This document shows positions 1-64,000 of a stretch of 64,000 nucleotides of DNA, in pieces; positions within the stretch are counted from its first letter, which is position 1; each line of letters begins with the position of its first letter. This DNA is from Halapricum desulfuricans. Its GTDB lineage: Archaea > Halobacteriota > Halobacteria > Halobacteriales > Haloarculaceae. The notes under the pieces were generated by a model. That model searched no databases, was not told where the DNA came from, and saw nothing but the letters and a program-made list of their open reading frames with translations. The translations under genes and the position numbers were made by a program. Location of the stretch: assembly GCF_017094505.1 (NCBI RefSeq), contig NZ_CP064787.1, forward strand, positions 1,798,001 to 1,862,000, given 5' to 3'.

Positions 1-1
1 T

Positions 2-433
2 CGTCGGGAGCACCGACGACAGCCGACAGCGGGGAACGTACTCCTGGATGGCGATCGCGTTGTCGCCGTGTGCGTGGATCGCGACTGGCGTCTCGTAGGT
101 CGTCAACCGGACGGCGGTCTCGGGCGCGCCGTCGAGGTCGGTGACCAGACAGTCGACGCCGACCTCGCTGGCGAGCAGTCGTCGCCCCGCGCTCGAGGCG
201 GCGACGACGGCGTCCGCTCGCCGCGCTACGTCCAGTTCGTCCGCCAGAGACGGACCCGCCCCTGCGATCGCCACGCGATCGCCGGCGAAATCGAGCGACC
301 CGTCGAAGACGTTCCCCCCCAGCGCGCGCAACGTCCCGGCGTAGACGTCACGGGCACGCTCGTCGGCACCGCGGTCGTAGCCCATGTCCTCGAGGATCCG
401 CTCGTAGACCGGTTCCCAGGTTTCGAAGTCCAT
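2..433 (-). CDS. mptE: 6-hydroxymethylpterin diphosphokinase MptE-like, 3' part missing
   Basis: The first 144 residues are visible and begin MDFETWEPVYERILEDMGYD. The rest lies beyond the left edge. A glycine-rich stretch (VAIAGAGPSLADEL) followed by VVAASSAGRRLL and CLVTDLDG matches the DUF115/MptE family, archaeal ATP-dependent enzymes that pyrophosphorylate 6-hydroxymethyl-7,8-dihydropterin for folate or methanopterin synthesis in the cytoplasm. The start codon lies 1 nt beyond the stop of folP, so the two genes are almost certainly translated from one transcript. This is the expected pairing, since MptE makes the substrate that FolP uses. The call rests on N-terminal motifs and context only. 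Confidence 0.8.
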   Translation of the reverse strand, partial: MDFETWEPVYERILEDMGYDRGADERARDVYAGTLRALGGNVFDGSLDFAGDRVAIAGAGPSLADELDVARRADAVVAASSAGRRLLASEVGVDCLVTDLDGAPETAVRLTTYETPVAIHAHGDNAIAIQEYVPRCRLSSVLPT

Positions 434-434
434 G

Positions 435-1622
435 TCAGTCGAGTCGGTCCGCGATCGTCGCGAGCGCTTCCCCGAGCACGTTCGCCTCGTCGACATCGGT
501 CGCGAGCGCGCGGAGCGCGGCCGGCGAGCCGATCAGGAGGTCGCCGTCGCCGTCTCCGGGCGCGTAGACGCCGCCGTGGGCCGGGGCGTGCGTGTCCAGC
601 CAGTCGCGCTGGGTCGGCGCGAGCCCGCCGAGTTCGAACACCCGGACGACCGATTGAGCGGCCGTCGTTTCGTCGGCACCGACGCGCTCGCAGTGTCGCC
701 GTGCCTCGCCCTCGGTCGTCACGTCGAGTTCCTCGACGTCGATCGCGCCGTCGTCGATCCGCTCGCGCGTGAAGGCACTGCCGACGAGGGCGGCGTCGCG
801 GGTCTCGGCGACGTCGTGAGTGCGAATCACGTGTGCGCCGCGCTCGACGGCCATCGACGTCGCCGCGAGACTCACCGGTAATGCCTCCTCAGTCGAGCGA
901 TCCGCGATCGTCCGCAGGAAGTTCTTGCGGTTGATCGAGACGAGGATCGGCCGTCCGAGCCCCCGGAACTCCCGGAGGCGGCGGAACGTCTCCCGGTCGT
1001 CCTCGATCGTCTGGGCCTCGCTCCAGCCGCCGAAGGCCGGATCGACGATCGTCTTGTCAGTCAGCCCGTTTTGCTTCAACGCTTCGTAGACCTGATCGAC
1101 GTACTCGGCCCGCCGGGCCCACTCCGGCGAGCGCCGCTGTGCCCAGGGCGTTTCCTCGACGGCACCCGGCCGCTTCAGGTCCGGCGGGCTGGCCATCTTC
1201 GCGACGGCGACGTCGTACTCCTCACAGACCTCCGCCATTTTCGGGTCGGCGAACCCGCAGATGTCGTTGACCATGTCGAACCCGCGATCGAGCGCCTCCT
1301 CAGCGACCTCGTGGTAACGGGTCTCGATCGAGAAGACGGCGTCGCCGCTCACCGACTCGATCGTATCGATCGCGACGTCGAGACGGTCGAGTTCCTCCTC
1401 AGCGGAAAGAACCTCGAAACGTTTGTTCGCCGATTCGAGCCCGACGTCGACGATGTCGGCCCCCTGATCGATGAGTTTGCGATCGACGTATTCGGCCGCC
1501 TCGCTCGGATCGTCGTAGACGCTGGGGTCGTACGGCGACTCGCGGCTGACGTTGAGTACGCCCATGATGCGCGGCGGCTGGTCGTCACCGATCCGCACGC
1601 CGGCGGCGTCGACGGTTTGCAT
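435..1622 (-). CDS. folP: Dihydropteroate synthase with C-terminal extension
   Basis: This 395-residue protein should condense the pterin diphosphate with 4-aminobenzoate to give dihydropteroate. Residues from about 15 to 285 form the pterin-binding TIM barrel: IMGVLNVSRESPYDPS near the N-terminus, QGADIVDVGLES, NDICGF, and a closing IRTHDVAETRDA. The classical family is about 270-280 residues, so the last 110 residues (from ELDVTTEGEARRH) are an extra domain of the sort seen in haloarchaeal FolP proteins; I cannot assign it a reaction. It is immediately followed by mptE, giving a two-gene folate operon. The ATG start at 1622 has no competing in-frame start nearby. Confidence 0.88.
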   Translation of the reverse strand: MQTVDAAGVRIGDDQPPRIMGVLNVSRESPYDPSVYDDPSEAAEYVDRKLIDQGADIVDVGLESANKRFEVLSAEEELDRLDVAIDTIESVSGDAVFSIETRYHEVAEEALDRGFDMVNDICGFADPKMAEVCEEYDVAVAKMASPPDLKRPGAVEETPWAQRRSPEWARRAEYVDQVYEALKQNGLTDKTIVDPAFGGWSEAQTIEDDRETFRRLREFRGLGRPILVSINRKNFLRTIADRSTEEALPVSLAATSMAVERGAHVIRTHDVAETRDAALVGSAFTRERIDDGAIDVEELDVTTEGEARRHCERVGADETTAAQSVVRVFELGGLAPTQRDWLDTHAPAHGGVYAPGDGDGDLLIGSPAALRALATDVDEANVLGEALATIADRLD

Positions 1623-1666
1623 AACTGTCCGGACGCACCGAACGAAGAAAAACGGCGGGGAGGCGG

Positions 1667-2560
1667 CTACCCGGTTGTGTTGACGTTGCCGGTCCAGTCG
1701 GGCTCCTCGACGGTCGTCTCGTTGAGATCAGTCACTGTGAACTCGTAGGTGCTCGTGACGTCGCCACCGTTCGGTCCGGTCCCGGACACCTGTATCGCGG
1801 TGTAGGTGACGAGTCCGTCCTCCGTCACGAGGACCGTCGCGTTGATTTCATCGAGGCTTCCCAGGGAAGCACCGACGTTCTCGGAGAGGTACGGAAGGCT
1901 CTCCTCGCCTTCAGCACGGTACTGCTCGACGGTTTCTCCCTGGAAGTCCGTTTCGCCCTGCGACTGGAGAGACGGACTCCAGGATTCGTAGAGTTGGCCC
2001 CAGCCCACGCCGGTGAAGCTTACCGGCGTCGGTGGTGTCGACTCGTTGTACGGTTCCGAGTCGTAGGCGTATTGCGGTTCCTCGATCTGTGAACTGTTCT
2101 GTCGGAGGAACGTCTCGTTCCCGGCGGTATATGCCTGCGCGCTCGACGTGAACGATCCGAACTGGCCCCGTTGGATCCGTGAGGATGCCTGCAGACCAGT
2201 CGACTCCTCGAAGTCGTAGTATCCCTGCACTTGCTGGCTGAGAACGGTCGTGTTTCCGTCCGCTGCCTGCCGTTGAACGACCCGTCGACCAGCGGTCACC
2301 GAATCGGCGTCCTCGAGTAGGGTTGCGTGACTGTCGGCCAGTTCGTCGGGATCGATATCGCTCTCGGGCGGTTCGTCGGTTGGTGTGTCCGTCGGTTCGT
2401 CTGTCGGAGTGTCTGTGGGTTCGTCAGTCAACTCCTCGCCAGTCGGCGTCTCGGTCGGCGTCGTGTCGCCGCCGGTGGTACAGCCGGCGAGCGCGACAAG
2501 CGAGACCGCCAGAACGACGAGTACGATCTGTTTCGTCTTCGGGGACAGCAATCGATCCAT
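1667..2560 (-). CDS. Haloarchaeal lipoprotein (DUF7537-like)
   Basis: The reading frame stays open far upstream, but the real start is the ATG at 2560, giving 297 residues: a short basic start, a hydrophobic stretch and the lipobox LAGC with the lipidated cysteine at residue 27. A Thr/Pro/Glu/Asp-rich linker (PTDEPTDTPTDEPPES) follows, then a folded acidic domain of about 230 residues with features such as TVEQYRAEGEESLPYLSENV. It is therefore a surface-anchored protein in which the linker holds the domain off the membrane. It resembles the haloarchaeal LolA-like DUF7537 lipoproteins, a family assignment I make from memory. It lies 44 nt upstream of folP in the same direction. Confidence 0.72.
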   Translation of the reverse strand: MDRLLSPKTKQIVLVVLAVSLVALAGCTTGGDTTPTETPTGEELTDEPTDTPTDEPTDTPTDEPPESDIDPDELADSHATLLEDADSVTAGRRVVQRQAADGNTTVLSQQVQGYYDFEESTGLQASSRIQRGQFGSFTSSAQAYTAGNETFLRQNSSQIEEPQYAYDSEPYNESTPPTPVSFTGVGWGQLYESWSPSLQSQGETDFQGETVEQYRAEGEESLPYLSENVGASLGSLDEINATVLVTEDGLVTYTAIQVSGTGPNGGDVTSTYEFTVTDLNETTVEEPDWTGNVNTTG

Positions 2561-2662
2561 CGACTCGCCGTTCCTCTTCAACGCGCTTAAATCACCGCTT
2601 TCGACCCCGGCCGTTTTGCCCCTCTCGGCACGTTCAAGTGACCGCTTGCCCGTACGTGAGGT

Positions 2663-3433
2663 ATGTATCTCGCCGAGCACGCGTGGCCGGATCTGGCGTC
2701 GTATTTTGAGTCCGAATCGCTTGCAATCGTCCCGCTGGGGTCGACAGAACAGCACGGCCCGCACCTGCCGGAGGGGACCGATCATCTGATTGCCGAGGGG
2801 TTCGCACGTGAGGCCGCGGCGCGAACCGGCTATCTCTGTACCCCGACGATCAACGTCGGCGTCAGCGCCCACCACCGGCAGTTCCACGGGACGATGTGGG
2901 TCGATCCGCCGGCGTTCAGAGACTACGTCGAGAGCTTCTCGCGCAATCTCGCGTACCACGGTATCGACCGGATCGTCTACGTGAACGCCCACGGCGGCAA
3001 CGTCGAACACCTCCGGGAAGTCGGACGACGCCTCCACGAGGACGAGGTCGCCTTCGCCGTCGAGTGGATGTGGAACGAGAGCATCCCCGAACTCGTTGCG
3101 GAGGTCTTCGAGCAGAACGGTCCCCACGGCGGCCCCAAGGAGACCGCCTTGATCCAGCATCTGGCCGGCGATCTCGTCCACGACGAACGCCTCGAAGACG
3201 CAAGGGACGGGGGACTCAGGGACATCGAGAGCGCCGAGACTTCCAGGTTCGGATCCCGGACGTTCTACGACGCGATCGACAACTCCGGCAACGGCGTGTT
3301 CGGCGATCAGACCGACGCGACCCCACAGAAAGGCGAGCGACTGTTCGAGGCGGCCAGCGACCAGCTCGTCGAGCTCTGCTCGTGGCTGGCCGAGCAAGAC
3401 ATCGACGATCTGTTGCCCGAGTCGCACGTGTAG
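2663..3433 (+). CDS. Creatininase-family amidohydrolase
   Basis: This 256-residue protein has the creatininase/FAPy-deformylase fold. GSTEQHGPHLP with the metal-binding Glu and His lies at residues 26-36, a metal-binding Asp follows in PEGTDH, and VNAHGGNVEHLR and a Glu in GGPKETALIQH come later. Archaeal relatives include ArfB, which removes formyl from the first GTP-derived intermediate of riboflavin and F420 synthesis, and true creatininases. Haloarchaea need F420, so ArfB-like activity is the more attractive inference, but the motifs do not separate the two. It is transcribed divergently from the lipoprotein gene across a 102-bp promoter region. I chose the ATG at 2663, which follows a stop in all plausible longer frames. 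Confidence 0.82.
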   Translation: MYLAEHAWPDLASYFESESLAIVPLGSTEQHGPHLPEGTDHLIAEGFAREAAARTGYLCTPTINVGVSAHHRQFHGTMWVDPPAFRDYVESFSRNLAYHGIDRIVYVNAHGGNVEHLREVGRRLHEDEVAFAVEWMWNESIPELVAEVFEQNGPHGGPKETALIQHLAGDLVHDERLEDARDGGLRDIESAETSRFGSRTFYDAIDNSGNGVFGDQTDATPQKGERLFEAASDQLVELCSWLAEQDIDDLLPESHV

Positions 3434-3499
3434 GTCCGGGTCAAGGCGGATCGCGCGCGTGGGCCGCCGGGATGAAAACCGGTCGCTCTCCGTTCTCGA

Positions 3500-3658
3500 C
3501 TACTCCTCACGGGATTTCAGCCATCGGTCGAGACACTCCCGGATCGCCGCGTCGCGGTTCCCGCGGTGGTCGGTGAACGCGACGTCGTCCAGGGCCTGCA
3601 GCGTCTCCTCGTCGAACTCGACGGTGATCGTGTCCAGGTCGAGAAACGTCTCGTCCAT
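3500..3658 (-). CDS. Small ribbon-helix-helix (CopG-like) protein
   Basis: A 52-residue ORF starting MDETFLDLDTITVEFDEETL and ending RECLDRWLKSREE. The pattern is a short beta strand (TITVEFDEE) followed by two helices (ETLQALDDVAF and NRDAAIRECLDRWL), which is the ribbon-helix-helix DNA-binding fold; such proteins act as dimers. No toxin gene sits next to it, so a stand-alone regulator is more likely than an antitoxin. It lies in the 297-bp space between the creatininase gene and the DUF555 gene and points the same way as the latter, 72 nt downstream of it. Confidence 0.7.
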   Translation of the reverse strand: MDETFLDLDTITVEFDEETLQALDDVAFTDHRGNRDAAIRECLDRWLKSREE

Positions 3659-3730
3659 GACTACGACGTGGGTCGCTCGCTACCAAATAACTTCGTCAGA
3701 CGCGCGTCATAGCAACCGCGTCGAATCCAT

Positions 3731-4249
3731 TCACTCGTCGATCAGTTCTTCGAACTCCGGCAGGATGTCCTCGTCCGTGTCCCCGCGGAACTCGTTGCTG
3801 TCTACGTCGTCGTCCGTGTCGTTTCGGCCTTCTTCGACTGTGTCGTCACCTTCCTCGTCGGCCTCGCTCTCTTCGGCGACAGACGTCTCCTCGTCTTCTT
3901 GCTGGCCTTCCTCCTCGATTTCCTCGATCTCGAGAACTTCGAGCGGGATGTTCTCCAGTCGCTGGCCGATCTCCTTGCGGGCGATCCGGGCCGCGTGCTC
4001 GTCGCGTTCGACGTTGAACACCGTCATCTCCAGTTCGAGGGCGACGAGGCTCTCGTCGGCGGCGATGAACGCGGGCTCGAGTTCTTCCCCGCAGTGGGGA
4101 CAGTTCCGGCTGCCCATGTTGATCTCGACGTAGTTGAGGTCGGGGTTGAGCATCTCGCCGGTCTTGGAGATGGCGATCCGGACCGCTTCGTCGGCCGTTT
4201 CGACGTCGTAGACCGGAACGGCGGCTTCGACGACAACTCGACAGTTCAT
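3731..4249 (-). CDS. DUF555 (UPF0212) family protein
   Basis: A 172-residue protein. Residues 1 to about 110 form the archaeal DUF555 domain (start MNCRVVVEAAVPVYDVETAD), with a single CPHCGEE knuckle near residue 50. The final 60 residues are a highly acidic, probably disordered tail (EEIEEEGQQEDEETSVAEES and beyond). The biochemical role of the family is unknown. A TATA-like motif (TTCATATCG on the coding strand, about 4272-4280) is centred 26 nt before the ATG, as expected for a leaderless haloarchaeal mRNA. It is divergent from the DNA glycosylase gene. Confidence 0.85.
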   Translation of the reverse strand: MNCRVVVEAAVPVYDVETADEAVRIAISKTGEMLNPDLNYVEINMGSRNCPHCGEELEPAFIAADESLVALELEMTVFNVERDEHAARIARKEIGQRLENIPLEVLEIEEIEEEGQQEDEETSVAEESEADEEGDDTVEEGRNDTDDDVDSNEFRGDTDEDILPEFEELIDE

Positions 4250-4348
4250 ATTCTGGTATTACTGGGCCAGCGATATGAAGGTTAGCCACGGTTGGCGTTC
4301 CGTGATCGACCGAAACGAGAAAGCCGACGCGGCCCCGAGCGCGACCGA

Positions 4349-5272
4349 ATGAAAACCGGACGAATCGACGTGTCCGAACTCGCCGGCGGGCTCGACCTCC
4401 AGGCGACCCTCGAGAGCGGCCAGTCGTACCTCTGGCGACGCGCCGACGACCGGATGTACGACGGCGACGAGCAGAGCGGCGGCGACGCCTGGTACGAGAC
4501 TGTCGTCCGCCTCGACGGCGACCGCATTCGACTCGACGCCGGTGACCCGACCGTCGTCCGCGTTCGCCAGCGCGACGAAGTCCTCGAATGGGAATCGACG
4601 ACGGACGCCGAGTGGATCGTCCGATCGCTGCTCCGACTCGGGGACGACCTGCCGGCTATTCGGGCGACGACGCCGGACGACTCGCTGCTCGAGCGGGCCT
4701 ACGACCGATATTGGGGGATGCGATTAGTGCGGGATCCCCCGTTCGGGACGCTGATCTCCTTTATCTGCTCGGCGCAGATGCGAGTCTCTCGGATCCACGA
4801 GATGCAGCTCGCGATGGCCGAGGCGTTCGGCGACACGATCACCGTTGACGGCCGCACGTATCAGGTCTTCCCGACGCCGGACCAGCTCGCGGCCGCCACC
4901 GAATCGGAGCTCCGTGACCTCGGGCTGGGCTATCGCGCCCCATACGTCCAGCGGACGGCCGAGATGGTCGCCGGGGGGGAGGCTCACCCGGACGGGGCAC
5001 GCGATCGCTCCTACGAGGACGCCCGCGAACACCTGACACAGTTCGTCGGCGTCGGCGAGAAAGTCGCCGACTGCGTCCTGCTGTTCTCGCTGGGCTTTCT
5101 CGAGGCCGTGCCGCTGGATACCTGGATCCGGTCGACCATCGAAGAGTACTACCCCGACTGCGAGCGCGACAGCTACGCCGAGACGTCCCGGGCGATCCGA
5201 AAACAGCTGGGCGGGGAGTTCGCCGGCTACGCCCAGACGTACGTCTTCCATCACCTCCGAAATGAGTCGTGA
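4349..5272 (+). CDS. ogg: 8-oxoguanine DNA glycosylase (OGG1-type HhH-GPD)
   Basis: A 307-residue base-excision repair enzyme of the HhH-GPD superfamily. The frame is open 57 nt further upstream, but the ATG at 4349 (MKTGRIDVSELAGG) aligns best with OGG-like N-termini. The C-terminal half has the helix-hairpin-helix and the catalytic pair: Lys in GVGEKVADC and Asp in VPLDTW, matching the active-site Lys and Asp of human OGG1. It also carries ESGQSYLWRR, the family's usual N-terminal ESGQ/W motif. It should excise 8-oxoguanine through a Schiff base and nick the abasic site. This is the first of several DNA repair genes in the window (with polX and endonuclease V). Confidence 0.88.
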   Translation: MKTGRIDVSELAGGLDLQATLESGQSYLWRRADDRMYDGDEQSGGDAWYETVVRLDGDRIRLDAGDPTVVRVRQRDEVLEWESTTDAEWIVRSLLRLGDDLPAIRATTPDDSLLERAYDRYWGMRLVRDPPFGTLISFICSAQMRVSRIHEMQLAMAEAFGDTITVDGRTYQVFPTPDQLAAATESELRDLGLGYRAPYVQRTAEMVAGGEAHPDGARDRSYEDAREHLTQFVGVGEKVADCVLLFSLGFLEAVPLDTWIRSTIEEYYPDCERDSYAETSRAIRKQLGGEFAGYAQTYVFHHLRNES

Positions 5273-5362
5273 CGTCCTTTCGCCATACCGCCGGCTCGAC
5301 GTGGACAACGACTCCGATACGACAGAGGACTGGAGTCCGCTACGGAGGGGTCCTGTGCCGGG

Positions 5363-5632
5363 TCAGGCCGAGGACGACTCCCGCGTCCACCCGGGATCGG
5401 ATCCGGTCCGTTCGATCAGGTCGGCCCGACAGGCCGGACAGTAGTCGGGGGCAGTAGACTCGCCCCGTGGAACGTACACTGCGCCGCCGCACTCCACACA
5501 CGCGTCCGCGTCGATCGTCACGCAGTCCGCACAGACGTTGAAATCGTCGACCGTGAGGTCACGCAACGGTTCGAGTTGTTTGTCCAGAGTGTACTCGTCG
5601 ATGACCGTCTGACAGCGCTGGCACAGTTGCAT
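5363..5632 (-). CDS. Small zinc-ribbon protein with four CxxC knuckles
   Basis: The best start is the ATG at 5632 (MQLCQRCQTV), giving 89 residues. Four CxxC pairs (CQRC, CADC, CVEC, CPAC) can bind two zinc ions, so this is a double zinc ribbon. Such small haloarchaeal proteins are common and mostly uncharacterised; roles in nucleic acid or protein binding are typical guesses. Nothing in the sequence points to an enzyme. It converges with the glycosylase gene and lies just before the duplicated end of elp3. Confidence 0.7.
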   Translation of the reverse strand: MQLCQRCQTVIDEYTLDKQLEPLRDLTVDDFNVCADCVTIDADACVECGGAVYVPRGESTAPDYCPACRADLIERTGSDPGWTRESSSA

Positions 5633-5699
5633 GGCGATCCGTCTCAACACATGTGACCATATCACAAATACCTGCCGACAGTGGCGAAATTCCCGGACT

Positions 5700-5744
5700 T
5701 GGGGAAAAAGACCGTTACAGCTGCTTGCTCACGTACGGGCCGTC
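5700..5744. repeat. 45-bp direct repeat, copy 1 (stray copy of the elp3 3' end)
   Basis: These 45 bases are identical to 5855-5899, 155 bp away. The second copy contains the stop codon and the last eight or so codons of elp3; this first copy is detached from any gene. The 110 bp between the copies holds a hairpin array. The arrangement looks like an insertion or rearrangement that duplicated the gene's end. Confidence 0.9.
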
Positions 5745-5854
5745 GGCTGCCACTTTTTCCCCTCAGGTGACCTCGCTGGCTCGCGGTCAGACCGCTCGCC
5801 GTTCGGAGACGCCGTCGCGTCTCCCGGCGCTCGGTCGCCGTTCGGACAAAAACG
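5745..5854. repeat. Hairpin-array insert between the 45-bp repeats
   Basis: This 110-bp stretch contains three short perfect palindromes in a row: GCGGTC/GACCGC (5783-5795), GGAGACGC/GCGTCTCC (5805-5824) and CGGCG/CGCCG shortly after, separated by GCCGTTCG-like spacers. The GAGACGC/GCGTCTC stem and the GCCGTTCG spacer also occur in the smc-scpA insert at 60.2-60.4 kb. No ORF of note is present. Confidence 0.65.
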
Positions 5855-5899
5855 TGGGGAAAAAGACCGTTACAGCTGCTTGCTCACGTACGGGCCGTC
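5855..5899. repeat. 45-bp direct repeat, copy 2 (real elp3 3' end)
   Basis: This is the second copy of the repeat at 5700-5744, and here it contains the elp3 TAA stop (5870-5872) and its last codons. Identity is complete over 45 bases and stops abruptly on both sides. Confidence 0.9.
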
Positions 5900-7534
5900 C
5901 TGTTCGTACCCGAGTTTCTCTCGATAGTACTCGCGGGCACCGATCCCGCTGATGACGCTCAGCTTCTCGAAGCCGGCCTCGCGGGCGCGTCGTTCGGCCT
6001 CTCTCAGCAATTTCCGGCCGTAGCCCCGGTGTTGCCAGTCGGGCACGTCGCCGGTCGCGTCGCGGTCGCCGACGCCGACAGTGTTCCCGTAGACGTGCAG
6101 TTCTCGCACGATCGCCGCACCGTCCAGTTCCGCTCGTGTCGGCTCGTTCGGGAACCGGAGCCGACAGAAGCCCACCAGCAGATCGCGGTCCCGGTCCTCG
6201 TAGCTAATGAACTGCTCCGTCCCGCCCCCGGCCTCGTATCTGAGAGTGTCGAGCGTGACGTCTTCGGGGTCTTCGTCGTTCATCCCAACTTCACGACAGC
6301 GGATGCAATCGCAGGACGTTCCCTTCTCGTCCATCCGCTGGCGGGCGAGCTGGCGGAGATTGGACTTCTGGACGCCCGCCTCGATGAAGTCCGCGGGGAT
6401 GTCCCGCTGGACGCGCTGCAGACGGGTGTATTTCGGAATGAGGTCTTTGATCTCTGCCACGAGATCGGCGGCCTCCTCGCTGGAGAGGGGTTCGTAATCG
6501 TCGCGATGCCACATGTCGTAGGTCGCGGTCCCCTCGACGATGAGCGTGGGATAGATCTTGAGGTAATCCGGCCGCCAGTCGCTGTGCTCGAAGATGCGCC
6601 GGAAGTCCTCGACGGCCATCTCCTTGCTCATCCCGGGCTGGCCCGGCATCATGTGATAGCCGACCTTGAAGCCCGCGTCACGGAGTCGCCGGGTCGCGTC
6701 GATGCTGGCCTGGATGCCGTGACCGCGGTGCATCTCGCGGTTGATCCGTTCGAAAGTCGTCTGGACACCGACCTCGACCTTGGTCCCGCCGAGTCGCAAC
6801 ATCCGGTCGATCTGCTCGGGCCCACACCAGTCGGGCTTTGTCTCGAAGGTCGTCCCGATGTTGCGGACGCTGCCGGTCTCGTTTTCCTCGATCACGTCTT
6901 CGAGATACTTGAACTCGTATTCCTCGGGGTCCTGCGCGAAACTCACGCCTTCGGCGGGCTCCGGCTCTGCCTCGGGATCGAAATCGTTCATCGCCTCCAG
7001 TGCGCGCCTGACGAACCACTCCTGATAGTCGTGGCTGCGCGCGGTCATCGTCCCGCCCATGACGATCAACTCGACCTTGTCGACGGTATGGCCGATCTCG
7101 CGCAACTGGTTGAGCCGTAGCGCCACCTGCCCGTATGGGTCGTAGTCGTTCTGCTTGCCCCGTGCGGCGGCGGGTTCGTTTCCGGTGTAACTCTGGGCGC
7201 TTGAGAACTCCGAGTCCGGTCCGCCCGGACAGTACAGACACTTCCCGTGGGGACAGCGCTCGGGCGAGGTCATGATCGCGACCGGCGCGACCCCGGAGGC
7301 GGTCCGGACGGGTTTGCGCTGCAGGACCGATTCCAGTTCCTCGCGCCGTCCGTCCGGCGCGCGATCGAGCAGCTCGGAGTTTTTCGGGACCTTCGGGGAT
7401 CCGTGCGTCGAACAGACCTCGCGTTTCGCCTGCTCGACGCCGTCCCGTTCGAGGTCACCCTCGAGGATCCGGTCGACCAGCTCCGCGCAGGCCCGCTCGA
7501 ACGCGTCGTCCGGCTCCTTGCTGTCGGTGCTCAT
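5870..7534 (-). CDS. elp3: tRNA U34 carboxymethyltransferase Elp3 (radical SAM + GNAT)
   Basis: A 554-residue archaeal Elp3, which uses acetyl-CoA and SAM to install the cm5 group on uridine 34 of tRNAs. The radical SAM cluster cysteines are C94, C99 and C102 in CPHGKCLYCPGG, followed by the family signature TGNEPAAARGKQNDYDPYGQ. The TIM-barrel core includes GVQTTFERINREMHRGH and KVGYHMMPGQPG. The C-terminal 130 residues form the acetyltransferase domain, with the acetyl-CoA loop HRGYGRKLL and AREYYREKLGYE. Archaea often carry Elp3 without the rest of the Elongator complex, as appears to be so here. The last codons lie inside a 45-bp repeat that is duplicated downstream. Confidence 0.95.
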   Translation of the reverse strand: MSTDSKEPDDAFERACAELVDRILEGDLERDGVEQAKREVCSTHGSPKVPKNSELLDRAPDGRREELESVLQRKPVRTASGVAPVAIMTSPERCPHGKCLYCPGGPDSEFSSAQSYTGNEPAAARGKQNDYDPYGQVALRLNQLREIGHTVDKVELIVMGGTMTARSHDYQEWFVRRALEAMNDFDPEAEPEPAEGVSFAQDPEEYEFKYLEDVIEENETGSVRNIGTTFETKPDWCGPEQIDRMLRLGGTKVEVGVQTTFERINREMHRGHGIQASIDATRRLRDAGFKVGYHMMPGQPGMSKEMAVEDFRRIFEHSDWRPDYLKIYPTLIVEGTATYDMWHRDDYEPLSSEEAADLVAEIKDLIPKYTRLQRVQRDIPADFIEAGVQKSNLRQLARQRMDEKGTSCDCIRCREVGMNDEDPEDVTLDTLRYEAGGGTEQFISYEDRDRDLLVGFCRLRFPNEPTRAELDGAAIVRELHVYGNTVGVGDRDATGDVPDWQHRGYGRKLLREAERRAREAGFEKLSVISGIGAREYYREKLGYEQDGPYVSKQL

Positions 7535-7645
7535 GGCCGCAGTATCGCCTGTAACTCGTGGAGTCGCCTGAATAAGGGTGTCGCTCCGGGCACTGCTACG
7601 CTCGGGGCACCGACTGGCCCATCGGTACGACCGCCGATCGGCAAA

Positions 7646-10600
7646 TCAGTCCTTGATCCAGCCGCAGTCCCCCCTGCTCGGCTCCGGTCCCGTGTCCGGA
7701 TACGGACCGGCACAGCCGTAGCGGTTTCCCGACGCTTCACCGATGCCGTACTTCCCTCTTGGGACTTTCATGTGACTGGGTACGACCACCGCGACGAGCG
7801 TGTCACTCTCGAAGTCGATCGGCGTGACCGAGCCGACAGTCATCCGGCCGTCGGCAAGTTCGAGTTCGACCTCCCGGTCGTCTCGAATGTATCGGATCGG
7901 CTCCGATGTCGCGGGATCGCTGACGTCCGCCCCGAGTTCGAACCGGGCGTACTCGCCGTCGACCTGCAGGTTCCAGGTGCTCAGTGTCGCATACCAGTAA
8001 CCGGGCCACGGGACCAGCGGTAGCCCCGGTCGCGGCAGGACGAGATTGTCGTGTTTCGCCACCAACGGGCCGTGTTCGACATCGTCGTCGAGGTCAGTGA
8101 ACCCGGCCCCGGACGCGCGCACGGCCGGTACGTCCGTTCGGTTTACCGTCGTCGCTTCCAGATACGTTGGCGAGGCGTCGATCGTGAGCGCCACGTCGTC
8201 GTACAGCGGCGACCCCTCGAAGTCCGCGTCTCCCGACAGCTCCACGTCGCCGGCGATCGCCTTCTGTGCGAATCTGACGACCTCCGCGATATTACCGTCG
8301 ACGCCGTCAAGCGGCCCCATCACGCCGTCATTGGCCTGGTTTTTGGTATCTGTTGCGGCGTCGTCGAATTTGTTCGTCCACTCGATGACGCTATCGAGAT
8401 AGACGTTGAAAGCCTCGGCCCGAACCTTCGCCTTGGGGTTGGCGTACCGTTCGCCCGGATCGTCGCCGTAGATCAACTCTGGTTTGCGGTCGGTGATGTT
8501 CTCCCGCATCTCCACGAGGATCGGGTCGTCGTCGACGAAGGCGGTCGGACCGGCTTCGGTCGGCGGAACCTCGTCTTTGATCGTCCCCCGGATCTCGTCC
8601 GCCTCGTCCCGGAGCCACGACTGGAGCGTTCCGTTCTCGTCTTCGTCGAGTATGACCGGTTCGAAGGTGTCGGTCTCGTGCGTGATCGCCCGCATGTTGT
8701 CTCCGGAAACGATAGTTTCCGTGTCGATTTCGTCGTCCAGTTTCGCTTCGAAATCGGTCTGCGTGGAAAGATCGACGCCGAACACCCTCTCGAGAGCGCG
8801 CCGCGGGACGCGCTCGAAGTTCGGAACGTCGGCCGGGCCGACGTCACCGCCGCTCTCGTATGCGTGTTCGATGCCGTTGTCGTCGACCTGCGTATGTCGG
8901 CTGTGTCTCGCGTCGATGTCGACGTCCGACTCGAAGGTCACCTCGCGGGTAGCTGTCGTGGTCGTCCTGTTGACGGTGGCATTTTGCCCCCGCCCTTCGA
9001 CACGTCGCCACTGCCGGACGTGTCTGAGTTCGTTTTCGATCGTGACGGTCACGTCGCGCAGGTCTGTCCACGTGTCCCCCTCGATGTTCCTGCTCGGCCC
9101 TTCCTCGATCGCGACGTCTACCGCGCCCGGGTCGACGACCTCGTAGCGTCGTTCATCCCGGATTTCGGTCCAGTTGTCTCCGGGTGGTTCCGGTGCGCGG
9201 GGTCGCGACTGATCGCTGGTCACGCTTTCACTGGGGTCGACCTCGACGTCGTAGACGTGATCGATCACCTCGGCGAACGTCGTATCGGGGTCGAGACTCA
9301 TATCCCCCATATTCTGACGCTCGATGCTGTCTGACCCCTCGATATTTTCGTTGGCCTCGTCCCACGCGGCGTCGGCTTCAGCGTCTTCGTCGCTTCCGGG
9401 CGGCCACTCGACGCCGACGTCATCGAGATTCCGCAATCTGTCCACTGTCTCTCCGTAGCGGATCTCGTAGTACGCGGCGTCGGCGAAGAGATCGACCGGG
9501 ATCTCGACGCCAGTCGAGACCTTGCCGGTCTGCTTTTTGATGAATCGCTCCGTTATGTCCCGGATGCTCGGCGGGTCCCCGAGTTCACCTTCGGAGCCAC
9601 CCATCATGTATCGCGTCGCCCGACAGAGCGTGTCCTCGTTTATTTGCATACCCTGACCCGGCGACGACCGGTTCGTGGCGTTTGCGAGTGCGGATCGGTT
9701 CAGCCCCCACGTGTTCGCAAGCGTACTCGTGTTCGCTTTTTGCTTTGAGACGGCGTCATAGACCTTGTAGCCGGTCGCCAGCGCGAAACAGGTCTTCCGC
9801 TCGCGACGGATCCGATCGACGGCCGGATCGGTCGTCCCGAACGTCGACTCCTGCACGTCGAACGCCGCGAGGTTAGCCAGGATTTCGGTCGATCGACTGT
9901 CGTGGATCGGCTCGAAGGCACGATCCCACCGTTTCGGCCCGAACCGATCGAAGTACGTCTTCGCCCAGGAGACGGGGTACTGCCGGACCGCGAACTTCGC
10001 TCCGTAGCCGTACCCGAGGTCGTGTTCGGAGTCGAACTGCTCGAAGAAGCCGGCATTGAGCCGTCGTTCGTATTCCTGACTCTTCTCGTGCATCTCGAAG
10101 ACGGTCGTGGGAACAGTCAGATCGAACGTCCGTCGGACTGTCTCGCGCGTCTTCCCGTCTTCGACAGCGAGGCTGACGTCCTCGATCGTCACGTTGACGA
10201 CGCCGGTTTCGAGGTCACTGTCGTAATAGCCGGCTGTCACCTTCACGCGGTCGAGGCCCGCCTCGATGCTGTCGGCGTCCCCTTCGATCGGCGGGAGCGA
10301 GGCAGTCGCAGTCACGCCGTCGCCGAGGTGCTGTTCGGTCAGAGAGAGCTTCTCTCTCGCAGCCAGATAGATCCGCAGTCTGGCGTAGTGCCGGAACGTC
10401 TCGTCTGGATTCCCCCCATCGATAGCCCTCCCCAGCGCCGTCCCCGACGCATTGGTCACCGGCGCGGCTGCCGCGTCTCTGAGCCCCGTCGTCGCCGCGT
10501 CACGAAGCGTCAAGTGTGTCGTGGTCTCGACCCGGTCGAATGCCCTTGCGACATCGACGTCGGCACTGGGTTCCTCTCGAGTCTGTAGCGACACGACGGC

Positions 10601-10702
10601 CGCGGAACTCGCCACGAGCAGTACGACGCCGATCAGCGCGAACGGAACTCGACCGCGATCGCTCTCCGCCAGCGTGACTGATGAACTCTGTCTCCCCCTC
10701 AT
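7646..10702 (-). CDS. Large exported pilin-locus protein (DUF7286-like)
   Basis: A GTG start 9 nt upstream (10711) is possible, but the ATG at 10702 overlaps the stop of the preceding gene as ATGA, the usual coupling signal, and gives 1018 residues (MRGRQSSSVTLAE). A single N-terminal membrane segment (VPFALIGVVLLVASSAAVVSL) precedes about 970 acidic extracellular residues with many N-X-S/T sequons. The layout matches the very large proteins of haloarchaeal Tad-like secretion or pilus clusters (DUF7286 in my memory). Those clusters also encode a secretion ATPase and membrane platform, which are absent here. I infer a surface or pseudopilus-associated role; function is unproven. Confidence 0.7.
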   Translation of the reverse strand: MRGRQSSSVTLAESDRGRVPFALIGVVLLVASSAAVVSLQTREEPSADVDVARAFDRVETTTHLTLRDAATTGLRDAAAAPVTNASGTALGRAIDGGNPDETFRHYARLRIYLAAREKLSLTEQHLGDGVTATASLPPIEGDADSIEAGLDRVKVTAGYYDSDLETGVVNVTIEDVSLAVEDGKTRETVRRTFDLTVPTTVFEMHEKSQEYERRLNAGFFEQFDSEHDLGYGYGAKFAVRQYPVSWAKTYFDRFGPKRWDRAFEPIHDSRSTEILANLAAFDVQESTFGTTDPAVDRIRRERKTCFALATGYKVYDAVSKQKANTSTLANTWGLNRSALANATNRSSPGQGMQINEDTLCRATRYMMGGSEGELGDPPSIRDITERFIKKQTGKVSTGVEIPVDLFADAAYYEIRYGETVDRLRNLDDVGVEWPPGSDEDAEADAAWDEANENIEGSDSIERQNMGDMSLDPDTTFAEVIDHVYDVEVDPSESVTSDQSRPRAPEPPGDNWTEIRDERRYEVVDPGAVDVAIEEGPSRNIEGDTWTDLRDVTVTIENELRHVRQWRRVEGRGQNATVNRTTTTATREVTFESDVDIDARHSRHTQVDDNGIEHAYESGGDVGPADVPNFERVPRRALERVFGVDLSTQTDFEAKLDDEIDTETIVSGDNMRAITHETDTFEPVILDEDENGTLQSWLRDEADEIRGTIKDEVPPTEAGPTAFVDDDPILVEMRENITDRKPELIYGDDPGERYANPKAKVRAEAFNVYLDSVIEWTNKFDDAATDTKNQANDGVMGPLDGVDGNIAEVVRFAQKAIAGDVELSGDADFEGSPLYDDVALTIDASPTYLEATTVNRTDVPAVRASGAGFTDLDDDVEHGPLVAKHDNLVLPRPGLPLVPWPGYWYATLSTWNLQVDGEYARFELGADVSDPATSEPIRYIRDDREVELELADGRMTVGSVTPIDFESDTLVAVVVPSHMKVPRGKYGIGEASGNRYGCAGPYPDTGPEPSRGDCGWIKD

Positions 10703-11715
10703 CGTTCCCACACCCGTATTGTGACGACCACGTCTTCGATCGACGACGTGTCGGCGAACGACGCCATTTCGTCGTCGGGGTATCGCTCTTCTAGATCTGC
10801 CCCGATAGTCTGTTTCAACCCGTCGGCCCCGCCGGCGAAGTCTGTCACACCGTCCGCACCACGGGCGAGATAGGCGTTGGCTTTCGTCGCGTTGGCTCCG
10901 TTTCTACTCAGGGCATTCCCCTCGTCGTCGGGATCGAGATTGTGATACGTGTCGTCACTGTCGATCAATCCGGCACCGTCGTCAAGTTCGTTCAGTATCG
11001 CCTTCAGACGGAGATACCTGTAGAGAGTCAGGTCCCGCCGGAACCACTGTCCTTCGATCGCGGCCTGCGTCTCACTCGCCGGGAAGTACCGCTCAACGAT
11101 CACCTCGGCGAGAACCCCCGCCGCCTGTTCGTGTCCGTCCGCGTAGCTCTCCATGTATTCGGCTTCGGCCGCCTCCGCGACCGGGTCCACCCCGCTCGGA
11201 ACGCGAAGCGTCGCGAGTTGCACGTTTGCGTCCCCCGGCGGCGGAGAGCCATACGTTTCTGTGGCCGTGATCGACGCCCCCTCGTAGGGTTGCCACCGGG
11301 CGGTGACGTATGCGCTGTATCCCGTTCCGGTCAACGCCTCCATCAGAGCCCCTTCGACGGCATCGGAATAGACCGCCCCTTCTTTCGTCAACTGCCGGCC
11401 CTCGATCGTCACGTTGAGCATCGCGCTACTCGCGATCAGTTCGGCGACCGATCCGTGTCGCTGCCGTCGGAAGACGCCCTCGTCGTACGTTTCGTCGCGG
11501 AAATCGACGTCGTCGACGTGGCCGACGATCGGCTCCAGCGAGTAACTCACGTTCGCCGTCGAGACGGACACCGCTTCGGCGACGTGATCGGACGCTCCCG
11601 GATTCGTCTCGGGCCGGTCGTCCGCGAGGAAGAACGCGACGACGAAGACGCTCGCGGAGACGAGCAACAGCGCGAGCGTCGCGTCGACGACTGTCGAGAC
11701 CCCCCGAACCTTCAT
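10699..11715 (-). CDS. Pseudopilin-like exported protein (DUF7284-like)
   Basis: A 338-residue protein starting MKVRGVSTVVDATLALLLVS. The short basic head and one hydrophobic segment (residues 8-30) resemble class III (pilin-type) signal regions, as in TadE-like proteins of haloarchaeal Tad clusters. The rest is an acidic extracytoplasmic domain. Its stop overlaps the start of the 1018-residue gene by 4 nt, so the two are translationally coupled and probably act together. No secretion ATPase, TadC or prepilin peptidase lies nearby, so export must depend on genes elsewhere. Confidence 0.68.
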   Translation of the reverse strand: MKVRGVSTVVDATLALLLVSASVFVVAFFLADDRPETNPGASDHVAEAVSVSTANVSYSLEPIVGHVDDVDFRDETYDEGVFRRQRHGSVAELIASSAMLNVTIEGRQLTKEGAVYSDAVEGALMEALTGTGYSAYVTARWQPYEGASITATETYGSPPPGDANVQLATLRVPSGVDPVAEAAEAEYMESYADGHEQAAGVLAEVIVERYFPASETQAAIEGQWFRRDLTLYRYLRLKAILNELDDGAGLIDSDDTYHNLDPDDEGNALSRNGANATKANAYLARGADGVTDFAGGADGLKQTIGADLEERYPDDEMASFADTSSIEDVVVTIRVWER

Positions 11716-11814
11716 AGTACCTGCTCCACTCCCCCTGCTTCGGAACGATCCATACCGTGTCTCCTCCCGTGACCGTATTTAAATATCAGCGTGAGGGACG
11801 ACGCCCATCTGGTC

Positions 11815-11896
11815 ATAGTGACCGTTGTAAGTCTGTTCTGGATCGGCCGCACGAAGCCGTGCGGTCGCACCGGTAAATCGTTACAACGGTCACTAT
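11815..11896. mobile_element. 82-bp MITE-like element, perfect 16-bp terminal inverted repeats
   Basis: The ends are ATAGTGACCGTTGTAA and its exact reverse complement. A second internal palindrome (CCGCAC...GTGCGG) lies at the centre, so the whole element can fold into one long hairpin. It encodes nothing, and I see no convincing target-site duplication. It lies between the upstream end of the pilin-like operon and the 3' end of the sequon-rich secreted protein gene. A decayed relative lies at 15351-15431. Confidence 0.8.
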
Positions 11897-11993
11897 CAGT
11901 GGTTGGTAAAAATACGTCGTACGGATCGATGCGAATTTTTCGTGCTCCCGTTACCCGGGACCGGAGATTTCCACGAGCGGACAGTCAACGGTG

Positions 11994-12833
11994 TTATCGG
12001 CCGCCCCCGGCGTGTTCCGGCGGACCGCGTCGGCGGTCACTTTCCTCGTTGTCCTTTTCGTCGCTCTCCTCGTCTTCGCCACTCCACGGCCCGATGTCCT
12101 CGGGCGGCCCCTGCGTCTTGTTCTCGGGCGGTCCGGCGTGTTCTGGCGGTCCCTGCGTCTTGTCTTCCGGCGGACCTTGGGTCACGTTCTCCGGCGGCCC
12201 CTGCGTCTTGTTCTCGGGCGGTCCGGCGTGTTCCGGCGGCCCCTGTCCGGGATTGAACGTCGTCACGAACGAGGCGACCGTCTGGCCCATCGGGCCGGAG
12301 ACGTTCTCGCCCATGATCGTGTGCACGAACGAACTGACGTACAGCCCGAACGGGTCGCTGTCGTTGACGGTGACGTTGCTGTAATCCGCTGTTCCGTTGT
12401 CGACGGTGACACCGAGGTCGATGTCGAACGGATCGGTTTCGTTGTTCTCGGTTTCGTTTTCGTCACGTTCAGTCTCGTTGTTCTCGGTGTGGTTTTCGAC
12501 GATCGACTCGGCGACCAGTCCGGTCGTCGACGACGCCGAAGCGTTGTCTGCGACGGCAGTGACGGTCACCGTAACGTTCTCTTCGGGTGCCGAGAGTTCG
12601 ACAAGGCCGTCGTCGTCAGTCGTGTACTCTCCCGCCGCCGTGTAGGTTCCGTTACCGTCGTCGACAGTAACGTCGGCATCTGCGACGCTACTGTTGTTCT
12701 GTGTCACGGCGACCGTGACGTCGTCTCCGTCCTGAGTGACTGACACGCCCAGATCCGCAGCTGTCGCCGGTCCGACGACCGAGAGAGCCAGACCGACGGC
12801 CGCGAGGACTGTCAGAAGCTGTTTCGCGTACAT
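11994..12833 (-). CDS. Secreted sequon-rich protein with Gly-Pro-Pro-Glu repeats
   Basis: I start this at the ATG at 12833 (MYAKQLLTVLAAVGLAL), not the longer ATG at 12863, because the longer start lies inside a TATA-like motif (CTTTATG, 12861-12867) centred about 30 nt before 12833. The 279-residue product has a Sec signal peptide ending near ATAAD. An Ig-like segment with many N-X-S/T sequons follows (VTVDDGNGTYTAAGEYTTD is typical), then a linker dense in NET/NHT sequons. Last comes a tail of about seven QGPPE-type repeats, several carrying NKT or NVT sequons, ending in charged residues. It looks like a mucin-like secreted or cell-surface glycoprotein. No C-terminal anchor is visible. I recognise no family. 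Confidence 0.7.
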   Translation of the reverse strand: MYAKQLLTVLAAVGLALSVVGPATAADLGVSVTQDGDDVTVAVTQNNSSVADADVTVDDGNGTYTAAGEYTTDDDGLVELSAPEENVTVTVTAVADNASASSTTGLVAESIVENHTENNETERDENETENNETDPFDIDLGVTVDNGTADYSNVTVNDSDPFGLYVSSFVHTIMGENVSGPMGQTVASFVTTFNPGQGPPEHAGPPENKTQGPPENVTQGPPEDKTQGPPEHAGPPENKTQGPPEDIGPWSGEDEESDEKDNEESDRRRGPPEHAGGGR

Positions 12834-13078
12834 CTCGTCTCGTATTCTCGGCCGTACGCTCATAAAGCCGGAATCCCGTTCACTCCGTTCGTCGAGTGTA
12901 TCGATACCACTCTACCGGCCCAAAATCTGTTTCACTGTTCAAAGCTATTTTAGAGAGTTTATTTCATAATTGGTAATAATTGACTTGAAAGAAGGGGACA
13001 AGACCTATCTAGAAGTTACAATAATGTAGATTATAAAAACGACGAAGCTTTTTCTGCTGTCGCTGCGCAGTAGGTGAC
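12834..13078. other. AT-rich divergent intergenic region
   Basis: No gene is visible in these 245 bp. The stretch from about 12910 to 13045 is far richer in A and T than the surrounding genome and contains TAATT and TTATA tracts. TATA-like motifs serve both sides: CTTTATG (12861-12867) for the secreted protein and ATTATAAAAA (near 13031-13041) for the gene starting at 13079. A small palindrome CACTC...GAGTG lies near 12881-12898. Confidence 0.7.
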
Positions 13079-13654
13079 GTGACAGATACGTTGCCGGTCC
13101 ACGTCAACCGGGATCGACTACACGGGCTCGAGGTCCCGAACGAGGTCGAGGTGAGCGGGTCGTTCGACGTGGTCCTGCAGAACCACGGGGAGTCGGTCCA
13201 CGTTCACCTGCATCTCGACGATGCGCTCTCCGAGGTCGCGACGCTCGCGGCGAACAACCACCACGTGGCAAGCGACTCGACGCGGCGCGTCACCGTCGAC
13301 GTGTCGGGATCCGGACCGGCCCGTGGGAAACTCAAAGTCGTCACTGCCTACGGTGCGACGACCCGGTATGTAGACGTCGTGCTCACAGAGCCCGAACACG
13401 AACCGCGAGACATCACCGTCGACGAATCGCTCTCGAAACCACAGCCGCGGAACACCTCTTCACGGTCAGGTACAACGGACACGGACGTGTCTGATCTCCC
13501 CCTCCGCCCCGAGATTGCTGTCCTCGGACTCGGTGCCGTCGCGCTGGTGATCGCCGCCGTCGCCGCGCTCGTGCTCGACAATACCGTCGTTGTGCTGGGA
13601 TCGCTCGTCGTTCTCGCGGGCGTCCTCGTTGCTGTCTATCAACTCGTTCGGTAG
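13079..13654 (+). CDS. Membrane protein with N-terminal beta domain (DUF7524-like)
   Basis: A GTG-initiated ORF of 191 residues. Residues 1-110 look like a beta-sandwich domain rich in His and Asp (VHVHLHLDDALSEVATLAANNHHVAS), followed by a charged linker and two C-terminal membrane helices (IAVLGLGAVALVIAAVAALVL and VVVLGSLVVLAGVLVAVYQLV). The TATA box at about 13031-13041 and a GGTG motif just before the GTG support this start. It resembles the haloarchaeal DUF7524 family (from memory). Function is unknown; the topology puts the soluble domain on one side of the membrane, held by a C-terminal hairpin. Confidence 0.68.
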   Translation: MTDTLPVHVNRDRLHGLEVPNEVEVSGSFDVVLQNHGESVHVHLHLDDALSEVATLAANNHHVASDSTRRVTVDVSGSGPARGKLKVVTAYGATTRYVDVVLTEPEHEPRDITVDESLSKPQPRNTSSRSGTTDTDVSDLPLRPEIAVLGLGAVALVIAAVAALVLDNTVVVLGSLVVLAGVLVAVYQLVR

Positions 13655-13724
13655 TTGCCAGCTCCAGAAGATCGTCTGCGGCCGGTCCGAGCGGGCAGAA
13701 GTCGCCAAGCGCCGCGTGCGTCGA

Positions 13725-14690
13725 TCAGTCGTGAGTCGCGGACACCATGTTCTCGGTCACCGATTCAGGGCGAGGGCCCCGCGTTGAAGCGTCTTCCGGC
13801 ACCGCGCTGACGGCGTAAAACGTCGTCTCCGGATCGCGGTGTTTGCGCCAGTGCCACCAGGTCTTGGCGATCAGATAGAGCTTGCGGGCTCGACCGAGGT
13901 TCGCGTCCCGGTCGATCGTGTTGAAATCGACCTGACGGATCTTCCGGTGATGGTCGGCATACAGAACGGCAGCGAGCAATACTGCGAACTGACAGTCGTC
14001 CGGGAGATATTGAATGCCGGCGACACCGTCACGGTAGAGCCGGTCAGTACGGGCCATTTCGGCACGCATCGCGGCCTTGAGCGATTCGGTGGCCCGGCGC
14101 TTGACGATGTCGTCCTCGCAGGCCCCGAACTGTTCGAGCGTCTCCAACGGAAGATAGATCCGACCGTACTCGGAGATGTCTTCGCCGACGTCACGCAGGA
14201 AGTTCGAGAGCTGGAACGCTTCTGCCAGCGACGCCGCGTGTGGCCGTGCCGTCTCCTTCTGCTCGGGATCCATCACGTCCAGCATCATGTTGCCGACGGC
14301 GACGGCCGACCCGCGCATGTACGCCTCGAGGTCCTCGTACGTCTCGTAGCGGTCCCGCTCGATGTCCTGTTCCATCGCGTCGATGAAGGCGTTCACGTCG
14401 GCGTCCCGAATCGGAGTCTGTTCGCGCAACGACTGAAACGCCGACAGGACGTCGTCGTCGGCAGGCTCTTCGCCGAGTGCCTTTGCACGGAACGATTCGA
14501 GTCGTTCGTACTGCGCTTCGGGCGGGAGACTGTCGGCCTGATCGACGACCTCGTCGGCAATCCGAAAGAACCCATAGAGGACGTAGGTAGGTTTGCGAAT
14601 TCGCTCGGGGAGCAATCGCGTGGCGTAGTAGAACGTCTTGCCGGTCTGCCTGTGGATTTCCTTGCTCGTAGTGATATTGTCGTCTAGCAT
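13725..14690 (-). CDS. crtB: Phytoene/squalene synthase family (phytoene synthase)
   Basis: A 321-residue head-to-head prenyl synthase that should join two geranylgeranyl diphosphates to phytoene, the first committed step to bacterioruberin and retinal. The first Asp-rich motif is ADEVVDQAD (near residue 47) and the second is LRDVGED (near residue 165), both needed for Mg-diphosphate binding; YGRIYLPLETLEQFG follows as usual. Length and spacing suit CrtB. No other carotenoid gene adjoins it, so the pathway is dispersed. It converges with the DUF7524-like gene. Confidence 0.9.
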   Translation of the reverse strand: MLDDNITTSKEIHRQTGKTFYYATRLLPERIRKPTYVLYGFFRIADEVVDQADSLPPEAQYERLESFRAKALGEEPADDDVLSAFQSLREQTPIRDADVNAFIDAMEQDIERDRYETYEDLEAYMRGSAVAVGNMMLDVMDPEQKETARPHAASLAEAFQLSNFLRDVGEDISEYGRIYLPLETLEQFGACEDDIVKRRATESLKAAMRAEMARTDRLYRDGVAGIQYLPDDCQFAVLLAAVLYADHHRKIRQVDFNTIDRDANLGRARKLYLIAKTWWHWRKHRDPETTFYAVSAVPEDASTRGPRPESVTENMVSATHD

Positions 14691-14865
14691 CGAGATCGAG
14701 GGGTGTTGATTCTTACTGGGGGCGACACACAGTTAGCTCTTTGCCTGACAGAAACCGACACCGGGAACGGAGACGCCTCGAGGGGTTCGTGTTGCAACGG
14801 TGCCCGCATATACGCGGGCCACAAGAATAAGTCGAACACCCAAATGGTTCGGGCGACGCGAGCGG

Positions 14866-15117
14866 TCACGGGGCGCGCTGACCGGGCCGGGGCGGATTCA
14901 CGAACAGCGCGTCAACGACCGCGATCGCGCTGAACACGCCCCCGAGACCGATAGCCACCTGCACTGAAATCGGCGACAGATGTCCGAACACCACCGCACT
15001 GAAAAACGCCAGCGGAATAGCCACGAGGACGACGTCGTACCGACTCAAATCGGGGCCCGTCGCGCGTGTCTCTGACTGCTGTTCGGCCGGTTCGACGTAC
15101 CTGTCGCTCGTAGCCAT
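14866..15117 (-). CDS. Small two-helix membrane protein
   Basis: Beginning at the ATG at 15117 (MATSDRYVEPAEQQSETRAT), this 83-residue protein has a charged N-terminus, then two membrane helices (VVLVAIPLAFFSAVVFG and VQVAIGLGGVFSAIAVVDALFV) and a proline-rich basic end. Such small integral membrane proteins are common in haloarchaea and have no known function. It is upstream of crtB in the same direction but 175 bp away; that gap holds a GCCCGC/GCGGGC hairpin (14802-14819) and no gene. Confidence 0.62.
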   Translation of the reverse strand: MATSDRYVEPAEQQSETRATGPDLSRYDVVLVAIPLAFFSAVVFGHLSPISVQVAIGLGGVFSAIAVVDALFVNPPRPGQRAP

Positions 15118-15427
15118 TCTCAACACACCTCCTCACGTAGTACTATGAACGATTCCGACTAAAAACTTACGTCGATATACTTCTCCGAACACACGTAGCA
15201 CCTTCGGAGAACCCATATACTGACATAGCTGATAGTTGACGTATAATCTGGAAATATAACTCCTAAGGAATTCTATGAGTTGTGTCGATAGCGCCTCCGC
15301 TAAGGGCTATATGTGACGGTCAGTGAAAGCGCATGTCCGCGGACCCAGTCGTGGTGACCGTTGTATCTTTGTTCCGTGTCGCTCACACGACGAGCAGTCA
15401 GCGTGACTGGTGAATCCACAACGACGC
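15118..15427. other. 310-bp intergenic region with orphan promoter
   Basis: The first 190 bp are AT-rich with several TATA-like stretches (for example AAATATAAC near 15254), some probably serving the small membrane protein gene. On the plus strand GCTATATG (about 15306-15313) stands roughly 24 nt before an ATG at 15333 that opens only a 26-codon ORF, read straight into the decayed MITE at 15351-15431. This looks like a promoter and gene start whose body has been lost. Confidence 0.55.
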
Positions 15428-15431
15428 CTAC
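15351..15431. mobile_element. Decayed copy of the 82-bp MITE over the gdh stop codon
   Basis: The left 25 bases match the 82-bp element at 11815 at about 21 positions, beginning GTGGTGACCGTTGTA. At the expected distance (81 rather than 82 bp) a degraded right end occurs (CCACAACGACGCCTAC against TTACAACGGTCACTAT). The right end overlaps the TAG stop of the glutamate dehydrogenase gene. This is a homology judgement by eye. Confidence 0.5.
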
Positions 15432-16684
15432 GGGAAAAGGCCGGACTTCTCGGCGGCGTCGAGCACGCGCTGGATCGAGACGGTGTACATCGCAGTCCGG
15501 AAGTTCGGCGTGCCGTGCTCCTCGTAGGCGGTCGTCATGGCGTCAAAGGCGTCAGTGATGAGCCGTTCGAGCTCCTCGTTGACCCGCTGTTCGGTCCAGG
15601 CGAAGCGCTGGCGGTTCTGCACCCACTCGAAGTACGAGACCGTTACTCCGCCGGCGTTTGCCAGGATGTCGGGGACGACATAGACGTCACGGTCGGCGAG
15701 CACGTCGTCGGCGTCGGGCGTGAGCGGGCCGTTGGCCGCCTCGACGATCACGTCGGCCGACACGTCCTCAGCGAGGTCGGCGTCGATGGCGTTCTCCAGT
15801 GCCGCGGGCACGAGGATGTCGACGTCCAGTGTCAGTAGCTCCTCGTTGGTCAGCCGCCGGCTCGCACCCTCGTAGCCGACGACGCTGCCCGTCTCGGACT
15901 TGTGCTCTTTGACCGCGCGAGCGTCGAGCCCGTCTGGATCGTAGACGGCTCCGCTGGAGTCGCTGACTGCGACGACGTCCGCGCCCTGATCCTCGATCAA
16001 CCGCGCGCCGATCGACCCGGCGTTGCCGTAGCCCTGCACCGCGACAGTCGCCTCGGAGATGTCCCGGTCGAGGTACTCGAACGCTTCCCGGGCGGTGATG
16101 CTGACCGACCGCCCCGTCGCCTCGACGCGGCCCTCGCTGCCGCCGTTGTCAAGCGACTTGCCGGTGACGACGCCGGGCTCAGTCGTGTCTTCCAGCGTCT
16201 CGTAGGTATCCTTGATCCAGTCCATCTCCTGCTGGCCGGTGTTGACGTCGGGGGCGGGGATGTCCTTGTCCTCGCCGATCAGCGGTCGCAGTTCCTTTGC
16301 GAAGGCTCGAGTGATCCGTTCGAGTTCTGACTCGCTGTACTCGGAGGGGTCGATCTCGATGCCGCCCTTGCCGCCGCCGTAGGGGACGTCGACGGCCGCA
16401 CACTTGTAGACCATCCAGCCCGAGAGCGCCTTCACTTCCGCGCGGTTGACGCCCGGGTGATACCGGATCCCGCCCTTGTATGGGCCGCGGTCGCCGTTGA
16501 ACTCCGAGCGATAGGCGCGGAACGTCTCGATCGACCCGTCGTCCATCTCGACCGACAGCGTCGTCTCGAGCACGCGTTCGGGCTGTTTGAGCCGCTCGAT
16601 CATCCCCTCGTCGGCGTCGAGGTATTCGGCCGCGTCGTCTACCTGCTCCTGTAAACTCTCGAATGGGTTTACTTCGTCCACCAT
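15428..16684 (-). CDS. gdh: Glutamate dehydrogenase (Glu/Leu/Phe/Val family)
   Basis: A 418-residue dehydrogenase interconverting glutamate and 2-oxoglutarate plus ammonium. Seen in order: [17 protein letters not shown] (substrate and oligomer contacts), [19 protein letters not shown] with the catalytic-site Lys, and [14 protein letters not shown] with the catalytic Asp. The Rossmann motif [14 protein letters not shown] follows and [20 protein letters not shown] lies near the end. Haloarchaea usually have several paralogues; which cofactor is used cannot be read with certainty. The stop codon lies inside the decayed MITE. It is divergent from the archaetidylserine decarboxylase gene. Confidence 0.93.
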
Positions 16685-16852
16685 ATCCTACCGGAAATCG
16701 ACGACTGGCAAAAAGTTACCGTTCTCTCCCACATCCCGATAAACGATTGAACATTTCCCAGAGAGGTGCCAGTGGCGCCGTTTCGCATTGGGTCCGCAGT
16801 ACACATGGCGAGGTCGAATCGCTTAAGCGGCTGTCACCACCCATGGACGAGT

Positions 16853-17446
16853 ATGTCGCGCTGGTTCGCGCCGGGGACGTGGTGGTACGCGTTGCCGCTG
16901 TTGCTCATGGCCGGTCCGTTCATGTGGGTCGTGCCGTCGGTCGGAGCCGGATTCGCCATTGCGGGATTCGCAGTCCTGTACTTTCACCGCGATCCCGACC
17001 GCGAGACGCCCGCGGCGGGATACGTCTCGCCGGCGGACGGGACAGTTTCGGTCGTCCGCGAGGAAGACGGTCGCCTGCGCGTCGGCGTGTTTATGAACGT
17101 CTATCACGTCCACGTCAACCGCGCTCCGACCGCCGACGCGGTCCAGGAGACGACGCACGTGCCCGGCGCTCATCGTCCGGCGTTCTCCAAGGAATCGGAT
17201 CGCAACGAGCGGCTTCACGTCGACTTCCCCGACTACCGCGTCACGCTGATCGCCGGTGCGTTCGCCCGCCGGATCCATCCGTACGTCGAGGCCGGTGACA
17301 CGGTCGAGCGCGGCGAGCGTATCGGACACATCTCTTTCGGGAGCCGCGTGGACGTGCTGTTCCCGCCGTCGGTGACTCGCGAGGATCTGCTGGTCGAACG
17401 CGGCGACTCGGTCCGGGCCGGCGAAACTGTGCTCGCGGACCCGTAG
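16853..17446 (+). CDS. pssD: Archaetidylserine decarboxylase (protein-sorting associated)
   Basis: The ATG at 16853 (MSRWFAPGTWWYALPLLLM) is preferred over the 29-residue longer frame because the membrane segment then follows directly. The 197-residue enzyme has two N-terminal helices, then AAGYVSPADGTVSVV, VFMNVYHVHVNRAP and, near the C-terminus, FGSRVDVLFP, whose Gly-Ser is the self-cleavage site that makes the pyruvoyl cofactor. It should convert archaetidylserine to archaetidylethanolamine in the membrane. In Haloferax the orthologue PssD is needed for archaeosortase-dependent lipid anchoring of surface proteins. It is divergent from gdh. Confidence 0.88.
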   Translation: MSRWFAPGTWWYALPLLLMAGPFMWVVPSVGAGFAIAGFAVLYFHRDPDRETPAAGYVSPADGTVSVVREEDGRLRVGVFMNVYHVHVNRAPTADAVQETTHVPGAHRPAFSKESDRNERLHVDFPDYRVTLIAGAFARRIHPYVEAGDTVERGERIGHISFGSRVDVLFPPSVTREDLLVERGDSVRAGETVLADP

Positions 17447-17479
17447 CTGGCTGTCTGGGCCTCGACGCCTGCTGTCCTC

Positions 17480-20308
17480 CTACAGCGCCCACTCGACCAT
17501 CTCGGCGTAGGTCTCGTCCGTCGAGAGCGCGTCGGCGTCTCCCACCAGGACCAGCGATCGCTTCGCACGCGAGAGCGCGACGTTGATCCGCCGGTAGTCC
17601 TCGAAGATCGGTCCGTCGAGGTCGCCCGTGGCGACGAACGAGACGACGATCACCTCCTTGCTCGATCCCTGAAACCGATCGACGGTATCGACTGCCACGT
17701 CGTCGTCCAGTCGCTGGTCGATCTCGGCGACCTGCGCGCGATACGGCGCGATGACGCCGATGTCGTCCCGGGAGACGCCGGCCGAGGCGAACTCCTCGAC
17801 GACCTGTGCGACCGCATCGGCCTCCTCGGGATTGGTGTTCCCGTGAGCGTGACCGTCCGGATCAACGAACGCGACTCGACCCCGGAGCCGCTCCGGGAGT
17901 GCGGACGGGTCGACGCCCTCGAGGTCGCCAACGTGGCGGCTTGCGACCTCGCCGGTGGCAGGACGCAGCTGTCCGTCGTAGAACGCCTGCGAGGGGAACG
18001 CCTGAATACGCTGGGCCATCCGGTACTGCCGGTCGAGCAGGACGCCGGCCTCCGGGTGGTCCTCGATGAGCCGCTCGAAAAGCGACCGTCCGAGGTCTGC
18101 CCGTGGCTGTCCGCCGCTCTCCGATCCCGTCTTGCCGTCCGTTCCGCTGTCTTCGGATCGCACGACCGGGGGCAGCTGCTGGTGGTCGCCGATCAGGACG
18201 AACCGGTCGGCGAGGTTCGTCGCCGCGAGCGTCCCCGGCTCGGTGAGCTGGCCGGCCTCGTCGACGACGGCCGCGTCGAAGCGCTGCTCGCGAACGACAC
18301 GCGAACCACAGGAAGCCGTCGTCGCCGCCACGACCGGCGCGTCTTCGAGCCTGCTCGCCAGTTCGTCCGGGTCGCCGGCCTGCTCGAGCCGGAACCGCTG
18401 CATGTCCTCGCGGACGCCGCTCTCGGTCCCGACGCGGACGACGTCGGTGAATCCCTGTTCGACCAGCGCCTCGATCGCGTTGTCGACGGCCCGGTTGGTG
18501 AACGCCGACAGGAGCACGCGCTCGCCGCGATCGACGAGTTCCCGGACGATCTTCGCGAGCGTGTAGGTCTTGCCCGTGCCGGGCGGGCCGTGGACCAGCG
18601 CGAAGTCCTCCGCGCCGACCGCCCGCCGGACGGCCTCGTCCTGGGCCGGATTGTTGTCGACGAACGTCGCATCGGACGTGTCGAACTCGGGATCGCGCCG
18701 ACCGAAGAGCACGTCCTTGGCCGACTGGGGCTGTTTGAGCACGGCGTCGTGCAGCGCGGTCAACAGCCGGTCGGTCGACAGCTCCGAGGGATAGATGTCG
18801 AGCCGGCGGAGTTCGACCGGCTCGTCCGCCGTGACGACGATCTCTTGGCCGGTCGTCGGTTCGTCGCCCGCACTATCGCCATCCGGCGACGACCCGCCGA
18901 GCCGCTCGACTCGCGCGAGTTCGGCCTCGCCCCGGATCGGGTGGCCGTCGCTGGCCAGCACCACGTCGCCCTCCCGTATCTTCGATGTCGCGCCCGTGCC
19001 CGCGGCGCGCAACTCCCAGCGGCCGCCGTCGATCTCGCGCCGTCCGAGCGGCTGGAGGTCCACGAGCGCGCGGTCGTCGTCGGCCCGTTCGGTCGAGCCC
19101 TGCCGCCAGAGTTTGGCGTACTCGCGGTGGACCGCCCGGCGTTCGGCCTCGATCGCCCGGTAGAACCGATCGAAGTACGCCCGCTCCCGTTCGGGGATCG
19201 GACTGCCGACCTGCCCGGCCTTCGACTCCTGACCGAGCCGTCCGGAAACGGCCATGCAGGTGTCCTGCTCGAAACAGTACTCGCACTTGGCGTCGCCCTC
19301 GTAGCCCGTCGGGACGTCGGTCCCGTACTCCGTCGCCGCGATCGCGTTTCGCGCCCGGAGGACGAACTCCAGGAGTCCGGACCCGATGGAGAACTCCTTG
19401 GCCGGCGAGAGGTCGCCGCCCTCCTCGGCCCGGTCGACGGCAGCGTTTTTGGTGTACAGCAGCGTTCCGGTGTCGGGCGCGGCCACGAGCGCGGAGGGCG
19501 TGTCGGTATCCACCGTGGCGCCGCCGTCGCCCATCATGCTCGCGGCCGAAGTCTCTTCGGCCGCTCGCTCGCCGAGGATCAGCGCGTAGGCCGCGGCCTG
19601 GATCTTGTCATGAAAGCGTGGCTCCCGTCGAGTGTTCTTGCCCGTCTTGAGTTCGACCGGCATCCCCCGGCGGACGGCGTCTGCACGGCCCTTGATGCCG
19701 TATCGCTCGCTGATCAGGGTCATCTCCGAGCGCCACTCGTCTCGCTCCGTGAGCGTCCCCTGGGCGAGCCAGCCCTCGATGGCGCTGGCGTGATCGCGCA
19801 CGTCCTCGGCGACACTGTCGCTGTCCCGTCCAAGCAGGCCGAGCTCCAGCCCGGCGGCCTCGACCTGCTCCTCGACCGTGGTATCGAGATCGCGCCCGCG
19901 CAGCAGGTCACCGAACACCTCGTGGACGATCGTCCCCTTGACGACCGGGTAGGCCAGCGGGAGCCCGTCGATCTTGTTGAGGTAGTACATCCGCGGGCAC
20001 TGCACCCACGCGCGGATGTCGGTCACGTCCACGACGAACTCGGGTTCGACGACCACCGTCGTGTCGCTCCCGGTGGTGTACTGGGTCTCCCCCTGGTAGG
20101 TTCGCTTCTCGGCGTCGTAAACGGCCAGTTCCATCCCCGATTCGAGTTGCTCGGCGTTCTCGACCCAGTCGCCCCACAGCGTCACCGTCGTCGGTTCGCC
20201 GCGGCCGCGGTCCGGACGGACCGTGACCTCACAGAGCTCGCGCTCGCCGTACTGCGTACTGACAGTCTCGGGATCGTCAGTTTCGACGACGACACCGCGA
20301 ACGTTCAC
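17480..20308 (-). CDS. dna2: Dna2-type helicase-nuclease with Fe-S cluster
   Basis: A 942-residue fusion. The N-terminal 110 residues look like an OB-fold (WGDWVENAEQLESGMEL). Next is a RecB/Cas4-like nuclease: CPRMYYL, GTIVHEVFG, KGRADAV, PVELKTGK, and the cysteines CEYCFEQDTC that complete a four-Cys Fe-S cluster. The C-terminal half is a superfamily 1B helicase: Walker A GPPGTGKT, DEAGQ, GDHQQLPPV, DRQYRM, VDRFQGSSKEV and NVALSRAKRSLVLVGD. By analogy with Dna2 it processes flaps and resects DNA ends. It is separated by only 33 bp from the convergent decarboxylase gene. Confidence 0.9.
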   Translation of the reverse strand: MNVRGVVVETDDPETVSTQYGERELCEVTVRPDRGRGEPTTVTLWGDWVENAEQLESGMELAVYDAEKRTYQGETQYTTGSDTTVVVEPEFVVDVTDIRAWVQCPRMYYLNKIDGLPLAYPVVKGTIVHEVFGDLLRGRDLDTTVEEQVEAAGLELGLLGRDSDSVAEDVRDHASAIEGWLAQGTLTERDEWRSEMTLISERYGIKGRADAVRRGMPVELKTGKNTRREPRFHDKIQAAAYALILGERAAEETSAASMMGDGGATVDTDTPSALVAAPDTGTLLYTKNAAVDRAEEGGDLSPAKEFSIGSGLLEFVLRARNAIAATEYGTDVPTGYEGDAKCEYCFEQDTCMAVSGRLGQESKAGQVGSPIPERERAYFDRFYRAIEAERRAVHREYAKLWRQGSTERADDDRALVDLQPLGRREIDGGRWELRAAGTGATSKIREGDVVLASDGHPIRGEAELARVERLGGSSPDGDSAGDEPTTGQEIVVTADEPVELRRLDIYPSELSTDRLLTALHDAVLKQPQSAKDVLFGRRDPEFDTSDATFVDNNPAQDEAVRRAVGAEDFALVHGPPGTGKTYTLAKIVRELVDRGERVLLSAFTNRAVDNAIEALVEQGFTDVVRVGTESGVREDMQRFRLEQAGDPDELASRLEDAPVVAATTASCGSRVVREQRFDAAVVDEAGQLTEPGTLAATNLADRFVLIGDHQQLPPVVRSEDSGTDGKTGSESGGQPRADLGRSLFERLIEDHPEAGVLLDRQYRMAQRIQAFPSQAFYDGQLRPATGEVASRHVGDLEGVDPSALPERLRGRVAFVDPDGHAHGNTNPEEADAVAQVVEEFASAGVSRDDIGVIAPYRAQVAEIDQRLDDDVAVDTVDRFQGSSKEVIVVSFVATGDLDGPIFEDYRRINVALSRAKRSLVLVGDADALSTDETYAEMVEWAL

Positions 20309-20368
20309 GGGTCCAGTCAGGACCGCACCGGGAAAAACGCTGTCGGTGCCTAGTCCGGGGCGGCACTC

Positions 20369-20857
20369 CTACGGGGACGTCGAAGCGTTCTCCAGACGGA
20401 GGGCGGTCAACTCCACGTACCGGTTTCCGGTCGGACAGAACTCGGGCTGGTCGGGATCGGACCCGTACCACTCGACTGTGACCCGATCCAGCCCGGAGAG
20501 TTCGAACCCGATATCACCGGGCGGAACCGTGATCGAATCGCCGCGAGACAGCGTCTCGTCGTCGCTGATCCACTCGCGACTGGCCGCGTCCGGGCTGGTG
20601 GCGCTGCGAACCGAGACGACGATCCGGTCGGTCGCCGGGCCGCCGACCGTGTCGTTGCCGACGTACGTCGCCGTGACGGTCGATCCGTTCGTGGAGACTG
20701 CGAACTCGGCGGCCGGCGCCCGGACCGCCCCAGTCTCACCACAGGGTGCGCCGGGCACGACGAACAGCCCGGCGTACGCGAGCGCGACCATCCCGAGCAG
20801 AAGCGCGACCGGGCCGAAGACGACGACCGCCCAGCGCCGGCCCGTGACCGCTGTCAT
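20369..20857 (-). CDS. Membrane-anchored exported protein, unknown
   Basis: A 162-residue protein with one N-terminal membrane helix (WAVVVFGPVALLLGMVALAYAGLFVV) and an extracellular domain of about 120 residues. The domain has two cysteines (VPGAPCGETG and PEFCPTGNR) that could form a disulfide linking its start and end, and a beta-rich character (TVTATYVGNDTV, ITVPPGDIGFELSGLDRVTVEWY). I do not recognise the family. It lies 60 bp upstream of dna2 in the same direction and could be co-transcribed with it. Confidence 0.62.
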   Translation of the reverse strand: MTAVTGRRWAVVVFGPVALLLGMVALAYAGLFVVPGAPCGETGAVRAPAAEFAVSTNGSTVTATYVGNDTVGGPATDRIVVSVRSATSPDAASREWISDDETLSRGDSITVPPGDIGFELSGLDRVTVEWYGSDPDQPEFCPTGNRYVELTALRLENASTSP

Positions 20858-20939
20858 TGGCAGAGGTTAGCTCCCGGTGGCAAAGAGCGCGCCGGTTTCG
20901 ATCGATATGTTCATTCTCCGTCAGACCCAACCGTCGATC

Positions 20940-21485
20940 ATGCGCGTTCGTGACTGGCAGGACATCCTCGAGGACGTCGTCGAGAACGACAGCGATCCCG
21001 ACCAGTGGCGAGCGGTCGGCGGCGACCGGCGATCCGGCATCGGCGAAGACCTCTATCTCGCCCATCCGTCGACCGGCGTCTACCAGCTGAAGACCTACGC
21101 GAAAAACCCCTACGAGGTCGAGGGGGTCGGCGCGCAGATCGCCCGGCGGGTCGACGACGAGATCGATCCGCTGTTCCCCGAGGAGGGCAGCGGACTGTTC
21201 GGCGTCCAGCAGCCGATCGAAGACGAACGCGAGGCCGAACAGAAGGCGAAGGACCTAGAGACGGTGCTCGAAACCCACGCCGACGCCCCGACGACGCCCG
21301 AAGCGCTGTTCGAAGACCTCATGGAAACACTCGACAGCCCGGCCTACGGTCCGATGGAGTTCGACACGCACGACCGTCCCGACTCGATGACTGACCTCAC
21401 CGACACCTTCGAGGAAGCAGAAGAGTTGCTCGATGCCGAACTCGACGACCTCATCGACGAGGACGTGACGCGCGGCTTCCAGTGA
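20940..21485 (+). CDS. Conserved acidic cytosolic protein, unknown
   Basis: The frame opens at 20877, but the ATG at 20940 (MRVRDWQDILEDVVENDSDP) is the more natural start, giving 181 residues. There are no membrane segments or cysteines. Residues 15-70 contain a compact region (DQWRAVGGDRRSGIGEDLYL, then GVYQLKTYAKNPYEVEGVGA), followed by charged helices and a strongly acidic C-terminal helix (FEEAEELLDAELDDLIDEDV). I do not recognise it. It is divergent from the exported protein gene. Confidence 0.62.
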   Translation: MRVRDWQDILEDVVENDSDPDQWRAVGGDRRSGIGEDLYLAHPSTGVYQLKTYAKNPYEVEGVGAQIARRVDDEIDPLFPEEGSGLFGVQQPIEDEREAEQKAKDLETVLETHADAPTTPEALFEDLMETLDSPAYGPMEFDTHDRPDSMTDLTDTFEEAEELLDAELDDLIDEDVTRGFQ

Positions 21486-21661
21486 CGAACAGTTACATTC
21501 TGCGAGCTATTTTTCATGCGACTTTATCAGGACATTGTAGGGGTTATGGCGGGCGATAGAGATTTTCACCTGTGACGATAGGTAACTCGCACGCTGGATC
21601 TCTCCACGGTTTGGGTCTGCTACGCCCCGTAGCGGCCGCATGACACGTTCGTTCCCGGGCG

Positions 21662-22906
21662 TCACTTCCGGAGCGCGAACTGTGGCCCGTGCGTGTGACG
21701 GCGCTGGAGGAGACACCCTCCCAGAATCACGAGGACCCCGACCAGCCCGGGCGTCGCGAACGTCAAGACCGGGCGAACGACCGTCTCGAGAAGTCCGGGA
21801 GCGAAGCCCGCCATCTCGAAGCCTGTCTCGAGGTCGTCGTACCGGATCGCGATCGAGGCGACGAGCGCACCGGCGAGCAACAGCCGCCGTGGCCGCCCGC
21901 GCTCGAGCAGATACAGCAGGGGAATCAGCGGGAAGTAGAGGATCACGAAGTAGAGCGGAAACGACGGGAAGAAGACGAGAATCGCGGCCATCGTCCCCGT
22001 GATCGAGACGAGCCGGTCCTCCCGGTCCTCGATCGTCCGGTAGAGATACGCCACCGGCGGCGCGAGCACGAGCGCAGCCAGCAGGCCGTACAGCGTGGGA
22101 TCGACGGTCGGCAACAGCACCGAGATCGGCCGCCGGATCGTCAGATACGTCGCTTCCGGATCGAGCCCGCCCGCGAAGGCGTCGGGCGAGAACCGCGGGA
22201 CGATCGCGCGTTCGACGTACGCGACCGTCAGTTCCGGCCCGAAGACGGCCAGCCCGGCCGCGAAGCCGGCGAGAGCGAACCCGACGGCAGCAGCGATCGC
22301 CCGCCAGGCCCGCCGGCGGAGCAGCCAGAGCCCGACGGCCGCCGGGAACACCTTCAGAAACGCCGCGAAGCCGAAGGCGACGCCGGCGAGCGTCTCCCGG
22401 TCGGCATCGAGCGCGACGAAGCCGACCACCAGCGCGGCCACGAGGTGATGATTGACCTGTCCGAACAGCAGCGAGGACATCGAGTGGACCGAGCCGACGA
22501 CGAACGCCCCGATCAGCCCGCGATCGAGCCACGGCAGGCGACCGCCGCCGACACGCTCGATGTACCGAACGAGCAGCCACGCCGCGCCCAGCCCCACCAG
22601 CACCGTCTCGATCGTGTGGGCGGCGAACCCGACCGTCTCGCCGCCCAGCAACGCCAGCGGGGCGAACCCGAGGACGGTGATCGGCGGGTAGACGTAGTGA
22701 AAGTACCCCGGAAGTCCCTCGGGGACGGCCGTATAGAAGTTCCCGCCCTCGAGGGCGACGGTACCCGCGAGGTGGTACACCCGGTAGTCGATGGCGATGT
22801 GCCGGGGGCTGGCCAGCAGGACGTATGCGAGATTGCCGAGTCCGAGCGCGACGCCCACCAGCAGGACGAGTCGGACGCCGCGGTTTCGCTCTTCGAGGTC
22901 CAGCAC
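21662..22906 (-). CDS. GT87-family polyprenyl-linked glycosyltransferase
   Basis: A 414-residue multi-pass membrane protein (about ten helices) of the DUF2029/GT87 type, which moves sugars from polyprenyl phosphate carriers on the outer face of the membrane. The N-terminal loop has IDYRVYHLAG and YFHYVYPP, matching the family's first extracytoplasmic loop with its Asp, and FLKVFPAAVGLWLLRRR follows a central helix. The start is a GTG at 22906; no ATG competes. Its acceptor is unknown. The window holds two more sugar-transfer membrane proteins of this general class (49378 and the GT2 at 48025). Confidence 0.78.
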   Translation of the reverse strand: MLDLEERNRGVRLVLLVGVALGLGNLAYVLLASPRHIAIDYRVYHLAGTVALEGGNFYTAVPEGLPGYFHYVYPPITVLGFAPLALLGGETVGFAAHTIETVLVGLGAAWLLVRYIERVGGGRLPWLDRGLIGAFVVGSVHSMSSLLFGQVNHHLVAALVVGFVALDADRETLAGVAFGFAAFLKVFPAAVGLWLLRRRAWRAIAAAVGFALAGFAAGLAVFGPELTVAYVERAIVPRFSPDAFAGGLDPEATYLTIRRPISVLLPTVDPTLYGLLAALVLAPPVAYLYRTIEDREDRLVSITGTMAAILVFFPSFPLYFVILYFPLIPLLYLLERGRPRRLLLAGALVASIAIRYDDLETGFEMAGFAPGLLETVVRPVLTFATPGLVGVLVILGGCLLQRRHTHGPQFALRK

Positions 22907-22969
22907 GTCCGTCAGCCACGAGTACCTCCATAAAAAGCAGTCCGATCCGGGCCGCTCGGCGGGACGTTC

Positions 22970-23542
22970 TCAGGGCAGCAGGACGCCGTCGACCGCGTGG
23001 ACAACGCCGTTGGCGGCCTCGAGGTCCGTCACGACGATCGTCGCCTGCTCGTCGTTCAACACGCCGCCGTCCTGCGTGACGAACTCGCGGTTGAGCATCC
23101 GGAGCCGCGGCGCACCGAGGACCGAGTCGGCGTACCGGCGGCCGCGGGTGAGGTGGTACAGCAGGATGTCTGCCGGAATCTCGTCGGCGTTTTCCTCGTC
23201 AAAGCCGATCGCATTGAAGGCGGCGTCGATCGGCGCGAACACCGTGTACTGGCCGCGCCGGGTATTGAGCGTCTCGAGCAGGTCCGGCTTCGCCACGAGC
23301 GCGGCGATCAACACGTCGAACTGCCCCTCGTAGGGCCCGCCCTCGTCGTTGGCCGCGATGGCGAGCTCGACGATCGTCGGCTCGGCGCTCGCACCCTGTC
23401 GGCGTCGTTCGTTCGCGATACCGCGTCCCTTCGCTCGGGCGGGCCCTCGCGCACCGGCAGTACCGATCCCGCCGAGGGCGAACGCCGCCCCCGTCGCTCC
23501 GATCATTTTCAACGCTGTTCGTCGTCCGATGTCTGGTGTCAT
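22970..23542 (-). CDS. Tat-exported fasciclin-domain protein
   Basis: The start is taken at the ATG at 23542 (MTPDIGRRTALKMIGATGAA), preceded by a GGAG motif; a TTG at 23575 is less likely. Residues 8-25 form a twin-arginine signal (RRTALKMIG...). After a basic linker comes one fasciclin (FAS1) domain of about 130 residues: TVFAPIDAAFNAIGFD, ILLYHLTRGRRYADSV, MLNREFVTQDGG and the closing NGVVHAVDGVLLP. FAS1 domains mediate adhesion at the cell surface. There is no lipobox, so the protein is either secreted or retained by the membrane segment. A TATATG motif lies about 44 nt upstream. Confidence 0.85.
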   Translation of the reverse strand: MTPDIGRRTALKMIGATGAAFALGGIGTAGARGPARAKGRGIANERRRQGASAEPTIVELAIAANDEGGPYEGQFDVLIAALVAKPDLLETLNTRRGQYTVFAPIDAAFNAIGFDEENADEIPADILLYHLTRGRRYADSVLGAPRLRMLNREFVTQDGGVLNDEQATIVVTDLEAANGVVHAVDGVLLP

Positions 23543-23692
23543 ACGTTCTCGCTCCTCGCCTTCTGTTGTACTCAAGAGGACATATACCGGATGCGCAACC
23601 CGTTCGGTATGCTACCAGACAGCATGTAGCGCGTCGATAACTTGGGACGCCAGAACGCCAGTCCTATTGCCGTTCCCCGAGTCGATCGACGT

Positions 23693-24589
23693 ATGGCGAT
23701 CGGTGACGTCGAAACAGTTCCGGCCGACGAGAGCGTCCACTACGTCGACACCGGGATGTACGACTCCGCGGAGTACGGCTCGGTGTACCTGATCGACGAC
23801 GACCGTCCCGCGCTGGTCGATACCGGGATCGGGACGAACTACGAGCGGATCCTCGATCTGCTCGAGACCGTCGGGGTGGCGCCCGACGAACTGTCGGTGA
23901 TCGCGCTGACGCACGTCCATCTCGATCACGCCGGCGGTGCCGGATTCCTCGCCGAGGCGTGTCCGAACGCCGCGGTCTACGTCCACGAGATCGGCGCGCC
24001 CCACCTCGTCGACCCCGGCCGACTCTGGGAGGGGACGAAAGGGGCCGTCGGCGACCAGATCGTCTTCTACACCGAACCGGAGCCGATCCCCGAAGATCGG
24101 ATCGAGTCGATCGAGGGCGGCTCGGAGATCGACCTCGGAAACCGTACCCTGCGGGCACATCACGCGCCGGGACACGCCCCTCATCAGGTCGTCTTCGAGA
24201 TGCCCGAGAGCGACGCCGTCTTCACCGGCGACGCCGCCGGCGTCTACACGCCGTCGGTCGATCGGATCCACGCCACCAGCCCGCCGCCGCAGTTCGATCT
24301 CGACGGCGCGCTCAAGGACGTCGAAATGCTTCAGGAACTCGACCCCGAGACGCTGCTGTACGCTCACTTCGGGCCGGCCCCGGCCGACGGTCGGCTCTCG
24401 GCATACGCCGAGCGGCTCCAGTCGTGGGTCGCCGAGGTTCGAGACGCCCGCAGGGACGTCGACGACGTCGAGGGGATCGTCGAGCGGCTGTGGGACCCGG
24501 CCGACGCTCCCGAGGTCTGGGACGAGCGCAAGGCGCGTGGCGAGTTCGCGATGAACGTCCGCGGCGTGCTGGCGTCGCTCGACGAGTAG
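23693..24589 (+). CDS. MBL-fold metallo-hydrolase
   Basis: A 298-residue protein of the metallo-beta-lactamase superfamily. The HxHxDH motif is THVHLDHAGGAG near residue 80. The later ligands are in HHAPGHAPHQ, GDAAGVY and YAHFGPAP. The C-terminal 60 residues add helices (LQSWVAEVRDARRDVDDVEG). Substrate cannot be deduced: family members include glyoxalase II and lactonases. I start at the ATG at 23693 (MAIGDVETVPADESVHYV); CCTATTGC about 27 nt upstream is a passable TATA box. The next gene encodes a rhodanese fusion, and MBL enzymes often pair with rhodaneses in persulfide metabolism, but the two genes are 170 bp apart. Confidence 0.82.
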   Translation: MAIGDVETVPADESVHYVDTGMYDSAEYGSVYLIDDDRPALVDTGIGTNYERILDLLETVGVAPDELSVIALTHVHLDHAGGAGFLAEACPNAAVYVHEIGAPHLVDPGRLWEGTKGAVGDQIVFYTEPEPIPEDRIESIEGGSEIDLGNRTLRAHHAPGHAPHQVVFEMPESDAVFTGDAAGVYTPSVDRIHATSPPPQFDLDGALKDVEMLQELDPETLLYAHFGPAPADGRLSAYAERLQSWVAEVRDARRDVDDVEGIVERLWDPADAPEVWDERKARGEFAMNVRGVLASLDE

Positions 24590-24643
24590 GCCCGCGTCTC
24601 CGAGTACGCACTTAAAAGGTGCAACTGATATTGCGTCGGGCGT

Positions 24644-24754
24644 ATGGTCCTCACGGACGAGCGTTCGAGTGATGACCACGCTGTCTCAGCACTGGTCGTA
24701 TCGTGTCTCGAATCGCAATCGAATGTCTGCCGGCCGACGTCCGACGGACGGTGA
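24644..24754 (+). CDS. Possible 36-residue leader ORF before CoA-disulfide reductase
   Basis: A small ORF (MVLTDERSSDDHAVSALVVS..., ending CRPTSDGR) stops 6 nt before the next start. The motif CTTAAAAG (24611-24618) is centred 29 nt before its ATG, exactly where a leaderless haloarchaeal promoter should stand, whereas it is 146 nt from the large gene. So the transcript probably begins at this ATG. It could be a real micropeptide or a regulatory upstream ORF. Two cysteines are present. No coding conservation can be checked here. Confidence 0.4.
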   Translation: MVLTDERSSDDHAVSALVVSCLESQSNVCRPTSDGR

Positions 24755-24760
24755 GCGCCG

Positions 24761-26455
24761 ATGAGCGAGCGCGTCGTGATCGTGGGCGGCAACGCCGGCG
24801 GCGCCAGCGCGGCGGCCCGACTCCGCCGGCTCGACGAATCGCTTGACATCGTCGTCTTCGAAAAGGGCGAGAACGTCTCGATCGGGACCTGCGGGATGCC
24901 CTATTACGTGGGCGACGCCATCGAGGATATCGACGACCTGCTCGTCCAGACGCCCCAGTCGCTGGAGACGCGCTTCGCGCTCGACATCCGGACTGAACAC
25001 GAGGTTATCGACGTCGATCCCGAGGAGAAGACAGTCACGGTCGCACACGACGGCGACACCGACACGGTGGCCTATGATTCGCTGCTCCTGTCGCCCGGTG
25101 CCGAGCCGATCGTCCCGCCGATCGACGGGATCGACGAGGCCGGGAACGTCCACACGCTGCAGTCGCTGTCGGCGGCAGAGGCGATCCGCGACCGCGTCGA
25201 AGCCGAGGGGACCGAACGCGCCGTCGTCATCGGCGGCGGGTACATCGGGCTGGAGGCGACCGAGAGCCTGCAGGAGGCCGGTCTGTCGGTCTCGCTGGTC
25301 GAGATGGAAGACCACGTGATGCAGGCGCTTGACTACGAGATGGCCGCCCAGATCAACAACCACCTCCGCGATCAGGGCGTCGACCTGTATCTCAACGCTC
25401 GCGCCGAATCGATCGACGGCGGCGACTCGACAACGGTCGAACTCGCCGACGGGACGGCCATTCCGGCGGACGTGATCGTGCTCGCGACGGGTGTCACCCC
25501 CCGGACCGAACTCGCCGAGGCCGCCGGGCTGGCGGTCGGCGACGCGGGCGGGATCGTCGTCGACGACCGGTTGCGGACGACCGAGGACGACGTCTACGCC
25601 ATCGGCGACGCGATCGAAGTGACCGACTGCGTGACCGGCGAGCCGGCACACGTCCCGCTGGCCGGGCCGGCAAACAAGCAGGGCCGGATCGTGGCGAACG
25701 TCATCGCCGGCCGCGAGGACAGCCAGGACTGCGTGCTCTCGACGTCGATCGCGAAGGTCTTCGAGAAGACGGTCGCCGCGACCGGCCGCAACGAACGCGC
25801 GCTCGAGACGGCCGGGATCGACTACGAGAAGTCGTTCACCTACTCGATGTCCCACGCCAGCTACTACCCCGGCGCCGAGCCGATGTGGATCAAGCTGATC
25901 TTCGATCCCGAGGACGGCCGCCTCTACGGCGCGCAGATTGTCGGCGGCGAGGGCGTCGACAAGCGCATCGACGTGATCGCGACCGCCATCGAGTTCGAGA
26001 AGACGGTCTTCGACCTGCAGGAGCTCGATCTCGCATACGCGCCGCCGTACGGGTCCGGGAAAGACCCCGTCAACATGGCCGGGTTCGCCGCGGGCAACAT
26101 CGTCTCCGGCGTCGTCGACGTGCTCCACTGGCACGACCTGGAAGACCTCGATCCGACCGAGTACACGCTACTTGACTGTCGGCCGCTGGAGGAACGCCAC
26201 GACGACGGCGAGATCTACGGCACCCGGAAACTCCCGCTGTCGAACATCCGAGAGCGACTCGACGAACTGCCCGAGGACACGACGATCGTCCCCCACTGCA
26301 AGGCCGGGCTCCGGTCGTACGTCACCACGCGAATCCTGACCCAGCACGGCTTCGACGCGAAGAACATCGCCGGGGGCTACGAGCTGTACCGCGAGGCCCA
26401 GCGCGACCGTGACGCCCGCGACCGCGGTGCCGAACTCGGGACGATTTTCCGGTAG
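24761..26455 (+). CDS. CoA-disulfide reductase-like oxidoreductase fused to rhodanese
   Basis: A 564-residue flavoprotein. Residues 1-450 form the pyridine nucleotide-disulfide oxidoreductase fold: FAD motif VIVGGNAGGASAAARLRR, active-site IGTCGMPYYVGD with the single redox Cys near residue 44 (the CoA-disulfide reductase and NADH peroxidase pattern), NAD motif VIGGGYIGLEATESL, second FAD motif DVYAIGDAIEV, and dimerisation domain with PYGSGKDPVN. Residues 460-560 are a rhodanese domain whose catalytic Cys is in HCKAGLRS. Such fusions reduce CoA disulfide or CoA persulfide, linking thiol balance to sulfane sulfur. It follows a possible leader ORF. Confidence 0.87.
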   Translation: MSERVVIVGGNAGGASAAARLRRLDESLDIVVFEKGENVSIGTCGMPYYVGDAIEDIDDLLVQTPQSLETRFALDIRTEHEVIDVDPEEKTVTVAHDGDTDTVAYDSLLLSPGAEPIVPPIDGIDEAGNVHTLQSLSAAEAIRDRVEAEGTERAVVIGGGYIGLEATESLQEAGLSVSLVEMEDHVMQALDYEMAAQINNHLRDQGVDLYLNARAESIDGGDSTTVELADGTAIPADVIVLATGVTPRTELAEAAGLAVGDAGGIVVDDRLRTTEDDVYAIGDAIEVTDCVTGEPAHVPLAGPANKQGRIVANVIAGREDSQDCVLSTSIAKVFEKTVAATGRNERALETAGIDYEKSFTYSMSHASYYPGAEPMWIKLIFDPEDGRLYGAQIVGGEGVDKRIDVIATAIEFEKTVFDLQELDLAYAPPYGSGKDPVNMAGFAAGNIVSGVVDVLHWHDLEDLDPTEYTLLDCRPLEERHDDGEIYGTRKLPLSNIRERLDELPEDTTIVPHCKAGLRSYVTTRILTQHGFDAKNIAGGYELYREAQRDRDARDRGAELGTIFR

Positions 26456-26465
26456 TCGGTCGCCG

Positions 26466-27536
26466 CTACTGTCGATCGTTCGGGGGTGGGACTTCATTGA
26501 CCGGCTCGTGTGCGACCGCGTACCCCTCTCCAGTCCTGTACACGTCCGTGGCCTCGTAGAAGGTAATCGACCGCTCCTGTTTCGTGCGGACGGGGAAGCC
26601 GTAGCGTTCGGCCTCGTATTCGAGCGTCTCGCCCGCCTCGCGCTGTCGGGCGACGAACTCGCGGTGGGCGCGGAGCCGACTGTCGATCACGTCACGGGAT
26701 CGCTCGGGCAGTGTCTCGATGCGCTCGTCGAATACCGCTCGAAAGTCCTCGTTCAACTCGTAGCCGATCGAGTTGCGCGCGGCGAGCATCGCCGCCAGCG
26801 AGGTGGTTCCCGTCCCCCAGAACGGATCGAGAACGGTGTCGCCGTAGACCGAGTACATGTTGATCAGCCGGTAGGGGATCTCGACGGGGAACGCCCCGGA
26901 TCGCTCCCGGAGGTCGTCGCTGTCGTCGAGCGCCTGGAGTGTCCCCTGCACGTCCGTCCAGACGTCTGAGAACCAGCGGTTGCGCTCCTCCCAGAAGTAC
27001 GCCGCGTCGTAGCGTCGCTGGGCGCGGGGCTCGAACTCGCGGCTGTCCCCGCCGTTGCGAAAGACCAGCACGTACTCGTGTTCGAGCGTGACGTAGGCGT
27101 TGGGCGGGACCATCCCCGAGCCCATGAACTTGGTCCCGGAGTTCGTGGGCTTGCGCCAGAGGATTTCGGGGAGCGGATCGAATCCCAGGTCCTCGAACGC
27201 GCCGCTGATCCGGTCGTGGTTCCGGAAGACGCGAAAGCGATCGCCGATGGAGCGGGTCGCGTCACCGACGTTGACACACGCGATGCCGCCGTCGACGAGC
27301 ACCCGATCTACCTCCCGCCAGACCGCATCAAGCGCGGCATGCATCCGCTCGAAGGCCCCCTCGCCGTCGCCCGCCTCGAGATCGGCGGCGACCTCGGGAT
27401 CGAGTTCGGCGAACAGGTCGTCCCACATCTCGATCATGGGATAGGGTGGCGAGGTGACGACGAGCTCGACAGAGTCGTCCTCGACGGCCGCGAGCGACCG
27501 CGCGTCGCCGGTCACGATCCGATGCGTTGTCTCCAT
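26466..27536 (-). CDS. zim: DNA methyltransferase, CTAG-specific Zim type
   Basis: Although the frame is open further, the ATG at 27536 (METTHRIVTGDARSLAAVED) overlaps the stop of the preceding gene by 1 nt and fits the family. The 356-residue enzyme has beta-class order: catalytic motif TSPPYPMIEMWDDLF at residues 31-45 and the SAM-binding DPFWGTGTTSLAAM in the second half. TSPPY is typical of N4-cytosine methylases. The haloarchaeal orthologue Zim methylates CTAG, which is rare in these genomes. There is no restriction enzyme beside it, as expected for an orphan methylase. It ends the polX operon. Confidence 0.78.
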   Translation of the reverse strand: METTHRIVTGDARSLAAVEDDSVELVVTSPPYPMIEMWDDLFAELDPEVAADLEAGDGEGAFERMHAALDAVWREVDRVLVDGGIACVNVGDATRSIGDRFRVFRNHDRISGAFEDLGFDPLPEILWRKPTNSGTKFMGSGMVPPNAYVTLEHEYVLVFRNGGDSREFEPRAQRRYDAAYFWEERNRWFSDVWTDVQGTLQALDDSDDLRERSGAFPVEIPYRLINMYSVYGDTVLDPFWGTGTTSLAAMLAARNSIGYELNEDFRAVFDERIETLPERSRDVIDSRLRAHREFVARQREAGETLEYEAERYGFPVRTKQERSITFYEATDVYRTGEGYAVAHEPVNEVPPPNDRQ

Positions 27537-28027
27537 CACTCGAGTTCGTCGACGGCGAGTTCCGACCGCTCGACGGCGAGCCGGAACGTCGGGACGGTCT
27601 TGCGGACGCGTTCGAGCACGCCCTTCTCGACGAGACTGTGCAGCGCCGACCGGACGTCCTCGACCTCGTAGTCGTCGTGGCCCGCGTCTTCGAGCGCGTG
27701 ATAGACCGACACGACGCTCTGGGTCGCCTCGTCGGGGCCGGCGATCACCTCGAGAATTCTGGCCTGAATCGGCGGCACGGTGACGTGCTGGTCGTCGTCG
27801 GTCCCCTCGACGAGCCCCGCCTCCTCGACGATCCGGCGGCCTTCTGGCGTCGCACAGATCAGGCTGTCCTCGTTGCGGTAGTAGTAGTCTTTGAGCTCCG
27901 ATTCGAGGTACTGGTGGACCTCGCTTCCGCTGTCCATGCCCCACCGGTCCTGGAGTTCGCTGTTCTTCGTCGGCGCGAGCGCAACGACGTCCGCCAGGCG
28001 TCGCTTCGCCGTCTCCTCGAGCGTCAT
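27536..28027 (-). CDS. DUF5797 family HTH-type protein
   Basis: A 163-residue haloarchaeal protein starting MTLEETAKRRLADVVALAPT. It has two winged-helix-like halves: residues 1-65 (KNSELQDRWGMDSGSEVHQYLESEL) and residues 85-150 (IQARILEVIAGPDEATQSVV, then VRSALHSLVEKGVLERV). The YYYRNEDSLICATPEG segment links them. This matches the haloarchaeal DUF5797 family, presumed DNA-binding. Its stop overlaps the start of the methyltransferase gene by 1 nt, so the two are coupled; it may regulate or assist the methylase. Confidence 0.8.
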   Translation of the reverse strand: MTLEETAKRRLADVVALAPTKNSELQDRWGMDSGSEVHQYLESELKDYYYRNEDSLICATPEGRRIVEEAGLVEGTDDDQHVTVPPIQARILEVIAGPDEATQSVVSVYHALEDAGHDDYEVEDVRSALHSLVEKGVLERVRKTVPTFRLAVERSELAVDELE

Positions 28028-28100
28028 CGCCCGTGGCTACGCACGTCGGGGAACAATGGTGTTGTGGTTCGACGCGCGTCGCCGGTCGCGCCGGCGCCGA

Positions 28101-28568
28101 TCACAGCTTCGAGAGCGTCTCTTCGACGTCGTCCCAGTGGCTCCCGCGCCAGAAGTGTTGTCCGCATTCCCGGCAGCGCCAGACCGCCTCGTAGTCGGGC
28201 TCGGGCGCGTAATCCGGTGTCGGCTCCTCCGGCGCGACCCGGGTCAGCGGCGCGTTGCAGGCACCGCAACGCGAGGGTTCGGCATCGAGTTCGAGGTCGA
28301 AGCCGGCGTCGCGAAACTCGCGCAACTGATCGACCGTGTCGCGGGATTCGATCAGCACCGCCTCGGGTGCCTGTCCGGCGAGGGAAACGTCTCTGGTCAC
28401 GACTGTGCGCCCCTCCGTCCGTGCGAGGGCGACGATCTCGTCGTCGTCCTCGACGCCGCGGCTCAGCGCGTAGGCGGCGTCGTAGCCACACATCCGCAGA
28501 TACGTCCCGAGCTTCCCGAGCATCGTGTCCAACAACAGCGCGGACTGGCGGTCGCGATCCGGGCTCAT
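28101..28568 (-). CDS. Mut7-C RNase-domain protein
   Basis: The ATG at 28568 (MSPDRDRQSALLLDTMLGKLG) overlaps the polX stop as ATGA and gives 155 residues. The N-terminal 90 residues are the PIN-like Mut7-C domain: LLDTMLGKLGTYLRMCGYDA, a DDDEIVALA segment and VVTRDVSLA, with Asp residues placed to bind metal. The rest is a zinc ribbon with CGAC and CREC pairs, as usual for the family. It should be a metal-dependent RNase; its target is unknown. It lies 73 bp upstream of the DUF5797 gene and is translationally coupled to polX. Confidence 0.85.
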   Translation of the reverse strand: MSPDRDRQSALLLDTMLGKLGTYLRMCGYDAAYALSRGVEDDDEIVALARTEGRTVVTRDVSLAGQAPEAVLIESRDTVDQLREFRDAGFDLELDAEPSRCGACNAPLTRVAPEEPTPDYAPEPDYEAVWRCRECGQHFWRGSHWDDVEETLSKL

Positions 28569-30304
28569 TCGACGAACCTCCTGATCGCGTCCTGGCCTCG
28601 CGTGTTGAGCACGTCGTCCGCCTCGGCCCACCCTCGACGGGCGGTATGCACTCCATAGCGCATGTATTCGTAACTGGCCGGCCGGTGGGCGTCCGTGTCG
28701 ATCACGATCGTCGCGCCGGCCTCGATCGCCGCACGAACCGCCTGCCCGCCGAGATCGAGTCGCCGCGGATTGGCGTTGACCTCGAGCGCCGTCCCCGCGT
28801 CGGCCGCTGCCGCGGCCAGCCGGTCGTATTCGATATTCAGCCCCGGGCGACGGTTGAGAAACCGCCCGGTCGGATGGCCGATGATATCGACCTGCGGGTG
28901 CTCGGCGGCGGCGATCAGCCGGTCCGTCCCGTCGCCGGAGAGGGCCGCGTGGGGCGAAGCGACGACCAGGTCCAGTTCGGCGAGCACGTCCTCGGCGACG
29001 GAGATCGAACCGTCCTCGCCGATGTTTGCCTCGACGCCCGCGAAGACCCCGATGTCGGCCTCCGCTGCTGCCGTCCGGATCTCATCGATCTGCTCGCGCA
29101 GTGTCTCGTCGTCGAGCCCGACGCCGCCGACCATCCCCGGGCCGGTGGCGTGGTCGGTGATCGCGACGTACTCGTGGCCGAACGCCGCCGCGCCCTCGAT
29201 CATCTCCGCGATCGTGTTCTCGCCGTCCGACGAGTCGGTATGGGTGTGCAGGTCGCCACGCACCTCCTCTTCCTCGAGCAGATCGGGCAACTCGCCGGCC
29301 GCGGCCGCTTCGATCTCGCCGCGCCCCTCCCGCAACTCCGGCGGGACGAGCGGGAGATCAAGCGCCGCGTACATCGACTGCTCGGTCTCGCCGGCGACCC
29401 GCTCGCCGACGCGCTGGCCGGCGTCGGGATCTTCGATGCCCGACACGTCGAAGACGCCGTACTCGTTCATCTTCAACTCGCGTTCGATCGCCCGGTTGCG
29501 CAGCGCGACGTTGTGGTCGCGGCTGCCGGTGAAATACTGGAGCGCGGACCCGAACTCCTCCGGGGCGACGACACGCAGATCGACCCGAACCGATCCGACA
29601 CGGAGGCTGGCTTTCGTCTCGCCGGCTTCGAGCACCGTCTCGGCCTCGCCCCAGTCGGTGAACGCCTCGACGACGCGCTCGCCGTCGTCGCTGCCGACGA
29701 GCACGTCGACGTCGCCGATCGTCGGCTTCCAGCGCCGCAGCGAGCCCGCGATCTCGACGGCTTCGACCGACGGCCGGTCGGCCAGATACGACCGCGCGGA
29801 CTCCCCGAGCGGGACCGCCTCGCCCAGCAACTGTCGCTCGTGGGCCTCTCTGGCGAACTCGATGCCCTCGAGGATGTTGCGCTCGGTCTTGGCACCGAAG
29901 CCCTTGATGTCCTGGATTGCTCCGGCCTCGGCGGCTTCTTCCAGATCGTCGAGCGTCCGGATTCCCAGCGCCTCGTAGAGCGTCCCGACGGTCTTCGGGC
30001 CGACCCCCTCGACGCCGGTCAGCGCGTCGATCTCGACCGGCAGTTCCTCGCGCAGTTCTTCGAGTTCGCCGATCGACCCGGTCTCGACGTACTCGACGAT
30101 CTTCGACGCGATGGCGTCACCCACGCCGTCGATCTCCCCGACGGCCTCAGTGCCCTCACCGGCGAGGCGCTCGATCGGTTCGGGGTGTTCGCGGACGTTC
30201 TCGGCCGCCCGACGGTAGGCCCGGGGCTTGTACTCGACGTCCATCGCCTCGAGACGGTCGGCCATCTCCGCCAGCAGGTCCGCGACGGCGTCGTTGCGGG
30301 TCAT
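28565..30304 (-). CDS. polX: Family X DNA polymerase with PHP nuclease (PolX)
   Basis: A 579-residue repair polymerase. The N-terminal 160 residues hold the helix-hairpin-helix region (DGVGDAIASKIVEYVETG and GVEGVGPKTVGTLYEALG). The polymerase domain follows, with GSLRRWKPTIGDVDVLVGSD carrying the two catalytic Asp residues and VRVDLRVV the third. The C-terminal PHP domain (DLHTHTDSSDG, AITDHATG, GVEANI, HPTGR, DTDAHRP) should provide 3'-5' exonuclease and AP-site activity. PolX fills gaps in base-excision repair. It overlaps both neighbours by 4 nt (ATGA), so it sits in the core of an operon. Confidence 0.95.
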   Translation of the reverse strand: MTRNDAVADLLAEMADRLEAMDVEYKPRAYRRAAENVREHPEPIERLAGEGTEAVGEIDGVGDAIASKIVEYVETGSIGELEELREELPVEIDALTGVEGVGPKTVGTLYEALGIRTLDDLEEAAEAGAIQDIKGFGAKTERNILEGIEFAREAHERQLLGEAVPLGESARSYLADRPSVEAVEIAGSLRRWKPTIGDVDVLVGSDDGERVVEAFTDWGEAETVLEAGETKASLRVGSVRVDLRVVAPEEFGSALQYFTGSRDHNVALRNRAIERELKMNEYGVFDVSGIEDPDAGQRVGERVAGETEQSMYAALDLPLVPPELREGRGEIEAAAAGELPDLLEEEEVRGDLHTHTDSSDGENTIAEMIEGAAAFGHEYVAITDHATGPGMVGGVGLDDETLREQIDEIRTAAAEADIGVFAGVEANIGEDGSISVAEDVLAELDLVVASPHAALSGDGTDRLIAAAEHPQVDIIGHPTGRFLNRRPGLNIEYDRLAAAAADAGTALEVNANPRRLDLGGQAVRAAIEAGATIVIDTDAHRPASYEYMRYGVHTARRGWAEADDVLNTRGQDAIRRFVE

Positions 30305-30780
30305 CGTTTCCCTCCCTGCGAACCGCGGCCGCCGCCCGACCCACCGCGCGGTCCGGCGCCGCTCGTCTCATCGCGGCCCAGCGCCTGTTTGAGGAACGTC
30401 ATCCATCGCTTCCGATCGGCCGCCTCCTTTGCCTGCTTTTCGCTCTCGATGTCGGACGGCTCTAGCGACTCCAGCCCTTCCAGCGCGCGGTCGATGCCGA
30501 CGATCGCCTCCGCGAGTCGCTCGCCTTCCTCGTAGGAGATCGATCCGGATTCGAGGCGGCGACGGCGCTGTCGGCGCTCGCGCCGGAGATTGCGCTTGGC
30601 CCGGTCGACGCGCTCGCGCTCGCCGGGCGGGACCGTCTCCCGGCGCTTGATCTCGAAGACGAACGATCGGAGGTCGATCGGTTCCCCCTGTACGTCGATC
30701 TCCTTGGGGATGGCGGCCCCGACCGTCGCCCCCTCGCGCTCGACGCGTTCGAGCAGTTGCTTGCGCTGGTACTCTTGCAC
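30301..30780 (-). CDS. DUF5788 family protein
   Basis: The frame is open to 30909, but the family begins at a GTG at 30780 (VQEYQRKQLLERVEREGATV as read, initiator Met), giving 159 residues. It is very basic and helical in its middle (VDRAKRNLRRERRQRRRRLE), which suggests nucleic acid contact, and ends in a flexible Gly-rich basic tail (GAGPRGGSGGGRGSQGGKR). This matches the haloarchaeal DUF5788 family; its role is unknown. It is the first gene of the operon and overlaps polX by 4 nt. It is divergent from the rhomboid gene across 91 bp. Confidence 0.82.
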   Translation of the reverse strand: MQEYQRKQLLERVEREGATVGAAIPKEIDVQGEPIDLRSFVFEIKRRETVPPGERERVDRAKRNLRRERRQRRRRLESGSISYEEGERLAEAIVGIDRALEGLESLEPSDIESEKQAKEAADRKRWMTFLKQALGRDETSGAGPRGGSGGGRGSQGGKR

Positions 30781-30871
30781 ACTCCCCCGTCGGGACCCCA
30801 CCGAGAAAAATCCACGCGTCCGCGCGAACCAGAGCACAATCCATTTGCCCCACCGGTTCGAAAGAGCGGTA

Positions 30872-31810
30872 ATGGCGACCTGCGACGTGTGTGGCAAGCA
30901 GACGAACATGCCGTATCACTGCCGTCACTGCGGCGGGACCTTCTGTGCCGACCATCGCCTCCCGGAGAACCACGACTGCCCGGGACTGGACGACTGGAAC
31001 GACCCCGGCGGGGTCTTCGACAGCGGCTTCGACGCCAGCGTGGAGACGTCACGGACCGGCGGGACCGACGGGCTCGCCGCCCGACTGGGGCTGGGCGGCG
31101 TCGGCGGGCCGCTCGGGTACTTCCGGGGGAACATGACCTACGTCTTCCTCGGGGCGATGTGGATCACGTTCATCCTGCAGGCGATCGTCCTCGCGGTCAG
31201 CGGTGACCAACTCCACCGGACGCTGTTCGTCCTCACGCCACAGCACCCCGAATACGTCTGGACGTGGGTGACCTCGATCCTCGCCCACGGGAGTTTCAGC
31301 CACATCGCTGTCAACAGTATCGTGATCTTCTTCTTCGGCCGACTCGTCGAGGATTACGTCGGCTCGCGGGACTTCAGCGCTCTGTTCGTCGCGAGCGGCG
31401 CGGTCGCCGGCCTCGGACAGATCGCGCTTCAGATCTATCAGGGGCTCGGTGCCGTTCCGAACGCCGGCGGCGTCCTCGGTGCCAGCGGTGCCGGTCTCGC
31501 CATCATGGGCGTGCTGACGATCCTCAATCCGAATCTGCGCGTCTACCTGTACTTCCTGCTCCCGGTTCCGATCTGGGTGCTCACGGCCGGGTTCGCCGTC
31601 GTGAGCGCGATCGGCGTCCTCGGGACGAGTCTCGTGGGCGGCGGCAACGTCGCCAATCTGGCCCACCTCCTCGGCCTGGTGATCGGGCTCGCGTACGGTC
31701 AGCGAGTCAAGGGTCGCGTTCGCGCGCCCAACCAGTTGCAGTTCGGTGGTGGCGGCCCCGGCGGGCCGGGCGGCCCGGGCGGGCCTGGAAGAGGCCGCGG
31801 GCCGTTCTAG
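30872..31810 (+). CDS. rhoII: Rhomboid protease with N-terminal AN1 zinc finger
   Basis: A 312-residue intramembrane serine protease. Residues 1-40 form an AN1-like zinc finger (ATCDVCGKQTNMPYHCRHCG, then FCADHRLPENHDC). The rhomboid core of six helices follows, with HGSFSHIAVNSI, the catalytic Ser in GASGAG and catalytic His in LAHLLGL. The C-terminus is a Gly/Pro-rich basic tail. The AN1 fusion and the endonuclease V gene right after it match the Haloferax RhoII locus, where the rhomboid affects protein N-glycosylation. The ATG at 30872 begins the zinc finger directly. Confidence 0.9.
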   Translation: MATCDVCGKQTNMPYHCRHCGGTFCADHRLPENHDCPGLDDWNDPGGVFDSGFDASVETSRTGGTDGLAARLGLGGVGGPLGYFRGNMTYVFLGAMWITFILQAIVLAVSGDQLHRTLFVLTPQHPEYVWTWVTSILAHGSFSHIAVNSIVIFFFGRLVEDYVGSRDFSALFVASGAVAGLGQIALQIYQGLGAVPNAGGVLGASGAGLAIMGVLTILNPNLRVYLYFLLPVPIWVLTAGFAVVSAIGVLGTSLVGGGNVANLAHLLGLVIGLAYGQRVKGRVRAPNQLQFGGGGPGGPGGPGGPGRGRGPF

Positions 31811-31812
31811 CG

Positions 31813-32598
31813 ATGGAGCCCGTCCGACCTGAGTTCGTCCCCGATCCGTCGCTGTCCCGCGAGGCGATGGAAGCGCTGCAGGACGAGATCGCTGCAGCCG
31901 CTGTTTTCGAGGACGATCTCGCCTTCGACCCCGGAGACGTCACGGTCGATCGGGACGGCGATCAGCGCTCGCTCGTCACCGCCGAACCGCCGGTGATCGC
32001 GGGCGTCGATCAGGCCTTCCTCGATGACGACCGCGCGGTCAGCGCCGCCGTCGCGCTCCGGGCGGGTGAGGTGATCGACGAGGCCACGGCCGTCGCCGAG
32101 ACGGAGATTCCCTATATCCCCGGACTGCTGAGTTTTCGGGAGGGTAACGCCGTCCTCGCGGCCCTGCAGTCGCTGTCGGTCACGCCCGATCTGACTGTCG
32201 TCGACGGGAGCGGCCGGATTCACTTCCGGCAGGCCGGGCTGGCGACCCACGTCGGCGTCACGCTCGATCGCCCGACCGTCGGCGTGGCGAAGAGCCTCCT
32301 CTGTGGGACGCCCCGAGAACCGGTTCCCGACCGATTGCCAGAGGGCGCGCGGATCCCGATCGAGGCCGACGACGGCGTGACCGCGCCGGACGGGACCGTG
32401 ATCGGCTACGCCTACCAGAGCCGCCAGTACGACCGCGGCTCGACCTCAATCAATCCGCTGTACGTCAGTCCCGGCCATCGGATCAGCGCAGAGACGGCCG
32501 TTGAGGTCGTCGAACGGACCTGCGGCGGCTACAAACTCCCGGAGCCGACGCGGCTGGCCGACGCGCTCGCCGACGAGGCCAAAGCCGAGTTCGGGTAG
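31813..32598 (+). CDS. nfi: Endonuclease V
   Basis: A 261-residue repair nuclease that cuts near deaminated bases (inosine in DNA, possibly in RNA). Conserved marks are VIAGVDQAFLDDD with the metal-binding Asp, YIPGLLSFREG including the family's PYIPG wedge, LTVVDGSGRIHFRQAGLATH and GVAKSLLCG. The ATG lies 2 nt after the rhomboid stop, so the two are co-translated, although their functions seem unrelated. With OGG, PolX and Dna2 this adds to the window's DNA repair content. Confidence 0.92.
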   Translation: MEPVRPEFVPDPSLSREAMEALQDEIAAAAVFEDDLAFDPGDVTVDRDGDQRSLVTAEPPVIAGVDQAFLDDDRAVSAAVALRAGEVIDEATAVAETEIPYIPGLLSFREGNAVLAALQSLSVTPDLTVVDGSGRIHFRQAGLATHVGVTLDRPTVGVAKSLLCGTPREPVPDRLPEGARIPIEADDGVTAPDGTVIGYAYQSRQYDRGSTSINPLYVSPGHRISAETAVEVVERTCGGYKLPEPTRLADALADEAKAEFG

Positions 32599-32669
32599 TG
32601 CAGCGTGCCCCGGACTGCGTCAACACCGCCAAAAGTTCTATACCGCTCTACTCCGATCACGTAGTCGGA

Positions 32670-33566
32670 ATGTTGCCAGTGTTACAGCAGGGGCTACCGA
32701 CAAGTATCGATCAGTTCACCAGCCAGTACGGAGACTTGCTCGTCTCCTTTGGAATCACGGTGCTGTCGTTCGTCGTGACGTTCTTGATTCTCTATCTCGT
32801 CGGCAAACCGATTCTCGTCCGCATGACCAAGCGGGCGCTCAACGCACGGGAGTTCTCGTCGTCGATCGTGAGTCTCGGGTCGAGTATCGCCGGGACGATC
32901 GCCGTCTTCGGCGCGGTGGCGATCGCCGCGGTCGTCGCCGGGTTCCCGGTGATCCTCTCGGCGTTCGCGACGATCTTCGCCGCCCTCGCACTCGGATTCG
33001 CCTTCGCCGCCAGCGACATCGTAGAGAACTTCATCGCCGGCATCTTCATCATCAAGGACAAGCCCTTCGAGGTCGGCGACTACATCGAGTGGGACGGCAA
33101 CGGCGGAGTCGTCCGCGAGATCAGCCTCCGCGTGTCGAAACTCGACACGTGGGACAACGAGCAAGTGACCGTCCCGAACGGCGATCTGGCGAACGGCACC
33201 GTCACCAATCCGATGGCCAACGAGACGCGCCGGGTCACCTTCGACTTCGGAATCGAGTACGACGCGAGCATCAGAGACGCCCGGTCGATCATTCTCGAGG
33301 AGGCAGCGAAGATCGACGGCGTCCTCGACGATCCGGAGCCGACCGCTCCCGTCACCGGACTCGCGGACTCCGCGGTCGTCCTCAACGGCCGCGTGTGGAT
33401 CAACCCGCAGGAAACCGGCGCCGGCGGCGTCAAACACAAACTCGTCGAGAACGTGAAACGGCGGTTCGACGCGGAAGGGATCGGGATGCCCTACCCGTAC
33501 ACGGAACTCACCGGCGCTATCGAAGTCGAACAGATCGGACACGACGGCGCTGTCGCCGACGACTAA
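32670..33566 (+). CDS. mscS: Small-conductance mechanosensitive channel (MscS family)
   Basis: A 298-residue channel. The start at 32670 (MLPVLQQGLPTSIDQFTSQYG) has a TATA box (TTCTATAC, 32636-32643) centred 30 nt upstream, which rules out the longer frame. Three membrane helices lie at residues 25-125, the third being the pore-lining TM3 (ILSAFATIFAALALGFAFAA). The beta domain follows with DKPFEVGDYIEW and VTVPNGDLANGTVTN, and then the alpha-beta end domain. It should open under membrane tension and release solutes on dilution stress. Confidence 0.92.
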   Translation: MLPVLQQGLPTSIDQFTSQYGDLLVSFGITVLSFVVTFLILYLVGKPILVRMTKRALNAREFSSSIVSLGSSIAGTIAVFGAVAIAAVVAGFPVILSAFATIFAALALGFAFAASDIVENFIAGIFIIKDKPFEVGDYIEWDGNGGVVREISLRVSKLDTWDNEQVTVPNGDLANGTVTNPMANETRRVTFDFGIEYDASIRDARSIILEEAAKIDGVLDDPEPTAPVTGLADSAVVLNGRVWINPQETGAGGVKHKLVENVKRRFDAEGIGMPYPYTELTGAIEVEQIGHDGAVADD

Positions 33567-33757
33567 CAACCTCGAGTCGAGAGGACCCTGAATTTTACTC
33601 GCAGTGGAGGTCACCAGTGTGTGTAAATCGCATTGCGTGTGTGTCTTGAGCAGGCCCTGATACGCAAGGGCTGAACGCGAGATCGACGGTGACCACGATG
33701 TGACACTCGACGGGTGAACCACAACGTTAGACTACCTCCAGTCCTCAGAACGGGTCG

Positions 33758-34030
33758 ATGACCACGTCCGTCACCGAGAACGGGATCACGGCACGCTACG
33801 AGGAGACCGAAACCGAGCGCTTGCTCGTCTTCGAGCGCGAGGGCGCGACTGCCGCGATCGCTCAGAACATCGACGGCTACGCCATGCTGAAGGTGCGGCC
33901 GAGCGCCGACGGCGACGAACTCGAGCGCTACTACGGGTTCGACATGGCGCTCGATCACGCCGCCGAGTTGCTCGGCGTCTCGCCACACGACCTGCCGGTC
34001 CCCGAGCCCGCCGACGACATGGGCATGTGA
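33758..34030 (+). CDS. Small conserved haloarchaeal protein, unknown
   Basis: A 90-residue acidic protein starting MTTSVTENGITARYEETETE. It has no membrane segment or cysteine. Predicted order is a beta hairpin (ITARYEETETERLLVFEREGA), a beta strand (GYAMLKVRPSADG) and a helix (FDMALDHAAELLGVSP). I do not place it with certainty (it may be DUF7111). It ends 19 bp before the convergent hydrolase. The 191 bp before it show no gene and only a weak promoter. Confidence 0.65.
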   Translation: MTTSVTENGITARYEETETERLLVFEREGATAAIAQNIDGYAMLKVRPSADGDELERYYGFDMALDHAAELLGVSPHDLPVPEPADDMGM

Positions 34031-34049
34031 CGGACGAAGGCTCTCGTCG

Positions 34050-34973
34050 TCACTCCTCGATGAGTAACTCGACGAACTGTTCGGGGTGCTCGACGTGCGG
34101 GAGGAGCGTCGCCTCGTCGAAGACGACCAGTTTCGCGTCGCTCGCGTCGGCCAGCGACCGACCCGCCGACAGCGGCGTCGTCGAGGCGTCCCGGCCCCAC
34201 ACGAGCGTCACCGGCGCGTCGACGTCCCGAAGCCCGTCTTCGAGTGACTCGTCCGGGTCGAGGAAGCCGCCGAGGAACGACGCCGGGGCGAACCGCGCGC
34301 CCTCCTGATGGGCAGTGTGCCACTCGTAGTCGAGTCGCTCGGCGGAGAGGTTGTCCACGTCGTAGTAGCCGTGATCGGCGTGGAAGTGAGCCATTGAACG
34401 CTTGCTGACCAGCGCGTTGAACAGCGCCTGTCCGACCAGCGGCGACCGGAGCAGCGACCGCACCCAGGTCCGCTTGCCGTCCCCGCCCATCGTCGTGTCG
34501 GTCGGGCAGATCAACACCAGTTCCGAGACGTCGAGGTCGCGGGCCGCGAGAGTGGCATAGGCGCCCGACAGTCCCGACGCGACGACCGTCGGCTCGTCGG
34601 TCAGGTCCTCGAGGAAGTCCACGAGGAACTGCTCGTACAGGGCACCGGAGTACAAAAGCGGCGGGCGATCGGAGGTGCCGAACCCGGGCAGGTCGGGCGC
34701 GAGGACGTGATACTCCTCGGCCAGCGACTCGAAGACGGGCTCGAACTCGCGGCTGGTCGCGGCGGCGTTGATCCCGTGGACCAACACGAGCGTGGGGTCT
34801 TCGGGGTCGCCGGCCTTCGTGTATCCGACCTCGAAACCGCGCCAGCGATACGAGCGCGGGTCGCCCGCAAGCGGCGGTTCGAGTTCTTCGGCGTTCGCTT
34901 CCAAGAGCCGGTTGCCCGCGGCAACGAGCCCGAGTCCGCCGACGCCGGCGGCGACAAGATTCCGAAGCTTCAT
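34050..34973 (-). CDS. Alpha/beta hydrolase
   Basis: Starting at the ATG at 34973 (MKLRNLVAAGVGGLGLVAAG) the product has 307 residues. The first helix is hydrophobic and may anchor it or act as a signal. The alpha/beta-hydrolase fold shows in LVLVHGINAAATSREFE (oxyanion loop HGIN) and APDLPGFGTSD. The nucleophile elbow is VASGLSGAYATLAA (Ser in GLSGA), with an acid in VWGRDAST and the last His in LLPHVEHPEQF. Substrate is unknown. It lies 115 bp downstream of the IF6 gene in the same direction, where haloarchaea usually have rpl18a, prefoldin alpha and ftsY. Confidence 0.82.
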   Translation of the reverse strand: MKLRNLVAAGVGGLGLVAAGNRLLEANAEELEPPLAGDPRSYRWRGFEVGYTKAGDPEDPTLVLVHGINAAATSREFEPVFESLAEEYHVLAPDLPGFGTSDRPPLLYSGALYEQFLVDFLEDLTDEPTVVASGLSGAYATLAARDLDVSELVLICPTDTTMGGDGKRTWVRSLLRSPLVGQALFNALVSKRSMAHFHADHGYYDVDNLSAERLDYEWHTAHQEGARFAPASFLGGFLDPDESLEDGLRDVDAPVTLVWGRDASTTPLSAGRSLADASDAKLVVFDEATLLPHVEHPEQFVELLIEE

Positions 34974-35088
34974 GCTCACGTCTTGGAGCGAGACCGACAA
35001 ATAATGTCCGCCTAGGGTGGACAGCCGCTGTGACTGTCTCCCTGTGATCAACAGCGAGGCGAAGAGAGGCCGCTCGCGGGAGACGGCG

Positions 35089-35751
35089 CTAGATGTATCC
35101 CAGCGCGTCCTCGATGCGACCGAGTTCCGGACCGGTCGTGTCCTGTCCGGCGACGTAGCCGGTGTCGTTGGCCACCAGTCCGGAGCCGACAAGGGGACCG
35201 CCGTAATTGACCGTCCCGATATCGGCCGGCACGTCGAGCAGGTCTTCCAGCGCGTCGAGTTCGCCGTCGGTCGCTTTCGGGTGGGCGAGCACGCCCCTGT
35301 TGGTAGCGACCGCAGCGGTTCCGACGGTCTCGACGCCGGCGATGAGACCGCGTTCGACGGGCACGTCGAGCGCGTCCCTGACCGCGAGCACGGCCTCCCG
35401 CGAGAGGTCGGGGTGGACGTACGCGCCGGTGTCGTTGGCCAGCACGACGTTGCCGGCGGCGTTGATCCGGCCCGGCAGCTCGACGACCGGTTTATCGAGC
35501 GCGTCGGCGATCCGATCGCGCTCCCGGTCGGTGATCCGGCTGCTGACAAGCAGTCCGTTCTCGTTGCCGGTGGCTAGTGCGCCGACCGTTCCCGACCCGC
35601 CGACGGTCGTCTCGACGGGCGAGACGGCGAGCGCGTCGGTGACAGTCGAGACGACATCGCTGTCGAGGTCCGGCCGGATGAGCAGACAGTCGTCGGTGGC
35701 GCGGGCGAAGACACCGACGTACGACGACCCGGAGAAGGCAGCGCGGGGCAC
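35089..35751 (-). CDS. eif6: Translation initiation factor aIF6
   Basis: A 220-residue anti-association factor that binds the large ribosomal subunit until it is mature. It shows the fivefold internal pseudosymmetry of the family, including [26 protein letters not shown]-like turns, [30 protein letters not shown] and [15 protein letters not shown]. The start is a GTG at 35751, 3 nt after the rpl31e stop, so it is co-translated with the ribosomal proteins. The length is right for the family. Confidence 0.96.
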
Positions 35752-35754
35752 GCT

Positions 35755-36033
35755 CTACTCGGCCGGTTCGGCCTCGACGACCGCCTCGCCTTCCTCCTCG
35801 AAGCGAGCGGCCCGGACCCGAAGCTTGCTCGGCGGCTTCGAGCGACTGCGCGACCAGACCGCCTCGTTGAGCGACGGGTCCAGCCGGACAGCGTCCTCCG
35901 GGACGGCGAACTGCTTTGCGAGGTGTTCGCGCATGATCGCCATCGCCTTGTCCGCTCGCTCCTGTTTCGGTGCTGCCTTCGCGTCGCGAAGCGGGACCGT
36001 GACGACCCGCTCCTCGAAATCACTCGCGCTCAT
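35755..36033 (-). CDS. rpl31e: 50S ribosomal protein L31e
   Basis: A 92-residue large-subunit protein. [20 protein letters not shown], then KQERADKAMAIMREHLAKQF, LDPSLNEAVWSRSRSKPPSK and LRVRAARFEEEG cover the whole L31e domain; a short acidic tail (AVVEAEPAE) is a halophilic addition. The start overlaps the L39e stop by 1 nt. It sits near the polypeptide exit tunnel in archaeal ribosomes. Confidence 0.97.
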   Translation of the reverse strand: MSASDFEERVVTVPLRDAKAAPKQERADKAMAIMREHLAKQFAVPEDAVRLDPSLNEAVWSRSRSKPPSKLRVRAARFEEEGEAVVEAEPAE

Positions 36034-36185
36034 TATTCGTCAGTGTCGCTGCGTCGCCAGTGGCGTCGCTTGGGGTTTCGCTGCACGTCGCGGTCGGTCT
36101 TCATGACGACCCACGCCGGAACGCGGCTGTTCTGTCGCTCCAGTTTCGCCAGGCGCTTCTTCTTGCCCTTGGATTTCTTGCCCAT
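36033..36185 (-). CDS. rpl39e: 50S ribosomal protein L39e
   Basis: A 50-residue, strongly basic protein ([20 protein letters not shown], ending [12 protein letters not shown]) that lines the exit tunnel. It leads the L39e-L31e-IF6 operon. An ATTTAAG TATA motif (36211-36217) is centred about 29 nt before the ATG, so the mRNA is leaderless or nearly so and the longer frame is ruled out. Confidence 0.97.
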
Positions 36186-36344
36186 AGTGTCAGACTCTTC
36201 CGCGTGGCCGCTTAAATGTGTGTTCCTTTCGGTCGGCCTGCCGGCGGCCGGCGGTTTCGCTCCCGGAAACGACGGCCAAAAGCGTATCATATTTGAAAAT
36301 CGGGGAAGTGAATCTATTTACCGGGAGCGACGATAGTCGAGCCG

Positions 36345-36842
36345 ATGCGGCGTCGTAGATTCCTCGCGACGGCAGCGACCGGGACAGTCGTCGGCACGGC
36401 CGGCTGTATGGGTGGAAAAGTCATCTTCTCAAAGGACGGGACAATTACCGTCCCGTCGGGATCGGGCAAGGTATTCGAACTCCCGTCAGAGGGCGAAGAG
36501 ATCGAATACACGGCACGTGACGACGGGCCGTTCATGGTGTACGTCTTCGAGCGCGACAGCGCGATCGAGACGTACCGAGCCTACATCAAGGACAGAGACA
36601 ACGACGACATGCCCGCAAAGCGACCGACGGGACTCGATTCGCTGGGCGGCCAAGCGATCAAGCTTCAGGACGACCTCTATCAGTCCTCGACCGACGAACG
36701 GGCCCGGGAACCGCTGAACGCCGACGGGACGGCGTACTTCGTGCTCGACAACTCCAATTACGAGGACACGGTGTCTGCACGCTCGGACCCGCTGTCGATC
36801 CAGCTTGATCTGAAAGTCGTCGCAAGTAGCTTGCCGATCTAG
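36345..36842 (+). CDS. Tat lipoprotein, unknown
   Basis: A 165-residue protein starting MRRRRFLATAATGTVVGTAG with Cys21 as the lipidated residue: a twin-arginine signal with a lipobox. The remaining 145 residues form a beta-rich domain (TITVPSGSGKVFELPSEGEE, FMVYVFERDSAIETYRAYI, TAYFVLDNSNYEDTV) of unknown function. A TATA box TCTATTTA (36313-36320) stands 28 nt before the ATG. It converges with the ZIP transporter gene 27 bp away. Confidence 0.75.
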   Translation: MRRRRFLATAATGTVVGTAGCMGGKVIFSKDGTITVPSGSGKVFELPSEGEEIEYTARDDGPFMVYVFERDSAIETYRAYIKDRDNDDMPAKRPTGLDSLGGQAIKLQDDLYQSSTDERAREPLNADGTAYFVLDNSNYEDTVSARSDPLSIQLDLKVVASSLPI

Positions 36843-36869
36843 GTTCGTCGCAGTGTGTCGATTCCGGCG

Positions 36870-37682
36870 CTAGATGAACGCGAGTGGGACCATCAGCGCG
36901 ACGCCGGAAGCGACACCGACAATCAGTTCTCGCCGCCCGCCGCCGGGCAGCCCCTCTCCCTGATCGAGCGCTTCCGGGATGAACTCCGTGAACACGAGAT
37001 AGATCATCGCACCGGCGGCGAACCCGAAGCCGAAGGGCAGAAATTCCCGGGCGACCCGGACGAACGCGAACGCGATGACAGCCCCGATCGGTTGCGGCAG
37101 ACTGGAGAAGACCGCCCAGCCGACCATCCGCCACTCGCCGACGCCCATCGATCGCAGCGGGATCGAGATCGCGATCCCCTCGGGAACGTTGTGGATCGAG
37201 ATCGCGACCGTCATGAATATCGCCAGCAGCGGAACGAGTTGCCCGGCCACGACAATACCCTCGACGCCCTCGAAGCCCAGTTCGGCGAAGGAAACCCCGA
37301 CCGCGATCCCCTCGGGGAAGCTGTGAACGGTCAGAATCCCCAGTATCAGGACGAGTTTCTTGAAATCCGCCTCCTCGTACTCTCTGGGGTCAATGTCGCT
37401 GTCGGAGAGAATTCGGTGGCTCACGACGACCAGCACGACGCCGGTGAGCAGTCCGGCGACGAGCTTGGGGACCGGCTGACTGCCGCCGTTTTGCAGTCCC
37501 TCGAAGATCAACCCGAACACCGACGCCGCGACCATAATCCCCGACGCGAACCCCCACAGCCCCACGTTCCAGCGGTCGCCGATCTTCTCGACCAGGAAAA
37601 ACGGGATCGCACCGAGCCCCGTCGCCAGCGCGGTGATCAACCCCGCGACGAACACCAGCGTCAGGTTGAACCAGAGATCCAT
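36870..37682 (-). CDS. ZIP-family divalent metal transporter
   Basis: A 270-residue transporter with eight membrane helices. The metal path motifs HSFPEGIAVGVSF (helix 4) and HNVPEGIAISIPL (helix 5) are both intact, and a His/Asp-rich loop (SHRILSDSDIDPREYEEADF) lies between helices 3 and 4. It should import Zn, Fe or Mn. CTTAAGT (about 37707-37714) is a TATA box 28 nt before the ATG. Two tandem metalloregulator-like boxes lie just upstream of it (37735-37766), consistent with metal-responsive control. Confidence 0.9.
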   Translation of the reverse strand: MDLWFNLTLVFVAGLITALATGLGAIPFFLVEKIGDRWNVGLWGFASGIMVAASVFGLIFEGLQNGGSQPVPKLVAGLLTGVVLVVVSHRILSDSDIDPREYEEADFKKLVLILGILTVHSFPEGIAVGVSFAELGFEGVEGIVVAGQLVPLLAIFMTVAISIHNVPEGIAISIPLRSMGVGEWRMVGWAVFSSLPQPIGAVIAFAFVRVAREFLPFGFGFAAGAMIYLVFTEFIPEALDQGEGLPGGGRRELIVGVASGVALMVPLAFI

Positions 37683-37734
37683 CGATCCCGGCTACGGGCT
37701 TGCGACACTTAAGACTTATCAGTAATATTATCAC

Positions 37735-37766
37735 TTTGGCCGACCTAAGTCGTTCGGTCGGCCTAA
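37735..37766. promoter_or_regulatory. Tandem DtxR/SirR-type operators before zip
   Basis: Two 14-bp sites, TTTGGCCGACCTAA (37735-37748) and TTCGGTCGGCCTAA (37753-37766), each differ at one base from TTAGG-N4-CCTAA. Their centres are 18 bp apart, and together they form the palindrome GGCCGACC...GGTCGGCC. They lie upstream of the TATA box of the ZIP gene, a position that may suit activation or blocking of TFB binding. Confidence 0.6.
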
Positions 37767-37814
37767 CGGCAGGTTACAGGCGACGAGTCCGCGTTTCGTC
37801 TCGTGCGGTTTTTA

Positions 37815-38372
37815 TTACAATTCGAACGATTCGAGCGTCGAGTACTCGGGGCCCTCGCTCGTGAGGACACTCTCGGTGAGTCGGACCTCCTCGACACGAA
37901 GTGTCCCGGCGTCGGGGTCGCACTCCCGGACGGCCTCCTGAACCAGTTCCTTGCCGCCGGCGTGGTTCATCCGCGCGATCGTGACGTGGGGCGTGAACTC
38001 ATGGTCCTCAGGATCGAAGCCCATTCCGACGGCCCGGTCCTCAATCGCCTCGTGCAGGGCGGTCAGCCGGTCGCCGGCCTCGCGGACGCCCAGCCAGACG
38101 ACGCTGATGTACTCCATCGAAGGGAACACGCCGAGGCCGCCGAACGTCGCCTCGAACGGGCCGACACCGGAACCCTCGACAGCTGTTTCCAGTTCCTCGA
38201 TCAGCGAGGGTATCCGATCCTCGTCGGTGTCTCCGAGGAACTTCAGCGTGACGTGTGCCCGGGCTGGATCGACGAAGCTCAGCCCGCTTGCGCCCTCGAA
38301 CAGCTCCTGCACGGCTTCGACTTCCGCGGCCAGCCCGTCGAGGTCGACGCTGACGAACAGTCGCTTGCTCAT
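37815..38372 (-). CDS. thpR: RNA 2',3'-cyclic phosphodiesterase ThpR
   Basis: A 185-residue 2H phosphoesterase (formerly LigT). The two catalytic HxTx motifs are HVTLKFLGD (near residue 40) and HVTIARMNH (near residue 129), at the usual spacing. The start MSKRLFVSVDLD is typical. It opens 2',3'-cyclic phosphates on RNA ends. It has its own transcription unit and is followed by the metal-transporter promoter region; an 80-bp MITE lies just upstream. Confidence 0.93.
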   Translation of the reverse strand: MSKRLFVSVDLDGLAAEVEAVQELFEGASGLSFVDPARAHVTLKFLGDTDEDRIPSLIEELETAVEGSGVGPFEATFGGLGVFPSMEYISVVWLGVREAGDRLTALHEAIEDRAVGMGFDPEDHEFTPHVTIARMNHAGGKELVQEAVRECDPDAGTLRVEEVRLTESVLTSEGPEYSTLESFEL

Positions 38373-38416
38373 GCGTTTCCGTTCGTCGGCACGTCGGAAA
38401 ATCGGTCCGGTTGCTC

Positions 38417-38496
38417 ATACTGGTGGCTATACCATTTCGAACTGATCTGGCACGCCGTCGTGCCAGATATCTTTCCGAACGTATAGCCACCAGTAT
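38417..38496. mobile_element. 80-bp MITE-like element, copy 1
   Basis: The 15-bp perfect terminal inverted repeats are ATACTGGTGGCTATA and its complement, and an inner palindrome ATCTGGCACG...CGTGCCAGAT is at the centre. The interior is the reverse complement of copy 2 (42169-42248) with one base difference. TGCTC occurs directly before it and 3 bp after it, which might be a target duplication or chance. It lies between the membrane-protein gene and thpR. Confidence 0.85.
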
Positions 38497-38506
38497 CAGT
38501 GCTCGG

Positions 38507-39688
38507 TTAATCCGACGGCGAGACTGTCACCGAGGTGTCGACGTTTCGGACGGCGCTGACCGAGTAGACGATACTGCCGGCGAAAAGCAGCAGGCTCCCG
38601 ACGACGAACAGCGCGCTGAGCGGCGACATCGGGTCGACAAACAGCCAGTACAGCGGCGCGGCGATGGCAGGGCCGGCCGCCAGCCCCGCGATCTTGGCCA
38701 CGAGCGGTCCACAGCACCCGCAGGTACACGTCCCGACGACGGCGGCGCTCCCGGCCGTCCCCTCGGTGAACCCGGCCCGCTGTTCGGCGCGCCACTGGCG
38801 GGCGATGAGCGCGCCGTTCAGCCCGATGAGCGCGCTCAGCGTCCCGAGGATCAACAGCTGGCCGGGCGAGACGGCCAGAAACAGCGGAATGTGCGGGAGC
38901 GCGATCTCGAGAGTGGGCCAGGTGACGAGCTGGTAGATCGTCGGCAGGACGGCGACCGTGACCTCGTGGGGGGCGCCCTCCTCGGGGAAAAACGAGAGGT
39001 AGCCAGTCACGCCGAAGAAAAACACCAGCAGGACGACGGCGGTCCCGATGCCGAACCGTCGGGCGACCCGATCGCGCAGGACGGCCCGGAACGCGTCCCC
39101 GGCGTCGGCCCAGAGCACGTACGCCACGGCGACAGGAGTCGCAAGGACGATCGCGTAGCCGAGCGGGTGTGAGTCGCTCGAGCCGGGAATCAGGTAGGGG
39201 TAGGCGATCCACAGCCCCATCAGGACGCCGAGCAGCGCGTACCGCGGGCGGGTCGGCCAGCGAAGCCGACCGACGAGCACGCTCCCGACCGCGACGGCGG
39301 TCCCGACCGACAGCGCGAGCGGCTGGTACCACGCCCGGGGGAACGGCATCGAACGGGCGGTGTAGGTCGGGTCCGGGGACAGCCCCTCGAAGAGGACCGT
39401 CCCGAGTACCGTGAGCGAGAGGCCGACGAAGACGCCGTACAGGGCAAGCGTGGGTCTGGACCGCCCTGTCCGCTTGAGGAGCGCGCTCCCGACGAGCACC
39501 AGTATCCCGACCAGCGCGAGCGCGACGCCGTGCCCGGACGTGATCCCGCCGGTCGCGGTCGTCTCGTGTGCGGCGACGACCGGGACCTGCGTGAGCGCGA
39601 CGGCGCTCGCGAGCACTGCAAGGATCGAGCGGGACGGGCCGGCGTCGGGACGCGGGGCCCGTGCCGGTCCGGTCGAGTCCGGCGACAT
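38507..39688 (-). CDS. Multi-pass membrane protein with CxCxCC motif
   Basis: A 393-residue protein with a likely signal (ILAVLASAVALTQVPVVAAH) and about nine or ten membrane helices. The most distinctive feature is GTCTCGCCGPLVAKIAGLAAG near residue 300: four cysteines packed before a helix, suggestive of metal binding or of thiol chemistry at the membrane face. A helix in the middle carries FFFGVTGYLSFFPEEGAPHE. I do not recognise a family with known function. Its 3' end lies 10 bp from a MITE, and it is divergent from the next gene. Confidence 0.72.
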   Translation of the reverse strand: MSPDSTGPARAPRPDAGPSRSILAVLASAVALTQVPVVAAHETTATGGITSGHGVALALVGILVLVGSALLKRTGRSRPTLALYGVFVGLSLTVLGTVLFEGLSPDPTYTARSMPFPRAWYQPLALSVGTAVAVGSVLVGRLRWPTRPRYALLGVLMGLWIAYPYLIPGSSDSHPLGYAIVLATPVAVAYVLWADAGDAFRAVLRDRVARRFGIGTAVVLLVFFFGVTGYLSFFPEEGAPHEVTVAVLPTIYQLVTWPTLEIALPHIPLFLAVSPGQLLILGTLSALIGLNGALIARQWRAEQRAGFTEGTAGSAAVVGTCTCGCCGPLVAKIAGLAAGPAIAAPLYWLFVDPMSPLSALFVVGSLLLFAGSIVYSVSAVRNVDTSVTVSPSD

Positions 39689-39714
39689 TGGGACGGGATT
39701 GCACGCCGAGACCC

Positions 39715-40173
39715 ATGTATGTGACTGTCGCGGAAATCGAGCGAGGACCGACGGACGCCCCGGGCGATGCAGTCAAACGGCTGGACGCCGTACACTGGTC
39801 GATGACTGATATCGAACCGTCGAACGTCCCGGTCTACGAGACCGACGCCGAGCGACAGATGCTCTGGGAACGCAACGCCGGCGACGGACAGCCGGTCGTC
39901 GCGGTCCGGAACGCCCGACGCGGCTGGATCGTGCGCTACGACCTGTCGCATCTCGACGCCGAACTGCGCCCGGAAGCCGTCCAGCGCCTCCGCGATCAGG
40001 TGGGCGACCGACGACCCTACCCGACCGGCACCGACCCGATCTCCCAGGCCGAAGGCGTCGGCGGTGAGGCGGGACCGATCTCGGGCGACCTCCACGAGTC
40101 CAGCGAACTCGCCGCCCGAGAACTCGCCGCGTACGTCTCGCGGTTCGTCTTCGATCGGGAACACTGGACGTGA
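39715..40173 (+). CDS. Conserved cytosolic protein, unknown
   Basis: The ATG at 39715 (MYVTVAEIERGPTDAPGDAV) gives 152 residues. There are no membrane segments, no cysteines, and strong acid/arginine content. Recognisable parts are SMTDIEPSNVPVYETDAERQ, VVAVRNARRGWIVRYDLSHL and a C-terminal helix ELAARELAAYVSRFVFDREH. No family comes to mind. It converges with ychF, whose stop is 22 bp away, and is divergent from the membrane-protein gene with only 26 bp between starts. Confidence 0.6.
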   Translation: MYVTVAEIERGPTDAPGDAVKRLDAVHWSMTDIEPSNVPVYETDAERQMLWERNAGDGQPVVAVRNARRGWIVRYDLSHLDAELRPEAVQRLRDQVGDRRPYPTGTDPISQAEGVGGEAGPISGDLHESSELAARELAAYVSRFVFDREHWT

Positions 40174-40195
40174 CCACCGTCGCCGGTCGCGGACG

Positions 40196-41377
40196 CTAGT
40201 TCGCCGTCGAGACGATCTTGATGACGTCGCCCTCCTCGAGTCCTTGCTCGTCGCTGATGCGCATGTCCTCGCGGGCGTCGACGGCGTGGAGATAGCCGTC
40301 GCCGATGTCGGAGTGGACGGCGTAAGCCAGATCCTTGGGGGTCGAACCGCTCGGCAGGAGGAAGGCGTCGGGCAGGACGTTGCCCTGCCCGTCCGTCCAG
40401 TGGGTCGCGTCCTGCACGGGATAGACGGTGATGTGATCGAGCAGGTCGTAGACGGCGTAATCGAGCGCCTCCTGAATCCCGGTGCCGCCCCACTCGGCCA
40501 TGACGTCCCGAATCCGCTCTAGCCCTCGCTGTTGCTGGTCGCTCACGTCGCCGACGATCTCGAAGTCGGCGTCGCCGGGATCGTACTCGATGACGCCGGC
40601 CTCGGCGGCCTTCCTGAGTGCGAGTTCGCCGTCCGCCGTCGCGGGAACGACCGCGTCGGCGGCCTCCCGCAGTCGTTGCAGGTTCTCCTCGGGCGCGATG
40701 TCGGCCTTGTTGGCGACGACGACGATCGGCTTCGTCCGCTGGCGGATGTCCTCGGCCAGCGCCTCGCGGTGGTCGTCGGTCCACTGGATCGGGTCCTCGG
40801 GGTGGTCGAGTTCGCGCAGCGCTCGCGAGACGTCGAGTTCACTCGCACCGACGCCGCTGAGCAGATCGACCAGTGCCTCGTCCAGATCGAAATCGGGCGA
40901 CCGGGAGGCGCGCTCGACCGACTCCCAGTTGCGATCGACGATGCTGGCCAGCCACAGGTCAAGTTCCGTCTCGATGAAGTCCAGATCGGAGAGGGGGTCG
41001 TGCTCGCCGACCTCGACCGGTTCACCCTCCTCGTCGGTCGCGCCCGCCGCGTCGACGACGTGCAGAATGACGTCGGCGTTCGAGAGTTCGTCCAGGAACT
41101 GGTTGCCCAGCCCTCGCCCCTCGTGTGCGCCCGGGACCAGTCCCGCGACGTCGAGCAACTCGACGGGGACGTAGCGCTTGCCGTCGTGGCAGTGCTCGTT
41201 TCCGCAACGCTGCTGCAGGTCGAGACAGGGACAGTCCGTTCGAACGTGGGTGACCCCGCGGTTGGCGTCGATCGTCGTGAACGGGTAGTTGCCCACGTCG
41301 ACCTCGGCCATCGTCGCCGCCTGATAAAACGTTGACTTGCCGGCGTTGGGCTTTCCGGCAAGCGCGATCGAGAGCAT
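40196..41377 (-). CDS. ychF: YchF-type Obg family GTPase
   Basis: A 393-residue nucleotide-binding protein: G1 GKPNAGKSTFYQ, G3 DVAGLVPGAHEGRGLGNQFL, G4 position VANKADI, then helical insertion and a C-terminal TGS domain (ITVYPVQ... to DVIKIVSTAN). It has extra cysteines (CPCLDLQQRCGNEHCHDG) in the G2-G3 region, which is usual in archaeal members and may bind zinc. YchF homologues associate with ribosomes. Here the fourth motif reads NKAD, the GTP-type version. The ATG at 41377 is the natural start; the 35-residue extension is not. Confidence 0.93.
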   Translation of the reverse strand: MLSIALAGKPNAGKSTFYQAATMAEVDVGNYPFTTIDANRGVTHVRTDCPCLDLQQRCGNEHCHDGKRYVPVELLDVAGLVPGAHEGRGLGNQFLDELSNADVILHVVDAAGATDEEGEPVEVGEHDPLSDLDFIETELDLWLASIVDRNWESVERASRSPDFDLDEALVDLLSGVGASELDVSRALRELDHPEDPIQWTDDHREALAEDIRQRTKPIVVVANKADIAPEENLQRLREAADAVVPATADGELALRKAAEAGVIEYDPGDADFEIVGDVSDQQQRGLERIRDVMAEWGGTGIQEALDYAVYDLLDHITVYPVQDATHWTDGQGNVLPDAFLLPSGSTPKDLAYAVHSDIGDGYLHAVDAREDMRISDEQGLEEGDVIKIVSTAN

Positions 41378-41499
41378 ACCTCCGAGTGGGTGGTCCCGGT
41401 CCAAGGGGATTTCGATCGTGCGGGTCTCCGGGCCGAGGTGCCCAGCCGGAGAGCGCCGGCGACCCGAACACTCATCTCCCATCCGACAGATATGCAGGC

Positions 41500-41850
41500 A
41501 TGGACAGAAGACTCGCTATCGGCGTGCTGACGGGCGCGGCGCTGGGCGTCCTCTGTATCGTCGGCGTCGGTCTCCGGATCGGGTTCGAGGGGAACGAACT
41601 GTTCCTGATCGCGATGTGGTACAACCGGGTCGTCATGGGGCTGTTGATCGGGCTGGCCGGCGGACTCAGGATCGTCGACTCGGAGTACAACGTCCTCGTC
41701 AGGGGCGTACTGCTGGGACTCGTGGTGACGACGGCGATCGCGCTCACCAGCGAGTTCCGCGACTGGCCGAGTTTCCTCGCCGGCGTGGCCTACGGCGCGA
41801 TCATCGACTGGGTCGCGACCCGGTACGGCCGACAGGATCAGCCGGATTGA
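41500..41850 (+). CDS. Small four-helix membrane protein
   Basis: The ATG at 41500 (MDRRLAIGVLTGAALGVLCI) gives 116 residues with about four membrane helices: IGVLTGAALGVLCIVGVGL, MWYNRVVMGLLIGLAGGL, VRGVLLGLVVTTAIAL and FLAGVAYGAIIDWVATRYG. The pattern is common among haloarchaeal proteins of unknown role. The last 13 nt overlap the convergent small gene at 41838. Confidence 0.68.
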   Translation: MDRRLAIGVLTGAALGVLCIVGVGLRIGFEGNELFLIAMWYNRVVMGLLIGLAGGLRIVDSEYNVLVRGVLLGLVVTTAIALTSEFRDWPSFLAGVAYGAIIDWVATRYGRQDQPD

Positions 41851-42068
41851 GCGACCCGTTCGATCATGCGATCGGGGGGATCGACCTCGCCGGTGACGTT
41901 CGTTCCGTCGTAGTCTTTGACCGTCAAGAGGATCGGTTCTTCTCCGACCAGCCAGTAGAAGGTGTAGCGCTTCGTCTGCGCGACGACCCCTGTCTCGGGA
42001 GCGGCATCGCTGTCCGCCTCGCTGATCGTGAACGGTGCTGCATGCTGAGTACTCATTGTGGTAGCCAT
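41838..42068 (-). CDS. Small acidic protein, unknown
   Basis: A 76-residue ORF starting MATTMSTQHAAPFTISEADS; a second ATG four codons on is equally possible. The core (TKRYTFYWLVGEEPILLTVKDYDGTNVTGEVDPPD) looks like a small beta barrel. A TATA-like GGCTTATTACC (about 42097-42105) lies about 33 nt before the first ATG, which supports it as a real gene. It converges with and overlaps the four-helix membrane protein gene by 13 nt. Confidence 0.58.
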   Translation of the reverse strand: MATTMSTQHAAPFTISEADSDAAPETGVVAQTKRYTFYWLVGEEPILLTVKDYDGTNVTGEVDPPDRMIERVAQSG

Positions 42069-42133
42069 AACTGCACGTGCCGGTAGGTTCCGACCGGTAA
42101 TAAGCCTTTATTCAGAGGCGAGTTAATACTTAT

Positions 42134-42238
42134 ATGAGTGATAACATGGAACATGAAGTCCTAGAGGGATACTGGTGGCTATACGTTCGGAAAGATATCT
42201 GGCACGACGGCGTGCCAGATCATTTCGAAATGGTATAG
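42134..42238 (+). pseudogene. Short ORF running into a MITE; possibly a gene cut by insertion
   Basis: After a TATA-like CTTTATTC (about 42106-42113) an ATG opens a 34-codon ORF. The first 12 codons (MSDNMEHEVLEG) come from unique sequence; the rest (YWWLYVRKDIWHDGVPDHFE, then MV) is read from the 80-bp element, which also supplies the stop. The promoter shares its region with the divergent small gene. It may be the remnant of a gene truncated by the MITE, or chance. Confidence 0.35.
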
Positions 42239-42248
42239 CCACCAGTAT
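42169..42248. mobile_element. 80-bp MITE-like element, copy 2
   Basis: This has the same perfect 15-bp terminal repeats as copy 1 and is in the opposite orientation to it, with one base changed in the 50-bp interior. It lies in the 306-bp divergent region between the small acidic gene and parA. The rest of that region holds the two TATA motifs of the first 100 bp and, from 42249 to 42374, the parA promoter (TATTTTTATA at 42331-42340); no other gene is visible. Confidence 0.88.
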
Positions 42249-42374
42249 GACCCCGGTTGACTGCGGCTGGGAGGGGCATGTCGGTCCGGCGCGTCGCCAG
42301 TCCGATTTTCCGATTTGATAGGCCGGAGCGTATTTTTATAACCCGTCGTGCCCGATCACCGGACAACGGTAGAG

Positions 42375-43292
42375 ATGAGTTCCGACACGCGGTCCGCGCG
42401 AGTGTGCGTCACGAACGCCAAGGGCGGGACCGGCAAGACGACGATCGCGATCAACGTCGCGGGGGCGCTCAACGAGCGCGGCCGCGACGTCCTGTTCGTC
42501 GATCTCGACCCGCAGGGCAACGCGACGGAGGGACTGGGCTTGCTTGACGCCTACGACAGGGCGCCGCCCACATTCTTCGACGTGTTGACCGACCATCGCC
42601 AGCGCGATCGGGCCGGCGAGTTGATCGTCGAGCACGAGGAGATGGACGTGCTGCCGAGCAACATCGACCTCCTGCAGGCCGAACACGAGCTGACGATCGC
42701 CGATCTCGTCGCCCGCGTCAAAGACGACCCGGAGCTTGCGGTCGATCCGTCGGCGCTGGCCGCGCTGGGAATCAACGTCACTCCGGAAGCGGTCTCGGGC
42801 CCGCACGCGCTGGACGTCCTCGACGAGGCGCTGGCGGGCATCGAAGACGAGTACGACTACGTGATCATCGACTCGCCGCCGTTTTACGGCAAACTGACTG
42901 ACACCGGGATCTACGCCGCCCAGCACATTCTGGTGCCGGCGCTGACGGAGGCGACCTCCGAGCGGGCGATCGAGCTGCTCATCGACCAGATGGCGGCGCT
43001 GGAGGGACAGACCGGCATCACCGTCGAGACGATGGGCGTCGTCGCCAATCGCGTCGAGAAGACCAACGAAGACCGCAAAATGCTGGCGTGGCTCAACGAG
43101 GTCTTCGACGAGTTCCCGGTCTGGGAGGTCCGAAAACGGGTCGCGCTACAGCGCGCGTTCAAGGCGGGGAAATCGGTCTTCGGCGCGGACGAGCAGGTCG
43201 ACATGGCGGAGGTCTTTCTGGACATCGCCGCGGCGTTCGACGAACGGTTCGGATTCGCCAGCGACAGCACACACGAGGTGACACATGACTGA
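42375..43292 (+). CDS. parA: ParA/MinD-type ATPase, partner of CheW
   Basis: A 305-residue cytosolic ATPase. It has the deviant Walker A CVTNAKGGTGKTTIAINVAG, then FVDLDPQGNATEGLG, and YVIIDSPPFYGKLTDTG as Walker B. The ATG at 42375 (MSSDTRSARVCVTNAKGGTG) is preferred over an earlier ATG in frame. No ParB is adjacent; instead its last 8 nt overlap the start of a CheW gene. ParA-like proteins such as ParC and PpfA place chemotaxis arrays in bacteria, so I infer an array-positioning role rather than plasmid partition. The promoter TATA is at 42331-42340. Confidence 0.85.
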   Translation: MSSDTRSARVCVTNAKGGTGKTTIAINVAGALNERGRDVLFVDLDPQGNATEGLGLLDAYDRAPPTFFDVLTDHRQRDRAGELIVEHEEMDVLPSNIDLLQAEHELTIADLVARVKDDPELAVDPSALAALGINVTPEAVSGPHALDVLDEALAGIEDEYDYVIIDSPPFYGKLTDTGIYAAQHILVPALTEATSERAIELLIDQMAALEGQTGITVETMGVVANRVEKTNEDRKMLAWLNEVFDEFPVWEVRKRVALQRAFKAGKSVFGADEQVDMAEVFLDIAAAFDERFGFASDSTHEVTHD

Positions 43293-44355
43293 CGACGATG
43301 ACGACCGCATGGAACGGGCGAAACGTATCCGACGAATGCGCGAGGGGCGTCGCACCGGTTCGGCCGACCGAGACGGCGACGGCGGAGGCGACCCGAGCGA
43401 CGGTGACGCTGGTTCGAACGGTAGCGGGGCCGGTTCGAACGACGATGGCGCTCGCTCGAACGGAGACGATGCCGATTCGGTCGACGGGACCGACAGTCCG
43501 AACCCGTCCGAAACCCCTGTGACCGACGGCGAGTCATCCGACGACAGAGCGGGCGACGAGACAGCAGCCGAGAACCGGTCGCCGACCGGCGGCTCCGGGG
43601 GCGACGAGCCGGACGAATCCGAGTGGTTCGAGGAGTCGCCCGGCGCAACCGGACCGGATTCGTCGTCCGAGGAGAGCGCCACGCCCGAGTCGAGCCGGGA
43701 CGACACGCCCGGTTCCGAACCGGAAGACGACGCGGCAGCGGCTGTCTCGTCCGCGGCCGCAGCTGCGGCGGCGTTCGAGGACGGGGACAGCGAGTCGGAC
43801 AGAGGCGGATCGAGTTCTGCGGACGACGAGGACGACTCACAAGCGGTCGACGACGCCACGTCCGAAACCGACCAGCCGACGGAGATCGAGGGACCCGCAG
43901 CGACCCGGTCGGCGGAAACTGAACGCACAGACGAGGAGATCCGCGTGCTGGAGTTCCGCCTCGGGGACGAGCAGTACTGTCTGAACATCCAGCACGTCGA
44001 GGAGATCGTCAGAGAGGAGACGGTCACGCGCGTGCCGAACACCCCGGAACACGTTCGCGGCGTCGTCGATCTCCGGGGCCAGATCACCACGATTCTCGAT
44101 CCGAAGGTGTCGCTGGGAATCGACGAGACCGACGACGAACAGTTGATCGTCGTCTTCGACGAAGGGACCTTCGACGAACAGGGCCACGTCGGCTGGGTCG
44201 TCGACGAGGTCCGGCAGGTCATGCCGGTCACGGAATCGGAGGTCAAGGATTCGCCGCTCGACCACCAGTCGGTCAACGGCGTCGTCGAACGCGACGGTGA
44301 GTTCGTGATCTGGGCCGAACCCGAGGTCGCGCTCCCCGACGACGAGACTGTCTAA
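43285..44355 (+). CDS. cheW: CheW with long acidic disordered N-terminal region
   Basis: A 356-residue protein. The first 215 residues are low-complexity, rich in Asp, Ser, Gly and Glu, with a short basic head (MERAKRIRRMREGRR). The CheW domain occupies the rest: RVLEFRLGDEQYCLNIQHVE, VTRVPNTPEHVRGVVDLRGQ and VGWVVDEVRQVMPVTESEV. CheW couples transducers to the CheA kinase. Ordinary CheW proteins are about 150 residues, so the tail is unusual and may contact the upstream ParA, with which it overlaps by 8 nt. An 80-bp MITE begins within the TAA stop codon. Confidence 0.88.
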   Translation: MTDDDDDRMERAKRIRRMREGRRTGSADRDGDGGGDPSDGDAGSNGSGAGSNDDGARSNGDDADSVDGTDSPNPSETPVTDGESSDDRAGDETAAENRSPTGGSGGDEPDESEWFEESPGATGPDSSSEESATPESSRDDTPGSEPEDDAAAAVSSAAAAAAAFEDGDSESDRGGSSSADDEDDSQAVDDATSETDQPTEIEGPAATRSAETERTDEEIRVLEFRLGDEQYCLNIQHVEEIVREETVTRVPNTPEHVRGVVDLRGQITTILDPKVSLGIDETDDEQLIVVFDEGTFDEQGHVGWVVDEVRQVMPVTESEVKDSPLDHQSVNGVVERDGEFVIWAEPEVALPDDETV

Positions 44356-44434
44356 TACTGGTGGCTATACGTTCGTAAGCATATCCGCCACGCCGTCGTG
44401 CCGAATCAGTTCGAAATGGCACAGCCACCAGTAT
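44355..44434. mobile_element. 80-bp MITE-like element, copy 3 (diverged)
   Basis: This is in the same orientation as copy 2, with more changes in the interior and two mismatches in the right terminal repeat (CACAGCCACCAGTAT). Its first base is the last base of the cheW stop codon. It lies between the convergent cheW and NDH-2-like genes, where a hairpin could serve as a terminator for both. Confidence 0.8.
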
Positions 44435-44443
44435 GCCCCGCGA

Positions 44444-45571
44444 TCACTGCAACTCTTCGGCGAGCAGTTCGACCGCGTCCCGGACGGCACCGATCGAGGT
44501 CAGGTAGCCGGCACCGACCGACCGCTTGACCGCCGTCGCCGCCGCGCCGCGGAGGACCTGCGGGCCGACCTTCGCGACTGCCCCGTCGCCGACGCTGACG
44601 AGCCACCCGAGTTGATCGTAGTCGTAGCGTTCGAGTCGGGGCTCGAGTCCCCGGGCGCCTTCGCGGTCGTACGCGAGCAACGTCGCGAGGTTCTCCGCGG
44701 CGACCGGGGCCTGCCTGATCGCGGTGTGTGCGCTCGCAGGGGCGGGGCGGCCGTCGATGTCGGTCACCCGGGCAGCGTCGCCGAGCGCGAACGTCCGGTC
44801 CGCCAGTCGAAGCGTCGCCGGGACCGCCGGCCGATCGGAGACGGCCTCGGTCCCCCGGATCCCGCCGGTCCAGACGAACTGGTCGTAGGCGAGCTCCGAC
44901 CCGTCTTCGAGCGCGACCGTCGCGTCGTCCGCTCGCTGGACGCCCGACCCGGTCCGGACCTCGATCCCGCGAGCGTCCAGTTCCCCCCGGAGCGCGCGGC
45001 GCATGTCCGCGGGGAACCCGGGCGCGATCGCATCGGCCTGTTCGAGCAGCGTCACCGTCACGTCGGCGTCTCGCTCGCCCGCCAGCGCCGCGAGTTCGCC
45101 CGCGACCTGGATCCCCGACAGCCCCGCGCCGCCGACGACGATCTGACCGTCGGCCTCGAACGCCTCGAGCGCGTCGGCCCGGACCTGTCGGGCGTGTTCG
45201 ATCGTCCGCAGCGGCGTCGCGTGCTCGCGGACCCCTTCCAGTCCGTAAAACTCGGTTTCGACGCCGAGCGCGACTGCGCCCGCGTCGTACTCGACCGTCT
45301 CGCCGTCGGAAAGCGTCGCGACCTGCCGCTCGGGGTCGATCTCCGCCACCCGTTTCTGGCGGTGGCGGGCGCGATCGAGCAACTCCTCGAAGGGCAACGC
45401 GATCGCCTCGGCGATGTCGGGCCGTCGCACGACGCGATGCACCTCGTGGCGCACGGTGTGAGTCGGGCTCTCGTCGAAGAGAACGATCTCGTCTGTCGCC
45501 GGGAGCCGCCGTTCGAGCCTGCGAACGAGCGGAAGGCCGGCGTAGCCGCCGCCGAAGACTGCAACTCGCAT
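44444..45571 (-). CDS. NDH-2-like NAD(P)/FAD oxidoreductase
   Basis: A 375-residue flavoprotein: FAD motif VAVFGGGYAGLPLVRRLERR, then YDAGAVALGVETEFYGLEGV, NAD motif VVGGAGLSGIQVAGELAAL, and FALGDAARV closing the FAD site. This is the type II NADH dehydrogenase (or sulfide:quinone reductase) layout. The redox cysteines needed for SQR are absent, which favours NDH-2, an NADH:quinone reductase of the membrane surface. The C-terminal helices (KVGPQVLRGAAATAVKRSVG) could be the membrane-binding part. Confidence 0.82.
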   Translation of the reverse strand: MRVAVFGGGYAGLPLVRRLERRLPATDEIVLFDESPTHTVRHEVHRVVRRPDIAEAIALPFEELLDRARHRQKRVAEIDPERQVATLSDGETVEYDAGAVALGVETEFYGLEGVREHATPLRTIEHARQVRADALEAFEADGQIVVGGAGLSGIQVAGELAALAGERDADVTVTLLEQADAIAPGFPADMRRALRGELDARGIEVRTGSGVQRADDATVALEDGSELAYDQFVWTGGIRGTEAVSDRPAVPATLRLADRTFALGDAARVTDIDGRPAPASAHTAIRQAPVAAENLATLLAYDREGARGLEPRLERYDYDQLGWLVSVGDGAVAKVGPQVLRGAAATAVKRSVGAGYLTSIGAVRDAVELLAEELQ

Positions 45572-45717
45572 ACCTCACGTTGGGACTGAAACCCCCTAAA
45601 CGCGCGGGTCCCGGTGACGTGCTGATCAAACCGCCGCGCGCTCACCTCCGGCAGGATGAGTGACACGTCGAACCAATAACAAAGGACTGATTTATTCGCT
45701 CGTGGAATAACGTTGTG

Positions 45718-46770
45718 ATGGCGTCGGACGACCTACTCACGTCGCTGGAGCACATCGCCGAACGGCTAGACTTCGGCGAGTACGAGGCGAAAGCATACCT
45801 GACGATCCTCGAGCACGGCGAGCTCACGGCCGCGGAGATCGCCGAATACACCGACATCCCCCAGCCGCGGGTGTACGATACCGTTCGGAGCCTCAGCGAC
45901 AGCGGGCTGGTCGAACTCCGGGAGTCCAGGCCGATGAAGGTCCTGGCGATCGACCCCGAAGAGGCGTTCGCGGACTACCGCGACTCGCTGTCGTCGCTCG
46001 TCGACGGGCTCGGGAAGCGATACACGAAACCGGCCCGCGAGGCGGAGGGCGTCTCGCTGGTGAAGTCCCGGCCGACGATGCTCCGGTATCTCGAAGACGT
46101 GATCGAGTCGGCCGAGTACGAGCTGATGGTGTCGCTGACGCCCGACCTGCTCGATCGGTTCCACGAGACGCTGGCGTCGGTCAAGGACACCGGCGTCTCG
46201 GTCGAGATCCTGCTCTCGCCGGCCGCCGCGGTTCCCGGTCCGGAGGAATTCGACTACGTCGACGTAGCCACGACCGTCCGGACGCGGCGCGGCGTGACGA
46301 CGCCGATCGTCGCCGTGGCCGACGGCGAGTACGCGATGTACGCCACCCGCGAGGGAATCGAGGGCGCGGAAGACCGCTACGGCGTGATCTTCAACCGGTC
46401 GGAACTGGGCTTTCTGCTGTCGGGCTTTCTGAACACGGTCCTGTGGACGACCGCAGAAACCGTGGTCGAAGAACCGATCTCCGACCGATTCCCGCGCCGA
46501 TACGGGACGATCCGGCGGTGCGTGTCCGATCTGTCGCGGCTCGAGGGGACCTACTACGCTTCGATCGACGGGCGAGACGTCGAGACCGGCGAGCACACGC
46601 TCGTCGAGGGCAAGATCGTCGACGTGACCGCGGAGAGTAACTGGATCGCGGCGTCGATACTCGTCGATACCGGCGACCGCGAGATCGAGGTCGGCGGGCA
46701 GGTCGCCGCGCTCGAGGACATCGAGGCTCACGAGATCGTCGTCGGGACGGACGGCCCGCCCGGCGTGTGA
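45718..46770 (+). CDS. trmB: TrmB-family sugar-responsive transcription regulator
   Basis: A 350-residue regulator. The N-terminal winged helix (FGEYEAKAYLTILEHGELTA, IAEYTDIPQPRVYDTVRSLS) is followed by a short coiled segment and a PLD-like effector-binding domain ending in a beta barrel. Length and order match haloarchaeal TrmB, which represses glycolysis and activates gluconeogenesis when glucose is absent. A TATA-like TTTATTC (45691-45697) is 24 nt upstream of the ATG at 45718. No targets are visible next to it. Confidence 0.86.
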   Translation: MASDDLLTSLEHIAERLDFGEYEAKAYLTILEHGELTAAEIAEYTDIPQPRVYDTVRSLSDSGLVELRESRPMKVLAIDPEEAFADYRDSLSSLVDGLGKRYTKPAREAEGVSLVKSRPTMLRYLEDVIESAEYELMVSLTPDLLDRFHETLASVKDTGVSVEILLSPAAAVPGPEEFDYVDVATTVRTRRGVTTPIVAVADGEYAMYATREGIEGAEDRYGVIFNRSELGFLLSGFLNTVLWTTAETVVEEPISDRFPRRYGTIRRCVSDLSRLEGTYYASIDGRDVETGEHTLVEGKIVDVTAESNWIAASILVDTGDREIEVGGQVAALEDIEAHEIVVGTDGPPGV

Positions 46771-46807
46771 ACGCTCGGACGCCGCCGTCTCAACGGTTCT
46801 GATCGCC

Positions 46808-47881
46808 TTACAGCGTCGTTCCGCCGCCGCTAAGCGCCAGCAGGAACAGCAGTCCCATGATGTTCTCCTCGATGTAGGTCTGGGCGGCCTCTTTCACCTT
46901 CGCGATGTCTTCCTCGTAGGAGACTGTCACCGTCCCATCGGCAGATTCGACCCGTACGTCCTCGAGTCTCGATTTGAGCGCTTCGGACGTGTCTTCAAGC
47001 CGAGTCGCCGCGTCGATGGCGAACTCGACGTCCTCTTTCAGCTGGCTCGCGGCGTCGCCGGCCCGCATGTTCGTCTCGACGCCGTAGGCCGAGTCCGTCT
47101 TGTAGACGCTTCCCGAGACGTACTCGATCTGATCGAGGCTCTCGATCTCGATCTCCTCGGTATCCATGTCCTCGAGCGAGCCCTCGGGAACGACAGTCGC
47201 GAACTGTACGTGACCCTCAGTCGTCATATCGTACAGATCTGTCAGTTCGCTCCCGACGGCTTCGGCGTCACCGTTGACGACGTCGATGACGTCTTCCAGC
47301 ACTGCCGTCGGGCCGACGACGTACCGGCCGTCCGAGAGGACAGCCATGCCGCCCTCGTCGGTGTCGGCTCCCGAGTAGATGGTCTTGCCGCCGTACTCCG
47401 ACTCCTCGAGATCGCTGTCGCCCTCCGACTCGAGGAACCCGATCAGGTCGTCCTCGGACCAGTCGGTCTCCATGACGATGCCAGCGTAGTCCTCGTCAGC
47501 GCCGGACTGCTCGACCTGCATGAACAGCGTCCCACTCCGGAACCCGGTCGGATCGAGGTCGGCCGCCTCGCGAGCCATCTCGATCGCCGAGTCGACGTCT
47601 TCCGGCAGGTTGCCTTCGCCCTGCCCGAACTGCTGTAGCTCCTCGAACACTGTATCGCCCACGTCCCGGAGGTCGTCGTCGTTCAGCATCGCCTCGACGT
47701 CCATCGAGACGATCGCCTCCGCCTTCGCCGGAACAGTGCCACCCGCCGTCGGACCGTTGTCGTCCGTCCCGTTGCCACCACCGATACTACCACACCCCGC
47801 CAGCGATCCGAGTGTGACGAATCCCGCTCCCACCACACCTTTCTGCATGAGGTCTCGCCGCGTGTACTTTCTGGAGGACAT
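46808..47881 (-). CDS. Tat lipoprotein, unknown
   Basis: A 357-residue protein with twin-arginine signal TRRDLMQKGVVGAGFVTLGS and lipobox Cys at about residue 30 (LAGCGS). It is highly acidic, with two repeated domain-like halves (SAIEMAREAADLDPTGFRSG... and TEGHVQFATVVPEGSLEDMD...). The last 15 residues form a hydrophobic stretch (IMGLLFLLALSGGGTTL). Such dual-ended lipoproteins are frequent in haloarchaea; function unknown. TTATTTTTAC (about 47909-47918) is its TATA box. It shares a 143-bp promoter region with the GT2 gene. Confidence 0.7.
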   Translation of the reverse strand: MSSRKYTRRDLMQKGVVGAGFVTLGSLAGCGSIGGGNGTDDNGPTAGGTVPAKAEAIVSMDVEAMLNDDDLRDVGDTVFEELQQFGQGEGNLPEDVDSAIEMAREAADLDPTGFRSGTLFMQVEQSGADEDYAGIVMETDWSEDDLIGFLESEGDSDLEESEYGGKTIYSGADTDEGGMAVLSDGRYVVGPTAVLEDVIDVVNGDAEAVGSELTDLYDMTTEGHVQFATVVPEGSLEDMDTEEIEIESLDQIEYVSGSVYKTDSAYGVETNMRAGDAASQLKEDVEFAIDAATRLEDTSEALKSRLEDVRVESADGTVTVSYEEDIAKVKEAAQTYIEENIMGLLFLLALSGGGTTL

Positions 47882-47980
47882 ACCAGTACGTCCCCGTCTG
47901 TCGCCGAAGTAAAAATAACCTCCGGGAAAAGACCGCGTTACGGCGTGAAAACGGCAATAATTTCCATCTCACCCCGATGT

Positions 47981-47996
47981 TTTTGGCAAGCCTAAA
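47981..47996. promoter_or_regulatory. DtxR-type operator overlapping the GT2 promoter
   Basis: TTTTGGCAAGCCTAAA differs at one base from the palindrome TTTAGGC-N2-GCCTAAA. It overlaps the probable TATA box (TAAAATAT, 47993-48000) that lies 29 nt before the GT2 start. By analogy it should be a metal-dependent repressor site. Confidence 0.5.
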
Positions 47997-48024
47997 ATAT
48001 GGCCGGAGCGGACAGAGACACACG

Positions 48025-48708
48025 ATGAGCGAGTACACCTTCGACGACCTCGCGGTCGTCATGGGAACGTACAACGAGGAGGCGGCGATCGGCACAGTGC
48101 TCGACGATATCGAGCGCGTGACCGACGGGCGGGCGTCGGTCGTCTGTGTCGACAGCTCCAGCGACCGAACACCGGAGATCGCCCACGAGAGGGGCGCGCG
48201 CGTCATCGAGCAGGAACCGCAGGGATACGGCGTCGCCGTCGAGCGCGCGCTGCGCGCGGCCGACCGGCCAGTCGTGGTCACGACTGACTGCGACGACACC
48301 TATCCGATGGAGCGACTGTCGGACTTCCTGGCGGCGATCAACGACGGCGCGGACGTCGTCAGCGGCGACCGCCTCTCGCGCGGGGCCGAGACGATGCCGC
48401 GGTTCAACCGGCTCGGCAACCGCCTGTTCGCCGCGATCGCGAGCGCGCTGGTCGGCCGGCGCATCCGCGATACGACGACGGGGATGCGCGCCTACCGGAA
48501 GTCCGTCATCGAGGACATCGAGTGGACCGAGAACACCGGCCTCTCGGCGGAGTTGCTGTTGCGACCGCTGTGTCGGGGCTACGACGTCCGCGAGATCGAG
48601 ATCGACTATCGGGAGCGTGCGGGCGAGACGACGCTGGACCCGGTCTCCGGCGGGGCCGAGATCGCCGGCTCGATCCTGCGGGTCGGGATGCAGGAACGAC
48701 TGCGGTGA
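48025..48708 (+). CDS. GT2-family glycosyltransferase (dolichyl-phosphate sugar synthase-like)
   Basis: The ATG at 48025 (MSEYTFDDLAVVMGTYNEEA) gives 227 residues. The GT-A fold shows in VVMGTYNEEAAIGTVL, VVCVDSSSDRTPEIA and VVTTDCDDTYPMERL (the metal-binding DxD), plus RNRLFAAIASALVGRRIRDT-like and TTGMRAYRKSVIEDI segments. It should transfer a sugar from a nucleotide donor to dolichyl phosphate or a lipid. Most family members that act on dolichol have membrane anchors; this one has none, so it is peripheral. The promoter carries a DtxR-type box. Confidence 0.8.
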   Translation: MSEYTFDDLAVVMGTYNEEAAIGTVLDDIERVTDGRASVVCVDSSSDRTPEIAHERGARVIEQEPQGYGVAVERALRAADRPVVVTTDCDDTYPMERLSDFLAAINDGADVVSGDRLSRGAETMPRFNRLGNRLFAAIASALVGRRIRDTTTGMRAYRKSVIEDIEWTENTGLSAELLLRPLCRGYDVREIEIDYRERAGETTLDPVSGGAEIAGSILRVGMQERLR

Positions 48709-48763
48709 ACTCCCGGCCGGGCCGCTCCCCGATCCGCGCCGACGCGACTCGGAGCCGTCGAAA

Positions 48764-49381
48764 TCACTCGTCCGGCCCGCGCTGATACGAGTCGAGACCG
48801 CCGGGATGGCCGGGCGGGTTCTCCAGTCCGACCAGCGATCCGCCGGTCGGCGACGAGTAGAAGGCAAAGAGCAGCTCGTTGATCAGGTAGTATCGGACGC
48901 GCTCTCGCTCGCTCCCGTCGGGATCCGGCTCGCTGTCGTCCAGTCCGTACTCGTCGAACACGTCCTGTCTGGTCTCCCGGTCAAGTTCGGCGAACGGCCG
49001 ATCGTCCCAGTGGCGGGCGTACTCGTCGAGCCGTCGGGCGGCCGCCCGGACGCCGTCAAAGTACGCCGATCGGTCCTGGATCCGGCCCACGACGTAGCTC
49101 TCGACGAACGAGTCGATCCCCGTCACCCCCTCGGGGTACAGCGCCTCGGCGGCGGCGACGATCGTCTCGCGCCCTCCGGGGTCGTCCCGATCCGTCGGCC
49201 CGTCGGCGGTCTCGTCGCCGAGATCGTCCCACGCCAGCGCGCCGAGTCCGGCGGCTCCGACGCCGGCCGCACCGAGCGCGATCACCGCGTCCCGTCGCGT
49301 GAGACGCGGGGTGTCGTCTTCCGCTCCGTTCGCCTGCTCGTCAGTCTCGTTTGTCACGGACTCGTCCGTCTCGTTCGTCAT
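48764..49381 (-). CDS. Gluconate 2-dehydrogenase subunit 3-like protein (Tat)
   Basis: A 205-residue protein. After an acidic head comes a twin-arginine signal (LTRRDAVIALGAAGVGAAGL), then the gluconate 2-dehydrogenase subunit 3 domain: VAAAEALYPEGVTGIDSFVE, FAELDRETRQDVFDEYG and RVRYYLINELLFAFYSSPTG, with GPDE at the end. Family members escort and export a GMC or FAD-containing dehydrogenase subunit, but no such subunit is adjacent. Its start overlaps the stop of the membrane glycosyltransferase by 4 nt (ATGA), placing it last in the iron-transporter operon. Confidence 0.82.
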   Translation of the reverse strand: MTNETDESVTNETDEQANGAEDDTPRLTRRDAVIALGAAGVGAAGLGALAWDDLGDETADGPTDRDDPGGRETIVAAAEALYPEGVTGIDSFVESYVVGRIQDRSAYFDGVRAAARRLDEYARHWDDRPFAELDRETRQDVFDEYGLDDSEPDPDGSERERVRYYLINELLFAFYSSPTGGSLVGLENPPGHPGGLDSYQRGPDE

Positions 49382-51441
49382 TGTTCGGTCACCTCGAACG
49401 TCGTATGCAGAAACTGCCCCCGGCGCGTCTCGTCCGGCACGTAGGCGGCCGCACCGTCGCAGCGATGTGCCAGCTCACACAGCTGGAGTCGCGGCGACAG
49501 CGCGCGCGTCGTCCCGTCGCCCGTCTCGACCGGCAGCGAGAGCGCGTAGCTGAACCCGGCCCCGGTCCCGTAGTCGACGAACAGCTCGAGATCGACCGTC
49601 GCGCGCCCCTCGACCGGGACGCGTACCGGTTGCGCGATCCCGGGGCCGTCGAGCGTGGCCGCTCCGTCGCCCACCGCCAGTGCGAGCGCGAGCTCGTCCC
49701 CGTCCGCGGCGACCGCCGTTCGCTCGCGGCTATCGTCGCTCTCCAGCACGATCGACACGCTCTGGGCGTACGTCGGCAGGCCGGCGGCGATCGAGAGCGA
49801 GACTTCGTCCCCTTCGGCGAGGCGTATCGGCCGGAGTCGCGGCTCGACCGGCTCGCCCGCGATCGGCGGCCACGGGTTCCGGAAACTGTACCGATACAGG
49901 TTCCGATCCAGGAACGAGTCGACCACCTCGAAGGGGCGCTCCTCGAGCGCGTAGACCGCCGGCCCGTCGTAGCCGGGCTCGTTCAGGAGTGGCTGGAAGG
50001 GGTGGTTCAGCCACGGGCCGTACGGCTGGGGGAGAAAGACCAGCGCGTTCTCGAAGGACTGCTCCTCGAAGGGTTCGTAGGCGGCCTCGTAGTGGTCGGT
50101 GACCGCCCGGTTGCGATCGATGGGGTCGGCCGCGGTCGTGACGACCGCCGCTCCGCCGACCGCGGCGACGACCGCCGCGAGCGCTAGCGACGCCGCCAGC
50201 GCCTTGCGCGGATCGAGCCGCCGGTCGAGCGCCGTCCACGCGTACGAGCCGCCAGTCCGGAGCGCGAGCGCCGCGAACAGCGACAGCGGCACGAGCAGGT
50301 CGAAGTGGTAGTACGGCCCGAGGGAGGCGATCAGCCCGTCGCCCGGGTCGGCGATCTCACCGAGGATGTTCAGCGTCCCCCAGAAGTACGCCTCGCCGAC
50401 CGGGATCGAGACGACCAGCCCGGCGAGCGCAAGCCGTCTCGGCGTCCGGCGGCGGAGGGCAATTGCGAGCCCGACAGCGGCGGTGGCGACCCCGAGCAGG
50501 CCGGCCGGAGCCCAGTCTCTCGCGAACGTCTCCAGCGCGCGGGCGTTCGACCGCGCGGCGAGCTCCGGGGTGTACTCGATCTCGCGGCCGAGCAACTCGC
50601 GCGTGCCGAACCCGACCCCGTCTCGCGGGGCGAACGCGTGATAGGGAAACTCCAGTGCGGAGCCGGTGACGACGGCGTTGTACCCCAGCGCGGCGGCGAC
50701 CCCGACCAGCCCGACGGCCGCGACGGTCACCTGCCGGAGCCACACGTCGCGCTCGCGGGTGCGCAGCGTCCACAGCGCGTGGAGCACGAACGGGGCGGCG
50801 AACAGCACGGCGGTGTAGGGCCGGGCGAAAAACGCCAGCCCGATCGCGCCCCCTGCGGCCGCTGCGAGCCGGCGGCTCCCGGTCCGGTCGGCCCGGAGAT
50901 ACGAGAACGCGAAGAGCAGGTTCAGCAGCGTCGTCGGCGCGTACGGCAGAAAGGTTGCCGCGTTGACCAGAAACAGCGGCGAGGCGAGCACGACGACGCC
51001 GGCGAGCAGTCCGGTCGGGCGGTCGAACAATTCCGCACCGATCGCGGCGACGAGCGCGACGATTCCCGCGCCGACGAGCGCGAGCGTCGCTCGCGGCACC
51101 CCGAGCGCGAGCGCCGGCGCGTACAACGCCGGGACGACCGGCGAGTACTTCGAGTACATCCCCTCGGAACTCTCGACGAAGAACCACGGCCGGAACGCCT
51201 CGGGGACGGGCGGTCGGAGGAACAGCTGCCCGTCGAGCAACATCCGGGCCTGCTGGAGGTAGACGCCCTCGTCGTGGTTCAGCGAGTGGTAGGGGAACAC
51301 CCGCGTCGCGAGCACGAGAACGGTCGCACCGCCGATCGCCACGAGCAGTGCGACCGCTATTCGCCACCGCGTCTCGGGATCGCGCGTCTGCTCGCGGACA
51401 GTGGCGAGCAGACGGCGTGCGGTCGTCTCGACGCCCGCCAT
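49378..51441 (-). CDS. GT39-like membrane glycosyltransferase with C-terminal exported domain
   Basis: A 687-residue protein. The first 460 residues contain about eleven helices of the PMT/ArnT (GT39, GT-C) type, with the catalytic-loop acid motif LNHDEGVYLQQARMLLDG near residue 55. The C-terminal 220 residues are extracytoplasmic, beta-rich and acidic. It should use a polyprenyl-phosphate sugar. The ATG start at 51441 overlaps the stop of the ABC ATPase gene by 1 nt; a GTG 3 nt upstream is an alternative. It is also coupled to the following subunit-3 gene, so it lies inside the iron operon. Confidence 0.8.
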   Translation of the reverse strand: MAGVETTARRLLATVREQTRDPETRWRIAVALLVAIGGATVLVLATRVFPYHSLNHDEGVYLQQARMLLDGQLFLRPPVPEAFRPWFFVESSEGMYSKYSPVVPALYAPALALGVPRATLALVGAGIVALVAAIGAELFDRPTGLLAGVVVLASPLFLVNAATFLPYAPTTLLNLLFAFSYLRADRTGSRRLAAAAGGAIGLAFFARPYTAVLFAAPFVLHALWTLRTRERDVWLRQVTVAAVGLVGVAAALGYNAVVTGSALEFPYHAFAPRDGVGFGTRELLGREIEYTPELAARSNARALETFARDWAPAGLLGVATAAVGLAIALRRRTPRRLALAGLVVSIPVGEAYFWGTLNILGEIADPGDGLIASLGPYYHFDLLVPLSLFAALALRTGGSYAWTALDRRLDPRKALAASLALAAVVAAVGGAAVVTTAADPIDRNRAVTDHYEAAYEPFEEQSFENALVFLPQPYGPWLNHPFQPLLNEPGYDGPAVYALEERPFEVVDSFLDRNLYRYSFRNPWPPIAGEPVEPRLRPIRLAEGDEVSLSIAAGLPTYAQSVSIVLESDDSRERTAVAADGDELALALAVGDGAATLDGPGIAQPVRVPVEGRATVDLELFVDYGTGAGFSYALSLPVETGDGTTRALSPRLQLCELAHRCDGAAAYVPDETRRGQFLHTTFEVTEQ

Positions 51442-52559
51442 CACTCCGCGGGATACCAGGCCAGCGAGTGATCGGCTTCGAGTTCGATACAGACGCGAGT
51501 CCCGTGGTCGAATTCCGTCGCGTGGTTGTGCTGACAGTGAACCACGTCGCCGGAATCGAGTTCGACCCGGTAGACGAACGACGGGCCGGTGTACTGGCGG
51601 TGGACGACCTCGCCGTGGGTACTGGGCCCGGGGCAGGGTATCGCCCGGAGGTCGTCCGGACGGACCAGGACCTCGATTTCGGCACCGCGATACTCCTCAA
51701 TCGAGCCGTCGAGCCGGTCGTCGTCAAGCAGCCCAAGCGACGTGTCGACGCCGCCCTCGACGACGGTCCCGGTGAGGAAGCTCGCCTGTCCGAGGAAACT
51801 TGCGACGAACCGCGACTCGGGGTGGCCGAACACCTCCTCCGGGCGGCCGACCTGTTCGAGGCGGCCGTCGTTCATGATCGCCACCCGGTCGGAGATCGAC
51901 AGCGCCTCCTCCTGGTCGTGGGTGACCGATACCGCCGTCACGCCGGCGGCCTTGAGGATCCGGCGGACCTCCTCGCGCATCTCCTCGCGAAGCCGCACGT
52001 CCAGATTCGAGAACGGCTCGTCCAGCAGGAGCACGTCCGGCTCCGGGGCGAGCGAGCGGGCGAGCGCGACCCGCTGGCGCTCCCCGCCCGAGAGGCTCTC
52101 GGGGCTGCGGTCAGCGTACCCCTCGAGATCGACGAGTTCGAGCAGCTCCGCGACGCGCTCGCCGTCGTCCGCCTCGAGCCCGAAGGCGACGTTCTCGCCG
52201 ACGGTCAGATGCGGGAACAGGGCGTACTCCTGAAAGACCAGGCCCACGTCGCGCTGTTCGGGCGGCGTCGCGTCTCGCGCTCCGGCGACGCGCTCGCCGC
52301 CGATCGTGACCGTCCCCTCGGACGGCGTCTCGAGCCCGGCGATCATCCGCAGCGTCGTCGTCTTGCCACAGCCGCTGGGGCCGAGCAGCGTCACCAGTTC
52401 GCCCTCGCGGACGTCGAGCGAGACGTTCTCGACGGCGCGCTCGCCGCCGAATCGCTTGGTGACGTCGGCCAGCTCGAGGACCGGCTCGCCGAACGACTCG
52501 CGCTCTGGCGTCGTTTCGACCGTCTGTTCGACCGTCGCTATGGTATCATTCCTTGACAT
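51441..52559 (-). CDS. fbpC: Iron ABC transporter ATPase (FbpC-like)
   Basis: A 372-residue ATPase: Walker A LLGPSGCGKTTTL, Q-loop VFQEYALFPH, signature LSGGERQRVALARSL, Walker B VLLLDEPFSNLD and switch SVTHDQEEALSI. The last 110 residues form a TOBE-like region (EIEVLVRPDDLRAIPCP, then VVHRQYTGPSFVYRVELDSG). The layout is that of the FbpC/CysA class. The first 14 nt overlap the permease gene. It energises uptake of ferric iron with the next two genes. Confidence 0.87.
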   Translation of the reverse strand: MSRNDTIATVEQTVETTPERESFGEPVLELADVTKRFGGERAVENVSLDVREGELVTLLGPSGCGKTTTLRMIAGLETPSEGTVTIGGERVAGARDATPPEQRDVGLVFQEYALFPHLTVGENVAFGLEADDGERVAELLELVDLEGYADRSPESLSGGERQRVALARSLAPEPDVLLLDEPFSNLDVRLREEMREEVRRILKAAGVTAVSVTHDQEEALSISDRVAIMNDGRLEQVGRPEEVFGHPESRFVASFLGQASFLTGTVVEGGVDTSLGLLDDDRLDGSIEEYRGAEIEVLVRPDDLRAIPCPGPSTHGEVVHRQYTGPSFVYRVELDSGDVVHCQHNHATEFDHGTRVCIELEADHSLAWYPAE

Positions 52560-54180
52560 CGTATCGCTCCCGTCCGAGTATCACGAGCATCGACAGTGCC
52601 GAGATGCCGATCAACACCAGCGCCGGTACGGCCGCCTGACCGTACGCCGCGGCCTCCTGTACCTGCCAGATGTAGGTGACCAGCGTCTCGAAGCCGAACG
52701 GCCGCAACAGAAGCGTCGCGGCCAGTTCCTTCATGCTGGTGAGAAAGACCAGCGCGGCCCCGGCGACGATGCCGGGCATCACCAGCGGCAGGACGACCGT
52801 CCGGAAGGCCACCAGCGGCGGTTTGCCGAGCGTCCGGGCGGCCTCGAGCAGTTGCGGATCGACCTGCAGGATCGAGGACCGGGTCGTCCCGACCGCCTGG
52901 GGGAGAAACCGGACGACGTACGCGAACACCAGCACCGCCAGCGAGCCGTAGAGAAACGGCGTGGCGTTCAGCGCTACCGACAGCAGGCCGAACCCGACGA
53001 CGACGCCCGGGACGGCGTAGCCGACGTAGCTCGCCCGCTCGGGCAGCGACGAGAGCCGTCCGTCGCCGCGGGCCGAGAGATACGCGAGCGGCAGCGCCGC
53101 GAGCACGGACGCCCCCGCCGCCAGCGCGGAGGCGGTCACCGAGTTCCAGGCGAACTCCCACTGGAAGTCGACGGCCGCACCGGCCAGCTCGGGCGTCGAA
53201 CGGCCCAGCCACGCGAACAGGATCGCCGGCGGCAGCGCCAGCGCCAGCGCTGCGACGGCGAGCGGGAACAGCGTCGCCACCCAGCGCCACCGACCCAGCC
53301 GAACGACGCCGGGGCGATCCGTCCCGCGGTTGACGTACGCGGAGGTCTCGCCGCCGCGCTCGATCCGCGATTCCGCGAGCAGGATGACGACCGTCAGCGC
53401 GACCAGCAGGATCGAGAAGATCGACGCGAAATCGACCTGCCGGGCGGTCGTGCGCACGTAGATGATCCGGGTGAACACGTCGAACTGCATGATCGCCGGC
53501 GTCCCGAAGTCCGACAGCGTGTACAGCGCGACCAGCAACGCACCCGCCGCGATTCCGGGCTTCAACTGCGGGAGGGTGACCCGCCTGAACGCCTCCAGAC
53601 GAGTGTGATTGAGCGTCCGGGCGGCCTCGACGGTCCGGCCGTCGATCGACAGCAGCGACGCCCGCGTCGTGAGAAAGACGTACGGATAGGTGAACAGCGT
53701 CAGCACGATCACCGAGCCGACGAGCCCGTAGATCGAGGGGATCTGCTCGACCCCGAGCGGTGCGAGTGCGTCGGCGAGCTCGCCTCGCGGCCCGAACGCC
53801 GAGACGAACGCGAACGCGCCGATGTAGCTGGGGACCACGAGCGGCAGCGCGGCGAGCACGGTAAACAGCCGCCGGAAGGGTAGATCCGTCTGTGCGGTCA
53901 ACACCGCGAGCGGGACGCCGATCAGGACCGACAGCGCCGTCACCGCGACCACGAGCACGACCGTGTTGAGGAAGATGTCGAGGGTCGTCTGGCGGAACAG
54001 GATGTCGAAGAAGCGATCGAGTGGGACCGATCGAGCGCTGTTGAGCACCCACAGAAGCGGCGTCAGCACTGCGACCGCGACCGACCCCGCAAGCAGCGCC
54101 AGCACGAGCGTCTGGACGTCGCCTCTGGAGCGGCGCTTGAGACGGCGGGACGCGGCGTCGATCCGGTCGCTGACTGACAT
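52546..54180 (-). CDS. fbpB: Iron ABC transporter permease, two-domain (FbpB-like)
   Basis: A 544-residue permease with about twelve helices in two homologous halves, each with a binding-protein-dependent transport motif. The first is EAARTLNHTRLEAFRRVTLP and the second EAARTLGKPPLVAFRTVVLP, the loops that dock the ATPase. This duplicated arrangement is typical of the FbpB and ThiP families. It lies 8 bp after the substrate-binding gene and overlaps the ATPase gene. Confidence 0.9.
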   Translation of the reverse strand: MSVSDRIDAASRRLKRRSRGDVQTLVLALLAGSVAVAVLTPLLWVLNSARSVPLDRFFDILFRQTTLDIFLNTVVLVVAVTALSVLIGVPLAVLTAQTDLPFRRLFTVLAALPLVVPSYIGAFAFVSAFGPRGELADALAPLGVEQIPSIYGLVGSVIVLTLFTYPYVFLTTRASLLSIDGRTVEAARTLNHTRLEAFRRVTLPQLKPGIAAGALLVALYTLSDFGTPAIMQFDVFTRIIYVRTTARQVDFASIFSILLVALTVVILLAESRIERGGETSAYVNRGTDRPGVVRLGRWRWVATLFPLAVAALALALPPAILFAWLGRSTPELAGAAVDFQWEFAWNSVTASALAAGASVLAALPLAYLSARGDGRLSSLPERASYVGYAVPGVVVGFGLLSVALNATPFLYGSLAVLVFAYVVRFLPQAVGTTRSSILQVDPQLLEAARTLGKPPLVAFRTVVLPLVMPGIVAGAALVFLTSMKELAATLLLRPFGFETLVTYIWQVQEAAAYGQAAVPALVLIGISALSMLVILGRERYDVKE

Positions 54181-54188
54181 CGTCGCCG

Positions 54189-55412
54189 CTACAGCACTCC
54201 CGCCTCGGTCAGCAGGTCCGTCGTCGGACCGGTGTTCGCCAGTTCGGTCAGGTCGATATCCGGCGTCTCCAGTTCGTCGATCGTCGGCAGGTCACCGACC
54301 GGCTGGACGCCGGGCAGCATCGGGTAGGCGTAAGTCCGGGTGGCGAAGAACTCCTGGGCTTCAGCCGAGAGGAGGTGGCGGACGAACACGTCCGCGAGGC
54401 CGGCGTTCTCGTCGCGATCGAGCAGCGCGGCCCCGGAGACGTTGACCAGCGACCCGGCGTCGCCGCGGGTGAAATGCAGGTCCAGCGGTCGATCCGGCGA
54501 GCCGTTGAGCACGCGCAGCGCGTAGTAGTGGTTGGCGAACCCGGCCGCCAGTTCGCCGGTCGAGACCGCATCGGAGATCAGGAACTCGTTGTCGTAGGAC
54601 TGGATCCCGGCCGCCTGCATGTCCTCGAGCCACTGCAGGGTCGCGTCCTCACCCTCCTGGAGGCGCATCGCGGTGATGAAGTCCTGGAACGCCCCGTAGG
54701 TCGGTGCCCAGCCAGTCGCGCTCTGGAGCGGATCGGCGTCGGGGAACTCCATCACGCTGTCGGGGAGATCGCTCTCGTCCAGTTGCTCGGTGTTGTACGG
54801 GACTGCCCGGGCACGGCCGGCGATACCCACCCAGTTGCGGTCCGGCTGCACGAACGCCTCGGGGACGGGCTCGACCGTCTCTTCGGTCAACGGGCGGGTC
54901 GCATTCTCCTCGACGACGGTCCCGAGCGACCCCGCGCCGATCGAGATGAACAGGTCCGCCTGCAGCTGGCCGGCCTGTGCCTCGTCTGCGATCTGGAGGG
55001 CGAGCTCGCTCGACGGTTTGGACTGAGACCTATACGAGAACTCGGGATAGACCTCCTCGAGTACGTCGAACAACTGGAGGTAGAGCCCGCCTTCACCGCC
55101 GCCGAGATAGATCGAGAGTTCGCCCGAGAGGTTCGGGAGGTCCTCCATCGAGCGCCCGCCCGGAGCCGGCCGTCCCTCGAGGATGGCCCCCGATCCCTGG
55201 AACTCCGAGAGCGCCATCGCTTCCATCGCCGCGTCGGCCGCGTCGTAGTCCGGCGCTCCGTAGTCACCGCTGTCGCCACCGAACAGCCCGGTACAGCCGG
55301 CGAGCGCGCCCGCCGCCGCGACGCCGCTCGTCGCCAGAAAGCCCCGTCGTGACGAGCGAGTCCCCGGACGCTCCGATCGATCGCCGCACGTGCTGTCGTC
55401 GTTTGTCATCAT
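54189..55412 (-). CDS. fbpA: Iron ABC transporter substrate-binding lipoprotein (FbpA-like)
   Basis: A 407-residue protein starting MMTNDDSTCGDRSERPGTRS. A twin-arginine signal (SRRGFLATSGVAAAGALAGC) ends in a lipobox, so it is anchored outside the cell. The rest is a type II periplasmic-binding fold (LSGELSIYLGGGEGGLYLQL, FISIGAGSLGTVVEE, YALRVLNGSPDRPLDLHFT) like ferric-ion binders of the Fbp/Fut class. A promoter with a DtxR-type operator stands right before it, so iron is the probable substrate; thiamine carriers are the nearest alternative family. Confidence 0.85.
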   Translation of the reverse strand: MMTNDDSTCGDRSERPGTRSSRRGFLATSGVAAAGALAGCTGLFGGDSGDYGAPDYDAADAAMEAMALSEFQGSGAILEGRPAPGGRSMEDLPNLSGELSIYLGGGEGGLYLQLFDVLEEVYPEFSYRSQSKPSSELALQIADEAQAGQLQADLFISIGAGSLGTVVEENATRPLTEETVEPVPEAFVQPDRNWVGIAGRARAVPYNTEQLDESDLPDSVMEFPDADPLQSATGWAPTYGAFQDFITAMRLQEGEDATLQWLEDMQAAGIQSYDNEFLISDAVSTGELAAGFANHYYALRVLNGSPDRPLDLHFTRGDAGSLVNVSGAALLDRDENAGLADVFVRHLLSAEAQEFFATRTYAYPMLPGVQPVGDLPTIDELETPDIDLTELANTGPTTDLLTEAGVL

Positions 55413-55415
55413 TGG

Positions 55416-55440
55416 TTTAGGCTGGCCTAAAGGATATAAG
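55416..55440 (-). promoter_or_regulatory. fbp promoter: TATA box and DtxR-type operator
   Basis: On the coding strand CTTATATCC (55440-55432) is the TATA box and TTTAGGCCAGCCTAAA (55431-55416) a palindrome fitting the DtxR/SirR/Idr consensus at every position. The operator lies between the TATA box and the start codon, where a bound repressor would block transcription initiation. Confidence 0.82.
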
Positions 55441-55454
55441 TCTGGCGGTTCGTC

Positions 55455-56618
55455 TCAGTCGTCCGCGAGCGACCGGGGCGATCGCGTGGCCTCTAGGCCG
55501 TCGGATTCGATCGTCTCGAGACAGTCGAGCCAGTCGTGCATGTACTCGCCGACGTACCGGAGGAACTCGCCGTTCTCGTAGTCGGCCGTCTCGGCGGCCA
55601 GCAACTCCTCGGCCATGCGCTCGAAGGCGTCGGCGAAGCTCTCGGCCTCGGCAACGCGGTCAGTCAGTTCCCAGACGTGTTCGTTCAGTTCGAGGCCGGC
55701 GACCTCGTTGGCCAGGTCCCCGAACGTCGAGCGCGGGGCCTTGTTGTGTTCACACAGCGGCGCGCCGTTATAGATCTGCTTGCCCAGCAGGTCCGCCGCG
55801 CGCTTCAAAAAGACGCCGCTCCAGATGTCGTCGAACCGGCCGACGTCCCAGGGATTGTCGTCCATCGGGAGCTGGTAGAACGCCGGGACGACCTCGCGTC
55901 TGAACGCCAGATTCATCGAGCAGACCGTCAGGTACTGACCCGGCGCGGCCACGAAGTCCTCGCCGTAGTCGTCCGCGTCGAGGCGAGTCTGGGCCTGGCC
56001 GTCCAGGTCGCCGTCCATCAGGATCCGGACCGCGTCCAGGTCGGGAACGTTCGTCCACAGCCCCTGGGAGGCGACGACCTCCGAGACTGTCGTCGTCTCC
56101 GTTCGGACGGTCTCGTCCATCGCGCTGTAGGGATACCCGCGCGGGTACAGGTCTGTCTCGGTCTGATAGAGGACGTTCACCCACCGCTCGTCTGACTCGA
56201 CGGCCTCGATCGCGCCCCGGTACTGGAGGTTGTCCATGTGCGTCCCGAAGAAATCGCTGTCCTCGTGGGGCAGGGTGTCGTCGTCGATGAACACGCCGTA
56301 CTCGAACTCGCCCGCCCAGAGGTACAACAGACCGAAACTCGTCTGGGCGTGACTCGCCTCTGGAATCAGGTGGTCGTACTCCTCGATCCCCTGCTCGGCG
56401 AACCACCGTTCGCGGGCGCTCCCGTCGAAGACCTCCCCTGTGACGTCCAGTTCATCCAGCATCGCCTCCATCGCGTCGGTGTCACAGAAGTCCTCCGTGA
56501 CCAGCACGAAGTGCAGTCGATCCGTGTCGAACCCGTGACGGCGGGCGTTGGCCACGTACTCACGGACGCACTCGTACTCCCGGATCGTCGGCACGATCAC
56601 GCAGATGTCATCTGTCAT
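55455..56618 (-). CDS. GT75-like reversibly glycosylated polypeptide (glucan-protein synthase type)
   Basis: A 387-residue protein resembling plant RGP/UDP-arabinopyranose mutases and the archaeal proteins called alpha-1,4-glucan-protein synthases. It starts with an N-terminal GT-A-like sheet (ICVIVPTIREYECVREYVAN). The nucleotide-sugar motif is YGVFIDDDTLPHEDSDFFGT near residue 112, with MDETVRTETTT, MNLAFRREVVPAFYQL and RFDDIWSGVFLKRAADLLG after it. It has no signal or membrane segment. Family members self-glycosylate or isomerise sugar nucleotides. It is preceded by a DtxR-type operator and lies 42 bp downstream of the fbpA promoter, so it is in the iron-controlled island. Confidence 0.75.
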   Translation of the reverse strand: MTDDICVIVPTIREYECVREYVANARRHGFDTDRLHFVLVTEDFCDTDAMEAMLDELDVTGEVFDGSARERWFAEQGIEEYDHLIPEASHAQTSFGLLYLWAGEFEYGVFIDDDTLPHEDSDFFGTHMDNLQYRGAIEAVESDERWVNVLYQTETDLYPRGYPYSAMDETVRTETTTVSEVVASQGLWTNVPDLDAVRILMDGDLDGQAQTRLDADDYGEDFVAAPGQYLTVCSMNLAFRREVVPAFYQLPMDDNPWDVGRFDDIWSGVFLKRAADLLGKQIYNGAPLCEHNKAPRSTFGDLANEVAGLELNEHVWELTDRVAEAESFADAFERMAEELLAAETADYENGEFLRYVGEYMHDWLDCLETIESDGLEATRSPRSLADD

Positions 56619-56634
56619 CGGTTACTCCCCATTG

Positions 56635-56650
56635 TTTAGGGCAGCCTAAA
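56635..56650. promoter_or_regulatory. DtxR-type operator before the GT75 gene
   Basis: TTTAGGGCAGCCTAAA is a near-perfect palindrome, 24 nt before the start codon on average and overlapping the TATA position (CTTTAGG). It matches TTAGG-N4-CCTAA fully. Confidence 0.78.
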
Positions 56651-56691
56651 GAGTGTGTCGTTGTCGGTCGCCTCGGACAGCGGACGGACGA

Positions 56692-57102
56692 TCAGTAGCG
56701 AGCCGCTACGAACGCGAAAAACGCACCGTTGAGCGAGAGAAACGCGACGACCAACAGTCCGAGTGCCTCGTCAGCGGCCGGGTCGGCGGCCAGAATCGCG
56801 AGCGCGACGACACCGAGCGCGACCAGCCCACCGAAGAGGGCGGCGTCGGCGTATCCGTTCCAGGCGTCTTCGAGGACGGCTTCGACGCGCGCCAGCCACC
56901 ATCGATCGTCGGGCTGCGGGATCGTCGCCGCGCCCTCGACGCCGACTGCGACGAGCACTGCCGCGATCCCGCCCCCGAGGAGGGCAAACGCGAGCCAGGG
57001 GGGCGCGACGCCGGTTCGACACAGCACGAACAGCGCAACGAAGGCGACAGCACCGCTCCCACTGAGGAGGCCGACGAGCGCGTGTCGCACGCCTTCGCGC
57101 AT
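56692..57102 (-). CDS. Small four-helix membrane protein
   Basis: A 136-residue membrane protein with helices HALVGLLSGSGAVAFVALFV, WLAFALLGGGIAAVLVAVGV, ALFGGLVALGVVALAILAA and LGLLVVAFLSLNGAFFAFVA, and a soluble loop (IPQPDDRWWLARVEAVLED) between the second and third. Function unknown. It begins 6 bp after the coiled-coil gene, so the pair forms an operon, and it ends 41 bp before the GT75 operator. Confidence 0.7.
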   Translation of the reverse strand: MREGVRHALVGLLSGSGAVAFVALFVLCRTGVAPPWLAFALLGGGIAAVLVAVGVEGAATIPQPDDRWWLARVEAVLEDAWNGYADAALFGGLVALGVVALAILAADPAADEALGLLVVAFLSLNGAFFAFVAARY

Positions 57103-57108
57103 GCTCGG

Positions 57109-57639
57109 CTATCGGTCGTCGTCGCCGTTCTCGACCTGCTCTCTGATCGACTCGAGCTCGGACTCGACGTCGACCGACGGCCCGGTCTCGACCGGTTCGT
57201 CCGTCTTGCCGAGCTGGTCTTCCAGTTCGGACTGGAGCCGCCGGGCGTCTTCGAGCAGGTCGCGCGCCTCGCTGTCCGGCGGCTGGCTGTCGAGCGCCGA
57301 CTGGACGTCTTCGAGCGCGTTCTCGAGACGCGACAGCGCCTTCGAGCCGGCGCGCTCGGCGCGCTGTGACACCGAGTCGCCGCCGTCCTGTGTGTCGACC
57401 CCGTCGGCCAGCCGGATCGTTCGCTGGAAGAGCCGCAGCGCACGGACGTTCGTCTCGAGAAGCAGTATCGCGCCCGGAATCGCGACTTCGCTGGTGAACT
57501 GTCTGAGTTCGTCGGCCCGAGGCGGTCGCGGGGCCGCGAGCGGGCGTCGCTCGCGTTCGAGCTGGTCGCGCAGCTGCGCGACCGCCCGGGTCAGTTCCGC
57601 GAGTTGTCGCTCGACGTCAGGAGGGGCGTCGTCGGCCAT
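57109..57639 (-). CDS. Coiled-coil protein, unknown
   Basis: A 176-residue acidic protein starting MADDAPPDVERQLAELTRAV. Helix-rich throughout: an N-terminal coiled coil (VERQLAELTRAVAQLRDQLE), a middle hydrophobic segment (EVAIPGAILLLETNVRALRL), and a second coiled coil (ALSRLENALEDVQSALDSQ, ARDLLEDARRLQSELEDQLG). No family with known function is recognised. It shares an operon with the four-helix membrane protein and probably associates with the membrane through it. Confidence 0.68.
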   Translation of the reverse strand: MADDAPPDVERQLAELTRAVAQLRDQLERERRPLAAPRPPRADELRQFTSEVAIPGAILLLETNVRALRLFQRTIRLADGVDTQDGGDSVSQRAERAGSKALSRLENALEDVQSALDSQPPDSEARDLLEDARRLQSELEDQLGKTDEPVETGPSVDVESELESIREQVENGDDDR

Positions 57640-57710
57640 ATCGTCCGTTCGTTCCCCACCACCCTAAATCCGACGCGGCCTGTCCCCGCGGCGCGGGGAA
57701 CATCCGAACG

Positions 57711-57734
57711 CTTTTATCTTTAGGCGTACCTAAT
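57711..57734 (+). promoter_or_regulatory. Promoter with DtxR-type operator for a 49-residue ORF
   Basis: CTTTTATC (57711-57718) is a TATA box, followed at once by TTTAGGCGTACCTAAT (57719-57734), which fits TTAGG-N4-CCTAA. The start codon follows at 57743, 28 nt after the TATA centre. Confidence 0.78.
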
Positions 57735-57742
57735 CCACGGCG

Positions 57743-57892
57743 ATGGCAGATACCCGCACGCCCGACGACGCGGTCGAGAACTGGCCGTCGGTGTCGGCAC
57801 ACTTCCCGACCGATGACAAGACCGTCTTCACCGAGGACGGCAACCCCGACGCCTGGATCGCGACGGACACGGCTCTCGAACCGCCGCGATAG
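57743..57892 (+). CDS. Small (49-residue) protein under an iron-type promoter
   Basis: The ORF reads MADTRTPDDAVENWPSVSAH, FPTDDKTVFTEDGNPDAWIA, then TDTALEPPR. It is acidic, cytosolic and cysteine-free. The promoter and operator directly before it are better than most in the window, so this short frame is very probably a gene. The NPDAWIATDTA ending recalls a group of small haloarchaeal proteins whose function is unknown. It would be expressed when iron is scarce if the operator binds an iron-dependent repressor. Confidence 0.65.
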   Translation: MADTRTPDDAVENWPSVSAHFPTDDKTVFTEDGNPDAWIATDTALEPPR

Positions 57893-58000
57893 TGGTGACG
57901 GCCGGGGCTTTCTGGCTGTTCGAGACTCCGACAATCTATCATCGTCGTGTACACAACTCCGAGGCCCCCGGAGCCCGACAGCCGATAGTATAAGCAAACA

Positions 58001-58017
58001 CCCCCGTATTCAGGGGG
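58001..58017. other. Hairpin just upstream of the cox3 promoter
   Basis: CCCCC, a 7-nt loop and GGGGG, followed by ATTTTTAATATC. The T-run plus hairpin looks like a terminator for the 49-residue gene, but the same T-rich stretch (58018-58029) is the TATA box of the oxidase gene. It probably does both. No other feature is seen in 57893-58048. Confidence 0.45.
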
Positions 58018-58048
58018 ATTTTTAATATCTGGCACGCTACGGGTGGGT

Positions 58049-58924
58049 ATGAGTACCGCAGATTCAGAGGACCACGGGGGGCACCATCTCCCGGCAGTCG
58101 AAGACTGGCCCCGCGGGTTCGGCGAGGCGAGCTGGTGGCCCTTCGTGACGGCCGTCGGCGGGGCGTTGATCTACGTCGGCGTGGCGCTTGTCATCTGGAG
58201 CAGTAGTTCGAACCCGACGCTGACGACAGTCGGCGAGACGGCGGTCACGTTGCGGGTCGCCGCCGGCGGCGTCCTCTCGGCCAGCGTCTTGCTGTTGCTG
58301 GGTGGAATCTACGGCTGGCTGTATCACGCGTTCGTGGCTACCTACTGGGAGCACGGCACCGAACAGCGAAGCAGCAGCTCGCTCCGGTTCGGGATGGTGC
58401 TGTTTCTCGGCTCGGAGATCGCCACCTTCGGCGCCGGTTTCGTCTACTACTTCTTCATCCGGTCCGGCGCCTGGAGCACGGACGCGTTCCCCGAGTTGCT
58501 CGGCAGTCTGGTGTTGATCAACACGTCGATTCTGCTGGCGAGTAGCGTGACGCTGCACTTCGCCCACGTCGCGCTGCGAAACGGCAACCGCCGGCGGTAC
58601 GTCCGCCTGCTCGGGCTCACTCTCTCGCTCGGACTGATCTTCATCGGCGGCCAGGCTTACGAGTACTACGAGTTCATCGTCCACGAGGGCTTCACGATCC
58701 AGGGCGGGGCCTTCAACAGCGCGTTCTACGGGCTGACTGGACTCCACGGGGCGCACGTCTCGCTGGGCGCGCTCCTGCTCGGGATCGTCTTCGTTCGTAG
58801 CCTCATGGGCCAGTACACTCAGGACCGCCACACGTCCGTCAGCACCGTCTCGATGTACTGGCACTTCGTCGACCTGGTGTGGGTCTTTCTCGTCGTCTCG
58901 CTATACGTCGGTGCGGAACTCTGA
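58049..58924 (+). CDS. cox3: Heme-copper oxidase subunit III
   Basis: The ATG at 58049 (MSTADSEDHGGHHLPAVEDW), with a TATA box (TTTTTAATATC) 25 nt upstream, gives 291 residues with seven membrane helices. Marks of the CyoC/CoxC family include FLGSEIATFGAGFVYYFFIR, INTSILLASSVTLHFAHVAL, FIGGQAYEYYEF, FYGLTGLHGAHVSLGALLLG and the closing YWHFVDLVWVFLVVSLYVG. It helps assemble and stabilise a terminal oxidase. Subunits I and II are not in the window, so it is either an orphan or transcribed apart from them. Confidence 0.94.
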   Translation: MSTADSEDHGGHHLPAVEDWPRGFGEASWWPFVTAVGGALIYVGVALVIWSSSSNPTLTTVGETAVTLRVAAGGVLSASVLLLLGGIYGWLYHAFVATYWEHGTEQRSSSSLRFGMVLFLGSEIATFGAGFVYYFFIRSGAWSTDAFPELLGSLVLINTSILLASSVTLHFAHVALRNGNRRRYVRLLGLTLSLGLIFIGGQAYEYYEFIVHEGFTIQGGAFNSAFYGLTGLHGAHVSLGALLLGIVFVRSLMGQYTQDRHTSVSTVSMYWHFVDLVWVFLVVSLYVGAEL

Positions 58925-59224
58925 TCAAGAGTGGGGCAGCTTATCTGAATGGTATATCTAAACGGTATCAAAACTATTTTATAGGGTTCTCGTGTGGTAT
59001 CGAGACGCGGGATAGTGTCGCACGCGGGGGAAAGGATCGCCGACCGCACCGGGGGAGACGGGCCGTCGACCCATCTGGGGGGCTATTGGGGGTGGCACCG
59101 ACGGCAAACGACGATCCGCGGTCGGCTGCGGCCCCGCGCCAGGTTTCTGGCGCACTATCCCGGTTCTCTCTCGACCGAACGAGAGCGTGCGGTCGACCCC
59201 AAGACAGACGGACAACAGTCACTT
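58925..59224. other. 300-bp gap with TATA-like palindrome, no gene seen
   Basis: The first 60 bp are AT-rich and contain the perfect palindrome CTATTTTATAG (58974-58984), TATA-like on both strands. The remaining 240 bp are GC-rich. No ORF with sensible codon use or known motif is present. A small RNA cannot be excluded. Confidence 0.5.
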
Positions 59225-60142
59225 TCAGTCCGCCGCGGCGTCGCTGATCCCCGAGTTCTCGATCCAGAGGTCGCCGAAGAGGTCGTCCTGCGAGAGCAGG
59301 ACTTCGCCGCGATGGGACAGAAAGAGCAGTCCCAGAAACGTCTCGACGCGGGAGCCGCCGACGTCGCTGATCTCGCGATAGAGCACCTCCGACCGACCGG
59401 CGTTGTACTGCTCGGCGAGCGCGCGTTCGACGCTGTCGATTGTTTCGTCGATGTTTTCGGCGTGGGCGGTTCCCGTCACCTCGGCCGCCGTCGGCTCCTC
59501 GTCCATGCGGAGGTCGTCGGCGCTCCGGTAGTCGAGTTGCTGGGTCCCGCGCTGGTAGCCCTGCGGCGAGTCGCTGGTGTCGTACTCCCGGGACTCTTTC
59601 CACCAGGAGTCGCGTTCGGCGTCGCGCAGTTCGTGGACGAGTTCGTCCAGCGTCTGGGGCATCCCGCGAGCGCGCTTGCGTTCGAGCCGGCGGTCGATCT
59701 CGGCGTCGAGCTGGTCGAAGGGATCGACGCCCAGTTCCTCCTCGCCCAGCGGCTCGACCCACGGCTGGTCGTCGTCCGGTTCCGCTCGGCCGTCGTCGCT
59801 TTCCAGCAGGGCGTCGCTTTTCATGCGCACGAGCACGCTCGCGTAGAACAGCGCCCGACCCGAGGTCCGCAAGTCGGACGACTCGAGCGCGTCGAGGAAC
59901 TTGTCGGTCACCCGGACGACGTCGATGTCCCAGGGGTCGATCTCGCCGTCCTCGGCCAGCTGGACGAGCACCTCGACCGGCTCGACGTCGCTGTCGGCGG
60001 CGTCCGGGCCGGCTGGCCCGCCGCTGTCCGGTTCGCCACCCGCGACGACGCTCGTGCCGCCGTCGGGCAGACTCCGCTCGTCGTCGGTGCCATCTCGTGT
60101 CTCGTGGCCCGTGATGTCCAGTGGAATCTCCTCGCTAGTCAT
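59225..60142 (-). CDS. scpA: Segregation and condensation protein ScpA
   Basis: A 305-residue kleisin that closes the ring formed by SMC. The N-terminal half includes a Gly/Ser-rich acidic linker and VEVLVQLAEDGEIDPWDIDV with VTDKFLDALE, the SMC-head contact. The C-terminal winged helix (RSEVLYREISDVGGSRVETF, LGLLFLSHRGEVLLSQDDLF) is typical. It is downstream of smc in the same direction but separated by 234 bp of hairpin repeats, while its start motif ATGACTAG is repeated at the end of smc. Confidence 0.92.
   Translation of the reverse strand: MTSEEIPLDITGHETRDGTDDERSLPDGGTSVVAGGEPDSGGPAGPDAADSDVEPVEVLVQLAEDGEIDPWDIDVVRVTDKFLDALESSDLRTSGRALFYASVLVRMKSDALLESDDGRAEPDDDQPWVEPLGEEELGVDPFDQLDAEIDRRLERKRARGMPQTLDELVHELRDAERDSWWKESREYDTSDSPQGYQRGTQQLDYRSADDLRMDEEPTAAEVTGTAHAENIDETIDSVERALAEQYNAGRSEVLYREISDVGGSRVETFLGLLFLSHRGEVLLSQDDLFGDLWIENSGISDAAAD
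60135..60142. repeat. 8-bp direct repeat CTAGTCAT, copy at scpA start
   Basis: On the coding strand this is ATGACTAG, the first codons of scpA. The same 8 bp occur at 60377-60384, within the last codons and stop of smc. The pair flank the inserted hairpin array. Confidence 0.7.
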
Positions 60143-60376
60143 GGCTCACCTCCGACGTTCGAGACGCTCACTGCCGTTCGCGTCTCCCTGCTCGCGGGTC
60201 GATCCGCTCGCGGGTCGATTCTCTCCCCGCTCGCGTTCGAGACGCTCCTGACAGTCGCGTCTCGCTCTCCCCGCTCGCGTTCGAGGATCTTCACTTCGTT
60301 CAGATCCTCCCTCGTCTCGCGGGTCACCCCGTTCCCCGCTCGACTGTCGGAGACGCTCACTGCCGTTCGCGTCTCC
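60143..60376. repeat. Hairpin-array insert between smc and scpA
   Basis: A 234-bp stretch of tandem hairpins. A 29-bp unit with stem GAGACGC/GCGTCTC occurs exactly twice (60161-60189 and 60350-60378). A variant with the same stem lies at 60239-60263, and GAGGATCT/AGATCCTC lies at 60283-60309 with loop TCACTTCGTTC. CTCGCGGGTC and CCCCGCTCG spacers recur between them. No reading frame is convincing. The same stem occurs in the elp3 insert at 5805-5824. Confidence 0.72.
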
Positions 60377-60384
60377 CTAGTCAT
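60377..60384. repeat. 8-bp direct repeat CTAGTCAT, copy at smc end
   Basis: On the coding strand this reads ATGACTAG, of which TAG is the smc stop. It matches the scpA start at 60135-60142. Confidence 0.7.
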
Positions 60385-63300
60385 CGGCAGGAACACCTCC
60401 AGTACTCAGGTCGATCCCGGTGACCGCGGAGACGTTGTCCTGTTGCATGGTGACGCCGATCGCCCGCTCGGAGCGTTCGAGCAGCGCCGAGCGATGGGAG
60501 ACGACGACGAACTGGGCGTCGCCGGCGAGTTCGTCGACCATCTCGCCGACGCGCTCGGCGTTCGCCGCGTCGAGGAACGCGTCGATCTCGTCGAGCGCGT
60601 AGAACGGGGCCGGGTTGTGGCGCTGGATCGCGAAGATGAACGCGAGCGCAGTCAGCGACTTCTCGCCGCCGCTCATGGCGTTGAGCCGCTGGATCGGCTT
60701 GTCGCCGGGCTGGGCCTTCATGGTTAGCCCGCCGTCGAACGGATCGTCCTCGTTTTCGAGATAGAGGTGGCCCGTCCCGTTCGAGAGCCGCTCGAAGATC
60801 GACTCGAAGTGGTCGTTGATCGACTCGAAGGCGTCCATGAACGTCTCCTTCTTGCGGGCCTCGTAGGTCTCGATCCGGTCGCGGATCCCGTCTGCCTCCT
60901 CCTGGAGCGTGGCACGCTTCTCCTCTAGGTCTTCGAGGTCGGACTGGACGTCGTCGTACTCCTCGATCGCGAGCATGTTGACCGGCTCCAGTTTCTCCAT
61001 CTCGCTCTCCAGGCGGCCGATCTGCGATTCGACCGTATGATGGTCCGGGATCTCCTCGGGATCGTAGTCGCCGACCTCGCTCTCGAGTTCGTCGATCTCC
61101 CAGTCGAGGCGCTGTTCGGTCTCCTCGAGTGAATCGATCTCGCTCTGGACGCTGTCGACGGCCGCCTTTTGCTCGTCGCGCGCCTCCTTGGCGTCGCTCA
61201 GTTCCGCCCGGAGATCTTCGCGCTCGGCCTTGAGATCGGCCAGTTCGTCTTCGAGGTCCTCGACTGCGGCCTCCTTCGCTTCGAGAATCGCCTCTTGCTC
61301 CTCGATCTCGCTCTCGAGTTCGGCGATCTCCTTCTGGCGGTCGGCCTTGCGGTTCTGGGCGGTCTCGATCTTCTCGTGGAGCTCGTCGATGGCGTCCTCG
61401 GCGTACTCTTTCTCTAGCTGTTTCTCGTTCAGGTCCGCGTCGAGGTCGTCGACCTGGTCCTGCAGTCCGTCGATCGCCGCTTCGATCGCCTCGGCCTCGT
61501 CGGTCAGGTCCGGCAGCGCCGAGTCCTCGATCTCGGCTTCGAGGTCGTCGATGTCGACCTCGATCTCCTCGATTTCGGCTTCTTTGGCCTCGATATCGGC
61601 CTCGATCTCGTCCATCCGCTCGGAGACCTCCTCGCGTTCGTCCTCGATCGCGTCGAGGTCGGCCTCGAGGTCTTCGATCTCCTCGCGGACCTCTTCGCGC
61701 TCGGCCTCGCGCTTCTCGATCTCGGTTTCGATGTCCCGGACCTGCTCGGCCGCGTCGGACTTGCGGTCGCGGGCGTCTTCCAGCCGGTCCTCGACGTCCC
61801 GGATGTCGTCCCGGACGTCCTGGCGCTGGTCCTCGAGCTCGTTGATCCGCTGGGCGACCCGTTCGAGTTTGCCTTCGCTGCCCGCGAACGAATAGCGAGA
61901 GCCGCTTTTGGAACCGCCGGTCATCGCGCCGCTTTTCTCGACCAGATCACCGTCAAGCGTCACCAGTCGGAACTCGCCCATCAGATCGCGAGCCGTCTCC
62001 ATGTCCTCGACGACCAGCGTGTCGCCCAGCACGTACGAGAAGACCGGTGCGTACTCGCTGTCGAACTCGACGAGATTGTAGGCGAAATCCACCACGCCCG
62101 GGAGGTCCGGCTTCGCCGGGAGCGAGCGGTGTTGCATCTCCGTGATCGGCAGGAAGGTCGCCCGTCCGGCGTTGCGGGACTTGAGGTATTCGATGCACTG
62201 CTGGCCGACGCCGTCGTCATCGACCACGACGTGTGCCATCCGCCCGCCCGCGGCCGTCTCGCAGGCCGTCGCGTACTGGCCGCCGACGCTACCGAGCTGT
62301 GCGACCGTCCCGTGAACGCCGTCCATGCCGGCGTTGAGAACCGTCGTCACCGCCCGCCCGTAGGAGCTGTCGCCGCTGTCGTCGGCTTTCGCCTCTAGCT
62401 GGGCGTACTCCTGCTGTTTGGCGCTGATCTCGTCTTCGATGGATTCGAGGTCCGATTGCAGTTCGCGCTTCTCCTCGGTGAGATCGGCGACGACCTCGGC
62501 GATCGTCTCGCGGTTCTGCTCGGCCTTGTCAAGTTCCGCACGCAGGTCCTCGAGCTCGGCCTCGATCTCGGGGATGCGGGCCTCGGCCTCCTCGATCGCC
62601 TCCTCTTTTTGACGCTGGTCGTTCGACCGCCGCCTCGCTTCGTCGAGCAGTCGGTCCTGCTCGTGCTGGAGTTCGCTGCGCTCGGATCTGGCGTCCGCGA
62701 GATCCGCCTTGCGCGACTCCAGCTCCTCGCGGACGTCCTCGAACTCCTCGCCCAGTTGCTCGATCTCGGCCTCGACCGACTCCAGTTCGGCCTCTTTCTC
62801 CTGGATCTCGGCCATCAGCGAGGACTTCTCGACTTTGATCTCGCGGATCTCGCCCTCCAGATCGTCGATCGTCTCCTGCTTGCGATCGATCTCGACGAAG
62901 GCCTGCCTGCGCTCGTTCTCGGCGTCTTCGAGTTTCTCTTCGGCAGTGGCGACCTTGTCTTCCAGCCGGGAGATCTCGCCTTTGACCTCCTCGATCTCCC
63001 GTTTGAGCTGGAGCTGTTCGTCCTCGCCCTTGCGTTCGATCTCGCGGTTGAGCTCGGCCAGATCGTCCTCCAGCCGGACGACTTTCCCTTCCCGTTCGTC
63101 CAGTTCGGCCTGCAGTTCGGCGAGCTCGTCGTCCCTGTCGGCGATCTCTTCGCGGACGTCGTTCAGTTCCTCGCGTTTGTCCTCCAGTTCGGCGGCCTTT
63201 CGGTAGCTCTCGTACTCCTCTTTCTGCTCGCGCAGGTCCTGGTATTCGAGGGCGGTCTCGCGTTCGTCCTCGAGCTGATCGAGCCGATCCCGTTTCTCCT

Positions 63301-63949
63301 CGATGCGGAGGTCGGCCTCCTCGATGCGGTCTTCGACGACCTCCAGTTCCTCGAAGGCGTCCCCCTTCTTTTCGTCGAACTCGGCGACGCCCGCGATCTC
63401 GTCGATTATCTGTCGGCGGGCGTGAGGCGTCATGTTGATGATCTCGGTCACGTCGCCCTGCATGACGACGTTGTACCCCTCGGGCGTGACGCCCGCCTGC
63501 GCGAGGAGATCCCGGATGTCAGAGAGGTTGACCGACCGACCGTTGATGTAATAGTAGGAGTAGTAGTTGTCGTCGGTCTCCTTGACGCGGCGCTTGATCG
63601 TGATCTCCTCGATTTCGCCGACCTTGTCGGTGCCGGCGGCGTTGACGACCTGCGAGCGCTCCAGCGTTCGATCGGCGTTGTCGAGCACGACCTCGACGCT
63701 GGCCTCCCGCTCGCCGGCCGTCTCGGCGCTGCCGTCCTGATGGCCGGGGTTGTAGATGAGGTCGGTCAGCTTCTCGGCGCGGATGCCCGAGGTGCGGGCC
63801 AGCCCAAGCGCGAACAGCACGGCGTCGATAATGTTCGACTTGCCCGAGCCGTTCGGACCGCTGATGGTGGTAAAGTCCTCGTAGAAGGGGATTTTCGTCT
63901 TCCGACCGAAGCTCTTGAAGTTGTCGAGTACGAGCTCTTTGATGTGCAT
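60377..63949 (-). CDS. smc: Chromosome segregation ATPase SMC
   Basis: A complete 1190-residue protein. Walker A GPNGSGKSN is at residues 31-39 in the N-terminal head. Long coiled coils run to a hinge at about residues 530-680 (GVHGTVAQLGSVGGQYATAC and VVVDDDGVGQQCIEYLKSRN). Coiled coils return to the C-terminal head, with signature LNAMSGGEKSLTALAF and Walker B PFYALDEIDAFLDAAN. It forms the ring-shaped complex with ScpA that folds and separates chromosomes. The stop codon lies in the 8-bp repeat, and a hairpin array separates it from scpA. A short gene end lies 5 nt upstream. Confidence 0.97.
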   Translation of the reverse strand: MHIKELVLDNFKSFGRKTKIPFYEDFTTISGPNGSGKSNIIDAVLFALGLARTSGIRAEKLTDLIYNPGHQDGSAETAGEREASVEVVLDNADRTLERSQVVNAAGTDKVGEIEEITIKRRVKETDDNYYSYYYINGRSVNLSDIRDLLAQAGVTPEGYNVVMQGDVTEIINMTPHARRQIIDEIAGVAEFDEKKGDAFEELEVVEDRIEEADLRIEEKRDRLDQLEDERETALEYQDLREQKEEYESYRKAAELEDKREELNDVREEIADRDDELAELQAELDEREGKVVRLEDDLAELNREIERKGEDEQLQLKREIEEVKGEISRLEDKVATAEEKLEDAENERRQAFVEIDRKQETIDDLEGEIREIKVEKSSLMAEIQEKEAELESVEAEIEQLGEEFEDVREELESRKADLADARSERSELQHEQDRLLDEARRRSNDQRQKEEAIEEAEARIPEIEAELEDLRAELDKAEQNRETIAEVVADLTEEKRELQSDLESIEDEISAKQQEYAQLEAKADDSGDSSYGRAVTTVLNAGMDGVHGTVAQLGSVGGQYATACETAAGGRMAHVVVDDDGVGQQCIEYLKSRNAGRATFLPITEMQHRSLPAKPDLPGVVDFAYNLVEFDSEYAPVFSYVLGDTLVVEDMETARDLMGEFRLVTLDGDLVEKSGAMTGGSKSGSRYSFAGSEGKLERVAQRINELEDQRQDVRDDIRDVEDRLEDARDRKSDAAEQVRDIETEIEKREAEREEVREEIEDLEADLDAIEDEREEVSERMDEIEADIEAKEAEIEEIEVDIDDLEAEIEDSALPDLTDEAEAIEAAIDGLQDQVDDLDADLNEKQLEKEYAEDAIDELHEKIETAQNRKADRQKEIAELESEIEEQEAILEAKEAAVEDLEDELADLKAEREDLRAELSDAKEARDEQKAAVDSVQSEIDSLEETEQRLDWEIDELESEVGDYDPEEIPDHHTVESQIGRLESEMEKLEPVNMLAIEEYDDVQSDLEDLEEKRATLQEEADGIRDRIETYEARKKETFMDAFESINDHFESIFERLSNGTGHLYLENEDDPFDGGLTMKAQPGDKPIQRLNAMSGGEKSLTALAFIFAIQRHNPAPFYALDEIDAFLDAANAERVGEMVDELAGDAQFVVVSHRSALLERSERAIGVTMQQDNVSAVTGIDLSTGGVPADD

Positions 63950-63954
63950 GGGGG

Positions 63955-63999
63955 TCAGTTCTCTGCAGACGCCGGTTGGGCACCCGGTGGCGTCATGCC
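63955..63999 (-). CDS. 3' end of a gene upstream of smc (partial)
   Basis: Only the last 14 codons are in the window (GMTPPGAQPASAEN, then TGA), ending 5 nt before the smc start. The closeness and direction suggest an operon; haloarchaea often have a small coiled-coil protein (DUF7518 type) there. The frame is open to the right edge, but 14 codons are too few to identify. Confidence 0.4.
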   Translation of the reverse strand, partial: GMTPPGAQPASAEN

Positions 64000-64000
64000 G

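Follow-up and report, generated by a model that had tools for sequence, protein, structure and literature searches.

A conserved haloarchaeal locus that probably places an Fbp-type ferric iron importer and a dolichol-phosphate sugar route under one DtxR-type repressor

In this study, we describe a gene cluster in a stretch of 64,000 nucleotides of the Halapricum desulfuricans genome (the window) that is probably a conserved haloarchaeal iron-limitation locus, in which a DtxR-type repressor would govern both an Fbp Fe3+ importer and a dolichol-phosphate sugar route. The boxes, their conservation, the gene order, the co-occurrence of the genes and the enzyme families on which this reading is built are all taken directly from the sequences.

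Results

Iron boxes and gene order

Scanning the window for TTAGG-N4-CCTAA gave exact matches (TTAGGNNNNCCTAA) at 55417-55430, 56636-56649 and 57720-57733. Each lies upstream of a start codon, at a distance of 4 nt for fbpA, 17 nt for the GT75 gene (RGP) and 9 nt for a 49-aa open reading frame. The features of the locus are as follows.

47982-47995, plus strand: iron box TTTGGCAAGCCTAA, one mismatch, 29 nt upstream of the GT2 start
48025-48708, plus strand: GT2, dolichyl-phosphate hexose transferase (NCBIfam equivalog NF041391, 399.9 bits, cut-off 375)
48764-49381, minus strand: GADH3, gluconate 2-dehydrogenase subunit 3-like (PF13618, E=1e-5)
49378-51444, minus strand: GT-C membrane glycosyltransferase, PMT_2 + DUF7846 (PF13231, E=6e-6; PF25230)
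51441-52559, minus strand: fbpC, ATPase, ABC + TOBE_2 (PF00005, PF08402)
52546-54180, minus strand: fbpB, permease (PF00528, E=3e-25); order contiguous in relatives
54189-55412, minus strand: fbpA, Tat-type lipoprotein, Fe3+-binding protein (PDB ferric-binding proteins, E~1e-43; NHYY motif)
55417-55430, minus strand: iron box TTAGGCCAGCCTAA, exact, between RGP and fbpA
55455-56618, minus strand: RGP (GT75), NDP-pyranose mutase-like, first in the co-directional cluster (PF03214, E=3.9e-16)
56636-56649, minus strand: iron box TTAGGCTGCCCTAA, exact, upstream of RGP
57720-57733, plus strand: iron box TTAGGCGTACCTAA, exact, upstream of the 49-aa micropeptide
57743-57892, plus strand: 49-aa DUF7331-like micropeptide (PF24018, 25.7 bits, just below the gathering cut-off of 27)

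A TATA-like stretch abuts the box directly in the promoters of fbpA (TTATATCC followed by TTTAGG) and of the micropeptide (CTTTTATC followed by TTTAGG), and inspection of the sequence at the RGP box revealed no obvious separate TATA. Chance would supply about 0.018 exact boxes per 64 kb (P(>=3) ~1e-6). The whole genome (2.94 Mb) holds seven against an expected ~0.85, three of them in the window's island, while the reversed pattern is found nowhere in the same 2.94 Mb. The three operators named in the original prediction are thus exact and above chance; its island was drawn too small, since the conserved one-mismatch box at 47982-47995 also belongs to it. Window matches with up to two mismatches occur at chance level and were counted only if conserved in relatives. 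Taken alone the box before GT2 would be meaningless, and it counts because 61 of 66 GT2 promoters in relatives keep one with at most one mismatch (26 exact; control 0); in the remaining 35 boxed promoters the right half is always CCTAA and the left half TTTGG or TTCGG.

The other four exact sites of the genome front feoB, feoA-feoB, cysteine synthase A (cysK) and a GMC oxidoreductase gene. Because two of these four precede feoB and feoAB, the box is taken to read iron, and the palindromic TTAGG...CCTAA at iron-transport promoters (fbpA, feoB, feoAB) is that expected of a DtxR/IdeR-type operator. The site at cysK is directly upstream of the gene (locus L010, 3968-3981) and could connect a lack of iron with sulfur or Fe-S metabolism. 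Elsewhere in the window, a tandem pair of boxes with one mismatch each and a spacing of 18 bp (37735-37766) precedes the gene of a ZIP-family transporter (36870-37682, minus strand; PF02535, E=1e-16) and may mark a further DtxR-type metal promoter.

RGP, fbpA, fbpB, fbpC, GT-C and GADH3 form a co-directional run from 56618 down to 48764, with 4-nt overlaps between fbpC and GT-C and between GT-C and GADH3, and the convergent GT2 gene faces it.

Conservation in relatives

Promoters were surveyed in 80 named RGP loci covering 24 or more haloarchaeal genera, which are phylogenetically non-independent, with a box defined as having at most one mismatch. Such a box was present in 79 of the 80 RGP promoters (76 exact) and in 60 of 78 fbpA promoters, the reversed control giving 0 in both, and in 28/28 UPF0104 promoters; an exact box was present in all 17 DUF7331 promoters, where that gene was found in the named loci, and in 25 of 55 GADH3 promoters. 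Over 1.57 Mb, 245 exact boxes stand against 0 reversed-control sites, and the box occurs in 112 of 116 relatives, or 88/88 among genomes of good quality. The closest named relative is H. hydrolyticum, whose locus (L077) has 91% identity. The outcome that was to refute the prediction, promoters of orthologues in relatives lacking the boxes, did not arise, and the conservation of the boxes strongly supports the earlier claim that the GT75 gene and the micropeptide share a DtxR-type operator set with iron transport; that this set responds to iron is what we infer.

The gene order is kept as well. In the named loci, fbpA directly follows RGP in 78 of 80, the GT-C gene is co-directional in 77, GT2 is present in 66 and GADH3 in 55, and RGP is immediately preceded by a UPF0104 (TIGR00374 flippase-like) gene in 28. 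No box was found at the GT-C gene itself (0/77 in named loci), which relies on the upstream promoters. RGP, fbpA and GT-C also remain together where fbpB lies elsewhere with a box of its own, as in Halorubrum, Natronomonas and others. Of 116 relatives, 92 encode an RGP orthologue. Presence of RGP and GT-C agrees in 115 of the 116 genomes (both in 91, neither in 24, one discordant genome that is 71% complete), where the last few absent genomes, itemised in neither table, are taken to coincide; Fisher's test gives P ~6e-24 with kinship ignored, and the absences are spread over several genera. Nine loci, mostly of Haloarcula and Halomicroarcula (L079-L105, at positions of about 6.8 kb), also have a gene for a FhuD-like Tat lipoprotein with an iron box ~3 kb upstream of RGP.

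Homologues of the micropeptide were found in 93 of 116 relatives. We call it DUF7331-like because it is homologous to box-bearing members in relatives, its PF24018 score falling short of the cut-off. The iron-box subfamily shares FTE-GN-D-[GA]WIATD, and its promoters in relatives often carry a further box, a weaker one, 26-27 bp upstream; two of the three other DUF7331 genes of the Halapricum genome were inspected and show no box within two mismatches. A DUF7547 gene (57109-57639, minus strand) forms a conserved pair with the adjacent DUF7331 gene, in Halapricum and in many other genera. The coxC gene beside the micropeptide has no counterpart near DUF7331 in the other loci, and we treat it as a neighbour only.

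The importer and the sugar enzymes

Homology to ferric-binding proteins, together with the Tyr-Tyr ligand pair of an NHYY motif that is conserved in relatives, marks the substrate-binding protein as FbpA-type. Like the bacterial FbpABC/HitABC Fe3+ importers, the system has a substrate-binding protein with a Tyr-Tyr motif, one fused permease and one ATPase; unlike them, its binding protein is a lipoprotein with a twin-arginine-type signal, and it is flanked by glycosyltransferase genes.

The GT75 protein is homologous to the solved enzymes PDB 7yua/7xpr (E=2e-23), which we take to be MtdL because their residues are numbered as in the MtdL paper. The key residues of MtdL (DDD motif, Arg159, Asp195, Arg257, Asp260 and His287; PMC9937993) are all among the 10 of 12 mapped residues that are identical, and they vary little or not at all among the haloarchaeal proteins. 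The sugar pocket differs at two positions: Asp87, which is essential in MtdL (PMC9937993), is replaced by His90, a His in all of them, and Gln229 by Met235. Judged by its sequence, the protein is likely a mutase-like enzyme whose sugar pocket has changed; given these two replacements, its activity or substrate may differ from those of MtdL. Its AlphaFold model is of low confidence (pLDDT 60, shallow alignment). MtdL and the plant UDP-arabinopyranose mutases (GT75/RGP) share with it the DDD motif, the autoglycosylated Arg, the metal-binding His and most of the conserved Asp residues, but they act in antibiotic or cell-wall synthesis, whereas here the setting is iron uptake.

The multi-span GT-C protein conserves NHDE in its first outer loop, and although a sequence-profile search of PDB returned no match, Foldseek with its AlphaFold model (pLDDT 81) matched AglB/OST, ArnT, AftA and ALG9 at E ~1e-4 or better; acidic loop motif, membrane spans and fold together place it among the GT-C glycosyltransferases. 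UPF0104 is represented in Halapricum by part of a longer open reading frame elsewhere in the genome, with no boxed flippase gene found there. In Haloferax volcanii, HVO_1859, a UPF0104 protein that shares its family name with the boxed gene of relatives, rises 11.6-fold on iron starvation (PMC11349517). The conserved dolichyl-phosphate hexose transferase and GT-C enzyme, joined in many relatives by a flippase-like protein, point to lipid-linked glycosylation outside the cell. The suggestion that uptake is linked to sugar-nucleotide chemistry pointed in the right direction and was incomplete, these being the partners it lacked.

Discussion

The identity of the repressor, the direction of the iron response, the order of the pathway, the sugar and the acceptor are proposed here from sequence. 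While ferrous iron is sufficient, a DtxR-family repressor would occupy the TTAGG-N4-CCTAA boxes beside the TATA box or start site; iron shortage would release it from them, and the Fbp-type Fe3+ ABC importer, the DUF7331 micropeptide and the lipid-linked sugar route would be made. GT75 would prepare an NDP-sugar, probably as a pyranose/furanose mutase, GT2 would move the sugar onto dolichyl phosphate, a flippase (encoded by the boxed UPF0104 gene in many relatives and unboxed in the Halapricum genome) would turn the lipid-linked sugar outward, and the GT-C enzyme would transfer it to an acceptor outside the cell, which may be the lipoprotein FbpA or some other protein at the surface. A narrower version, in which iron starvation leads a furanose-type sugar made by GT75 to be placed, via dolichyl phosphate and the dedicated GT-C enzyme, on the Fbp lipoprotein or close by, and in which this glycosylation is intrinsic to iron uptake, we put forward tentatively and regard as doubtful. 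FbpA as the glycan acceptor is a guess, and a comparison of the N-terminal linkers of FbpA among relatives found no conserved Ser/Thr-rich stretch common to all. What weighs against the scheme is the lack of a boxed flippase gene in Halapricum, the two altered residues of GT75, the absence of a box at the GT-C gene and the YIM A00010 genome discussed below.

The proposed route resembles the AglD-AglR-AglS dolichol-phosphate mannose route of Haloferax volcanii (PMC3871713) in its dolichyl-phosphate loader, flippase-type protein and outside transfer enzyme, a likeness of functional analogy alone. It differs in that a GT75 is included, the Fbp importer is joined to it, iron boxes are present, and GT2 scores above the cut-off of a separate family, NF041391. 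The same organism alters its glycans with salt via a separate gene set (PMC3871713), a precedent for glycosylation that depends on the environment. That example also lends some weight to a different reading of our locus, in which the iron boxes are real and the glycosylation genes, rather than aiding uptake directly, bring about a general surface change (S-layer or lipid glycans) that shares the repressor. A further point for it is Halobacteriales archaeon YIM A00010 (L150): RGP, GT-C and GT2 are retained there although fbpA and all boxes are missing, so the glycosylation module is able to persist independently of iron control. Yet fbpA sits between RGP and GT-C in nearly all loci, and the trio is intact even when fbpB leaves, so that we consider a shared repressor without a direct part in uptake unlikely, while giving it serious weight.

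It is rather improbable that the sugar genes make an extracellular iron ligand or reductant, whereby an exported sugar, oxidised by GMC/GADH3, would yield an aldonate-like Fe3+ chelator or reduce Fe3+, and FbpA would import the iron. What speaks for this is the GADH3 gene in the cluster, the exact boxes at close to half of its promoters (the 25 of 55 given above), a GMC + GADH3 pair in or near the cluster in many relatives (within the RGP locus itself in Natrinema, Halorubrum and others), and the Halapricum GMC gene elsewhere in the genome (L011, 2413-3996, minus strand) with its own exact box at 4008-4021. However, many Haloarculaceae loci have GADH3 without a box or a GMC partner, a GT-C enzyme passes a lipid-carried sugar to an acceptor instead of exporting it free, and the GMC assignment holds at the superfamily level only.

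Returning to a lipid-linked route under iron control, the genome encodes four DtxR-family proteins that bear on the choice of regulator. In an alignment with IdeR/DtxR, one of 146 aa (C1:2846159) keeps the Met, Cys, Glu and His that make up the iron-type metal site, and on these residues it would be the best candidate for the box-binding repressor. As the box fronts feo and FbpA genes, and an IdeR/DtxR homologue with iron-type ligands is present, an iron-sensing repressor is the simplest reading. Another DtxR-family protein, of 225 aa (C1:574113), has an MntR-like Asp in its metal site; with four family members to choose from, the boxes might through such a protein answer manganese or another metal, but their targets are ferrous (feoB, feoAB) and ferric (fbpA, FhuD-like) transporters, none of the exact sites fronts an Mn transporter, and this we hold to be very improbable. 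That non-functional boxes cluster here by chance, for which nothing but the shortness of the motif speaks, we reject on the conservation test, with near-universal retention in promoters against a control of 0, and on the P(>=3) above, seven sites in the genome facing none in its control.

Haloarchaeal DtxR-family iron regulons have been described before (Idr1/Idr2 in Halobacterium; Idr, SirR and TroR in Haloferax volcanii; Leyn and Rodionov 2015), and our locus is alike in the type of regulator, in having operators at iron-transport genes and in the several paralogues per genome. Their described members are siderophore/iron ABC transporters and siderophore synthesis; a glycosylation set and DUF7331 go unmentioned in the literature covered, and on that limited basis an iron-boxed lipid-linked glycosylation set may be new.

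In conclusion, metal homeostasis and protein or lipid glycosylation, usually separate fields in archaea, are joined here by a regulatory and genomic link that is conserved across the order. The conservation of this pairing across haloarchaea suggests that iron shortage alters the decoration of the cell surface. Through this link, an orphan archaeal GT75, a dolichyl-phosphate hexose transferase and a GT-C enzyme so far uncharacterised each acquire a role that can be put to the test, and the micropeptide family DUF7331 is assigned to the iron response. Since Haloferax volcanii encodes both the RGP and the DUF7331 families, genetics on this link is possible at once.
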